Shown here piece by piece: positions 1 through 64,000 of a stretch of DNA of 64,000 bases (the first letter of the stretch is position 1; the number at the start of each line of letters is the position of its first letter). The translations under genes were made by a program, and so were the position numbers. The DNA comes from Polytrichum commune (taxonomy: Eukaryota > Streptophyta > Polytrichopsida > Polytrichales > Polytrichaceae), in contig OX485804.1 in the NCBI GenBank assembly GCA_950295325.1, forward strand, positions 59,074,429 to 59,138,428, written 5' to 3'. The notes below the pieces were generated by a model, which was given only the letters and a program-made list of their open reading frames with translations, had not been told where the DNA came from and searched no databases.

Positions 1-280
1 TCTCATTCATCCAACATAAAAGCATGCGAGCCGTATGCAGGAAGACTTGCACATACAATTCTTAGGGGGGTTCTGACTCCTACCCGACTAGAGGCACATA
101 ATTGTATATAGTCATGATGTTATTATATTTTTAGTTCACTTGACATTGGAATTAGTTTCAATGACTTTAAATTAGTGTAGGCCAAGTCATTTGAGTGAAT
201 CGGCCACAAACCTATAGAGGGTCAAGCTTGTTATGTTAAATGGATGAGAGATAGGCTCGTATGTGATAAATCCCTCTCTC
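1..280 (+). repeat. MITE family A, copy 1 (cut by window start)
   Basis: This copy starts outside the window at a terminus that reads CTCATTCATCCAACATAAAA and ends near 280 in the inverted counterpart, followed by a TCCCTC edge. It is a non-coding inverted-repeat transposon with no reading frame. Copy 2 follows in opposite orientation about 40 bp away, so the two can fold into a long hairpin. A third copy lies at 11311-11541. The superfamily is not assigned because I see no clear target duplication. Confidence 0.6.
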
Positions 281-320
281 ACCCAAGAAATGAGGATTCA
301 ACATGCGTTTTTTAACTGGA

Positions 321-569
321 GAGAGGGAATTATTGCATACGAGCGTATCTCTCATCCATTTAACATAACAAGCTTGACCCCCTAGAGGTTTGTTGCCAAT
401 TCATCTCAAAATGACATGGGGTAGACTAATGCAGGGTCTTCAAAGCTAATTCTAATCAAATCAACTTCTTCTTCTTCTTCTTGTAAAGAAAAACCCTCCA
501 TGTTGCATACTATTTCAAGGCTTTTATGTTGGATGCACGAGAGGTACACTCGTATACAATATTTCCCTC
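321..569 (-). repeat. MITE family A, copy 2 (inverted)
   Basis: The sequence is the reverse-complement relative of 1-280: GAGAGGGAATTATTGCATAC at its left end mirrors the right end of copy 1, and the right end carries TTTTATGTTGGATGCACGAG then TTCCCTC. The arms that face each other (about 185-280 and 321-415) are closely complementary. The interior has a short CTT run near 468-482. It codes for nothing. Confidence 0.6.
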
Positions 570-1624
570 GCTCCGGAGTTTCCAACCTAAGGGCATTTCC
601 GAAAGATAGAAATTAAGAGGTTCCATTTCAATTTTTTCTCTACAAAAACGCACGCCCAGAGTCATAATTGTATACACCGGGTGGTGATTGAGAATAAACC
701 AAATTCTTTTCGGAATTATACTCCGTTTATCCTCACAATAGAACCACTACACCGACAAACTCCGGCTGGAAAACTCGGGTGAAACAAGTGTACTGGTATT
801 ATTAGAATGGAACGGCTGATAGCAGCTGAATAATGTAATGGTAAGGAAAGGAATGGAAGGAGGAGGGACGTGGCAGCATAACTACCTGACTCATCTGGAA
901 CCCTCTGAACTCGAGTGCTCCAAACTCCAAACAGCATTTGGTTCTCTCATTGTTTCACAGGCCACTTCCATAACCCCAGTACTCCCTCCATAATACCAGC
1001 AGCCCAATCCTCCGACCAGTATCTTACCCGCCCCGACCTAATTCTTGTCAATGCAGCAAGCTTCGCCATGGCATAACAACATTGTTAATCCTTAATGGCC
1101 ACAGTCACAGTGTAAGTAGTTATTAGTACCACACTACACACACCTCCCTCTGTCTGTCTGTCTGTCTGTCTGTCTGTGTGTGTGTGCATGTGTGCATGTG
1201 GGTGTGGATAGATAGATTTATATACATATATATATATGTGTGTGTGTTCTTCTCTTTCACAGGGGGGGAATTGAATTACGACTGTGCAAGTCCCAAGGAC
1301 AGTCAATGTGCCTCTTCATTTACTCGCGATAAAGTCGTGTTAAGCAAGCTGAGCAGCTGACACGTAGCTAGTGTATCCCGGGGGATTTTACCAGCTTCCA
1401 CGGTGACGAAGAGACCCCATAAATGATCCGTCGCCCAGCATCTTTCCTTTACTTACTGCGGCTTCATTCACTCACACACTAGCTAGCGACCAGTTGTTTA
1501 AGCCAGGACTAGCTACTCTGCGGCGAGTGTAAGACAGTGGTACTTCTCCTCACTAGGATATCGAGGCAGGCCCCTGCCATGTTCTTCCCACCTGCACATG
1601 AAGAAGCTGGCTGTGTGTGTAGCA

Positions 1625-1658
<34 letters not shown>

Positions 1659-2022
1659 CAGATGGCAAAGTTGAAATATGGACCCATCACTCCCGCAAAC
1701 GCCTCCGTTTCCTTGCCCCTTCTTTCAAATGAAAATGAATGAAATGGAAGAAAAAGAAAAAGAAAATACCCTTTCTGTTAGTGGCTTGCAGCCAGCTAGG
1801 TGGGTGGAGTGCAGACATTTGAATTCGATGGGCTCCTCATCAGGCGGCCATTACTACTACTACTACTTCTACAACTACCTCCTTCTTATATCCTCCCTCC
1901 TCAAACTGTGTGCCCGGAACTTGGTTATGGCCATCTCAGGTTGACAGGTCACATTATAACTTAACGGGTGTCCGACTGGCCGTATCATCGCCTCTGCTGC
2001 GGCTGCTGAGAATATGTACGAC
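570..2022. other. Intergenic stretch with microsatellites
   Basis: No gene is recognised. Simple repeats are present: CTGT units at about 1149-1186 running into TG, alternating AT then TG near 1218-1250, CTGG units at about 1626-1658, and a TAC run near 1849-1870. Short reading frames across these are low-complexity and look accidental. Confidence 0.6.
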
Positions 2023-2464
2023 TTTTTATCACCCAAGAATATGCTACCCGACATGTCACCCTATGGCAGGGCACTCCCAACTCCACAAATTAATGTTTCC
2101 CAACCGTTGGATTGGATTGGAGTTTTGGTTTCTCATGCATGCGGTCAACGATCGCGATGCACCGTAAAGACTCTCGTCTCAAGTTCCAGTTTTGGAGCTT
2201 CACGAGGTGTAAATGTTCGAAGACGTCAAAGTGAACCTTATATTTTTTATCACCGAAGAATATGTTACCCGACATGTCACCCTATGGCGGGGCACTTCCA
2301 ACTCCACAAAGGTTTTTTGGCCGTTGGATCGGATTGGAGTTTTGGTTTCTCATGCATGCGGTCAATGATCGCGATGCACCGTAAAGACTCTCGTCTCAAG
2401 TTCCAGTTTTGGAGCTTCATGAGGTGTAAATGTTCGAAGATGTCAAAGTAAACCTTTTTGTCTT
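2023..2464. repeat. 221-bp tandem duplication, two units
   Basis: Units at about 2023-2243 and 2244-2464 align base for base with a period of 221 bp and only scattered differences. Each has an ATCACC(C/G)AAGAATATG start, a CAACTCCACAAA segment, and an end of AAATGTTCGAAGA. The frames over it are interrupted, so I treat it as repeat DNA. A short piece containing GGGCACTTCCAACTCCAC recurs at about 2645, and again near 49070 with a looser match near 42475, so part of the unit belongs to a dispersed family. Confidence 0.75.
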
Positions 2465-3236
2465 TTCTTTTCTCATGTAACCCATCAAACATAAGATCCT
2501 CCTGGCTTTTGATGTTCAATATTGAACCTCGATTGGTGTCTCTAGTTTGAGCACATAATCTAGTTTGGCTCACTGAAATAAAGGTGACGATTAAGAAGAG
2601 TGACCGCATAAGAACCAAACACTCTATACATGAGTACATATTGTGGGCACTTCCAACTCCACGGTCCTAGTGATATATGATTTTTGGATGGGTTGGCAAG
2701 TTAAAGGAATGCTCATTCAACTAAACTATATGAATGACAAGGAATGCATGTGCTAAATTTTGCAATTAGAGTTCGCATGTGCTTGGGATCTCCATTGTAG
2801 GCGCAAAGCAACCACACGATAGATGGTGCTAAAACAAATACAAATTTGATTACGAGAATATCCACTACGCTCACAAGAGTCCCCCGTATCGGTTCCAAGT
2901 CATTACCAATAACATCTTGAACCCTCACAACTTTTGCATACAAAATCCAATAACACGTACTCTGGTGCATTGGAATCCCCATGTCATTTGCTAGTGACCA
3001 TCATTCATAACTTTAAAATATAACAATACCAGTGTTATACACAACACATGAAGTGATGGGTTTAACACTAAAGTGACTATGCAAGGCAGGCCAACGCACC
3101 TTATTTATTTCTCATTTTGCAGATGGGAACAAACATAAGAGGTTGCAATGCACAACAAAAACAAACAAACAAACAACGTACAAAATGCAAAAGTAAGCAC
3201 ATATGTACATTTAAGTAAGGCACGTGTACATTATCT
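2465..3236. other. Intergenic, nothing recognised
   Basis: AT-rich sequence without a convincing exon. It holds only the short dispersed motif at about 2645 and an A/C-rich run near 3155-3175. Confidence 0.5.
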
Positions 3237-3450
3237 CAGAGTCTGGGGAAATGTTTGGGCATAATTGGTCGAGATCCTAGTGCTTCCAATATCAACCAGT
3301 TCCATGTTGACATATTTTGGCTTTTCTTCACTTAATGGAGGAATACTCGGTATATTCCTCTAAAATAATCGACAATTTCCCCTGAAATCTAGAAATTTGA
3401 ACCAACTATTTCTCAAACTCAACCGGCTCACCTATAACTACACTAAATAG
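3237..3450 (-). repeat. Truncated relative of the hAT MITE at 4766-5149
   Basis: From CAGAGTCTGGGGAAATG onward the order of motifs follows the reverse complement of the 4766-5149 element: a GGGCATAATTGG block, GAGATCCTAGTG, a CCATGTTGACA block, then AACTCAACCGG and a CACCTATAACTA block. Similarity stops near 3450, so the second terminus is missing. It is diverged, thus older than the complete copy. Confidence 0.6.
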
Positions 3451-3710
3451 TCCTATTATTGTTGACCACGCTAATTCTCTAGAACCCACGCTAATTTTCA
3501 TCATGATAATTAACATGAACCACAGTAATCGTTTCCTCGACGATTAATGAGGGAGATTATTGTACATTGTGTTACGTTCGTCCTATAACTAATATCAAAT
3601 GTGTTGGTCGATCGGAAGTCTCCCATGAAGACTTGGGGGAAGACCCGGGGTCTTGGACCCACATTTACTTCCACCCTCGACCAGAAAATTTAGTGTGGCC
3701 CACACTAATA

Positions 3711-4337
3711 AGGCTAGGGCGAACCAACCTGTACATTGGTTCCTTGGAGTCAAGGGTTTGGGGATTTGGGCGAACCAACCCATACACTTGTTCCTTGTTG
3801 AATGCCTAAACCCTTGCCTTCAAGGAACCAATGTACAGGTTGGCTCGCCCCAGCCAGGGTTTAGGCATCCAACAAGGAACGAGTGTATGGGTTGGTTTGC
3901 CCAACTCCCTAAACCCTTGCCTCCAAGAAACCGGTGTAGGGATTTGGGCGAACCAACCCACACACCCGTTCCTTGTTGGATGCCTAAACCCTTGCCTCCA
4001 AGGAACCAATGTACATGTTGGTTCACCCTAGCTAGGGTTTAGCATCCAACAAGGAACGAGTGTAATGGTTGGTTTGCCCAAATCCCTAAACCCTAGCCTC
4101 CAAGGAACCAATGTAGAGATTTGAGCAAACGAACCCATACACTCGTTTCTTGTTGGATGCCTAAACCCTTGCCTCCAAAGAACCAGTGTAGGGATTTGGG
4201 CGAACGAACCCACACACTCGTTCCTTGTTGGATGCCTAAACCCTTGCCTCCAAGAAACCAATGTACAGGTTCGTTCACCCCAACCAGGGTTTAGACATCC
4301 AACAAGGAACGAGTGTATGGGTTAGTTCGCCCAAATC
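3711..4337. mobile_element. hAT-type MITE concatemer with 8-bp target duplication
   Basis: The block is built from about six alternating direct and inverted modules of roughly 90-100 bp. Recurring words are GGGCGAACCAACC, AAGGAACCAATGTACA, CCTAAACCCTTGCCTCCAAG and CATCCAACAAGGAACGAGTG with their complements. The ends are inverted (AGGCTAGGGCGAACC on the left; the right end reads GATTTGGGCGAACTAACC on the other strand). CACTAATA stands immediately outside both ends (3703-3710 and 4338-4345), an 8-bp duplication as hAT transposases make. A single short relative lies at 37781-37879. No protein is encoded; open frames here are by-products of the repeat. Confidence 0.7.
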
Positions 4338-4765
4338 CACTAATAGGGACCGTTTAGCGCAGCTCTTGGGTTCCTCCCCTGTTCATCGCGGTATTTACTT
4401 TGTTCCTTTGGCAGCTGGAGGGTTTAAAAAAACAGGCACCATGAGAAGTCGAAGAAGAAGAAGAAGAAGTAGTAGCAGGGGATTTGGGAAAGCAGGAGGT
4501 TGCGTGAGTGTGCTTGGGCGAGCAGCTGACAGGTGATGCCCGAGAGTGGGCTGGCACATGGCCACCTCATGGGAGGGCCAGGGCCAAGACCTGCTGCTGG
4601 GCTTTCAAACCCCGGTCACTGCTGCTGCTTTACCAACAGATGAGGCCAAATGAGGGCCACCTGATTCCACGGAAGCTGGATTACTCAGCATTGGGTGCAT
4701 GCAAAACGCCATCATCATCAGCATCAGCAGCAGCAGCATTCGTTTTTGGAAGTAGCAGTCCCCAC
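4338..4765. other. Intergenic; left half of a segmental duplication
   Basis: A GAA run lies at about 4450-4470 and a CAG/CAT-rich run near 4710-4740. From about 4655 the sequence is paralogous to 6075 onward (see the duplication entry). No gene is recognised. Confidence 0.5.
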
Positions 4766-5546
4766 CAGTGATGGGGGAGATTTTGGGGCATATTCGGTTG
4801 AGATCCTAGTGTTTGCAAGTCCAACCGGTTACATGTTGACACCCTTCAGTTTTCGTTTATTAAATCGGGGCATATTCTATAAATTCCTCTAAAATGATCG
4901 GTGATTTTCCTGCAGTCTCAAGCTATGATCAGGGAGAATTGGCAGTTAAGTTACTATAGATGAACCGGTTGAGTTTGAGGAATAACCGGTTGAAGTTCAA
5001 GACTGCAGGAAAATTATGGATCGTTTTAGAGTTTATAGAATATACCCCAATTTAATGAAGGAAAACCGAAGGGTGTCAGCATGTAACCGGTTGGACTTGC
5101 AAACACTAGGATCTCAACCCATTATGCCCCAAAATCTCCCCAATCACTGGTCCCTACTCATCACCTTGTCCAAATTTACATGACAGTAGCAGTAGCCGTA
5201 GCCCAGATTTCCCCCCCTCCCTCCATGGATTCAATTACCCGCGTGCATCTCGACCTGTTTGTCGTAGTTTGGTCAGGCCGAGCGGTTTTTGGTGGCGTGT
5301 CCACTCCTGATTGGATACGAGGAGACACGTTATCAACTGTAATTGATGGCCTTGTCAATGTGGTCCACCCACTACGTCTAGTGATGGACATGTGTCGTCC
5401 AGTCACTGGTTGCAAATTCAGAATGGACTATCTATGTGGTTGTTACCGCGGTTTAGGAGGTTGGCGCCTGTGCCAACCCCTGATCCCAAGAACTCGTTGT
5501 CAGCCACAAAGAGAGGGAAAACTTGATTCGTAGTTCTACAAGACAC
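4655..5546 (+). repeat. Segmental duplication, copy 1 (carries the hAT MITE)
   Basis: Outside the MITE this segment aligns with 6075-6362: CAGCATTGGGTGCATG versus CGCATTGGGTGCATG, the AGTCCC insertion site, a block ending in CAGTAGCCGTAGCC versus GCAGCCATAGCC, and TTGTCAGCCACA followed by GATTCGTA near 5498-5546 versus 6313-6362. It is diverged, so the duplication is old. A 117-codon frame at 5180-5533 has no recognisable family. Confidence 0.55.
4766..5149. mobile_element. hAT-type MITE, complete, 384 bp
   Basis: The termini are long inverted repeats of about 150 bp: CAGTGATGGGGGAGATTTTG on the left and CAGTGATTGGGGAGATTTTG on the other strand of the right end. It is flanked by GTCCCCAC (4758-4765) and GTCCCTAC (5150-5157), an 8-bp target duplication with one difference. 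TIR length, 8-bp duplication and the CAGTG start fit a non-autonomous hAT element. The interior carries several ACCGGTT motifs. A related empty site exists at about 6146-6153, which supports the boundaries. Confidence 0.85.
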
Positions 5547-6074
5547 GTGTAAACTCTCACAACTGTTGATAGTTTGGCCCATTGATTTTCAAGTGCACAC
5601 TGTCATTATAGCCCGTGCCGGACACAATGAGGATATCTAGGCGAACCGGATGTGGTTTCATCTAACCATGTGGTTTTCAGCTCAGGGGAGGCTTGCCCTT
5701 GGGGAAGAGAGGTGCAAGCCAACCTTTTGAACGGCCGTTCAAGGTGGAAGGAGACAAGAATTTGTCGGAGTGCCCTCTAATTCTCGTAACATCCATCTCG
5801 CGATTACATATAGAGTTCAACTGACTCAAAAGATGGAGTAACACCAACATCGGAATCGTCACACTACCGTCGTATGAGACTTAGGACCATCGGCCTACGT
5901 CACTCAAACAAAATATGCAAATCTACCACCCATGGTAAATTTCACACCTTTTCTAGTGACGCAAGACAAAGTTCCAACGATCCCGATCGATCGACCGCCC
6001 GCCCATGACTCACTATGCTCGTAAGTGTCACCTCCTCATGCGCTTTACAGAAGAAAGGAGGGCTTCATAATTCA

Positions 6075-6362
6075 CGCGATTCTTCCACGAGAGCTGGGTC
6101 ACTCCGCATTGGGTGCATGATGTAAGCGCCATCATGATTGCCAAAGTCCCCGCTCGTAGCCTGTTGTAAAATCACAGGAGAGCAGCCATAGCCATTAACC
6201 ACGAGCCTGCTCCCTCCAATGTGGCTTCCAATTAGGTCATTCGAAACACAGCTTTCTGTCTGCAGCCCAGCCTTTGTGGCACCAAGATTCCAGGATCGCA
6301 TAACATAATATTGTCAGCCACAGAGGGAGGGAAACCAGCGGGATTCGTACTTGTAAAGACAC
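6075..6362 (+). repeat. Segmental duplication, copy 2 (empty site)
   Basis: Paralogue of 4655-5546 without the MITE. At 6146-6153 it reads GTCCCCGC, matching the target that is duplicated around the MITE in copy 1. No gene is recognised. Confidence 0.55.
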
Positions 6363-6395
6363 ATAATACCCAGACATCAAGGTTCTTATTGATAA

Positions 6396-6399
6396 GCTC

Positions 6400-6430
<31 letters not shown>

Positions 6431-6432
6431 CC
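6396..6432. repeat. CT microsatellite
   Basis: A nearly pure CT run with one CC interruption. It produces spurious Ser/Leu and Glu/Arg frames on the two strands. Confidence 0.9.
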
Positions 6433-8212
6433 ACAAGGACGGTCTAGCTGGGTCCAGACTCCAGACTCCAGAACAAAACTCTGCTTCCACCATCCCTCCA
6501 TACTTATCCACACTTTAGATGAATCCTCAGGCTCTCAGTCCCCATCAACCACGGCCGCTTTTTACGAATCTCAGAGATTCCAATCACTTATCGTTCCATT
6601 GCACAGAGTTTCATGAACCTGAACGTGTTGGCGGTCATACCAAAACTCTGATCCCACCAAAACTCTGAAGCAAGTCCCAGTAGATTAGTTTTCCAAATCC
6701 CTCGGGCATCAGGGTAGAAGAAGGTGAACGGTCGTCACGCGTCAGTGTATTACATCAGTATTATGTTGCTTTTTTTTTGTTCTTTTTTAATGTTTAAAAA
6801 GCTTGGAGGTCTGCATGAATTTGAGTCAAATACAACCCACAATGTTTGGGGTTAAGGTCAATATTGCAGATTGTCAATGGGAAAATCACTTTCAACCTCA
6901 CACATGGCCTCCACTGTGGTCCATTTAGAATATTTCTCACAGTCCATCATATTGAAAATAAATGTGTATCCGTTTTGTAAGATGGTTCTACAAATGCCAT
7001 TGAGTGAGTTCCAGGTTTGCCACTCCCATGCTCCATGTAAGGTAGGTGGACCTTAATCGGACACTTTTCTTTCTACACCCACCTCTCACAGGATTAGTGC
7101 AACATGATTAGCAAATCCACATTGTGGTCGTAACAATTTTCCTCACATTTTTCCAAATCATATGAAACATCTTATTCATTTCCAAAGTGAAGATCCATGA
7201 GCTCACTAAATGATGATATTAGGTCCACACAAATTTGTTGACTGTTGACCCTAGATCAGTTGTTGAATTTCGGGCGTGCAGTGTGCTTTGAAATGATTTT
7301 CCCATTGATTATCCCAATGATGCTTGGAAACATCTCTTCTAAACACAGGTCTTTTTGGTGTGATTTCTTAGATCCACACCTAAGAATCCACCACTAAAAT
7401 ATAGGTGTCCATATTTTCAGGATGTTGGGCTAACACAGGTCTACCTTAGTTATGCCATCTTCTCTGCAGTTTGATAAAACAAAGCATCCATCATTGGGAG
7501 AGGTTTGGAGAAAACTTAGGTGTGAACTTGAAAAGACATCAAGAAGACATTTAATTGTGACAGCAACGCTCTTCTGAAATGAATGATGCTGAAGCTGTGG
7601 ATCTTTTAGCACTAATAGCATCCAGGATGCAATTGAATTGAATACACAAGATGTTCCCGACCACTACATTTAGTTCACTATTTCTGCTCCACAAGTAATG
7701 AAATCGAGAAGCTGAATAAGTATGGAGCAGCCAATATTTAAGAACTCCAACCTCTTGTTACAAGACTAAAGCCCCAGCATTCCCAGGTACGGAGAATCAC
7801 GACCATAACCCTTTCTTTATAGGAAGTGAATTCTCATAGTGTTGCAAAATGGTATCCTCAGTTTTATAATCAGAAACTGTTTCAATGCTTTGTGTGAAAC
7901 TTAAAGATAAATTCCATGAAGGCGTACCTTACAAGAACTTCCAGTTCACTGATTCTATAGAGCAAGGACAACGGCAGGTGCTCCTGTGAAACATAAAAGA
8001 CTGATCTGGAACATAATGCAATTTAATCTTGGGGTCGTCTGAACCTTTCCATACATTTCTCTGTAGAGGAATGGTCAAACTTTCAAAGCAGAGATCCTGA
8101 ATAAAGGAATGAGATTTTTAAAACTGCATAACTGTTGACTTTAAGCCTGCAGTGATCATATTATAATGACCAGAATCAACTAAGGATAAAGAATAACCTT
8201 AAGTTCCAATGT
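6433..8212. other. Intergenic or 3' UTR of the minus-strand gene
   Basis: No exon is supported. The part next to 8213 may hold the 3' UTR of the gene at 8213-12449; a T run lies at 6770-6790. Confidence 0.4.
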
Positions 8213-11089
8213 CTATCCAGCCAACTTGCTGTTAGTGTACAAAATGAGCTTATCACAGACGGCCCATATAAAGCCACCTGGCAAGACAACATATCCTTGC
8301 CTGCAAAAAGAAATGCGACCAAAGTGTTATTATACCAAAGAATAATTAAGTGAACATCCTGACCAATCATTCATATAATCCTACCCTTGTAATTCAGCTA
8401 CAAAAGTGTCAGACCAGCACCTAAGAATCCCTAAAAATCACTCTATGCAGTCAGTATCAATTTGACTTTAAAATATATATTCACATCGATTTTCTAAAAT
8501 TGTCAGATATTTGCTAAATATCAAGAGCAAAGATTTGATTGTCAAATATCACCCTCCTTAAGTCAAACGTCAGGTTCCTTGAAAGGCATTCATTACTTCT
8601 GCTAAACAGGTATGTTCAAATTCAAACAATCAAAATATCCAAAATTGGTCCTAACCAAAAAACAAGTTGATCAGCTTGACAAAAAGAGACTTGACTGAAT
8701 TCATGAAGCAATTCAATACCTAAATCAGTCCAAACAAGAGTGGATGAAGAGCACATAAAAGTAGAAATCTGAAATTCATCAAGTACCACACCTTCGCATT
8801 CAGCATGGGGGCAATTGACCAGATTTCATCAATGCCCCTTCACTAATCAGTGTGCTCAGTGATAAACAAGAAATTAGGCACACACTGAACGAACAAGCCC
8901 CAGGACTAAGACCCTCACCAGTCCACAGGAGATGCTCAGTCACTTGTCCAGATTTTGTAAGCAACCTGCATCCAGTGAATTACAATTCTGTGAGCTGGTA
9001 ACAAAATGGTTATAGTACTCATGACTTAGACTCACTAGACATCATTGCTCCTGATGAATTTACTTCTTTTTTTAACAGTGTTCAATTTTGTAAGGAAGCA
9101 CGTTGGGCCTAGAGAGAGAAGTTGACGCCTTACTACAACAGCAATTTAAACACCCTCAAAATATTTGATGGTTCTGAACATGTTCAAAAGACTCAAAACA
9201 GCTCTCAAGTAGGCATAACAGGCAACAGAGAAGAAAAGTGCAATTACCCAGACAATGAAAGTGAAGATGATCCCTGCAAGAATGTAGCGTTGCACCGCAC
9301 ACCAATCACATCGCACCCTTTTGTCCTTGTACCTCCCCCACTTTCCATCTGCCCATCCTCCATTGCCTGGAAGATCAATCCACATGCCTGTCAAATAATA
9401 CAGAGAGAGATCTCTCAGAATGTGCAAGAAAGAGATGATTCAATCATTTACTAGTATTTGCCAAATAGCTGTTCTTGCCATCAATACGTATTACAAGACA
9501 GACACAAGAACAGCTATGGATGGCAATCTCCCTGCACATTAGTTTCCTGTGCTGCTATTTTCATTGATATCAAAGTAGAAATTATGAACTACAATACACT
9601 TCCAAAGATTTAAACTGGAACTGAATCTGGATGTAGCAAAGAAGCCACTTTCACTATAACCGTAGCACATTTTTGAAATTATCTGCTAAATGAAATTTCA
9701 AGTGAACCTCAGCAAGGACTATCCAATACAGCTTGAATCTCCTGGAAATGAAAAGGACACAGCAAGCCATGATTCACAATGGGAAAATAAATTGTGCAGT
9801 CCAGTAAAGACTATGGATCAAGGAGCAAGTTCAAAACAACAACTCTTGTTTCCAAGAGTCCCTTTGCCACTTCTGTTTCTGAGGCAATCGCCCAAATCCT
9901 TCAAGAAAACACTCCAGATTTACATTGCAATCTATCTTTTTATTTATTCTACGGGTAGATTTCAACAAATAAGCAGCTTACTAGAGTTGGTCAAATGTAA
10001 ATGAATTCCAATCAATAATAAGGTGCTAGGTATACAGTATAGTACTAGGTATCCACTAGGTACTACTATGTAAGTACCTAATACTATGACTTCAGTGGGC
10101 ATGGGTGCTTGAGTTCTGCAACATGGATAGGGCACATCATCAGTGGGAAAAACAACTCCCTCACTGAGTTCCTTCGGTCTTCTTGACAAATCCACAATAT
10201 TTGGGAAAAGCTTATGTTAACAGCAAAACACTAAACTTTTAACAAAACACCTTCAAAGTGTCTTCATTAATTGTAGGTTTCTGGGTGTCTACAGTAAGTC
10301 TGCCAAGATCACAAACACTTGGTCTTGGTTTGAGTTCTAAATTACATTAGGACTTCAGAAAATTGACGTCTTGATTGAGAATGTCAAGATTATTATAATG
10401 CATGTCTCTATCTCTTATTAAACGGGTGCTAGGCAATTCTAGGAAATGTCTGCAATCTTCACACATCTTTGCAGGCATCAGTTTGCTATATTTTCTGTAG
10501 CCTGCAACGCTGTAAAAGCGAGACTCTTTCTCAACAAACTGCAGACTAAACAGCCGAATGAGTTTTTCCCCATTTTTGACAATTTATAATGTTTTGAGGA
10601 GTATTCAAGTGGCGTCAGAACCCCCAATTTTGATGATATGAAGGGCAGGCATCCTGACTTTGGCCAAGAGATGGTTGTATAAAAACAGCCTCCTTCTCAA
10701 ATTTTCAAGAGCACCAATTTTGGTGCCTTCAGAGATAACACTAATAAGCAAGCAAATCTGAATTCATAATTGCATCTCATAACAAGGTGAGCTGAAGAAA
10801 TAATTATAACAAAGACTTACGGGAAGGATTTATAGGTATCATGAAAGGCGACCGATCTGATCCAATAGGAATAGCACCCGTCTCCAGCTTATGAAGAACA
10901 TCGCCTTCCATCCCCTGCATCGGGCCAACTTCCTTTCTTCTACCAAAAATGAATAGTATTAATCTCAACCGCCATTACTTGCCAGCCCCTGTCATCGTTG
11001 GAAGAAGCTTCTGGAACACAGACTCCAATCAGCACCGCATAATTCCACAGATACTTCCTCTTTGGCTTGCGCTAAGCAACCACCAAACA

Positions 11090-12190
11090 CCGCTTGAGGG
11101 AACGTCTTCCAGAACATGACACATGCTAAACTCATCCTGGTGGACCAGATTTCACGTTTAATCCCTTTGTATCCATGATCTTCACCATGTACGACCAATT
11201 ATGGAGCTCAGAAGCAAAACTTAAAACCATGCACAACAAGCTAACCTTAATGAATGTTAGATACTAAGGTGCATTGCAAAATTCTCTTTCTTACAGGTTC
11301 CCAACACAGAGAGGGAAATATCGTGTACAAGCGTACCTCTCAGTCATCCAACATAAAAGCTTTCAAATAGTATGCAGCCCAGATGTTACTGCTTTAGTTG
11401 ATTTGACACCGAAATTAATATAAAAGACCCAAAATTAGTCTACTCGAATTCATTTGAGATGAATCAGCAACAAAACCTAAAGGGGGTCTAGTTTTTTATG
11501 TTGGATGGATGAGAGGTACGCTCGTATATGATAATTCCCTCCCGCCACTAAAGAGCGGCCTCGATAACACGTTAAGATGACCTAGGACGGAAAAATATTC
11601 ATCAAATTTCTTGGAAAAAGTCATTTCAAAAACACATGAACCTACTCCCTTCGACATCCTTTGACCTTCATCATCTACAACCAATTGTGGAGCTCAGAAG
11701 AAAAACTAAAAGCCACGCACAACAAGCGAAATTTAATAAATAAGTGGCAGATAATAAGATGCGTTGCGAAATTCTCTTTCTTACAAGTTCGAAGCCACTA
11801 TGAGCGGGCCGATAATATGCCAAGATAACCTAAGAACAAAGTTGGGGAAAAATAGTATTCATCAAATTCTTGGAAAACATCACATCAAAAAGACATGGAA
11901 CTGCTTCCTTCGACAATAATCCCATCGTATCCTTGATCTTCACCATCTCCGACCAACTGTGGAGCTCAGAAGCAAAACTAAAACCACGCACACAAAGCTG
12001 AGCTAAATAAATGGCAGAGAATAAGGTGCGTTGCATAACACTATCTTACAAGTTCAAAGTCACTGCGAGCGGGCTCGATAACATGCTGAGAAAACCTAAG
12101 AACAAAGGTCCGCAGAAATTCTTATCAAATTCTTCAAAAACATCATTTCAAAAGCACTTCTTTCGACAACACTTCGGAAGAAAGACTCAC
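11090..12190. repeat. Tandem array, about 255-272-bp period, about four units
   Basis: Units share GGAGCTCAGAAG(C/A)AAAACT (at about 11203, 11689 and 11961), TTGCGAAATTCTCTTTCTTAC and GAGCGGGC(C/T)(C)GATAA words. Spacing is 255 bp once the MITE at 11311-11541 is removed, then 272 bp. The last unit runs into exon 1 of the minus-strand gene, and the array lies in its first intron. Confidence 0.65.
11311..11541 (+). repeat. MITE family A, copy 3, 231 bp
   Basis: Terminal inverted repeats of about 50 bp: GAGGGAAATATCGTGTACAA with GCGTACCTCTC on the left, and on the other strand of the right end GAGGGAATTATCATATACGA with GCGTACCTCTC. The inner TIR reads CATCCAACATAAAA. It sits inside a unit of the tandem array and interrupts it, so it inserted after the array formed. 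No clear target duplication is visible. Confidence 0.75.
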
Positions 12191-12745
12191 CAAAATCGAA
12201 AGAATGAAGGTTAGGACATCCGGCGAGACGTCGGAACCCTCGGTCGCGCACGAACTTGTCTCAATGGAAGCATCGACCACCGATTTTAGAGGAGTAAAAA
12301 TTCGATTCAGGACGAGTTACGAAGTGATGGGGCTTGAAATGATCGTGGGAGCCAGAAGAAGAAGGTGTACGAATGATGTGAGAGATCGACTGATTGATTA
12401 ATGAAAGAGGCGGGAAAGAGGTGAGGAGATTGGGGAGTCCCGAAGCCATAGCTGCAGGAGCTTCCGCAACGCAACTCTCACGGCACGCAGGCACAATACC
12501 CGGCAGGGGATGGATGAACGCTCCCTGGATGACACTTGGCCTGATCAAAAGCGACTCTGGATGAAATCCGCCCTCATGCTCTTTCGATGGTGGGCCCGTG
12601 TAGGCCACCTCATAGGGCATACGTGGCACGAATAGATGGAAAGTGGATGACCAATTTTTATTTTTTTAGGTGTCGAGAAGAGGCCACTGCCCCCCTTGTT
12701 TTGTTCGTTTCGTTTGGTCTCCTATGTGAAATTTGATTCATTTTA

Positions 12746-13324
12746 GGGCCACTTCACACACAAGGCTGAAGGCCCTTGACCTTGGCAATGTAAGAGCTCT
12801 CGTTGGTCGAAAAGGCGGAGACCGTCCAAGTTCACTTCACACTAGGAGCTGAAGGCCTAAAGGTCCAAAGAAAAGTTTGTGGGTGAAAAGTCTACATGGA
12901 GTCCTACATGGCTGGTTGTGGATAAGGGTGCATGGTCTATCGGAATTTGCGTCAGACCCACCTCCAAGAGGTGGGCTTGATGCAAATTCCGGGAGACCAT
13001 GACTTTTTTAATATATTTTTCTACCAAGATAGATTTCAAGGCAGACTGCATGGCAGATTCCAAGAAAGACAAACACCACCAAGTAATTATCTTAAATTGA
13101 TAAACTTGGAGACATATTATATTAAACCAAATCCTCCCCTCTTTTCCGCCAACAAAATAATGCAATGGTCCCGCAACATGGTTCATTCTCACTTCACATT
13201 ATGCTTGAGGGCCCAAGACTACATAAAAGGGCTTTCCCAACACCCATGGTACGGCTATTGGATGAGAGTCAAGGGTCCTCATCATTACAAGGTCACGGCT
13301 CTTGGCTCATGTGTGAAGTGGCCC
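12746..13324. mobile_element. PIF/Harbinger-type MITE, 579 bp
   Basis: Inverted ends start GGGCCACTTCACACA and stay similar for about 60 bp (both contain a GGCCCTTGACC or GAGCCGTGACC segment). TTA stands on both sides (12743-12745 and 13325-13327), a 3-bp TWA duplication typical of PIF/Harbinger. The interior has a hairpin around 12930-12995 (AATTTGCGTCAGACCCACC against GGTGGGCTTGATGCAAATT). A relative lies at 44342-44847. No intact protein is encoded. Confidence 0.75.
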
Positions 13325-13663
13325 TTAGTGCTAAGGGCATACTTTCATGGTTGTTCTAGCAATTCAAACTAGAGTTCGCCAACATCAAGGAAGTACTTGC
13401 CAATATTTTAAGCATCTTGTTGAATGAGTATTTTCATGTGGAGTAAGGAGACTACTGGTGTGACTGAGTAGATTTGTCTTGTTGTCCAACATGCAAGTTG
13501 GAATGTGATTATCCTTGGACTTACCTATTTTGAATCATGTTGTGTGATTGGATTTATCATATTTTATATCTTGAGAGTCTAGTTTATGAAGGAAGAATTG
13601 ATGTAACATATGATAATCTCATGTCCGGACCGGTGTTGTATTGGTATTCCAGGAAGAAGAAGA

Positions 13664-13690
13664 ACTCCGGTCCCTACTAGGGACCGGAGT
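13664..13690. other. 27-nt perfect palindrome (13-1-13)
   Basis: ACTCCGGTCCCTA, then C, then TAGGGACCGGAGT: 13 bp on each side are exactly complementary around one central base. It follows a GAAGAAGAAGAA run. Context gives no gene; it could be a hairpin of an unidentified element or a transcription terminator-like fold. Confidence 0.9.
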
Positions 13691-13817
13691 GAATAAAGTG
13701 TTTGTTCGTAGGACAACCGTGGCCGTACCCCAGGGTAGCGGCGTTGGGTGTAATACTACTTCACCCTTTGCAGGGAGTAGACACTATGTTAGTAACTGAG
13801 GTTTTAACCGGTTGAAC

Positions 13818-13925
13818 CGGGGGGGGGGGGGGGGGGAGGGGGGTGTGTAGGGTGTATGGGTTTTAGTTTAGAGTTTTGTGGGTCTTGCTACTTTGTTTGA
13901 GACGAGAAGCGTGCGTATTTGTTTG
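13818..13925 (-). repeat. Second LINE-derived 3' fragment with poly-G/poly-C edge
   Basis: On the minus strand this matches two separate parts of the LINE at 14199-15262: the coding stretch LLVSNKV (13890-13917 against 14772-14800) and the final AACCCAT..ACACA segment that ends in a C run (13818-13860 against 14199-14250). The material between them is absent. It looks like an internally deleted copy or a derivative that uses the same 3' end. Confidence 0.5.
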
Positions 13926-13959
13926 GGGTATAAGTGGAAGTTGGTTGTATAGTTGGTCG

Positions 13960-14035
13960 CCAAGTCATGGTTCCAAGGTTGGTTGGATAAGGACGTGCGT
14001 GTTATATTAATACGGTCCGGGTTCGATTCGCGTTG
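13960..14035 (+). repeat. tRNA-like segment (possible SINE head)
   Basis: GGTTCGATTC at 14020-14029 fits the RNA polymerase III B box, and TGGTTCCAAGGTTGG at 13968-13982 is a plausible A box about 40 bp upstream. An anticodon-arm-like GTGCGTGTTATATTAATAC lies between. The acceptor stem is not convincing, so I do not call a functional tRNA. On the minus strand near 14150-14197 a second tRNA-like string (GTAGTGGTAAGACCACTAG) is present. Confidence 0.35.
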
Positions 14036-14198
14036 AATCCGTCTGAGCGTGTTAGTGTAATACACTGTGACTTGGTGCTGCAAGTGAGGTAATCATAGGC
14101 AGGAAAGTTATGCCAACCAACCGGCTACTCCCCGCCTTTCTGAGCTATAGGTGGTAACTTAATAACTAGTGGTCTTACCACTACCCCTCTTTTGATCG

Positions 14199-15262
14199 AG
14201 GGGGGGGGGGGAGAAAGATGTTGTGTTGGGTTCATGGGTTTATATTGTGGTTTTGTAGATTTGTGATGGATTGGTTGTTTTCTATTCGTCTTTTATGAAT
14301 CAATATTGAATGCGCATATTGTGTAGCGATTATATTTATTTGTTTGAATGTGCTTCTAATTTGGGATGTAGGGAGTTTAAGTTGTGTTTCAAGTTCATTC
14401 ATCGAGGGGATGTGAGTTGTGGCTCTGGCTCCTAATGCTAGTACGATAAGTGGGGCTACGTTCCAACCCCTTGCTATGATATTGTCAATGAGTGGTTGAT
14501 ATTTTGTGATTTTCCTCTCCCTTGTTTCTACAGAGAATCTATCGTTACAGTATGTAAATTCAATAAATTGTATGGTAATTGTTGGCGTAGGTGCTTCTGG
14601 GGGTGGGGAGTTGTATGGGTGGCCAAGCAAGCATATTATGTCGGGTTTGAGCCTAGCGTTGCAGGAGCATCTTTGGGTGTTGCATGTGCATGGTAGTAAC
14701 CATGTTGGGACTGTGTTTTCTTGGGGTAGTTCATTGTATGTGCCTGCATTCATAAGTATGTAGTTTCTTGTTACTTTGTTTGAGACGAGAAGCTTACGTA
14801 TTTCCCATACTGCTCTGTTATGTCTATTTGTTATGAGCGCGTGGATGTGTTGTTGTTTGCATTTTAGGAGTATGTGTAACCATGTATCTGCTTCTGGTGA
14901 GTTACATATGGGACATGTGTGGGACGGGTATGCGATTCTACCAAAGAAGAGTTGTTTCCTAGCGTGTCCCATATATTGTCCAGTACGGAATTTTACTAGA
15001 CATGTTTTTTGTCTATCCGTGATGACTGGATTATTCCAAAAGTCATTTGATAATACTTTGTCAATATCTTTGTTGTCTAGCCACTTGTGTAATTGGTGTG
15101 TTTGGGTAGCTATGAGGGCTAGGTTGTGTTTTTTGTCATATTTAGTGATATATTTACCAAGGTGTCGGATGGGGCCTTTGTCGGGTGTTTCTTGCATTGA
15201 GTGCCACCAACCTTTTTGGAGGTAGTATGGTGTGGTATTGGTATTCCAACTATGTTATACCA
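14199..15262 (-). mobile_element. LINE 3' portion, 5'-truncated, restriction-like endonuclease type
   Basis: Minus-strand element whose reading frame is described in the next entry. After the stop codon about 30 bp of 3' UTR lead to a run of 13 C (plus-strand G run at 14199-14211). The 5' side breaks near 15262, so reverse transcriptase is missing; this is the usual result of incomplete reverse transcription. The same 3' end occurs again at 13818-13860. Confidence 0.6.
14232..15256 (-). CDS. LINE polyprotein C-terminus: zinc knuckle plus restriction-like endonuclease
   Basis: An open frame of about 340 codons; first Met at 15197, but the frame is open to about 15256 (GWWHS just before that Met). 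N-terminal part: QTHQLHKWLDNKDID, then TGQYMGHARKQLFFG, typical of sequence after a LINE reverse transcriptase. Next a finger-like CPICNSPEADTWLHILLKC followed by a HNRAVWEI motif. Then CTCNTQRCSCNARLKPDI, where the PD pair and the following FIEFTYCNDRF acidic residue and the RERKITKYQPL stretch resemble the PD-(D/E)xK restriction-like endonuclease of R2/Utopia/Dualen-type LINEs. Clade assignment is inference. It is intact as far as it goes, but a fragment, so no activity is expected alone. Confidence 0.6.
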
Positions 15263-17329
15263 TACTAGTCTTGGTATGAAGAGCTCCCAAAATTGATCAC
15301 ATGGGCATGGTAATGGTATTTGCATTATTAAGGTTAGGTATGATATAGGCAATGTATGAATATTAAAAGAAAATCAACGCTAAATATAGGTACGGTATTG
15401 ATATCAAGATTCTCTCGTCCAATATATTAGGGGAGTATGTACCTTACCCAAGGTACAAGGATTGCAATCCTTTCAATTAATTATCTTAGCGATTTCGCTA
15501 GAACCGAAATTGATTCATGTGATCATGTCCACTTGCATCTTCATTGTAAGAACCGATATTATGTTGCTCCCTAAGAGGGGTCACTTAATCGCTGCATTCT
15601 TTTCCTATTTATAATAGGTTGTCGATCCTACCTAAGCAATTATCGAGATATAACATCCACATTAACCTAAGCAATTGTCGAGATATAACATCCACGTTAA
15701 TGATTTCAACCTGCGTACTTTTGAGGAAAGACTACGCTAGGTATGTTATAGACCCAAGTATTACATAGCAATGTGCCTTGCCACATGTGTTCTTTGGGGT
15801 AGTAGGTTTAAACATATCATTACCAGACACCAATGTTTATACATTGGGCTAGACTGATATGCCAATACAACATTGGTCCACACCAACAAGTTTATAAAAT
15901 TAAAGTGTTTTCCATTCAAATAAGCGACAATCTTTGAGTTCTGTAGTAGAGAGGTGGTCAAGCCCCCCTCCTTAAACTTCAACTATACCCTACAATTGTG
16001 CATGTTGCCGATTCATAAATTTTCGATGAAATTCAACGCACACTCCCATATGGAGGGCGTCCAAACTTGTGTAACCTATTGGGTTTCACCAACTTTGCCT
16101 GTACATGGAAGTGTGCCCTTAGCATGATCTTTTTTTCATGACATTGAGTACTAGCAAAAATAAGAACTAAAAAATATTTTATGACCACATGGCTCAAAGT
16201 GCAGATTTGTTATTACACTAATGCATGGGAGAAGTCATCTTGAAGAAAGTTGCTACACTGGAACCTTCCGTTTTCCAAGCATCTAAGTGTCGTAGTGACT
16301 TGCGTACTTGATGCTGACTTCATTCTCAAGCATCAAAGTGTTATGATGACTAACCCACTTGGTGGTTGCATTCTCTTCTCAAACCCAAACCATGAAAGAA
16401 TACCCATGTTTTCATGGCATGGATTTTAGGCTTTAAAATCCATAGAATACATCGTTTCATTCGTACACATGGAGGTTGTATACTTTACTCTTAAAGAATA
16501 GTCATATTTGTCCACACCTCTTACGAACAATGTATTTGGTATTCATAGAATTGAACATGTGTAACACTACGTGGACCATCTCATCATTTGATAATCATTT
16601 TTAGAGCATGATCTTAGATGAAACAATCTTGTAGTTTTGCTTGCTTTTTCATCTCCAAGTAACTCTGCCGACACAAAAATCGTAGTGCGATGATTTATGA
16701 GCAAGGTTTGAGAATAAACATATAATTGTGTAGGTTTCGAAGATTTGTAGTCACAAAATTATACATCACAACACATGAGAGTAGGAAATGTACACCCTCG
16801 TGACATTAAGCCAATACATATGCACATTAAATTCACTAATTATTTATAACATGTTTTTTGTGTGCTAAGTAAGTGTGGAATACGTGAATTATTGAATGGT
16901 CGATAAGTTGTGTGAATGAATGCAATGAGAATGAGAGCTTGAGATTGAAAGGTAAATAAGAGTGACTTGCCCGTCTCACCCTTTATTTGTTAGGGCGACT
17001 CAACAATCAAGTGAAGTGATAAGATCGATCACCATTCAAAGAAAATCCATAGTTGGAGTGATGCAAAGTAATTCTTTTGGATGTACATATATTTTGTTGG
17101 AATTTTGGGCTCATTGGAGGCAACGATTAAAGTTAGGGCATTGCAAGTACTAGAACGAAAAGAAATTGCATTCAAGCGAATTGTTGAAATGTTCTTATAA
17201 TGCATTAAAATTGGGACGACAGAGAGATCCTCCAAAAATTTATGCAAGATTCATTAATTTGATAAGGAAATTGTCAAATTATTCGCTCCAAAAAGACATT
17301 GTCGATGTTGTACATTTCAAACCCACTCC
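15263..17329. other. Intergenic; one 35-bp tandem pair
   Basis: CCTAAGCAAT..GAGATATAACATCCAC is repeated at 15631-15665 and 15666-15700. An imperfect palindrome around TACCATAC lies at 15228-15272 near the LINE break. No gene is recognised in the rest. Confidence 0.5.
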
Positions 17330-17480
17330 TATCAAACTATTGTAATCTCCCAAGGATGACAAGTGGACGGTTTGTCGAAGTAGTGAATCTCAAAGACTAC
17401 AAAACAATTCACAATTGTATAATTACATTTTACCAAGTATAAGTCGATCTCCGTGAAGAAAATTAAACTAAGAATGTAAA
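17330..17480 (+). mobile_element. Fossil Ty3/gypsy reverse-transcriptase trace
   Basis: The stretch around GATGACAAGTGGACGGTTTG and CACAATTGTATAATTACATT follows the word order of the Ty3/gypsy region that encodes the KDG-W-M-C-D and AINKIT motifs of reverse transcriptase. It is broken and heavily decayed, and no LTRs are seen near it, so it is an old remnant. Recognition rests on word order only. Confidence 0.3.
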
Positions 17481-18796
17481 AGAAGATCTAGAACTTTCGT
17501 TATTGAGTTTACCCAATATCCAACCCACAACGCCCTAGGGTCCGAAGCATTTTAGGGTTAAACCCAAGGCCTTAACTCAAATCCCATGTGAATTGCAAGG
17601 TCAAGTTGCCTAAGGCCTGAATTAGGCCATAATAGTGACTCAAATGGGATGATATTCCAAGCACATGATATTCGTGCACACTACGACTATGGTCCGTCCA
17701 ATCGAAGTGGGCGTATAGTGGTGAACTTGAAAGTTTCATCCAGCTATGGGCCTTGAATCCTTCTCCAAGAACAAATGATGTGAAACCAATGTCTATGTTG
17801 GATTTAGCAAGTTGTTTTTATACAAGAAAGTATTCAACTTGATTGGGACACTTAAAAGTATTCATTATCTAACACATATGTGCATTCTGATCATGAACCA
17901 TAGTTTCTTCTTTTTTTGGGGGGGGGGGAGCACTGGATGCTCAACGGCACAAAATATATTGATTTTCATGTTTGATTGATGATGATCATCAGGAGATGGA
18001 TTGCATTTCACAAGTGTTTCCAAGCTTTAAAGATATGAAAATCCCAAAAAATGGTTGTTAAACTAAGAAGCGGACATTGAAGTTTGTAAGAACGTTGAGA
18101 AATCGAACAAGATTGGGAATAGCATAAGGTGCTCAACCACGCATGGGACTCTACCAAGCATGTATTTGTAGTTAGCATGTTTATGAATATAAAAGGAAAT
18201 GTTCTTTGATTGTTTTGGTATTTATGACACTTTTGAGGCCATCCACAGATATTGAATTTAAATGGGGCCTACAATTTGCACAAACACTGTCTTTGACACC
18301 CTAATCTTTAACCAATATCAACCATCCAAAGCCAACCACTTCTTGATATTCTCACCCAAAAATAAACGATTAGCACTATAATGCAAGTGCTATAACTTCT
18401 AAGTTAACACAACTAATAGAACACATGCAAGCAACACTAACAATAAGCATATGTACGCACAAATGAGTATCCTTTGACATTCCTTGAATCACAAGTGCGA
18501 TGATTGTTTGTAAATGTTGTTCATGTCTTGCTTGAAGTTTTAAGAGTCAATATGATCAACTTGCAACATAAGATTGCAAAGTACATTAGATACTCATTGG
18601 ACATTGATTACAATTCAAGGAAAAAGCATGGTTCCCTCGATAAGAATGCCACATCCTCATTTGTTAAACTTCAGTGACTTCTTCAAGAAGTGCTATGAAA
18701 TAATACATGGGTCACACTTCAAACTCACTAACCAACTACATAAATCATCATGTGAATTTTCAAGTCTTATCAAAGTGTCTTTTATATGCACAACTC
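17481..18796. other. Intergenic, nothing recognised
   Basis: AT-rich, with a T run then G run at about 17908-17929. No exon or repeat boundary is supported. Confidence 0.4.
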
Positions 18797-18799
18797 TAA

Positions 18800-18813
18800 G
18801 AGCATCTCCACCC
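18800..18813 (+). repeat. Harbinger left terminal inverted repeat
   Basis: GAGCATCTCCACCC, identical on the opposite strand to 27456-27469, preceded by the TAA target duplication. Confidence 0.85.
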
Positions 18814-19506
18814 TTGGGCAGTAAGGGAGGCTCTCCAAATGCGCTTTGAAGGGCTCCAAACATCCATTAAATTTCTTTAGAGTGGCACTCCCCCACTGTT
18901 ACTTGCATATTGGCTCTTCAAGCCAAAAACGGCCAGGAATATTCCATGTGATGACATGTCCGACCCTGGCCAAAAATAACCCACCTGTCCACTTTCCACT
19001 TTCGAACCTGTTTCAAGGAGGTGCTGAAATGAGAGCTTGTCACTTAGCTGGCCTTGCTGGCAGTGATTACCTTGAGGGAGGATTCTGTAGCCCTGAATGA
19101 TTTCTGCTCACATTCTCACGGTCCTGTCCCGATCTCACCTTAATCGACTCCCCTTCTCAAGCTTAACTTGATCTCAGCTTCATCTCTTTGTGAAGGAAGG
19201 ATCGCCAAGGACGAAGTCTGCAAAGAACCACTATTCCTTGGGTTTGTTTCTCACAACACATGTTCTCGTACAAGACTCAATCATCAATGTTTTGGGAGTA
19301 GGAGATTGTTACACCACTCACGTTGAGCTGTGGATCTGCTACAACTGAGATCCATTAATCCAGGTGACACCACACAGGTAAATTTCCTAAGTCTTGAACT
19401 TCAACCGGTTCATCTCTAACTGGCGGTCGGTTCTTCCCACTAATTAGTGCTATCGTGAGCACTCACTTGCTGGCCACTTGCAGTGAGGGCATACAATAGC
19501 ACGTCG

Positions 19507-19827
19507 GAATCGCCGCTATAGCACTAATTTTGATCGAGGTCAGATGCCCATTAGGGGTAAGGAGATAGCTCACGCACTTGTGAGAAGTCCGTCCATCTCA
19601 TCGTCTTCCCGAGGAACACTTCTGCGAGTTCGAAAGTGATAGATCAGAGAAAATAATTTTTAGATTGCTGTGCCCCCTTGCTTATTTGGTAAACCATGCG
19701 GCAAGGTTAAAAAGTGCGCGGAAGCGCTGCCGAATGTTTTTCGGCAGACTCTTGTGGAAACCCATTCGCTAACACTAATTCTGATGACACTAATTTTCTG
19801 GTGATCAGATCACCATCGCGGAAGGAG
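19507..19827 (+). repeat. Harbinger internal inverted repeat, left arm
   Basis: About 321 bp from GAATCGCCGCTATAGC to ACCATCGCGGAAGGAG, nearly identical in inverse to 26688-27008. It contains no whole gene. Its low divergence compared with the rest suggests conversion between arms or a recent duplication. Confidence 0.85.
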
Positions 19828-19849
19828 ATACCTCTGCACTTGCTTGAAT

Positions 19850-20470
19850 TGCTCCCCAATTTGTTCACATTTCTCATGTATTGGGTTCACACATTGCCTT
19901 TTTGGCTTCTTGCATTGAGAGAGTGTCGAGAGAGTTTTACCTCCGCTGGAGGCAATCTGTGGGGGTGCTTTCGTGGGTAGCATGCATGTGTCGTTGCTGG
20001 TGACGTGGAGTAGGTTGAGTGTGAATTTGAGGAGAGTTGGAACTTAATACTCCAGGGACCTGAATGGCGGAGAAGGTTTTGAGTTCACACATTGGCTTTG
20101 ATGTTTACTTCTGCAAGGCTCGCCGACTTTGTGGCTATGTCGATCCTTGACATGCGTGACATTCTCTGCCGACACACTGTAAGATCATGAGAAAGGTGAA
20201 CCTGAGAAAGTTTCAGAATTCCCTACCTGCTCCCCAATTCGCTCGTTCTCTCAAGTTCACACATTGCCTGTTGATTTTTTTGCTTCTGAATTGAGAGTGG
20301 GGCAGGAAGTTTCACATCAGCTGGAGGCAATTTGTGGGCGTGGGTTTTTTCTGGGTGCCCTTTTGGAAGGAGCAGGCATTTCTGGTTGTTGGTCACGTGG
20401 AGTAGGTTCGGCGTGAATTTGTAGAGGGTAGGGCTCTCAGTCCAGGAACCCTGAATGGCCCTCACACCCA
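19850..20470 (+). repeat. Diverged direct repeat ahead of the transposase
   Basis: Two units of about 240 bp (19850-20090 and 20222-20470) share GTTCACACATTGCC, GCTGGAGGCAAT(C/T)TGTGGG, GACGTGGAGTAGGTT or CACGTGGAGTAGGTT, and a CCTGAATGGC end. They lie just upstream of the transposase start and may carry its promoter or leader. Confidence 0.6.
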
Positions 20471-20579
20471 CGAACCGAGACTTTATGTTCTGGTTCACGA
20501 CATAATTATGGATGTAGTTAGGATAATCAAATACCTTGATTTTCAAATAAGCTGACACTTAAGACTGTGCAGGGATTCC

Positions 20580-21878
20580 ATGGATGCTTGGCGCGAACAA
20601 TTTAGGGCAAGCAGGCAACGCCTCCTCGATGATGATGATGAGGATGATGTTGTCCTGAATTTTGTATTGGGATTAGGGTTTGTGAATCCCGAACGAGCAT
20701 TACCATCAATTCCTGGTGGATCCCGGCCTGGAAAGTCCCTTAACATTGAGTGGTTTAGGGTTGAGATGCATCATCGCATGATTTCTGATTATTTTTGTGA
20801 CGAGCCGGTGTATGGGCCAAATTTGTTCCGTAGACGCTATCGCATGCAACGTTTACTTTTTTTGACAATCATGGAGAAGGTTTTTCAGCGAGACAATTAC
20901 TTTGTCCAGAAAGTAGATGCGTGTGGGTACGTAGGACTTTCATCGCACCAAAAGTGCACATCTGCGCTACGAATGCTTTGTCATGGTTTGTCGGGAGATG
21001 CCACGGATGAATATTGCCGAACAAGTGAAAGCACGGCTATGGAGTGTATGAAGAGATTTTGTTTGGCAATTAGGGCGGAGTTTGAAGATCATCATCTGAG
21101 GCAACCAACTCGGGAAGACTTTGAAAAACAACTGGCTATTAATCGTGATCGCGGGTTCCCCGGCATGTTCGCGTCTCTCGATTGCATGCACTATGTTTGG
21201 AAGAATTGTCCCGTTGCTTGGCAGGGGGATTTTGGAAACAAAGATGGCAATATGTCTATCATTTTGGAGGCTGTTGCGGATAGGGATTTGCACATCTGGC
21301 ATGTTTTTTTTGGATTGCCCGGTTCTAACAATGACTTGAATGTGCTTGATAGATCTCCCTTGATCCATAATATGCTCACTTCTGAGGCTCGTGATATGAG
21401 TTTTCAAGTGAACGGGAGCAATTATGATCGTTATTATTTGCTCACTGATGGAATCTATCCAGAGTGGGCATGTTTTATTCAAAGCATTCATGAACCTCAA
21501 GACGAGAAAATGGCTTACTTTGTTGAGCGGCAAGAAGCCGTGCGAAAAGATGTTGAACGATGTTTCGGAGTTTTACAAGCGCGGTTTGCGATTCTCCAAA
21601 ATCCATCCCGGTTTTGGAGCATAGACATCATTACAAACATCATGTTCGCATGTTGTATCATCCATAACATGATCATCGAAGACGAAGCGGACATAGAAGG
21701 ACTTGAAGACATCATTACGGAATTGAGACAAGATGTGGTACCCTTATGCCGTGGGTTGTCTTTTGAACAATTGATAGAAACCACAAAAGAGGTAGAAAAT
21801 CGCGACACTCATTTTGGACTAAGGGGTGACTTGATAGAACATTTGTGGGCACTCAAAGGTGCCATTCATATGGCATAA
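20580..21878 (+). CDS. PIF/Harbinger transposase (HARBI1-like DDE nuclease), intact
   Basis: A 432-codon frame without introns, the full length for plant Harbinger transposases. An acidic DDDDEDDVV segment is near the start. After about residue 100 come YVGLSSHQKCTSALRML and DEYCRTSEST, usual in the family. The DDE triad is visible: D in FASLDCMHYVWKNC (about residue 202), D in GLPGSNNDLNVL (about 251), and E in RKDVERCFGVLQARF (about 328). The enzyme would cut and paste DNA at the GAGCATC termini with TWA targets, in the nucleus, together with the Myb-like partner. I chose the ATG at 20580 because it leads directly into MDAWREQ and the upstream frame has stops. No broken residue is seen. Confidence 0.92.
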   Translation: MDAWREQFRASRQRLLDDDDEDDVVLNFVLGLGFVNPERALPSIPGGSRPGKSLNIEWFRVEMHHRMISDYFCDEPVYGPNLFRRRYRMQRLLFLTIMEKVFQRDNYFVQKVDACGYVGLSSHQKCTSALRMLCHGLSGDATDEYCRTSESTAMECMKRFCLAIRAEFEDHHLRQPTREDFEKQLAINRDRGFPGMFASLDCMHYVWKNCPVAWQGDFGNKDGNMSIILEAVADRDLHIWHVFFGLPGSNNDLNVLDRSPLIHNMLTSEARDMSFQVNGSNYDRYYLLTDGIYPEWACFIQSIHEPQDEKMAYFVERQEAVRKDVERCFGVLQARFAILQNPSRFWSIDIITNIMFACCIIHNMIIEDEADIEGLEDIITELRQDVVPLCRGLSFEQLIETTKEVENRDTHFGLRGDLIEHLWALKGAIHMA

Positions 21879-22572
21879 TATGTATTTTAAATATTTACAT
21901 AATCAATGATAATATCTGTTTCCGTTTAATGTCAAGCCGATGTCCACCTCTTCCTCTACCTCTAAGTTATCCGTACTATTCTCTTGTGCATAAACATTTC
22001 ATGAAGTGGGCTGATTTAAAGACACATGCTCTATTCCATCATACTCTACACCATTACGGTACTCTACACCATCGTGCCCCGTCTCCTCTCCATAACTTGG
22101 GCGCGAAAGTGCGTGGGCTTGAGAGGCCACAATCTCCGGATTATCGACAAACAAACTCGGCACCTGATAATCACTTGTATGTACAAGCATCAACAAATTC
22201 AAATTAAATCTCTACAATACTGCCCTTGACTCATGTTTCTATGAGTGATTAATGTACACTCACGTTTCTATGAGTGATTAATTCACTCCTACTTAACTCC
22301 ACTTCTCTACATTTGAGGAGATTGCAACCTCATTCATTAAGTCCTACCTCCTGTTCAAAGAGAGTCAATCCCAAGCTTGGAACCAAGCCAAGAAACACAA
22401 AGGTCAAGATTACAGTCTAAGACATCTAAATTCCGCTTCTCTACACTCTCCTCTAGCATAACGCTGGCTACATGGGAAGAGATTGCAACCTTATCCATTA
22501 TATCTACCATCAGCCTGTGGGCGAAAATGCTCTTTAATTTTTCTTATTTCTTCAAGAAGTTGGCTTCTCTAT

Positions 22573-24045
22573 CTACCAACCATCCCAATCAAAGAATGCC
22601 TCAATCCCAAGTCTTGGACAGAGCCAACAAACACAAAGTTCAAGTTCAAGTTCAATGCGTTCCTCACTTGATTTGGCAAAGCTCATGTAAGTGAAATGTG
22701 CACCTTCAAAAATTTCGTCGTGTTGATCATGATCACTCTCAAATTCCTCGAGCTCTGCATCGAAAACATGTCGTCCATCAATGTGGCCGCCAATACTACG
22801 CATTTGCCGCATCGTTTCCCTGTTTTCACGGGCTTCGGCCTCCGCAACCTCTCTTTCTCTAGCAGCCTCCATCCTCTTTCTTGCCTCACCGTCTTCACGT
22901 TCTCGCCTTTCTCGTTCTGCCTTCTCCGCAAGTCGCTTGCGGAGTTTCTCCAATTCCTCCTCTTGACGTAGGCGGAAATATTCCTGGGCGGTCGGTGTTG
23001 CCGAGGAGTCGATGGTTTGCATAAGGAGGATCATGTTTTGATCCTCGAGAATACTCACCTTACGAATTTGGGCATCGGCGATTGCCTCTGTGGCCATGGC
23101 TTGACGGTTCGCTGCATTTTCAAAAATCTTGTTTGATCGTTGTGACTCCTTCGCCACCTTCGTCCCCATGGGTCGGTTCCTCAATGACGCGTTGGACTTG
23201 AGTGGAGAGTCCACAACACCCACGGATTCCGTGGTGCCTGCTTGGAATTCGTACTCTGAAGACAAAGATTTCCTTTTGCTAGGAGTTATCTGCCTCGTGG
23301 TCGTCACACCATCAGCCCACTGCGGATAATCTTTAACAATTGACCAGCAATGTTCGTATGTGAACTCAGCATTTTTTGTGCTCTTTGTGCGGTACAAGTC
23401 TTTGGCCATGCGAATGATATCAACCTCACCTACTCCCGATTTATTCAATCGTTTAATTTGTTGATAGCATCCCATGAACTTGAGGGCATCATACTTAATG
23501 ATGCCCCACTTTGACTCTAAAGACCGCGCACCCCGATGAACTACCGGATTAAAGCTGTCATAATGTTCGTAAATCCTCTCCCAGAATGCACTGCTTTTCT
23601 GCTGATTGCCTACAATTGGATCCTATGAAATTGCTAAAACGCTTCTAGCAAGCTGCCGTTCCTCATCCGGTACAAAATTCTTCCCTTTCCCGGGTTTTGC
23701 AACAGCTGCTCCACGACCCTGGCCTTGACACCCGGTTCTACCACCTCTATGGCCAAAACTCTGATCCCCCCTAATTCCACCAGCACCTTGAAAATCATTA
23801 CCAAAATATTCTTCGGAGCTCACCAATGGTGCTTGCCCAAACTCGTCGCAATTTGCGAAATTGGCTTGTGCCTGAGGCAATTGAGCGCGCCTCGAACCCC
23901 CAGCCTCCTGTTGCAAAATTCTTCGTGCCACACCACGTCTATTTGTTGAAGGTCTTGATGCCACACCACCACCGAAGCCCACAACAAAATCCTCCTCACA
24001 GAATAAGTCGCCTTCAAGGTCTATCATCTGAAGTTCAAAATGCAA
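22573..24045 (-). pseudogene. Harbinger Myb/trihelix-like partner protein, one in-frame stop
   Basis: One continuous minus-strand frame, interrupted by a single TAG at 23623-23625. Upstream part: MHFELQMIDLEGDLF, a Gly/Arg/Gln-rich stretch, then GKNFVPDEERQLARSVLAIS. Downstream: DPIVGNQQKSSAFWERIYEH and RSLESKWGIIKYDALKFMG, the Myb/SANT-like trihelix fold, then a NAM-associated C-terminal part with a long charged coiled coil (LRQEEELEKLRKRLAEKAER). In PIF/Harbinger this protein binds the termini and carries the transposase into the nucleus. The stop falls where relatives continue from LAIS into DPIVG, between the acidic N-terminal part and the DNA-binding fold, so it is a real lesion unless read through. 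The frame ends at 22573. Confidence 0.8.
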
Positions 24046-26687
24046 TACCCTGAGTTAGTGGAAGAATTAGAGTCAAGGACTCATCCTGATTGTTCTTACT
24101 CAAGTTATGTACTTTTCTCATGGAGTAGCTACTGCAATTGGGTGTGAACTTAAAGATGCTCCCATCCAATGCACTGCCAGGTGCAATTTCAATTTAATCC
24201 TAGTCAGGTGAGATTTACTGAGCTGAAAGGGTATGTACAGATGTAGGATATATGAAAACCTTATTTGATCAAACCTCCACACTGCCCATCTATGATAAGT
24301 TAGGTGTTGGGAAATCCATGTACTCCTGAGCTAAAGTACTTCCTGAAAAGGGACTACATGGAGGCTGGCAGCAGTCAAAGCAAAGTTTAGTATACTTATG
24401 GATCGATTTCAGAAACCACTTTTCCCCTGACAACTGAAAGTTGTAATGTGTTGCCTGTCAGATACTGCAAAGTACTTACAACTCACTGTCAATTATAGGA
24501 ATGACGACAAGTGGCTCGCTCTCTCTTCAGGCTGATGTTGCAAGATCTGTGAGAAGAGGTTTGACAGAGTTGGAACTGAGATATCATACTTAGCAGCCAA
24601 ATTTTTCTCGCACCAAAAAAGTGTCGGTATTAATTGGTTAGTTCTTCATGTACTTCATCTTCTACTGATTAGACTTCCACAGCAAAACTTGGACTAGCAA
24701 ATCTAAGATGGAGAATCAACGAAAATCAGAGCTGTTGTTATTTTGTTATGCTTATCAGAAGTAAATGCTTGTTGATTTCTTAATCAAATACATAAGTTCT
24801 TCTAATTGGTTTCAATACTAAGTGTGGAGTAGTTAACAATATTTGAGAACATAGTCCAATCTCTTTTTGAGCATAAGTGTTTATGGTGTTTTGTTCTTTC
24901 ATCCTCACCTAACCACACACCAACCAGATAAATACATCCGCTTATGAAAAGTAACTGAAGAAAACCCACAGACCTTCCACTAATCTTGCCCCATGACAAT
25001 CTGCACTACACATTCATACACATACGGGGAAATGTACAGTGGTTATCACACAAAAACAAAGTGCTTACAAGTGCACTGTTCTAGCTTCTATGTCAATAAC
25101 ATGTAGTGATTTCATACAAACTCGGTTGTTTACTTCTCAGAGCATGTTGAAGGTTTTCTTTTGCATGCACTAAGACCAGCATACACAGTAAAACTAGGTC
25201 CAAAGTGCAATTTGTACCTCGTGGACACTAATTATATTGCACTGCTGCAAGTTACTTAGTTATCCCAATTTGCAATCAAATATAAGGGCTCTGTTACTTC
25301 AAGTTCAATACATTATAAACCGTGCCTTCCAATGCTGCTCTACAAACCTTATCAAATTGGATCTCATTGCTTAGCAGAAATGTAACTCATGTTTACATAA
25401 GCCTGCATAGAGTAACGTAATCCTTGAAATTCTACCATCAACCAACTAGTCTTTATAATACTTGCTGTACAGAAGCGACCGTCAGTGTATGGACGAGTCA
25501 AAGTTCCAAACTAGAAGCTTCTCTGAGAAAACTAAAACTTAAATTAAGGTTGGGAGTAGCTTGTGACAGTTACTGATGACACTCAGTAACACACACAACT
25601 AATAATGATCAGAAGATATGGACAAAAGCATTACTCAACGAACACTACCACAAAGAATGAATGATAGGCTCCACACTTTAGCTGATTACACCTTTCTTTC
25701 GTCCAGGATTAGTGTTCCACGCCAATAGGCTTTCCACTGTACAGAATTCTACACTTTCTTTCCTCAAGGCTCTTCAAGGCCAATTGACAAGGAAGCACAG
25801 TAGCGTGGAAACAGAGCTGCGGTTGGAGGACAGTAAATTAAAAAGTGCACATGAGCTCAATATTGTGAAACATACAATTCGCTCAAGGAATTGATCGAGT
25901 GACGGGAGAATGGAGGTTCTGCACACACCAAATCACCAAATCAATAGCGCGAGAATGAAAAAATAGTAATTGAACCGGACAATAAGCATTGCAGCAGACG
26001 ACCTGAAAAAGACATACAAGTTTTGAAGTGCGCCTCGATCAATTTAGCACCAGAAGAGTAGCAACGCATTCCACTTAATCACGATTTGACTTAACCAATC
26101 TCTTTCCGGAACGCCACCAGGATAGTATATCACACTTGCATTAATGCAAGCGTGGTATAGGTTCAGCAGCCATACTTGCATTAAATCACTATCCAGAAGC
26201 CACCAGGATAATCATGCAATAGTCTTAATTTAGCATGATCACACAACAACCTGTTCGCTCAACAAGAAGAGAAGCAGAAGAAACACCACAGTGATAAGGG
26301 CGATGAGGCGACAGAGACCTGATCAGTGATTAGAGCCAGCGACTCGAAAAAATCAAGCAAAGCGAACCGCCAATGCACCTTATGTCACTCTGCCACAATT
26401 GTATTTTATCAAGAACTACCCCTCCCGTTCATCAGACTCTTTCGTCAATCGAGTGAGCGGGACCACCAATTGGCCAACCCTAAATTCACTCACACTGCGG
26501 ACCCCTGAGGGTGAATCATTGGCGCTCAGAAATTCACTTGCCAGCTCTTCTACCGGTTTGCGACAAGAAAGTTCTCCAAAACCTCTTCCCAAAACTCTCA
26601 CGAGAAGAAGAAGAAGAAGCAGGTGAGAACGTCCCACATTTCAAAACCAGAAAAGTAAGTTAAGCAGAAATTTCTCCGTAATACGAG
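24046..26687. other. Non-coding interior of the Harbinger element
   Basis: No gene is recognised. At about 26134-26149 the 16-bp palindrome CTTGCATTAATGCAAG lies between two GCCACCAGGATA direct repeats (26113 and 26200). A GAA run lies near 26600-26620. Confidence 0.5.
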
Positions 26688-27008
26688 CTCCTGCCGCGAT
26701 GGTGATCTGATCACCAGAAAATTAGTGTCATCAGAATTAGTGTTAGCGAATGGGTTTCCACAAGAGTCTGCCGAAAAACATTCGGCAGCGCTTCCGCGCA
26801 CTTTTTAACCTTGCCGCATGGTTTACCAAATAAGCAAGGGGGCACAGCAATCTAAAAATTATTTTCTCTGATCTATCACTTTCGAACTCGCAGAAATGTT
26901 CCTCGGGAAGACGATGAGATGGACGGACTTCTCACAAGTGCGTGCCCTATCTCCTTACCCCTAATGGGCATCTGACCTCGACCAAAATTAGTGCTATAGC
27001 GGCGATTC
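26688..27008 (-). repeat. Harbinger internal inverted repeat, right arm
   Basis: Reverse complement of 19507-19827 with only a few differences, ending GGCGATTC. Outside both arms the flanks are unrelated and show no target duplication, so the arms are not clearly the ends of a second nested element. Confidence 0.85.
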
Positions 27009-27455
27009 ATGTATCTCTTCTGTCTACTTACTCTCGCAAAAACAACCAGGCGGAGTGTAAAACGATGTAGAGTTCCAGTACCTGATCCCGCACTGCACCT
27101 CCGACATCGCAACCACCTGCGGATGATCGTTGAGTTGCCGTCCCGCGGCCTCGTCCACGCACTCCCCGGCTGCGCCCGACGCTTGCAGAATCTCCTCCGC
27201 GACTGCGCCCACGTCCCGCCATGTCCGCCTTACAGAACCGCTCTTGATTCCCAAAAGTGGCACGATTCACTGAATCGCAAGAGGATGAGGCCCGGAATGT
27301 GGGCGCAGCAAGAGCAACGCTCACCCGCGAGGATAGTGAGTGGAGCCCGAAGTTTGAAGAGCCCTGGCAAGTTTGAAGAGCCCGGGCAAGAGGGGTGGGG
27401 TAAGTTTTTCTTCAAGGCCACGCTAAAGGGCTTGCCGAGTCCCTTTAGCGCGTAT

Positions 27456-27469
27456 GGGTGGAGATGCTC
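27456..27469 (-). repeat. Harbinger right terminal inverted repeat
   Basis: GGGTGGAGATGCTC, exact complement of the left terminus, followed by TAA at 27470-27472. Confidence 0.85.
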
Positions 27470-27472
27470 TAA

Positions 27473-28442
27473 GCCATACTAAACACATGATTTAGTGTGG
27501 TCTTGACCAATGTTGGTTGGTTATCAAGTGTATGTACTAAATGTGTCAGGTTGGTTAAAATTTACAAAAGTGATAGAGGAATTCAAATTTTAGGTTATGG
27601 AGTTTGTCAAACAAACATTTATCTCATAATCGAGGTTATGAATATACTGTAAGATGAATAATTGGTGGCTCCGATCTCACTCATTAACTCGTGATTAATC
27701 TTAAATCATTTATGTTTTGTCGTTATATTCAATTTGAGTCATTGAAATTCAAAAAAATCATACTACAAGGAAGAAGAAGATGTATCATATGAAACATTTA
27801 TTTACTCTTAATTAGTAAAATATAATCTTAAAGTTGTAAGGTTTCATTTTATCCTCCAAAAATGGTCAAAGTTGATTGTCATGTTTTGATGCATTATAAA
27901 CCTACACTTGTGCTCATTTCACCATAAGCTATGGAACCTTGATTTATGAAGAGTTTATTCGATTTGAAGTTGCAATTACTTTCATGGAATTTAGCAAGTT
28001 ATTTCAAGTCACCAACTGAAAGAATGTGAGCTTTCCCATGGGGTGCACCTTTCATTTAAAATCAGAAACCACGTAAGTACACAACATGCACAAAGAAACC
28101 CCTATATACAAGTTTTTTTTTGTAAGTCAAGCAATACACATACAATTTCAATGATAAAGTATAAGTGACAATATGTATACATAAAAAATACATCTATATA
28201 TCGTCATTAACACAAGTATACACGTATACTTTGATTAACAATAAACTCTTGTCATATGTATAATTTAAAACCCTAGCATTCATTAATAAAGTTGTTGAAG
28301 AAATTTTCATCGCCTGGATGTAACTCATAAGCATCCAAGTCTACAATACAAGTCATACAAGTGAATACGATTATTGTTTCTATATCTAACATCAAATAAG
28401 TTGTAAGATCATAGTTGACTTATTGTTGGTTCATTTTTTATA
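27473..28442. other. Intergenic, nothing recognised
   Basis: Very AT-rich sequence with short T runs and no supported exon. Confidence 0.4.
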
Positions 28443-29087
28443 TCAACATAAACTAGTCTCCATGCTTGATGGATAGTCCATCGAGTCAATTGAATCCCTA
28501 TACTTCACCCAACGATTACCAATTTTTTTGCGCATCCTATAAACCCTCCCAACAAACCAAACCTTAATTGGAGCTAAACTTTTGTTGGTATACCTTTTTT
28601 TCTTTTTCTTTTTTTCCTTTTTTTTGACAATTCTAGCTTCATATGTGTTAAAAACAAATACTTCACAATCACAACCAAGATTTAACATAGTGTCATGATT
28701 TGCAGTGGTCAAGAGGTTAGGCTTCATATAGAATATGCCAACCTTAATAAGAGTCAATTGGTCTTTAGATAAAGTTGGATTGCCATTCAGTTGACTAACA
28801 CGTGTACCTTTGAGAATTCTAGACTCCCTTACCTTTGCAAAAGCCATAATGGATTTTACATTAGATTGAGAGTGCATTTCATAATTTCCAAAACTTAGAC
28901 CATCCAAGGCATGAAGAAGCTCACTTTGCAACTCCACATCTTCACGTAAATCATTTTCATCAAAATGCGACTACATTGATTCCGTCTCTATGACAACATC
29001 CTTGCACATATTTGAAATTTCTTCTCCAACACTACAATTTTCATCAATCAATGCGTGATCATATTCACACTCCTCATCCTCCTCCAT
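28443..29087 (-). pseudogene. Unrecognised gene remnant with a Lys-rich segment and one stop
   Basis: A minus-strand frame starts MEEDEECEYDHALIDENC at 29087, meets one TAG at about 28971-28973, and continues as SHFDENDLREDVELQSELL to 28443. Later parts are HDTMLNLGCDCEVFVFNTY, a run of lysines (KKKEKKKKKK), and PIKVWFVGRVYRMRKKIGNRW. I do not recognise the family; the composition and lysine tract recall accessory proteins of plant DNA transposons, but this is a guess. Neighbours give no help. Confidence 0.35.
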
Positions 29088-29623
29088 ACTTCCAAATAAT
29101 CAAGTCTCCATAAGTGCCCCTACCATACAAATGCAAATGTCGTATGTTTTCCAGAGGTCCTCCATACATGTACATAACTATGAGTTATGATTTGTGTAGC
29201 ATATGTATATGTATATGTAGTACATAAAATACTCATATGTATCATGAAGAGTTGCACCCCTTGGACATATCTATTAAAAATATATACATGACAATACTTA
29301 TTTGCTCTACATGATGGACATCAATAACGATCGGTTACTTAATCCATTAAGGCTGACAAATGCCTATAGTTAATAACCATGTGATAACTAGATAAATAAC
29401 CAACCACAACATGTATAACTAGGCAACACTTCTCCATAATATTTATCATGAACCCACATCACTTCTCTTGCAATCACTAGGTGGCAATTAGGAAGGGTGT
29501 TGCATTACACTTACATGTTATATGAGAAGTTACACAATGTGGGAACCATCTGAGAGGAATGGATGAACGTCGTCGACATCAGAATTCTGTCGAGGTGTTC
29601 CGTGCATCCGTTAGGTCAAGAGC

Positions 29624-29632
29624 AAACCCTAA
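29624..29632 (+). promoter_or_regulatory. Telo-box upstream of RPL26
   Basis: AAACCCTAA, 104 bp before the RPL26 ATG. Plant ribosomal-protein and translation genes commonly carry this motif close to the transcription start. The start itself is not visible. Confidence 0.5.
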
Positions 29633-29735
29633 GGGCGAGGGAGGCGAAAGGAGAAGCTCTTTTGTGCGCCACACCGGCCCTCTAGTTCTCTCTTTCCCCC
29701 AGGCTTGCGCTTCGTCGGACCTAAGGGACGCAGCC

Positions 29736-31155
<1,420 letters not shown>

Positions 31156-31793
31156 ATTTTATGTAACGTTCCGAAGAGAGTATTCAGTGAAAATGGTTGC
31201 ATTATCCTTTCAGACCAGGACGGTCGCGTTGGAGCTTCAATTGATGTACATGAATGAAGTTGTTACATCTCTGCGAGTTCCTCAGACAATGTCACAAATT
31301 TTCACATCAACCCTTGTTTGGGTTTCATCCTGGAAGGAGTGTATTGCCTAGGGTTTGGAGTCGCCTGTTTTTAACGTCAATATGGAGTTCTATTTATTTC
31401 TGGAGGCTATGAAAAGAAATTCTGAAAATCTGCACATTGAAGCGGAAGTTGTCTTGATAGTGCCCGTGAAATCGGAATGTAATTCTTGTAGGGTTCACTT
31501 CGTTTGACCTATGGATTTTAATTTATTCTGTGAGCTGCCTTATGTTCATGAGAGTGTTGCTTGTTGGTTGGCCTGTTTGTGATAATCCACGGGTTTTTCT
31601 CTAGTGTAAAGGAAGTGGTGTTTACTTCTCTAATAGGCTTATTTTGAGCGGCTTCGTGAGCTAAAGTATGCCGCTGAGTGTAAAATTGAATTTGGTAATA
31701 TCAAATTTGGGCGATTGGCGATTGTAGTAATTGTTTGGTACACTATTCCTATCTTTATTAGGATGATGCATAAGATACAGTGGAGTATGTGGA
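31156..31793 (+). other. RPL26 3' UTR and spacer to the snoRNA-like cluster
   Basis: The first 300-400 bp probably hold the RPL26 3' UTR; no clear poly(A) signal was fixed. No other gene is recognised. Confidence 0.4.
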
Positions 31794-31877
31794 TGCCAAG
31801 TGATGTGACCTAATGGTCGACCATGATGCGGACAGAGAAGGCTTAGCCATATCTGACAATTTGGTTTGCTGATGGCA
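31794..31877 (+). ncRNA. C/D-box snoRNA-like unit, copy 1
   Basis: 84 nt. Perfect terminal stem TGCCA/TGGCA, C-box-like GTGATGT right after the 5' stem, and D-box CTGA right before the 3' stem. The invariant core CATGATGCGGACAGA and a GACC..GGTC hairpin are shared with the other four units. Target RNA not identified. Confidence 0.65.
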
Positions 31878-31941
31878 ACAGGTGAGTTCTGAATAGTTAT
31901 TGACATTTTAGCTTCCGAGTGTTGTGTGAGTCGTTTACCTT

Positions 31942-32026
31942 GGCCAAGGGATGTGACCCATAAGGTCAACCATGATGCGGACAGAGGTGGCTATGCCATA
32001 TCTGATAAAACGGTTTGCTGATGGCT
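31942..32026 (+). ncRNA. C/D-box snoRNA-like unit, copy 2
   Basis: Most diverged unit. C-box-like GGGATGT, D-box CTGA before ATGGCT; the outer stem GGCCA/TGGCT keeps pairing with one G-T pair. Its hairpin loop is one base longer (GACC CATAA GGTC). Confidence 0.55.
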
Positions 32027-32244
32027 ATGTGGTCTATAATATTGGGTGACTGTACCCCTTGTCTGGGGTGGAGTTAATGCAACGTTTGGATCCTGTTAAT
32101 TTAATCTGAAGTTCTATAATGAAATGTAGAAGTACGTAACTAAGATGCTGTCAATTGAAATTTGTAAGTTTGTGTTGATGCTGTGTACTGTACTCGTTGT
32201 TGTGGTGAAGCTTTGTACATTCACGGAGCCTCGTGAATTTCTTA

Positions 32245-32328
32245 TGCCAAGTGATGTGACCTAATGGTCAACCATGATGCGGACAGAGGGCTGTGCCAAT
32301 ATCTGATAGAACCGGTTTGCTGATGGCA
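32245..32328 (+). ncRNA. C/D-box snoRNA-like unit, copy 3
   Basis: 84 nt with perfect TGCCA/TGGCA stem, GTGATGT and CTGA boxes, hairpin GACC TAAT GGTC and the common CATGATGCGGACAGA core. Confidence 0.65.
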
Positions 32329-32416
32329 CTTTCCTTTCTTTATATCCCTTGAGTTTTGCGAAGCTTTGTATATTCATCTATTTTTGAGTACTGTAATGGA
32401 GATGCCCTCTTTGCTA

Positions 32417-32500
32417 TGCCAATTGATGTGACCTTACGGTCAACCATGATGCGGACAGAAGGCTTTGCCGATATCTGATAAAACCGGTTTGCTGATGGCA
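32417..32500 (+). ncRNA. C/D-box snoRNA-like unit, copy 4
   Basis: 84 nt with perfect TGCCA/TGGCA stem, C-box-like TTGATGT, D-box CTGA, hairpin GACC TTAC GGTC and the common core. Confidence 0.65.
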
Positions 32501-32600
32501 TTTTGTTGTTATGATATCCTTTCAAATTGGTTGTTGCTCCAAAACCTTGGTTTTTCGTGGAACTGTCACTACTTAAATGTGGGTGAGCTCTGAATTTTCT

Positions 32601-32684
32601 TGCCAAGTGATATGACCTACTGGTCTACCATGATGCGGACAGAAGGCTTTGCCAATATCTGAAAAAATTGGTTTGCTGATGGCA
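32601..32684 (+). ncRNA. C/D-box snoRNA-like unit, copy 5
   Basis: 84 nt with perfect TGCCA/TGGCA stem, C-box-like GTGATAT, D-box CTGA, hairpin GACC TACT GGTC and the common core. Confidence 0.6.
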
Positions 32685-35200
32685 TTTTCCTGTTCTACTA
32701 TCCCTTTAAATTGGTTTGGTTTGGTTTCCTGCTCGTAAGGTTTGTGGGTTGCAGCATGAGAGAAGGTTCTTTGTTAGCCGTCCAGAACAAGTATTGACAT
32801 TGAGAATGTGGACCTGACGACCTCAGTATCTGCTCTAAGGAACTCCTGGTAGTCAATTGTGTAGTGACAATGTGTTTGCGCACTGGTGACACAATTTAAA
32901 CGATATTTACAACAATGGTGCATTTGGAAACGAATGCATTACTACAGCCATTTGGCTACCTTTTCAATTTTTACACTGGGTTGTATGTGAAACAATATGC
33001 ATACTTCTTTCACAAGGGAAGAAATGGAAGTACGTATGTACATAAATAGTTCACATGATGCACATTCTTCCACTTCTATGTCAGTCATCGTAGTACATTG
33101 AAGCAGGAGGCTTGTCCTTACTGGGAAATATTGAATGTGGATACAGTTACAAAGTTCCCATGATCGTTCTTGCTCTTACTCTTACGTCCCATGTACGTGA
33201 GTTACTTACAGATATCCCCTCGTAAGTGGTCGCCTTTAACTTTGTTGCATGTGTCAATGCCCGTAAGGACGCAAAAATGACGTGCGCAATACATGAACAA
33301 TATTCTGGGATTAACACTGACCTCTATTTGGAGCGCCAGTGGGATCATTTCAAGAGAAAAAGGAATCCTTCAAGGGAGAAGCACAATAAGAGGTGTATCG
33401 AAATCAACGCCGCTGAAATTTGGCACAATAATTGCATGCTGAATTTGAGAATGTTAATCACGCGAACATCATGCCATCCTAACGGTTTTGGTTGGCAACC
33501 CAGTTTTCACTCCAAATAAGCCCCTGGGTGTGTACCCATTCCAATATGAAAAGAGAAATTGTCTTTCAATTCAAGAATGAACTAACTTTTCCCGTTATTA
33601 ATACACTACTTGTTAGTAACCTCAATTTTTTTTTGGAAGTTACTAATTTCTTCTGAAAGTATATGTCTATTTTTAACGCAATCTTGTAAGTATGAGCTAT
33701 AGTGTTATTGCATATACTTATCATAATTGAAACTTTGTGATTATACATTGTTTATAAAGAAACCATGAAAGGTATTGCTACCGTATTAATGTGAAATCAA
33801 TACCAACAACTTTTCTTCTAGGTACAATTAAACCTGAGCTCTAGAAAACTTGCTTTCTTGCTGATCTACTGAAACCATACTCCACCTAGGTAATCAAGGG
33901 TTAATCTCTTTTAACTTTTGCATCTCTATTTTGATCTTGAAGCTTGAAACGACAAACTTGGATTTGCAATTACTGATTGATGAGATGATTCCCAAGCTGA
34001 TCCAGAAATATATGTGGAGTTGGAAAAGCCCACAGTATAAGGGCCACATACATTACGACTTGAGGTCCTATATTCAAGAGCAGAGAACTTTAATAGAAAA
34101 ACAATTTTACACATGCATTCGACTCTTCTTCCCTTGCGTTCTAAATCCTGGATCTAATCTTCAAAAATGTGAATAAAAATGTATTGATTAGTGCGTTGGT
34201 GAGATGATTGGTTTTGTTATCTGCAACTGGGACTTTGCTCCATCACCTGACAATAATTCTTGGATTGAATAGATTGGGAGAGACTTTGTGATGAATTGAA
34301 AAGAAAAATGATCCTTCTCTTTCACATCTAATAATATTTACGTTGCTACACTCTGATTTAAAAAAAATTCAACAACCACCTTCATTATTTGTGATTTTTA
34401 ATAACATGTCACAATTCCTGATTCTATCAAGGGCCAAATTGTGTGCAGAGTTGGAAATATACACAATATGGCCATGTTCCTTGAGTCAAAAGGAGCAAGT
34501 TCTACGCCGGCTTTGTGAAGGCTGCAATGTCTTGGTGTACTACATTGTGACCATACCAAACTTCTTTAGGAATGAACTATTGCATTAGTTATGATCTTTG
34601 ACTGGGATAGAAGATATTGTACATGTGCATAAGATCAGGAGCAAATTATTGACAATCCTGCCCACAATTGCCACATGTCAACATGTGAATGGCTGGAACA
34701 TCTTAGAAGTGGACATGGACAATGAACTTCGACAAAGACGCGTGCATGCAAACCGGACGAACATACACTTGATAAAAGTATCTCCTTTAAAACTGCATTG
34801 CATTTTACATAAAATAATGTAAAATACTCCAACTTATGAAACTGCAAGATGCGGAGTGCTTCCATAATGGCTTAAACTTAGGTGACTGCATTGTGATTCC
34901 AATAACCTTGGATCCTCCTCTTTTGTATAATTATAAGTAAGGGCGGCTACATAGCTTCCTGTCTTGCGAAGCTCTGCCGGACGCCACCGGATGCGAACGC
35001 AAACGCAAACGCAGACGCGCAGTCACGGTGGCGAACCAAGCATCGGGAGCGTAGGCTGCCTTGTGGACTCATCCGGTCGCCACCGGCCGCAAACGCCGAG
35101 TAACGGCGGCGAGGCAAGCATCAAAAGCAAAGGCTGGGTGGGGGACTTGCTCGCCGGCGTCCTTCCACCAGCCTTCCTTGTGTCCGATGCAACTGTGGAG
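32685..35200. other. Intergenic, no supported gene
   Basis: AT-rich to about 34930, then a GC-richer block with CGCAAACGC and CACCGG words (34970-35180), which may be the promoter and distal leader of the TAXIMIN gene. No exon is supported. Confidence 0.4.
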
Positions 35201-35663
35201 ATCGATCGCCATCTTTCGCGAACACGGCTTTGACGACTTTTTCTAAGGAAAATAATTAATATCGGGACTGGAGGGTGGAAAGCTCCGGGCAGTCAGTCAT
35301 CTCGTGGTTTTGGCGGTTTGTTCGTTGCTTGCTCGCTTGCTTGCGTGGGTCCTACAAATACGTCTTGTATACTTTTTGCTTCCCGCGAGATTGGTACTCT
35401 TTCGCACCATCCACCCACCTTCGCAAGTTTGTCTACTTGAAGACTTCCGTCAGCATTGACCGCTCTGGCAACCGCAACTTGCATTACCTGGGAATCGGTA
35501 GTTTTGGGGGAACGCAGTGCTTGTGGTTGGTTTTTGTGACTGAAAGGAATTGCTGGTTGGAGCTCGACTTTCATTCTATGCAGCGTGGTTGTAGATTAAA
35601 GACAAGAGGTTGAAGAATTTGAAGAGTTTGGAGATTTTGGAGGTTTTGGAGAGGTGAGGCAAA

Positions 35664-37159
35664 ATGTGTTGCGAAAATTGCAGACCGCTCGGGTTCCTGA
35701 TTGGGCTTCCGTTTATGTTGGTGGCCTTCGTGCTGTCGGCTATCGGTGTGTTGCTATGGATTATCACGTAAGTTCCTTCCACCATCTTCCTCTTACATCC
35801 GCTCTTCGCTTCTTACTTCGCTGGTCGGGTTTGGGAAGCTTGAAATTCAAAAGCCAACGGCTACGAGGAGACAATTCCATCGTTTCATGCACCACAGTTG
35901 AAGGTTCAGGGGTTTGATTCGTTGAAGTGGGGTTCTACCAATCTCGTCTACTTACCAGATCCCGGTTCGCAACGTGTGGGTCTATCACTCCAAATTTGTG
36001 GAAGAAATTCAGAGTTGGGTCCAAAATGCATCACTATTGTGGAAATGCCTCCAGATTTCCAGAGTGAGGACGCTGTGTGTTGCCTTCAAGAACAATCTGT
36101 TGCAGGTTGCCTAAGTCTTCGGGCGAAGGGTTGTCTGTGGCTTACCTCTGGTCACATGGGTTAAGCCAAATTTGTTTGGCGCCGCTCAGTATACTCTCAG
36201 ATTACGCAGGGTGCATAATTTCATAATCGGCGTACTGTTTGCTCTTGTGGGCTGTGGGTTGGACACCTTCATTCTCCATCTACATTCTGTGGACTCTTGT
36301 GTAGATTTCTGACCCAGCTTCCAGTAATTTTGAAAGATAAAAAAGGACAGCCAAAACATCTGCAGTAGTTAACCCGAGATGGTACTGGATTTTTCACTAA
36401 CCCAAATCTGAGAGTGTAACCCAAAAATCTGAGAATCGGCGACAAAATAATATAGATTTTAGGATTAATTTAAGAAAAGTCAGAGATGTGATAGAAGGTC
36501 CTCAGCTTGCTGATCTCGACAGTGTCACATCATTGTAATTTCCTTGTTTAGAAGACAAGTATGGTACTCGCGAATAACAAAATCCACCAGAAAAACAAGT
36601 ATGGTACTCACGAATTCCTCAAGAGAGGTATTGGTAGTCACGAATAACAAATACCATCACACAGACTGATGGAGTTGAATATGACTTCAGGAGTCAGTGA
36701 CAAACTGCTATAGATTCTAAGAATACTACAAGAAAAACCAGAGATATCTAAGGTCCCGAGCTTGCTGATTTTGACAGTAAAGTCCTTGTTTAGAAGACAG
36801 GTATGGTATTCGCAAGTAGCAAAGTCCATCACAAAGGCTGATGGAGCTGGAACATAGAGTTTCTGATCCTTTGTGTTGTCAAGTGAGCAAACATCTGCTG
36901 CTGTAGAATCATCACAAATCTCTAAATTCATATATTAACATCGATTTAACATCAATTCAATCATGTCAAACTACGTTGAAATGATGTGAGCTTCATATAC
37001 GTGTGCTGACTTTAGAGTTGGTGATGTTTGTGCAGGGTACCTCTGGCGTTCTGCTGCCCCTGTTTAGTCTGCTGCACATGCTTGGCAGAGTTCGCTTTGA
37101 GCCTGATCAAAGCCCCTTTCAGAGTCATCACGTGGTTCACCGAGCAGATTCCGTGCTGA
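35664..37159 (+). CDS. TAX: TAXIMIN-family signalling peptide, two exons
   Basis: Exon 1 35664-35767 and exon 2 37036-37159, joined by a GTAAGT..GCAG intron in phase 2, give a 75-aa protein. It starts [17 protein letters not shown], followed by a hydrophobic segment to about residue 35, then the Cys cluster [10 protein letters not shown], and ends [15 protein letters not shown]. These are the hallmarks of plant TAXIMIN peptides: [11 protein letters not shown], Cys-rich centre and an invariant WFTEQIPC end. Arabidopsis TAX1 acts at the plasma membrane/secretory route and affects organ separation. Start choice: the only Met in frame before the CRPLGF motif. A leader of several hundred bases is likely. 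The gene looks intact; it is too short in each exon to stand out as an open frame. Confidence 0.93.
36441..36860 (+). repeat. Diverged direct repeat inside the TAXIMIN intron
   Basis: Segments at about 36441-36685 and 36700-36860 share TATAGATTTTAGGAT or TATAGATTCTAAGAA, GTCCTTGTTTAGAAGACA-type words, GGTATGGTA(C/T)TCGC and CATCACA(C/A)AG(A/G)CTGATGGAG. It lies entirely within the intron. Confidence 0.55.
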
Positions 37160-38821
37160 CCACTTCAAAGTTCAAGTTGTGTGTCTGATCCTTCAATTTT
37201 TTAATAAAGTCACAGTGGTGGGGTCGTACTGAGGAGCTTCAACTTGAATGCCATCTGCAATCGTAGATGGCAGCCATGGCCAAAGGTTCAATTGGTTCAT
37301 TTGCAACATCTTGTCGTAGAATTTTAAAGATCCCCATCTCAAATAAGGAATGTATTTTGGGATGTCACACTGTAGTTCAACAAGAGAATGGAAATGTATA
37401 AATTGCTGTTTTGAAATACAGGCGTTGCATAGTTGCACTTTTTGAAATTTCTGGAGTAAGTTACAGGAACCGTTTGACTGAGCTTGAGCAAAAGGATGGT
37501 ATTTTGAGAACCTCTTCATCACCTAGAATTGTTGTCTCTTTTATTTTTGCTAGGCTTAGACTGTTGATTGGTAATTCCACAAGGCACAGATGTTTATGTT
37601 ACTGATATTGGAGTGATTTCCTTTCATTAACCCTGTGTTCTCATTAACATGTATCTTGCTCGAGCTGTGGAAATTCAGCGGCATGCAGGAAAATTCTATT
37701 TAAGTCCCCTTAATTCAAAAGAAATGTAAAACATTTTGTGGTGTAATGGACCACCCTCACACATGTAAGTAATCTTTGAAGGGGGCTGGGGCGAAACAAC
37801 CTGTACATGGGTATCTTGGAGGCAGGTCTGCAATCATCAAACAAGGAACCATTGTATGGGTTGGTTCACCCTTCCCCCTAAGGGGGGTTTGCTTAAACTT
37901 ACACTTTATGTGATTTAGGTTATTTTTGGGGTCCATTTCGATTTACCTAGTGGTATGCGTACCGCAATGCTTTGCCCAAATCCAATCCAACATTCTCCTA
38001 AAATCAACCTGCGTTGTCCCAATATTGCCCCCACTTTCTGCCTGGAGACATTTGGATGGTTTAAGGTGTGTTCCGTTTACATGATTAGAAGGCGTGCATG
38101 GTGTATTGGTGCCTTCTACCTCAGGTCTGGTACAACAAGTGCATCAAAATGCACAGGCACGCCTCAAAAAAACCCAAATGTACATATGTGACAATCACAA
38201 AGATGGTTATTGGAGTCGCTAATTGCTTTGAAAATTTTCCACATGGGTAAGATTATATTGGTCAAGAGCCTCTCAAATCCCTCGTGGAAATTATAGGACG
38301 GCCTGTGGGCACCAGTGCTAACAACACAGGATTAGCCTGACACAGATGTTCATATCTTCTTACTACGATTCACCTCACAAAGCCTAACAAGTTTAAGGTC
38401 CTCATATTGATGCATAATATGCATAGTTTTGGTCCTCGCATTGTTAGAAAATTGTAAATAGGTTTAATAGTTTGTAGTTGACACTGGATGCAAGTTGTCC
38501 ATGGCACCATCTCCAAAATGACCACAGGTGGGAAGTAAGAAAATGGGGGAAAAACACTTCGAGCTTTGTGTTCATAGACATGCGAATGAGTAGTCTGCAA
38601 TCTTCCAACAATGTGAGGAGCAGGTCCGCTGGATTGGTAATAGAAGCTAAAAAATACGTGATCAAAAGGTTAACAAAAAAAACTAGGTACTCATCTAGCT
38701 AGCTGCAACCAGAACTAGATTAATCTCTCTCATCAATCCTGCCTTGCAATAGCAAAAGCTCCCAAAATCTAATCACATGTTCATTATTGCTCTAGCTCGC
38801 GAAGCGCACGGCTTGTTGCGT
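37160..38821. other. Intergenic; holds one short hAT-type MITE
   Basis: Contains TAXIMIN 3' UTR at the start and the MITE at 37781-37879. Nothing else is recognised. Confidence 0.4.
37781..37879. repeat. Single-module relative of the 3711-4337 element
   Basis: About 100 bp with inverted ends (GGGGCGAAACAACCTGTACA on the left; the right end reads GGGTGAACCAACCCATACAA on the other strand) and the inner words GTATCTTGGAGGCA and CAAACAAGGAACCA. GAAGGGGG on the left and TAAGGGGG on the right may be an imperfect 8-bp target duplication. Confidence 0.6.
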
Positions 38822-39517
38822 TTACACTCCAGATGGCACTGGCTTGCCTGCAAACCAAGACATGTCAGAAAACAGACCCTTGGAGGTTCAACATCTTTCC
38901 GGTGCTAACCCAACATTTAGCTTATGATGATATCATTCAACGTTAATTGATCTCATAAGTCAACCTTTCAGCTCTTGCAACTACAGAATATAGAAGCAAA
39001 AGACTAAAATCATCGTAACCCTATATCTTGTAGGCAATATTCATTCAATGTTGTAGTTTGATGTGATTGAGTCAATGTGAAAGCAGTGGCAATGATAGGT
39101 ATGAATGAATGGATCCAGAGGTTTGTGACAAAAGAAGAATTTGTACATACCACCGCATTTGAAGCCTTTGGGGACCCAGCGCTTGCATTTCTTGGGCAAG
39201 CTGAGGGCAGCGTCCAGGTTCAGGGTGATGGGCAGATGGCCAGACTTGACATGGGTGCACAGGCAGGAGGCATCCGTCCTCCTCACCCCAGCACAACACT
39301 CCTTGGAAGGGGAAGGGGGCAGAGGCCCTGTGATGGCAGGGATACAAGGGATCAGGGGCTTCAGAGTGTCCATGTTGCAAGGGGGGTGCTGCCTTGGCTT
39401 GTTAACAGGCTTGTGGGCCGGGGGCTTCTTAGATGCTCCCTCCACCTCTGCTGCCATGCTCACTGCCAGCATCAGCACCAGCAGGGCACAGAGTACAGAC
39501 CTGGTCTCAGACGCCAT
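38822..39517 (-). CDS. Secreted DIR1-like non-specific lipid-transfer protein, two exons
   Basis: Exon 1 39151-39517, intron 38848-39150 (GTATGT..CAG), exon 2 38822-38847 (ends GKPVPSGV). A signal peptide is clear: MASETRSVLCALLVLMLAVS up to about residue 28. Next a Lys/Pro linker (KKPPAHKPVNKP), then the eight-cysteine motif C-X10-C-X15-CC-X9-C-X-C-X23-C-X9-C, giving the fold of LTP/2S-albumin proteins. Spacing and the LNLDAALSLPKKC segment resemble DIR1-like LTPs, which bind lipids in the apoplast; DIR1 itself is linked to systemic resistance. I start at the Met before SETRS because the upstream in-frame Met adds only a polar stretch. The linker is unusual for DIR1. Gene appears intact. Confidence 0.9.
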
Positions 39518-40540
39518 AGCTGGTCGATGAGATATAAATCGGTCAGCTGCAGCCAATGTAAGCCCACATGAGAAATTTAGTATCTTACAAGAACAGCCGC
39601 ATCAAAGTGTCAATTAGTGGTTTCACAGAGCTAATTAGGAGAATCTGATGGTGGTCTCTGCCACTTCCAGGTCTGTAGGCCTCACTCTGAATCCATAAGA
39701 TACAATACTCAAGAAACATCGGCTAGCTGACTCATCATGCAGTAGTACCTCGATCGTGGTCCTACATGTAACATGCCCAATTTATCAGAGAAATGGAATC
39801 TCAGAACAGCCACATCAAGGGGATCAAAAAGTAGTTTCATCTGGTGGTAATTTCTACCCACTTCCAGGTCTCGCTGCCTAATTCTGAATCCATAGAAACA
39901 ATACTCTACAAATTGAGAGCTAGTTAACTATGAGGCGAATCTGCATGTGGTTTCTGTCCTCCCCAGGTCTATCTGTCTAATTCCGAGCCCATGACAAGAA
40001 CACAGCTCCAGAAACAAACAGGAGCTAGCTGCTAGGTGTTTCAGATTAAGCAACTGCAGCTGAATATTGTTTCTAGATACTCCACCATACATAAGTCCCA
40101 CGTGCACAAAACAATCACAAAGCTCACAAGCAGTGGCATCACTAATCAAAGGCATGTCCCACCCTCATATGTACGTGAGCTTTACATTTGAAGTTTGTGC
40201 AGAAGGGAAGGGCATCCCCTCTGCCTCATACATTCAGACCTCATAAGGTACACCTCCAGAAACAAAACAGAAGTGAGTCCTCAAGAATGACATGCAGAAG
40301 ATGATCACGAGGAGGGGATTTCTAGATCCTAGAAATAAATCAAGTGCAGGCGCAAGCTGATGATTTCTGCGTACCCAACTTCCATGTAAGTGGTGCCTCA
40401 CATTACCTCAATGGAGAGCACTTGGGACGACTGCGATCGATGCGATAGAAGATTGGGGGAGTATGAACAGATGAGGAGATCTGCGAGTTGTAAGTGAGTG
40501 ATGAGCTAATCTTTAGCTTTTTATATGGCAGATGGTGGAA
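39518..40540 (-). other. Upstream region of the lipid-transfer gene with diverged repeats
   Basis: Three or four diverged units share a CCACTTCCAGGTCT or CCCCAGGTCT word followed by AATTCTGAATCCAT-like words and a CAATACTC end (about 39661, 39858, 39960 and perhaps 40225). They sit between the probable TATA box and the start codon, so the leader may be long or contain an intron. Confidence 0.45.
40519..40525 (-). promoter_or_regulatory. Possible TATA box of the lipid-transfer gene
   Basis: TATAAAA on the minus strand within CCATATAAAAAGCT, about 1 kb before the start codon. It needs a long or spliced leader to serve the gene. Confidence 0.35.
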
Positions 40541-42330
40541 GGAGGGCTGTAATGGAGTCTCACCTAACTAACCCACCCGGCCATTGAATTGAAGTCTAGG
40601 CTCTTTGGTGTTGGTGGTGCCACTGACAAGCCATAATAACCATGTCAACTTAACGGATGGTTCGCACATAATTAAGTCCTAATTGCGATTGCGAAATTAA
40701 CCAGTCTTTATGGGTAAAGTAACCGCACTTTCCATGAGTTTGAATATCATTTCATTCACACCTATACACGCAACTCACGGGTAGATCACTCCATTGTCAA
40801 GTTGAACACCACGTGCGACCAAAAAATATCTTTTTTTGGTAAGTTGCACCACCAAAATGGGTCAAAATTTTATCAATTTTTTTTCATGAGTAGATATACA
40901 CAGTACCTATGACATAGTCAAAAGTGGTAACTAAATTTGATGATTTGTTTTTTCCATAAAACATACCATTTCTAACTAGAATGACACAGAATTGAACTAA
41001 AACAATTACTAAAAAAATTAAAGATGACTACAAATTTCAAAAAAGTATACAAAAGATACTATCAATGACTATGTATATGTAGAAAAATATCATAAATTTT
41101 AAAATTATATATGGCATGTAATATAGGGGTAGCAAACTTTGTCCGCACGTGGTGTCAACTTGACAATGAAGTGATCTCCCCATGACGCAACTTTACCAAA
41201 GACATCACCTTTCTAGAGTGGGTTGTTTCACTAAGTGTTGTATTTAGTGTCACCCATTCTATTAGTCGTGCTCAACACTAATTGTGAGCTGCCCGTGTAG
41301 TGTCACCGACACTACATGTAAACCTGACATTATTTGTTGTTCCTTGGAGAAAACAACATGGGGCATTATAGATGTACAATGTTGTGATGACTTGTCACTT
41401 GCTAATTGATTTCCCATCCAAATGACAATTTCATACAATCATTAACGACAATTTCATTACATGATTGTTAGGATGCAGAATATACCAAACTTTGTTTAGA
41501 TAATTAGCATGGGTTTCATCCAAGTTTCAATCACCCATGATGGTACTTGTAAACGTATTCATAAGAGTTGTCACTAGAAAAGATACCACAGTGGCATAAA
41601 ATACCATAGGACATTTAATGCAATATTTAGTGTACTTTTATTCACACATGGCCATCACTAAACTCACCTTGCTTGCCACGTGTCATCACGTCAACATGTC
41701 ATGTGATTGTTAGTAAGTCGTTGGTCTTGAGATTAAGCTAACCATTCTAGTACGCATGTGGAAAATTACCATCTAGGTTAGGTGAGCTAACTGTGTTGCT
41801 TGGTTGTAAGTATGCGGTAACTTCACCTAGTGATGGTAACGGGCCAATGTATGAGGTAAGTTAACAATGGGCCAGGTGTGAATGTAGATATAAATAGCCA
41901 CAATATATTAAAAAAAACACATAGTCACGGGTATGAAACATGTCTAAGTTATGTAAGTAGAGTCTCTTAAGACTACCACCACTTTTGAGTTTATCAATAT
42001 GCTCTACCTACCATGGAGGTCACTATAGGAGATCATGGCATGTCTCTCATCCACGAGCAAAATAGTTTTCAGATCTTGTTAGATTTTCAACCATGAAGGC
42101 ATGATGTCATCCACAATTCTCAGATCATGTCCACAAGCCGACCGGTTATGAACTAGATAACCAACGAGAGGAGAGTGGATGGCGAGTTGGTTATTGGTCA
42201 TGATCTGTCACTCGTCTAAGTGGAGGGCACTTCATACAACTCTATTGCGTTTTCCTATCCACGTAGAGCACATTTCATCCATAACCTATAGCTTACATCC
42301 ATGAGCATATCCGTTATGTCCCATAATGGG
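40541..42330. other. Intergenic; traces of the ACACTAAATAT repeat family
   Basis: TATTTAGTGT near 41237 and again near 41627 are edge-like motifs of the family duplicated at 42650-44049. No gene is recognised. Confidence 0.4.
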
Positions 42331-42334
42331 CGGG

Positions 42335-42605
42335 AGTCAATGCATGTCTCGTTGTTTTTGCATCTCAACTCCAACCACTCCCCTCTCGCCCAAAATGTAG
42401 TCCAAAGTAGTTCATAGTTGATTTTATTTGTCAAAGCTAAGACGAATGTGGCCCGACCTAGTTAATTTTGGCCACTTTCCAACTCCACAAACAAAATTTG
42501 ACCGTTGAATTAAATGCGGGATTGTCCCATCAAACTAGCAATTGCGGATCATATAGATTGTCGTGTTAAATTTCAAAAGTTGAGATGCAAAATTGAGACG
42601 TGTCT
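42335..42605. repeat. Small inverted-repeat element
   Basis: Left CATGTCTCGTTGTTTTTGCATC with TCAACTCC is answered on the right by GTTGAGATGCAAAATTGAGACGTG. The ends are imperfect, and no target duplication was fixed. The interior includes the dispersed CACTTTCCAACTCCACA word. Confidence 0.45.
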
Positions 42606-42882
42606 ACTCATTGGTGTCTGTTCTAGCTAGAACCCTTGCCACATATACTACACTAAATACGAAAGCATACACTAAATACCAATAACCCTATGAAAGTAAT
42701 TAACATTAAATGTAAACTCAAACACTAAATGTCAACTATGGTAATATGCGGAAGTTACATGTTTGAATTTAGTGTTGGTAAGGATATGAGAAAAATAAAT
42801 AACAATGATAAAAGGAGAATTCCAACATATCTTCCAGCATATCTTCTAACACTAATAATCAAAAAATCAAAAATTAGTGTCA

Positions 42883-43680
42883 GGGTTGTCTATTGTGTCG
42901 TGACGGAGGCTAATCCCGACATAATGTCGTGGCGTCACGACACGTATCTGTCACGACATTATGCCGGATGCCGTCTTTATCCTGACGAACTTGAATTTTA
43001 CCGTATTTTTTTGTGTAATTACATTACCCCAATCAGGACACGTAGGATTTACGATGTCCACGTATGGTGCCATGTCAGCAAAGTAGAGGTAAAGTGGGAA
43101 AAAAATTACTAGCGCCCGTTCCCCCCGCTCCCTACGTTCCCCTCCCCCATCCGGCACCCCATCCGGCCCTCATCCGGCCTCCATCCGCCCCCCCCCCCCC
43201 CTAATCCGAACCCGGCCCCCCCCCATCCGAACCCCCTCCCCCCCCAATCCGAACCCCAATCCGGCCCCCATCCGTACCCCATCCGGCCTCCATCCGGTAC
43301 CCCATCCGGCCCCCATCCGGCCCTCCATCCGGCGTTCCCCCCGTCCGCATCCGTTCCTGCCCCCGTTCCCGCCCCCGTCCCCGTCCGCTCCGTTCCCCTC
43401 CCCCCCCACACCCTCATTTGTCATATTTTACTACTTTGATTTTAACAGAATGATAAACACAAAGGCAAAATGATTTACCTGGCAAGGGAAATATGCACAT
43501 CCACGTCGGATTTTTCTGCCACATTGGATGCCACCTTGGCAAGAAGGTAAGTATTTTACCCACCCTACTAGCTTCCCCCTAGTATGACCCTACGTGGACC
43601 CTATTATGTCGTGGGGTCCGCCCCGACACGACACGTCATGACGTCATGACGGTGGCAGGACGTCGCGATAGACAACCCTG
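42883..43680. mobile_element. Non-autonomous hAT element, 798 bp
   Basis: Starts CAGGGTTGTCTATTGTGTCG; the other strand of the right end starts CAGGGTTGTCTATCGCGACG. ATTAGTGT stands on both sides without change (42875-42882 and 43681-43688), an 8-bp hAT target duplication. The CAGGG start is typical of hAT. The interior holds several short CGTGACG/CGTCACG palindromes and a C-rich block. No transposase. Confidence 0.88.
43113..43413. repeat. C-rich minisatellite-like block inside the hAT
   Basis: About 300 bp of C-runs and CCCCATCCGGCC(C/T)CCATCCG-type units on the plus strand. It makes Gly/Asp-rich frames on the minus strand that are not genes. The minus strand has many G runs able to form quadruplexes. 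Confidence 0.85.
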
Positions 43681-44341
43681 ATTAGTGTTGAACAAGGTAG
43701 GGTGGTAACAACGTTAAAATCTAATCAAACACTACACTAAATAGGATATTTAGTGTTTGATACACTAAATATCACTAACCCCATGAAAGTAAGTAACATT
43801 AAATGTAAACTCAAACACTAAATATCAACCATGTAAATATGTGAAAGTTACATGCACAAATCTAGTGTTAGAAAGGATATGAAATAAAATCAACGATGAT
43901 AAAAGGAGAAGGGAGGTGGCGGTAGGAAAAGTGGTGCCGCATTCATGTCTAACACTAATCATCAAAGAATTGAAAATTAGTGTTGAGCAGGATAGGGTGG
44001 TAACAACACTAAATATAATCAAACACTAAATATCATATTTAGTGTAGTGATTAGATATCCAATTAAGAAAATGAACACACAAAACTCACATATATGGCAA
44101 GGCTCAAAGTTAAGAATGGACTCCAAAACGAAGGTAAAGTTCAGATTAGTTGAGGTGTTATTTCATTGACGGGGTGGGCTGGCAAACACTTTTGAGTTGG
44201 ACTTTCATGGCCTTATGTAAGTTAATTAATACCGAGAGCCAGCAAGTCTCTTTGGCTTCAACTACCTGCCAGTGCCTAGATCTTTCCCGTATTTAATTTC
44301 TCCCTCACTCATAACATTCCTCAGATGCAAGTTGCAACTAA

Positions 44342-44847
44342 GGGCCACTTCACACACGGGCCAAGAGCCGTGACCGTGAAATTGTGAGAGCCCAAAACAA
44401 AGTGTCCAAAGGGCGTCCCAACACACCTCCAAACTCATGTTGTGTGGTCACGGACCCTCAAGTGTAGTGTGGAGTCATATGTGACCGGGCCCTCAACCAA
44501 ATGCTAATTCGATGGATTTCTATTCATGCGGGTCTTCACAGATGATAGAATATAATAGACCAACAGTGGTGAGAGTTCGGAGTTGCCATGGTCTCCCAGT
44601 TGAATTGTGTTAGGCCTACCTCCAAGAGATGGTTAATGAAAATAGTCCAAGTGAGCATGAAACCTGGTCCATTTGATGCCATGGAGGAATCCTCCACGTA
44701 TACTTTACATCCATCTTGCATTCCCATACTCCGTTGGTCCCTCAAGCGTAGTGTGAAGCGAACTTGGACCGGTTCCGCCTTTTCCACCAATGAGAGTCCT
44801 TGAAGTGTAATGGTCATGGGCTCTCAGTCTCGTGTGTGAAGTGGCCT
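44342..44847. mobile_element. PIF/Harbinger-type MITE, second copy, 506 bp
   Basis: Ends GGGCCACTTCACACACGGGC (left) and AGGCCACTTCACACACGAGA (other strand, right) match the ends of 12746-13324. Flanks are TAA and TGA, so the 3-bp duplication is mutated or imperfect. Interiors also share CACCTCCAAGAG/CTACCTCCAAGAG. No coding potential. Confidence 0.65.
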
Positions 44848-45860
44848 TGAGTAACTCATGTTCTGTGGCCCTCGGAAAAAGTGGAAAGATTTTTGTGATC
44901 AAGTTTTTGGGATGCTAGAAATTGTTGATTATGTGAGGGGGAGACTAATGAAGTGTCATAGTACAAGCTCCAATATCATAACATTGCTCAGTTGCATGGT
45001 TGTGTTTCATTCTATATGTAGCATCAAGTATGGGCCTCCATTATCTAATTTTCATGGGAAGAAACTCAGAAAATAGGAAGAAATTGATGCCGGTACGAGT
45101 AATGAATAATGTTGGAATCAATATATAATGCGAAGGTTGTGAATAGTGTCGGTATTCTTAGTGATAATGCTACTATGAATAATCTTTTCAGCGAATAATT
45201 CTAGCATGAGCAATGTTTCTTGTGAGTAGTGCCAGGATGAACAGTGATTCATGTGGATAATGCTGGGAGTAACTCCATCCATATTTTTCAAGTGTCAACG
45301 GATAGTAAACGAATATTCTTACTTGTTTGGAGGCCCACATAATATAATTAACATATGTCAAAGTCATGAAACTGACCCATATGGTTGAATAATGTTATGA
45401 TAGAGTGGACTTGAGTAGTGGAATTGAAAAAATGTGGCTTTGCCACAAGAGGGTTTGTCCTGAAATGTAATTTGGAAAGCAATTATTTTTTATTACTAGC
45501 TCACTTCATATTAAATTGGAAATCTCACTGAGCTTCCACTAAGCTTTCATTGAGCTTCACCAAACCTTATCCATCAAGTTCTAACATGCATTACCCGGGC
45601 CCATTACCACTCAAGGGCAGTCTCCACAATGTCTCTATCTCATGGTATGGGATAAAGCCAATATTCCATGATATGGGAGAGAGCCAACAAGCATGTGTGT
45701 AAGAGGCTATGTTCCGTCAACAAGATGGCTTCTTTCTTTGAGCTCTTAAGCTCTCTAACATATGAACCTTTTTTTTTTAATAATTTTTTACAGATTAATT
45801 GAAGGATGAATGCAAGTCAACACTTCTTTTTTGTAGTTTGAACCTCAAAGAGCTCTAACG
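44848..45860. other. Intergenic, nothing recognised
   Basis: AT-rich with loosely repeated GAATAATG/GAATAGTG words near 45100-45260. No exon is supported. Confidence 0.4.
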
Positions 45861-46647
45861 ATAAGGTACGTTGGTGTTATTTGGTTCATCTTTCGTGTTC
45901 TCCAACTTGTACCAATTAGAAAACACAACAAAACTCGTGGTGCATCGGAAAATCTACGATGAACCATTAATACAAATTGGATAAAAAATCAGAGTTCCCT
46001 TAATTGAATGATGATTATTGAAAGTGCAATTGTGTTTATTCATTTAATGGATACTTAGGTCTCCCCAATGGTGTTAACTATTGAATCTAGAATGGTTCAT
46101 AAAATTTGAACATGAGACTTGTCTCTTTTAAACACAAATCTTATTGAGTTCCATCCTTAGATCTTACTTAACCACACACAGCTCAACTATAGGTATCCGA
46201 TTAAGATAAATTAACCAAATAAGACATTTGTACATTACATGCAAAGGGAGCCCCTTACCATAGATGGGTCTCAACTGGATCATTTTCTCAATCGGACCCC
46301 TATATTTGAAGGGTATGTGGTTTGGTGAGGATGAAAGAGCAAACATCTTGAAGACACATGCTTAAAAGAGATTGGATTATGCCTTCAAATATTAATAACT
46401 ACTCTACACTCAATAGTGAGCACAATTGGGAGGGCCTATGTGTTGAGTTAAAAATTCTGACGATCATAACTAAATAAGGGGAGGTCCAATCTTCAATCTG
46501 TTCTTTGCAAATGTTCCATCATAGATTTGCTAATGCAAAATTTTAATTATTTTAATTAATATATATATATTTTTGGTGTAAATATAATTGGTAGAAGTTG
46601 GAGAAAATGGAAAAAAATGAACCAAAATAACACCTACATACCTTATT
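45861..46647. mobile_element. Inverted-repeat element, about 787 bp
   Basis: Left ATAAGGTACGTTGGTGTTAT then TTGGTTCAT and TTCTCCAACTTGTACCAATT; the other strand of the right end gives AATAAGGTATGTAGGTGTTA then TTGGTTCAT and TTCTCCAACTTCTACCAATT. Ends are thus inverted over about 65 bp. No intact gene and no clear target duplication, so the superfamily is open. Confidence 0.6.
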
Positions 46648-46689
46648 GTTTAGGTGCAAATGTTGAAGGAAAGAGAGAACTAGTGTTCA

Positions 46690-47070
46690 AGATTGAAGTC
46701 TTCAATGCCCTTCAAACACGATTTGGCCCTTCAAAATATACCTCTCTAAAAAAAACCCTTCAAAATGCAACCCCAAATTGAAAATGAAGACGTCGCTTGA
46801 AGTCTTCATATAATTTGCCCGCCACAAGAACCAACAGGCGTAGGGCATTGTCAGTACAAAAAATGGAGTTAGCTGGTTGATTCTTAATTCTTCACATTCT
46901 ACTGGGAACATGCATGTACCATATAATTCATGCACATGTTTAATATAAATTCTGTGTTTCATTTCTATATTCTTGGATTGACGTCTTGGATTTGAACCAG
47001 CCCTTCAATTGAAAGGCTAAAATTTGAGAGCCCTTCAAAATGAAACTCATACGAGGGCTTCAATCTTTGC
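46690..47070. repeat. Second small inverted-repeat element
   Basis: GATTGAAGTCTTCAATGCCC with CCCTTCAAAA near the left edge is mirrored by GGGCTTCAATCTTTGC with CCCTTCAAAATGAAAC on the right. Pairing is imperfect and edges are approximate. Confidence 0.4.
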
Positions 47071-50000
47071 CTGCCTAGGGTATCTCCAGAGGTTCTACTT
47101 TGTAGCACAACATTGCGAGGATTGTTCTTGAGCAAATTGTGGGTCCATCGATGTCACTGGCTCATCATGTTCCCAACATCCACATTCACTTTGCTGGACG
47201 CTTCTCACAATTCTTTACACCGCTTCGCTTTTTACAGATGTAAGTGTTCCGTGGTTGCGAAAGAGTGTGATGTCAGTGTCAGGGTTTAGGGTTAAGGGTT
47301 TAGGATTTGAAGTGCACGATGGTAAGATGAATTTTCTGAGGCCTCTTGCATTTTCCACTTTGCAACACATATCTTTCTTGACTTTCCTTTCCAGAACTAA
47401 GCTACACCATTATTTCAATGAGTGTGGATTACCATTTGGAATTACGCAGAACAAAGCTCCAAATGGTAACCATAGATTGAACAAAGGATGTAACATCAAT
47501 TTCACTCCGATGTTACATATATTGAGTTTTCCAATCAGTTGTATGCGAAGAGTCTACACATGTTGAAAAAAGGATTATATGTGGAATCTAGAAGATAGAT
47601 GCGTTTTTCACTTGGCCTTCTTGGCATCCCTATTGTGCGTTAATGGCATTGGTCAGTACAAAATTTTGGAGGCCAGCTACCGTGAAAGAACCGTCCTTCT
47701 CTTTGGCTATGGCCGTGAAAAGAAAGTAACCAAAAATCTGGAGGGATGGAGCAGAATTTGTTGTGTTTGTCTGTCTTTTGTCTTTGAGACTACGAGGACG
47801 AGCTGATTGGTGATGGATTTGAGTTGGAATTTGCACGTGGTTACTCTTCCCTATCAATCCAGATTGAGGTAATGAAATCGACTTGGCATCAATGTTGCTC
47901 AGAGTTGTTGAAGAATGCGCGTGTTTCAACTAAATCCCTAATTAGACATCTTCTCCGCCATTATGCCATGATGAATTAGGGTGGCTTATAAATATATAAA
48001 ATGTTAATATTAAAATATAATATGATGAAATATTGATGAAATGTTGAAAGCGATTTGAATCGGAGATTGCAGTGATGGAAAGACAGCTGGGATTGAATCT
48101 TTCGCCTAATTTCTTCAGCTTGTCATCCGAGGCACAAAAAACAGGTGGCACACACAGGCATAGCAATCAAGAGGGGCAGGTGTTGTCCAGAAACCAATCA
48201 TGGATTCCAACGATTCGTTAATGCTATAAGGTCCTTATTCACGGATTATAGTCATTCTCCAGTAGGATCAATGTTGTTTGCTGTCTTTCAATCGGCAGAA
48301 TCAAAACAGGTTGCATGGAGTGGAAGCATAATTAATCATGTACACCAGTTGAGTCATCATTAAATGATGAACAACATTATTGTAGATTGTCCACAAATTT
48401 GATGAGATGTACATCAAATTTGCTCAAACGGCTGAAAACATCTACTATTCTTTTGACGTGAAGTGTTTTGACTAGTCTACCTCTACTCTGTTCAATTTCA
48501 CAGAAGCGTGCGTGCAGCCTTCCACTCTTTCTCTACTGCTGCAGCACATTAAGGTTGACCAACCTGAACTTCAAGCGATTTAAAAAAAGTGATGGAAGGC
48601 ACAAACAGTCGATACCTGTGGATGTAGACTGGAAAGTAAAGCTTCAAGACTCAGATTCTGGAGAATTTTGAAACCTCTTCAAGGTTTCAGGGCATGTCAT
48701 CTACACAGAATACATCTACCTTGTGACATTTTTGGGATTTGTGTCTGAGCAAAGAAGAAACGTGTGAGATCATTTGGATAGAACTACTTTGAGCCTTGAA
48801 TAAAGGTTGGAAAAGCTTGTAGAAGATAGAAGAAACTCATTTCCTACAGCTTGCTCATTACAAGATAGGTCAGCTACTTTCGCTAGAAGATCACAAACTG
48901 AAGTACATAAGATTCATACTATATTTTGAGGTACTTGAAATCAGTGGAGATTCGAAAAGACCTTCAACAGTGTATTGGATATCTTAAGATTTCATATAAT
49001 GATATGGCAGTAGGTTAGGAATCCTGGACTAAAAATTCTGAGCAGTCAAAAGCGGTCTGTGGGCTACTGTGGGCACTTCCAACTCCACAGACAACTCTGA
49101 CCGTTGTTCACACATTTTGTCATTTCAAGTTACGGAATCAGAGTTGAGACTAAGAAGTTGTAGGACTCATGTCACAGGGAAGATTCTCTTATTCTTTAAG
49201 CAATCACATTACCCCTGCCAATTGTGTTATCAAAATAGCCTAGAATGGCGTGAATTTAAGCACTCAGTCCAATCCTTTAACACAACTCTCTTCAGTGTCC
49301 CTCCTTAACCCTTAAAGGACACATGACACAGGGCCTCAACATGCGATTTCTACAACATATGTAGCTCAAATACATGCTTTTATGGATGGACATGCGCATA
49401 CTGGGCCTCTTAGACACTTAAGGGTTAAGTACAAGAGCCTTGCCACGTACATGCACATACCACTCAATTAATTATAGGTATCCGATTAAGAAGAGTGACT
49501 ACATAATGGCCCACATAGGTGACGTTTTTTTTACATCAAAAAGTAGTACATTGCATCATTTGTTCATGACTAGAGATTAAATCACTAACTTAATGTGTGC
49601 TTAACCTACATTAATTTCTCGTTCAAGTATTTTATATAAATGTTTTAGTCTATTGTCTTAAGTAGTTGGTGTCAATCAATTTTACTTCATGGGATTTGGT
49701 GTCACTTGATGACCTATTGCAGAATATGGAAGTTGTGGCCTGTCATCTTGCTTCGCGCTCAACACCTAATCCAAACAAAAGAATCCATTCATGCCAATGT
49801 TTGAGATTCTCGAAATCCCAAGTTGATCTTCTCGTGAAGCTCATTAAACTTGGTAGAAATGAGATGCATGAAACTTGTATACGCTTGATTTATGGCCCTA
49901 CCACATGCACTGCCCCACCACATTGTGAATTTGCTAACTGTAAAGTTGCAGATGCCATGTTGAATCAATTTCCTTTCGTGAAGTAATTCGATTCAATACA

Positions 50001-50640
50001 AGCTCAACAATTCCTTCTGTGTTACAATGTATGGTAGGATATACAACCCATATGAAGTTCAAATACTTCGTAGGTAATACTAAGCAAAAGTAAACATTAA
50101 AAAACAAAGAATAGAAGGTAAAAATGTAAAGTTAGAATAAAACACCAAGTTTTACATGAAACTTTTAATAGCTGATTTGGCACTGGAAGGAGTCGGAGCT
50201 TTCAATGACCCCCGGATCGTTTACATGTTCAAATGGAACGACAAGTAGAGTTGAATCAACCTCAACCCCACAGTAACGTGCTTGGGAAGTTGCTGGGTGG
50301 GTGGGTAGCTGCATCCAATGTCGGAGCCTAATTAGCTTCGTGGAAGATCTTCCGGTTTCTCGCTGTTTGCACAAGCTCTCAAATGAAATCCTCTTCACAC
50401 CAACTTCGAAGCTTCAGTCCACTGCCACTTCCTAAATCTATTATCCTTCGCTTCTGCGACCTCCTTATAATTCTAATTCGTGCTTGGGAACACTATACAG
50501 CCGCAAATTTGTTTGGGTTGTGGCAGAAAGAAAATTGAGCCTTCTATGGTTGGCTGAGAGAGATAGACGGAAGAGAAGAATAGTGTACAAGAACGGGAAT
50601 GGTTTCTTTGAGCGGAGGTGCGCGCGAGAGAGAGAGAGAG
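47071..50640. other. Intergenic, no supported gene
   Basis: Longest frame is 106 codons at 49666-49986 with no recognisable motif. A short dispersed word, GGGCACTTCCAACTCCAC, recurs near 49070. A GA run at 50623-50640 stands directly before the start codon of the B3 gene. Confidence 0.4.
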
Positions 50641-53600
50641 ATGGAAGGAGTGAATAGCGATTCTGCCATAGCCAGCGTCACCTCGAACCCTAGGTACGCT
50701 CTTACGCACGATCACTAAGGTAGAGGGTGCTAAAACCGTCACTTTTAGCGCACTACTTTTAGGTTGATAAAGTTTTAGATGTTTCTTGTTGTCGTTGATG
50801 GGCGATTCCAACGCACCCAGATACGTCTTATTTGAGTTTCGTACGCATTCTTTGTTTTCTGTATGGTGACGATATTTGTTATGACTCACAGAAAACTTAG
50901 TCGCACGAGTCATGGCATCATAAATAAAATAGTGTGGGTTATCATTGTAATCAGTTGATCAGGCATGAAGTATACGTCACATAAAAAATAAAATCAAACA
51001 TGTATGAATCTTTCTTTTCCTCTTATTGATGTTGTGAATGTTTCACCCTATTTATGTGTGTGGTGGCGGTCTGATGTTGCTGGACGTTGGTTTGTATGTT
51101 GTGATAGTGGGAGAAGCAATATGAGCTGGTTATGAAGGTGTTGGTTGTTTAATCTCATCTGTATGTATCTTGAAGGAGAATCTGAGAGGTTAAGGTTAGG
51201 ATCTAGGAGGGAGAGATCACAAAATAAACAACGTAGGTTACCTCTTTAATCAGATGTTGATACACTCTATGCACTCACGTTGATCAAATTCAACCTCAAT
51301 TATACATTGCCTGAAACATTTCTAGCACCTACAAAGCTTTCTTGACACTTGCTGATGTTATGAATATTTCACCCTATTTTATGTGTGAGTTGACGGTATG
51401 GTCTTGCTGGACTCTGGTTTGTATATTTTGATTTTGGGAGAAGCACTTATGATCTGGTCATGAAGCTGTTGGTTGCTTACTTGAGGTTGAACTTGATCAA
51501 CTTCAGTATATAGAGTGTTCAGGCAGCTTTGATGCAGTTTGTTGTAAGATCGCTCCCTCTTAGATCCTAGGCTTCAAGATCCTAGGTGATGATCCCAATA
51601 TAAATTCTCCTATCTTGATGATCTAGTTACGAAGTTGTTTGTTGTCTGCGTTTCATGGGTTTGTATCTTGAAGGAAAGTCTCTGACACTTGAGTCCTCTT
51701 AATTACAGCAACTTTGAAAAAATGTATGGTGATTTGGACAAATGTTTGCTCAAAGAACCCCTTCCAAATCCTGGGCCTATCCCACCAAAGCTGTCAGAAT
51801 TTGGTTTAGAGGAGGAGGAGGCATTTGTGGAGGAGGACATTCGCAGAGAAGAAAGGCATTGTGCGTCTGAGTTGCACTGGGGGAAGAGGAGTCCCCGGTC
51901 ATGCAAGGTAGATCCACAAATTCCTGTCCACTGTTAGTTTATTCATAGAAAAACTATGCTCTATATATATGTGTGTGTGTGTGTAGGGGGGGAGGGGGGG
52001 GGGGGGGGCGCGATTTAGGGTGGCCCACACTATTCATCATCGACCCACATTGGACTAATAATCATGGGCCGCACTATTATTCTAGTAACACCTTTTGTCA
52101 CTAATGTTGATTATCATGGGTCATGGATGTGGATTGATGTGGGTTAGTATAAGTATAAATATGTGCACTACTGAGAAGTTGAGGAGAAATTCTGACAAGT
52201 GGCATGTAATAGAAGGCAGGTAGCATTGAGACAAGAGGTTTTAGGAATTGTTTTAGAGAGTTTTAATATCTAGCACATTAATTCTAATGCCACACTTCAG
52301 TGTTTATGTTGTTGACGATGGTCATGTCATTGGTGAATCACACTGAGGATTGCACACTTGTGGAAATGTCTGTGTAAAGTGACAAAGCATTTTTTGTTCA
52401 TTCTGTTTTCCCTTTTAACACAAACACATCATCTTGTGGATGCTATACAAGCAAGAATTACCAATTGGGAAGTTAGGTTTTTCTTGTGCTTGCTGCTTTG
52501 AAAGAGGAATGGGTAGCAACTGGCTCATGGCATTCGTTAGTGGCTCTAATCCTGTGTGTAGCCCAAAACTTACTTCACAAGAATTAAGAGAGAGCTCAAA
52601 GAATATTGCCTTCTTTCAAAGGTGAAAACCTTGAATGGCAAGCCCTTGCCCCTACGTTTCCACATGATTGGTTGAAAATCATTCCATTTGTTAATGTTCC
52701 CACATGTGGTGATTGGCAGGATCTTCATCGAGTAGCTCAAACCCTCTTGGACATTAAGTATGGACAACCAAATTTATCAAGCAGCCCAAAGTTGAGAGGT
52801 AATTTTTTTCTATTGTTTTTTTATTAAAAAAAAAGTTTATCATGAAAGAGTGTGCGGAAAAGCAAGTTCTTTATGCCTATTCACTTTTCAAAATTATGGA
52901 AAAGTATTATGACAATAGAGTTATCTTTCAAGTCAATTGGAGTTTTGGTTGGGAGTTCAGCTGAACGTTTGTTATCATGAAAGAACAGGTTCAGCTAAGT
53001 GTTCTGGCCGGATTGAAAAGCAAAAAGGTCACTTGACCTGGCAGCAACATACAACAGCTACAGCAGCTTTTGATTTAAAGGAACATTTCTCAGTTTCTGA
53101 GCATGTGACTCCTCATGGTGACCGCAACATGAAGCTTTTGTTCCAAAAAAAGCTGACAAAAAGCGATGTTCGTAACAAACGCATGGTTCTCCCCAAGGTT
53201 TGTAATGGCCTTCTCACCTTGCAATTGTACATAATTTAAGTGTTGCCAGTAGGATGAACAAAACGATAAAACATTCCATTAAAAACCCCTCCCTTAGACT
53301 GATTTATCAACCCATGATAATCTATTACAAGATTACTCACCTGCACATATCTCATCTCCTAGGTCCTACATATCGGCCATGTCCCCCATTATTTTACCCC
53401 TGGACCATTGACTGGCTCAGTGAACCTGCCTTGGATTCACATATGAGTATAGACAATGCCCAGGGCCAAAGCATCTCTTATTCATCTCTCTCATCCCGAG
53501 GCAAAATCGTCATGTAGATCCAACAAAAGTTGAAATTGAATCTTTTTTTCATGAATATGTTGTAATAATTGCATGAGTTTCTTATTTCCTTCTGATGTGT

Positions 53601-54538
53601 GCCACTATATGGTACTACGAAGCAAATAGTTACATAAGAATGATGCACACAGTATAATATAATTACGTTATATATCACTAGATGCAGTTTTAGTGTAATA
53701 TTTATATAATACAATCACCCTTTGGAAATTAGTGATTCTCTCTCTCTCTGTGTCTCTCTCTGCCAAGAAGTCAGAGGTGATGAAAGGGGTGGACGATCTC
53801 TGTTGTAAGAAAAGCTTATCAACACCTGCCACGTCTTTGTTTTGACTCTTGTGTGGGTTGTTGTGGTGGGGTAGAAGGAGGCTGATACACATCTAGCACA
53901 TGTTTGCCCCCAAACACAAATTCCTGCAACGGTATTCATGAAGGACTTTGACACAGGCCAGAGCTGGGAGTTCGGTTACAGGTACAGTAAGAATATGTTT
54001 AGAATATGAGTGTTATTGAGATATGTGTGTTAGTGAAAATTTTCAAGCGTCAATAGATATGTTTGAAGACTCTAATTTTTGTTGCTGATGTATGGCAGCC
54101 TCTGGAATCCTGAAAAGAAACCTATGCACATACTTAAAAACACTGGTATGTTACTGTGTTTCGAATTCATGTAATTAATCTCATGTATCTGAAGGTTAAC
54201 TAATGCAGGTTCTACTTCTTAAAAGCATTGAAAGAGGGGTATTTGTTTTGAGTGTTCGATATCTTGTTGTAACTAGGACTAGTCAGATTCTAATCAAAAC
54301 ATCCATTAATCCTAGGGCAATGTGTGCTACTATTTGTAATAATCCAGGTGAGCTCACAAAGGCCTATGAGCTGCAAGAAGGAGACCTGATTTGCTTCTAC
54401 CAAAATCCACAGGGCGACCTTGTACGGAAGACACCCCCCACCTTTGATTTCATGCAAGATACTTTATGCCTCATTGTGCCTTGTTACTCGCTTCCATACA
54501 GTATCAACTTCCACAGTGTCTTGATTCAGTTTGTTTAA
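50641..54538 (+). CDS. B3-domain transcription factor (LEC2/FUS3/ABI3-like), at least seven exons
   Basis: Exons: 50641-50693, 51709-51907, (one unresolved), about 52622-52798, 52989-53197, 53875-53981, 54099-54145, 54348-54538. Phases agree except between 51907 and 52622, where a missing small exon or another splice site is needed. N-terminus: MEGVNSDSAIASVTSNPS, then an acidic GLEEEEAFVEEDIRREE. The B3 DNA-binding domain spans four exons: KLLFQKKLTKSDVRNKRMVL, PKKEADTHL, FMKDFDTGQSWEFGY, SLWNPEKKPMHILKNTG and YELQEGDLICFYQNP, which follow the domain order of LEC2/FUS3/ABI3 (SDV, VLPK, W..Y..W, YVLENTG, GD). It should bind RY-type DNA in the nucleus. Several normally conserved residues (GxLxR after SDV) are replaced, so it is a divergent member. 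Ends without extra domains. Confidence 0.82.
51963..52012. repeat. TA/TG microsatellite followed by poly-G, in an intron
   Basis: TATATATATGTGTGTG then a G run of about 20 with one A. Lies in the second intron of the B3 gene. Confidence 0.85.
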
Positions 54539-56801
54539 AATTTCTGGAGTCTCATTTAGAATTCCTGATGAAGAATTTTTTTCAAATTCTCAACCTAGTT
54601 TTGGTCCTGTTTGTCTTGCCCCTGAGTAATATTCTACACTATAGTGTGAAGATTGCCCAAATATGGGAGGAAATTTACAGTATCAGGAGTTTTATTTTGC
54701 AGGTAGTTCGTGGGGAGCGCACTTGATCTTAACCTATAAAACTGACCTATCTTGTTTTTGATGAAATCTGCAAGCGGTGAAGCGCTGCCAAAACAATTAT
54801 ACACTATTACTACTTTGGGATAATTGGTGTAGTGCCTTGACGTTGTCTAGAATTCAGATTATTTCCTTTTCTCTTTTAAACTAATGATTGTTGTCCACGG
54901 CTCAGCCACACATGCGCAACTGGCTGGATTGAAATAATCTCTCTAGTCTGACTATGTTTATGCTTATGAAAGGGACTACACAATATGTCTTCTGTGGTCA
55001 ATTATTTCAACATGGCTAGCTACACAAAATAGGATATTTGGTGTCATATGGTATTAAATGTCACTATAGTAACTTTTCGGATGACACTTATGAATAAGTG
55101 AACAAATATTGTTATGGATGATGGATGTGTTCATCCATTGGCCAAAACCATACCTCCTTTTGTCTGCAACTTTGTGATGAAATATTGTTATGGGTGATTG
55201 AAATTTAGATGAAAAATCACTTGGTAAGTGACAATAATTGCAACACTGTAAGTCTATAGTCCCCCAAAACATTTACAAGTTATCACAAATAATGTTGGGT
55301 TAACATTTTGTATTGGTGACACACTACACTGTGTGGTTTACAATTAGTATTGAGCAAGACAAATGGAATTGGTGACACTAAATATCATATTTAGTGTCGT
55401 ATGAAGTTTTAATTAGACTTCAAGTACACATAAATTGGCCAAGCTCTGATCCTATGGATGTTAGAAGTTGCACAACCTTGGGCAGACTTCCACATTCATG
55501 CATGGAACTAGATGCTGGCAATTAAAGGAGCAAAACCACTCTGGGACATATATTCAACAAGTGTCTCATAGACCAGGTTTTAACACAAAACATTGTTGTT
55601 TGAATATGAGACATTCCTTTACACTATCTTTGATACCCAAGTAGGCACACAAAATTGCCATTCTAAGCATATGTGAAATGGACCTTATATTACCACTCAT
55701 AAATCCTGGAATCTGCACTTTGGCCTTAGGTCCTGGGAGCATACAAACTCCAATTGCAGCCTCACACCAACATTCTTCCTTGTTTCAGAAATTTTAGCAG
55801 ATTGAGTTCTTCGGCTTCTTGGTCCAAATTGTTGATGGTAGTCTTATCTAGTGACAAGTGGCAAGAACATTTGGTTCACCTGAAGTCCAAGCAACTCTCA
55901 AATTGATCTGGTCCACCATCACTACCGTACTATGCACACTGATTAAACATCCACACTTATTGAGATAAGTAGTTGTAGACGCACATTGGGGTATGTGTAA
56001 TCATGGTCTATAGGGAAAGTGTAATTGTCAATAGCTAACACTTGGAAATGTGGAGCCTACCTCTACCAAGCACTTGGCACATTGACATTCTCAATGTAGC
56101 AAGCAATGGGGATTCTGCTGAGACCTTGGTGAGAAATTCACTTTTATGAAGTGAACAGTTAGAATAGCTTTAGAACAGTTGCTAAGAGCACTTTACAAAA
56201 ACACAAAGATGTACCGCCTTACCCTGAAAATAACATGTTCTGTTATGTTCTTTTCGAAGAGGTCTACTCTATATACAAAGAAAAGTAGTCTCCTACACAT
56301 TCTTCCAAGTGATTGAAGATAATGAACACAGCCAAAGTTTCTGATGGAAAAATCTGTTACTGTGTATGTGTGCATCATCTACATCTCCATATCTATTTCA
56401 GTTTCTCAACAAAATGCACAATCCTTATCTTATGTCCATGCTCAGCTCAAATGTGCATTGTGCAAATCCACCCGATTCAACACATGCCTTTGTTGTTCAA
56501 ACCTTGCTCATTTGGCAAGAAGTCATGATTTACAAGTCACTTTCTACAAAGTGCAAAGTGCTAAACTTTGAATCCCCCAAACCAGACAGAAAATATACCA
56601 ACACCATGAAAACATGCAGGCAGAGATTTCTATTTCCCCTTGTATTTGACGTCTAAATGGGGCCCTTGAAACAACACATCCTGAAGAGTAGCATAAGTGC
56701 TCAGAGACATCAGATACCTGGACATAAGGGAGATATAGGTGCCTCCATGTAGCAAAAGAAAGACAGGTTCTATCAATTAAAAAATGGGATTAGCCAACTC
56801 T
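54539..56801. other. Intergenic; diverged ACACTAAATAT element
   Basis: About 55028-55405 is bounded by ATAGGATATTTGGTGTC and GACACTAAATATCATATTTA words, a diverged relative of 42650-44049. The rest holds no recognised gene. Confidence 0.4.
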
Positions 56802-59800
56802 TCAGTCCAACATGGCGCTATACCAAAATGCTTGTGCTTGAAGAGTATTTGAATCCCTGTACTTCCGCCCACTTCCAACCATAACCATACCATCTAACCA
56901 ATCCTCATATTGAACCCATAAGTCGCGCCCAAAGTCCAGAACAGCTAAAACCTGACATCCACACATCACATTTGCATCAGTATGATTTTAGACCCTGGAA
57001 ACATTCATATGATCACCTCCAACATAAATAACAAAGGTGTAGAAGAATGAAAGATATGCTTCAAATGACAACAAAAATAATACAAACAAATGACAGCCTG
57101 ATATGATACAAATAGTCAGCCATGGTATCCACTACATGTCTTTCAATGTAGCTAAGTGAAGAGTATATACCGCTCCTCCTTTCCACACGGCAGTTGCAGG
57201 GTCCAACCGAGTAGGTAGAACCTGCAAAGCAAAAATGAAAGAAATCAGAATGCTTATTCATGTAAAATAAACTAAAGGAATGAGTGGCAATAGGAAACTT
57301 CTGGCCATAATGTTGCATCCCATTGAAGACATATGTCATGAGACTGAATTATTCCATCATGAATCAAGCATCAGATTGTGGGGTCAGCACTAAATTCCAC
57401 TACGCCTTGAAAACATCTCTACTACATTGAAAAGTAGGCAAAACCATGTGCTCGCCAGAATAGAGTCCAATTTCATTATTGTAGAATTCATTACACTGCA
57501 TCCTTGAGATTGAGAGGTTGTTTTCCAGATAGACTAGATCCTACTCTTAAACAAGCAATAAAGCAAGTACCTCCACTGTGTCCACAGCTTCATCTGCCGG
57601 TATAGCATGAAGAACCCTGCACCAGTTTCTCATCAAACCCAAAATGTCAATTCCCACAAGTAGACTATGGAGATAGAGCTATAAAACCATCTTTCATAAA
57701 ACTACACTGTATAGAAAGGTGAAATGCCACCCCTGCATGACAACATTAAGTCCTGATTTCTGTGACCTAGAGAATTGTGGTGAATCTATAAACGAAAATA
57801 AACTTCTAGTAAGGAGAAGCGGCAAGAGTGCAACAACACCCAATAAGCACATGACTACTTACATCATAAAATATGAATGACACAGGACTTGCATAACACC
57901 ACAAACACTGAATTGGAGTCTGAAATTTAGAATGTACCTTTCTTCAATGGCATCTACCAGACCCTTCGTTGAGCCAACCCCACCAACCTGAAAATTTGCA
58001 TAGATGGTGGTTTGTAACATTCAGGCCAAATAAAGTAAGCAGTAGGAGAGGACATTCACAACATAACAACAAGAGACAATGCATCTCATGGGTCAAAAAA
58101 TACATTACTTTGGCTTCTTGTGAGTTTGTTTTAAGGACACGATGACTTAAAAGGGATGAATCACTTTGGAACCAGCACTTGGATGTAAACCGTGACAGCA
58201 CGAGCAGAAATGTGTGTTACAAGAGTACCCACCAGCTGGATGCTGGCAAAATGTTTCTTCTGAAGATCCACACGACCTGTAATACCAGCAGGAATTAGTT
58301 GCTGTGATAGTTTGTGGTGCAAGAAGACTTCCTGTGAACAATGTAGTACAGAGGTCTCAAATATCAACATCACCACTCACAAGAACAACCAAGAACCTAA
58401 GTTCCTTATAAAGGGTACCTAAAGACAATATGCTCTTAACAATGGCTTGAGGAAGTCCAATAGAAAGTTCTTCCACTGGTTTCTTTGTGTTATCCTCAAA
58501 GTCATATGGATCAGAGTCCTCATTTGTCCCTGGCACAGATGCCCCATTGTTATTTCCATACGCTAGTCCTGGTTCATTCGCCTCAAAACGTCGAACTGCT
58601 TCAGGTAAGTTATCATCCATGAGGTCTTCATAATCTGCATGATGCCTGCACAAAATATGTCAGACCTATCTATCTGAAGAGATTTCACTTTTTCCAGATG
58701 CAGACACATTGATCAAAATACAAAATTTGAATGTAATAGCTGACAGTATTTCAAATGATAAGAAAGCCAATCCAGTTTGACATCAAACAGAGAAAATCCC
58801 ACCATTGAACAGCCACTACTAATAGGTGATAGGCCATTAGACACAGGACATCTGGATATATAATCAGCTTATTGGCGATGCTGGTGCAAAGAAGACAAGA
58901 AGGGGGATACCATTGCCGAGGAAGGGGAGTATACTCCTCCAGAGCAAGAAGAGAAGGGTAAAACAATCCCATGGGAGGAACCTGCAATGCAGTCAGGTGA
59001 TGCATGAAGATTAATCAGCAGTTACAGCAATCATTTGTTTAACTCTAAATAAGGACAAAGATGCATCTTTGCACATGGAAATACAACTTCCAACTTCACA
59101 ACCTATTGTAGACTCTACAGTTCAGCAGAAAAATCAGATAAAAACTCTACTTATAACAGGGATATGAGAGTACATTCAACGAAGAAAGTAAAACATTGTA
59201 AACCCGAGTTGGTTCTCCTGCCATCCGGCATCGAACTTCAGCTGTAATCCGCTGCTCGCCTTCCTGAAATGGACAAAATATCCATGTAAGATGAAAGCTA
59301 AGAACACAACAAACTAGTACTGTCAGCGTTAGTTTCAATATATATTTCAGTGCCTAAGCTCACTGCTTAAGAGAATGCATTGAAGGTCATGACTTACACT
59401 CAATATGCAGTGAGTCTCCTTCAATTTACTGATGGTTTGGAAGTCCAATGGATCGTGCAAAGGATCCGTGTCAGGAAGAGGCCACATCCTCTTCTGCTGT
59501 TGAACCCATAAAAAGCACCTTGTGATATCCTGCATGCAATCAGTAACAAATAAGATCAACCTTTTAAAAATGATGAACACTATGGACGTTGCACAAGTCG
59601 GAAGATGATCTTTGTTGGTCCAGGCTTTGAACCTTAGGCAAGACAAAAGTGAAGGGCATCAGAGAGTATGTAAGAAACCTCTCAAGCAATGTCTACTACT
59701 AATCACTAAACAAATTACATCTATAGATGGTAAGAGTGAGAAGACATACATCTCCTCCAAATGGAAGTACAAAACGTGTTGATGGGATGGCAACCCCTTC

Positions 59801-62800
59801 CTGTAAAAGTACAAATCAACCATGGTGATATGCAAATCTGCTTCTCAATTCCTGTTGTAAAAGAGCAAAGGAGAATTGCATATAATAACCAAACTCATTA
59901 TGCATCACATCACATCCTTGAGTTATGATCCTGTTAACACAGAACACCTCAATCAAGTAGTGTGTCTTGAAGTGTGTCCTACACTAAAGAAATTTCCTCA
60001 ATACCTACAAGGCTTCATATATGGTCCAGGTAAGGCAGACAATTTTGCATGTCTACACATATCTATATGCTTCTTTGAGGAAGGTTCTTAAAGAATGGCT
60101 TGTCAAATATTGTCATGGCCACAGACAAGAAATCACAGACTTAATATTCTTGAAACAGAAGGTAATGAGGAAGACCACATGAATGTAGGAACACCAGACC
60201 TCAATACACATAACTGAAGTAACTTGAGCGCCCATGTTAACAATGCACCCTGATGAGACACCATTTCCAAACGTGGCAGCTACACATTCCTGGAACAACG
60301 GATGTTAGAATTGTTGATGAGCTTCTTAAAGGACAAAACTGTCCTCCTCAAATCTACTCACACTAGTACCAAGGCACAAGTGTGTACATGATACTCCAGT
60401 CCAATGGCAAGCTCCATCAATTAACAGCCTATCAAGAACACATACCTGTATCACCACTGCAGAATGAAACTGAAGATCCCTCAAGACAACTGACAGTAAC
60501 TCCTTTACTTCTGCAATCCAATACCACAACAACAGATTCATCAATTATCATCATACCCATAATGATTAGTATACTGATTAATTTTCTTATGACAATTTCT
60601 TAGGTCCTTGCTGATTTGGTAACAAAGCAGACTTTATCTTTCAATGACTTTGTCAAAGATGGACACCTACATCTCAAAGCAGCCCAAGCTAGACACAAAT
60701 CTGAAGCATAAACTGACCTCGATTATCAAGAGTATCTGGGACAACCAAAACAGCTGACAGCCTTGGTCGCATTTTGGCGCCTATGTAGCACTTTTCTGTT
60801 AGGACATAATCCCATATTCTGTATATATCATCACAAACCTGGACATGCACCACCACAACAACTGAGAGATCTAATGCATAGACAAGTATAAGGCACATGA
60901 AGTTTCCCATAATACTGAATACAATGTGAACAGAACACACTCACCTAAACTCCTCTACACAGTGACAAGGGCGAAAGTCCAAGATATGAAGTCTCTTCTT
61001 ATCATACAGAATTCATGTCTTGGACTTTCTCAGCAATTTTGGGATAAACAGACTTCTGTTTATGCTTTTAGAGCACATGGACTGTCATCTCATCTCCCAA
61101 CAACAGAATTCAGATTTCCAAGCAGAGTGCCTTAAGAACGATTTCATGATCTAGTGATTGTGAACTGCTGGAACAGTGCAGGGAAATAAGCACACATCTT
61201 ACCTGTTGTAAAGAGTATTGACTAGAAATATTTAGACGACCTCGGCACATAGGCCGATACAGTCGGTATGGTTGACCAGCTGGAATTTTCAGCGAGTCTT
61301 CCCCACATACATATTTGCGAAAACTTCTAGGTCGTCCACTCTCTTTTTGAGGAGTTCCTCCTTCCATACTTCCGCTTGCACTCGACACATTCTTTGAGCT
61401 ATGATCCTCTTGATTGTCACCCTGTGTGGCTCCTTCAGCACCTGGAAGTAAGCTCTGAATGGTCAGCTAAGGGAACACTGGTACCAGAGCCTCACCACTC
61501 TCCTCCACACAAGACTTGCTTTGCAGAAGGTTGAACATTTGGATTCATATGGTTTACTATCATGAAGTATAGCTAGATAATGCAGAGACTTGAACAGCAC
61601 TCAAGCGGCTGCAAAGATGATGCATATCATGTGAACACAGAATGCATACTTGGTATTTTAGTAATTTTCATCAGTCGAAGTACTCAAGAGATACTTCAAA
61701 CAAAGAAATGATATCTTCAGCAAAGACTAGCAGAGGGCATGTAACACAATAGTACCATCAGGCATGTTTTTGACAGATGAACCAGATGGTGGTTGATGGG
61801 TCCTTCCTGCTGCATTCCCAACAGGAGCACCATCCTCCACACAGGTCCATTCAAAACCTGCATCCCTGTCCTTGGGCAATAAAACACATTTCTCCAAGTC
61901 CCCAACAGCCACCTAACCCCAAATGAAAAAATGCTTCATGGATCACTTTTTGTCTCATATAATGATACTTTTTGCTTGACATAATTTTATTTCTAAATTT
62001 TAAAAAAATCACCCAAATCCATGGGAAACTTCTTCAGACGAATTGTGTAGCCTTTGGCCAACGCTTACAAGTTTAAGACAGGTAACCTAATCAGCAACAT
62101 AGAAAATATTTGGCAGGTAGGTCAAAAGGAACGGACACTTTGGATACATAGTCTCACCTTTCCTGACTCAGAGTAGAATGGCCTGAGCTTCAGCTGGGAA
62201 GCCACCTAAATGTCCATTCCCAAACACAAGAGATCAATTATGTTAATTCAGAACCCAAAGGTATAGAAATCTCCTTCTAATGTTCTCAGATAAACTGCTA
62301 AACTCTGACATTATGTACATGAGTAACAAGGACATCTACGTGCACATGTCCCAAAACCATCTGCAAAAATATTGATGAGCAATAATCATTCCTCACAGAT
62401 AGCAAGAGAATCCTCTCATCGCAAGGATACAAACAAAAGCAATCTAGAGAAGGTGTCAGTTTACCGCCTCGAGAACTTCTTCTCGCTCATTCATCCTAGT
62501 TGTTGACAATGGTGTCGACCCAAACTGCACATATGAAGACACATAATTCCACACTAAGCCTTTGCAATAGAACTCTTATGAGACTCATCAATATACTACT
62601 AGTTTAAACAATTTTACATCTCATTCATCTATCAGAAGTTAACTATCTTTTGATGTAGAGTAGAGTATTTTGAGGTTAGATTGCTACATCTAGGTTGTCA
62701 ATGTCTGGCAGCTTGTGGTGCAGATGGTCAGATACAAAGTGGTATGAAGGGTCAGTGTGATGTGTCAGAACAAAAAAACTAGTAAGATAACTGATTCTGT

Positions 62801-64000
62801 ATGCTAAAGACTAGCTCACGCGAAGTGAGTAAGTCATCTGAGTACACATACCAAATGCTCGCCAACTGCTCCTTTTTGTGAACTTTCAGCAGGAGGCTTG
62901 TTGCAACTGGTTCGGAGATGGTGAGCTATGCAATGTGGCACAGTTATTGGAGACTTTGCGGATGCAAGACTGATACGAACGTTGGCCGAGCCTGCTCAAC
63001 TCAACTTCATGTAAAAATGTGGATACCAAATCCAGACATTAAATGCCTCTATTTGAAACTGACTATATTCTTGTCAGGCTGGTGAATGAGTATTTGCAAT
63101 CCAGGTGTCCCCAAGGCATTAGTCATCTCAAAAATTTTGTTAAAGAATGACATAAACATCAAGAAAGCCATAAAGGTTTAGTGTGTGAGAATACCAGGGT
63201 TTATGACCACCACTTCGGCACCACGCTCCGCAAGAAGCTGTGATGGTAACAGTGACTTATAATAATCCTGTTCCAACCCATGCCCGAATTCAACCATTTA
63301 AATAACCCATCTCACCTCATATGACCTTTAATTCTTAGGTATTCAACACGGCAAGTACGCCTTAAATTCAAGTAGAAATTTAAACCTCCCTAAAACCTCA
63401 CCACATGAATGTTTATTGCACATTCTCTCCACTACGACAGCAATTCATCATCCTCAATAAGAACACACATGTGGCATTGACAATTTATAAAACCCTCGCA
63501 AAGTTTTCTCATCTCAACAGCAACATCCCACCCATCTCACCTCATATGACCATCAATTCTTAGGTATTCAACACAGCTAGTGTGCCTTAAATTCTAGTAG
63601 AAATTTAAAATCTTCCATCACCTCAAAAACCTCACCACATGAATATTCATTGCGCATCCTCTCTACTGCAACAGAAAGTCCCATCCTCAATAACACACAT
63701 GTAGCATTGACAATTTACAAGAACCCCCACATGGTTTTCTCAGTTCAACAGCAACAACTACATGCTCAGACACATGCATTATCGCCTGAATTGATTCCAG
63801 TGTATCTGGAAAACTGATCCCTAATATAGTCCCCTTAAAAAACCATGATCGCACTCGATCACTTCGCTCTCTCTCTCTTCACATGATACCCCTGCCATGT
63901 ACAAAAAAGAAAAACAACAAATTTGCAAAATCCAATCCAACCCGAGGATGACGATCAACCTGCTGACTTGTTGGCTGAGCTGCTGCACCCCGGGCAGCCC
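56802..64000 (-). CDS. ARP9: Actin-related protein 9 (plant Arp8-type), 5' end outside the window
   Basis: Twenty exons with matching phases: 63960-64000+, 63195-63267, 62852-62991, 62465-62524, 62158-62205, 61756-61912, 61203-61441, 60718-60838, 60446-60510, 60200-60289, 59750-59800, 59398-59529, 59195-59263, 58911-58981, 58419-58645, 58233-58276, 57938-57987, 57571-57616, 57171-57221, 56802-56951. At least 640 aa. Actin-fold landmarks: SQLLAERGAEVVVINPGSAN (phosphate loop 1), FGNGVSSGCIVNMGAQ (loop 2), LPFGGDDITRCFLW, VPPMGLFYPSLL, GRVDLQKKHFASIQLVGGVG, GGAVLAVLDFGRDLWVQ. It follows plant ARP9, the Arp8-type nuclear ARP tied to INO80 chromatin remodelling. A low-complexity insert (61756-61441) sits early. 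No lesion seen; the weakest donor is GTTGAT at 63959. The start codon lies beyond the window. Confidence 0.93.

Follow-up and report, generated by a model that had tools for sequence, protein, structure and literature searches.

According to Table 1 of PMC8053127, methylation of C1850 in Arabidopsis 25S rRNA is assigned to SnoR149, and the available text of the same paper describes hid1, a mutant of the SnoR149-containing cluster, in which C1850 methylation is greatly decreased. For 25S C1847, that text reports a bulged SnoR129 duplex as validated, and it rates the paper's own two 8-bp duplex assignments as weak and less certain. It also presents box C/D snoRNA genes as commonly clustered and multi-copy in plants. 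The array described here, consisting of five units on the forward strand (positions 31794-32684), lies in a Polytrichum commune window (G000:C2:59074429-59138428, the whole 64-kb stretch of DNA analysed, to which positions given without a contig refer) within a 407.8-Mb assembly. It shares with the box C/D class this clustered, multi-copy arrangement, as well as the terminal stem, a C-like box, the D box and a length of approximately 84 nt. It differs from the class in its C boxes, which end in T in all copies, in its degenerate D' box, and in the extra hairpins that flank its guide.

A tandem array of five units behind RPL26

The five units measure 84, 85, 84, 84 and 84 nt and are separated by spacers of 64, 218, 88 and 100 nt (Table 1), which confirms the number, location and lengths (four of 84 nt and one of about 85 nt) given in the original prediction. 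The array was also correctly placed behind RPL26 on the same strand: the stop codon of this gene ends at position 31155, 638 nt before unit 1, and the RPL26 translation matches Pfam PF16906 (Ribosomal_L26) with an E value of 4.7e-37. The interval between the gene and unit 1 holds a telo-box-like motif, AAACCCTA, of a kind that occurs in the promoters of plant snoRNA and ribosomal-protein genes. This motif was found eight times in the window against 2.18 expected, and it is considered a possible, weak promoter element and not evidence of function. Further away in the window, a 432-aa open frame on the forward strand (20580-21878) looks by eye like a PIF/Harbinger-type transposase, and a 171-aa open frame on the reverse strand (39041-39556) looks by eye like a plant lipid-transfer-type protein.

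Table 1. Positions of the array units, their predicted parts and the upstream features in the window
Feature	Position	Strand	Details
RPL26 coding exons	30434-30546, 30679-30820, 30983-31155	+	splice sites placed by eye; first codons in a further upstream exon
Telo-box-like AAACCCTA	31349-31356	-	between RPL26 and unit 1
Unit 1, predicted C/D snoRNA gene	31794-31877	+	strict C/D layout
Unit 1, stem and boxes	31794-31798 / 31873-31877; 31800-31806; 31869-31872	+	stem TGCCA / TGGCA; C GTGATGT; D CTGA
Unit 1, inner parts	31807-31818; 31820-31832; 31833-31836; 31840-31848; 31853-31859	+	hairpin; D' guide; D' CAGA; hairpin GGC/GCC; C' CTGACAA
Unit 2	31942-32026	+	85 nt; relaxed layout test only; stem GGCCA / TGGCT
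Unit 2, parts	31948-31954; 31955-31967; 31969-31981; 31982-31985; 32002-32008; 32018-32021	+	C-like GGGATGT; hairpin; guide; D'; C' CTGATAA; D
Unit 3	32245-32328	+	strict C/D layout
Unit 3, parts	32251-32257; 32258-32269; 32271-32283; 32284-32287; 32303-32309; 32320-32323	+	C GTGATGT; hairpin; guide; D'; C' CTGATAG; D
Unit 4	32417-32500	+	relaxed layout test only
Unit 4, parts	32423-32429; 32430-32441; 32443-32455; 32456-32459; 32475-32481; 32492-32495	+	C-like TTGATGT; hairpin; guide; D'; C' CTGATAA; D
Unit 5	32601-32684	+	relaxed layout test only
Unit 5, parts	32607-32613; 32614-32625; 32627-32639; 32640-32643; 32659-32665; 32676-32679	+	C-like GTGATAT; hairpin; guide; D'; C' CTGAAAA; D

The core CATGATGCGGACAGA, which had been described as invariant, is exact in all five units. 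When the 407.8-Mb assembly was searched for this core as an exact pattern, five forward and no reverse matches emerged, all located in the array, and the control, the same pattern read backwards, gave none in either orientation. BLAST of the genome with the majority unit sequence at E values up to 10 likewise recovered just the five array units. Furthermore, the genome was searched for sequences complementary to the 17-nt core, allowing at most three mismatches; among the matches listed, the five units were the only places without a mismatch, and no listed match had exactly one. Since neither the exact pattern nor BLAST at E values up to 10 revealed further dispersed copies outside the array, a transposon origin is disfavoured.

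Conservation and box architecture of the units

Pairwise identity between units ranges from 77 to 92%, whereas the 60-nt flanks share 15-52% (15-49% for the 5' flanks and 22-52% for the 3' flanks). The unit alignment comprises 86 columns, 59 of them invariant, and its longest invariant run, 17 columns corresponding to ACCATGATGCGGACAGA, spans the guide and the D' box; runs of at least 17 invariant columns arose in 1913 of 100,000 column shuffles. The original prediction had called the spacers unrelated, and the flanks have indeed diverged overall, but the 3' flanks of units 3-5 still show a similarity of 43-52% across 60 nt, and a repeat finder stretched the similarity of these three units to 116 nt at 82-85%. 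This residual similarity suggests that the array grew by local tandem duplication and that the flanks later diverged far beyond the units.

It is the contrast between conserved units and diverged flanks that carries the case for selection. The GACC/GGTC hairpin, from which selection on the RNA had originally been argued, is present in all five units with the loops reported (TAAT, CATAA, TAAT, TTAC and TACT), but the argument drawn from it is weaker than proposed because its stem pairs never vary. The 16 named pairs of the units showed 100% pairing, 15 of them being invariant and one changed on both sides (U-A to G-U). No covariation support was obtained, as this single two-sided change was equalled by 125 of 500 shuffles, and the single-strand folds, with z values of -0.8 to -1.2, displayed no unusual stability.

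A pairing terminal stem of 5 bp, including one G-U pair in unit 2, and a CTGA D box directly preceding the 3' stem arm were found in every unit, in agreement with the earlier description. The stem arms read TGCCA and TGGCA, except in unit 2 (Table 1), and the stem sits directly outside boxes C and D in all five cases. The proposed C-like box RTGATGT is exact in units 1 and 3 but altered in units 2, 4 and 5; its imperfection with respect to RUGAUGA, a final T, extends to all five units as noted before, and by eye the C boxes of units 1-4 retain the kink-turn core's GAUG. The D' box, CAGA, is degenerate with respect to CTGA, and it is followed by a small GGC/GCC hairpin and by a C'-like CTGATAA, with variants in some units.

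A strict layout test was defined by RTGATG, a 5-bp stem, 0-1 base between stem and box, and a CTGA abutting the 3' stem arm. When the 64-kb window was scanned on both strands, this test returned units 1 and 3 only, and the same layout arose in 8 of 20,000 dinucleotide shuffles of unit 1 and in 8 of 20,000 of unit 3. A relaxed layout test detected all five units; in a separate relaxed scan of positions 30001-34500, covering both strands, units 1, 3 and 5 alone were recovered and the spacers were empty.

The box-and-stem geometry, together with the conservation of the units over their flanks, points to the box C/D class, and the fact that no other genomic copy was found speaks against a transposon. 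The array is real and conserved, and the class to which its tandem units very probably belong is an ordinary one. Judged by these sequence features, which support the snoRNA-like identity first suggested, the units can be regarded with high probability as genes for box C/D snoRNAs whose C boxes are imperfect. Leaving the family unassigned proved right as far as Rfam is concerned, with no match in the units: its covariance models gave nothing at the gathering score in the window, and the sole match at E values up to 10 over positions 31000-33300 was mir-1, outside the units. Among the matches listed in the literature searched, where most subscription papers were beyond reach, no report of the array was found, and a search with the core letters yielded matches unrelated by title. 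The accessible portion of PMC12218528 does not mention L26, nor does that of PMC5122169 mention snoR149.

A predicted guide for 25S C1850

One possible reading of the invariant core, made before any look at 25S, is a guide, ACCATGATGCGGA, that terminates at the degenerate D' box. The target set was a working copy of Arabidopsis 18S and 25S rRNA, not the rRNA of the plant itself, and it excluded 5.8S and the 3' end of 25S. The 18S letters of this copy agree with 35 of 35 Nm sites in the accessible Table 1 of PMC8053127, and its 25S agrees, at an offset of 0 or +1, with all 72 in-range sites of the 74 given there.

Under the D'+5 rule, 25S C1850 was the top site for the three guide variants, and the next sites scored just 0.5 lower. 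The predicted duplex consists of 8 contiguous bp between guide positions 2-9 and CCGCATCA, a bulged A at guide position 10 and 3 bp formed by ACC with GGT; unit 1 gains one more pair. Duplex energies calculated in 22-nt windows at every second base returned the same structure, the C1850 site being best at -17.2 kcal/mol and the next at -16.1 kcal/mol. Shuffled guides performed as well as the real one in 887 of 2000 cases by run length and in 28 of 200 by energy, so the complementarity by itself is not significant; the top site coincided with a listed Nm for just 48 of 2000 shuffles. The initial scan by run length placed position 622 of the 18S on C22, a doubtful contig, level with C1850 for units 2-4. 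When compared with spliceosomal RNAs of the plant itself, the core paired over at most 7 bp with U2 (two copies) and showed no run of six or more with U5 or U6 (one copy each). The original prediction had found no target and considered an orphan snoRNA; with the core taken for a D' guide, 25S C1850 comes out as the best rRNA site and a putative target, so that an orphan drops from first place. If the units belong to the C/D class, we give C1850 an even chance of being the guide target.

Searching the genome for 5.8S led to two places, contig G000:C22 (L016, L017) and C5:7938227. Contig C22 carries 18S, 5.8S and the start of 25S, as well as 5000 bases of N, and is a possible contaminant; by eye, neither its 18S nor its 25S resembles that of a plant, and it was dropped as the rDNA of the plant and as a target. 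An 18-nt match between unit 5 and a spacer repeat of C22 was also discarded, as it involves one unit, is A/T-rich and falls in a doubtful contig. The 25S 3' query gave 24 matches across large contigs. Six loci with pieces of 25S were scanned with Rfam; four start at LSU model position 2391, one starts at 3007 and one had no match. The loci L024, L025, L027 and L029 (contigs C6, C4, C1 and C3) possibly represent a repeated element that arose from 25S rRNA. In the genome, GCATCAGGT is kept by two decayed 25S copies, whose readings, CTCATAACTGCATCAGGTCTCC and GTGCATCAGGTTTCC, agree with the usual ACCGCATCAGGTCTCC. Matches to snRNAs in the genome numbered at least 46 for U2, at least 43 for U6 and at least 47 for U5, many of them close together, and four U5 matches stand in tandem with a step of approximately 850 bp at G000:C2:7596393-7599059 (L067-L069).

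Two patterns expected of a C1850 guide, CTGATGCGGNCNGA and TGATGCGGNCTGA, had 26 and 7 matches in the genome, respectively, at 30 distinct places outside the array. The relaxed test that finds all five units detected a C/D layout at none of these 30 places, so no competing C1850 guide of those two forms emerged, and eight of the alternative loci examined with Rfam gave no match. A locus with longer complementarity to C1850 (L039, CTGATGCGGACAGA) was rejected, being by eye an apparent intron start and devoid of a C/D layout.

Proposed function and alternative explanations

We propose that the five C/D snoRNA genes in tandem would guide methylation of 25S C1850. The array would be transcribed with RPL26 or just behind it, and the transcripts would be processed to RNAs of approximately 84 nt, in which the terminal stem and boxes C and D may form a kink-turn carrying the core proteins. 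The D' half-site would then present the invariant guide ACCATGATGCGGA and, by the D+5 rule, could direct fibrillarin to 2'-O-methylate the 25S C in ACCG-C-AUCAGGU (C1850 in Arabidopsis numbering), a step that would depend on weak pairing. Because of the near-tied sites and the caution expressed in the available text of PMC8053127 about 8-bp duplexes, we place this complete proposal, deduced from sequence, slightly short of an even chance.

There is a substantial possibility that the units are C/D snoRNAs that do not target C1850, either orphans acting on another RNA or structural or processing snoRNAs that bind a pre-rRNA spacer through the core. Such a function would fit a C1850 pairing whose strength shuffled guides often match, the imperfection of the C and D' boxes and the lack of an Rfam family; it sits less well with a top rRNA site that coincides, at exactly D'+5, with a plant methylation site known from Table 1 of PMC8053127, and with U2, U5 and U6 of the plant matching the core no better. 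It is improbable that the guiding is done instead by the diverged stretches preceding the D box (AATTTGGTTTG, AAACGGTTTG, GAACCGGTTTG, AAACCGGTTTG and AAATTGGTTTG), each unit directing a different site. These stretches are among the least conserved parts of the units while GGTTTGCTGA is kept, but no D+5 rRNA partner common to all units was found in the working copy of Arabidopsis 25S and the doubtful C22 18S, and the best runs differ by unit, most of them including G-U pairs.

The invariance of ATGATGC and ATATCTGA, and the ability of CAGA/TCTG and ACC/GGT to pair in all five units, would also be compatible with an internal kink-turn nested in the core and formed by ATGATGC and the first CTGA, as in a non-guide structured RNA or a variant snoRNA whose internal pair is reversed. 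We regard this as very improbable, given that by eye the required stem directly outside the first CTGA is lacking, that no covariation was seen and that fold stability is ordinary. Scant credence is likewise given to an unexpressed, decaying tandem repeat or transposon fragment: three of the five C boxes are degenerate, the layout is tandem and the flanks of units 3-5 are related, yet the units are much more conserved than their flanks, no extra genomic copy was found and the geometry is retained in all five units under the relaxed test.

Comparison with known plant snoRNAs

With SnoR149 of the HID1 cluster, the array would share the box C/D class, the polycistronic setting described in the available text of PMC8053127 and, by prediction, the same 25S nucleotide, C1850. 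The two are likened by target and setting, not by the SnoR149 sequence. They differ in their surroundings, as SnoR149 is clustered with the HID1 ncRNA, SnoR39BYa and SnoR21.1 according to that text, whereas the array consists of five copies behind RPL26. It might be, although we consider it rather unlikely, that a lineage-specific C/D family took over 25S Cm1850 through a D' guide that pairs with a bulge, together with a degenerate D' box, and was amplified fivefold behind RPL26, either as an unrelated replacement of SnoR149 or as a strongly diverged SnoR149. With the array comes a family of plant C/D snoRNAs that had no report among the matches listed in the literature searched and whose predicted target is testable, and it shows that such a family can be without an Rfam match.

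SnoR128/129, which target the neighbouring 25S C1847, resemble the array in that their duplex forms only with one base bulged out on the rRNA side (A1851), as described in the accessible part of PMC8053127, and the bulged SnoR129 duplex thus provides a precedent for a bulge in the array guide. Their site lies three bases off, their duplex extends over 13-14 bp, and the bulge is located in the rRNA, whereas that predicted for the array is located in the guide. Should the bulged guide work, the array would join SnoR129 as another plant example in which methylation within this stretch of 25S rRNA is directed by an imperfect duplex.
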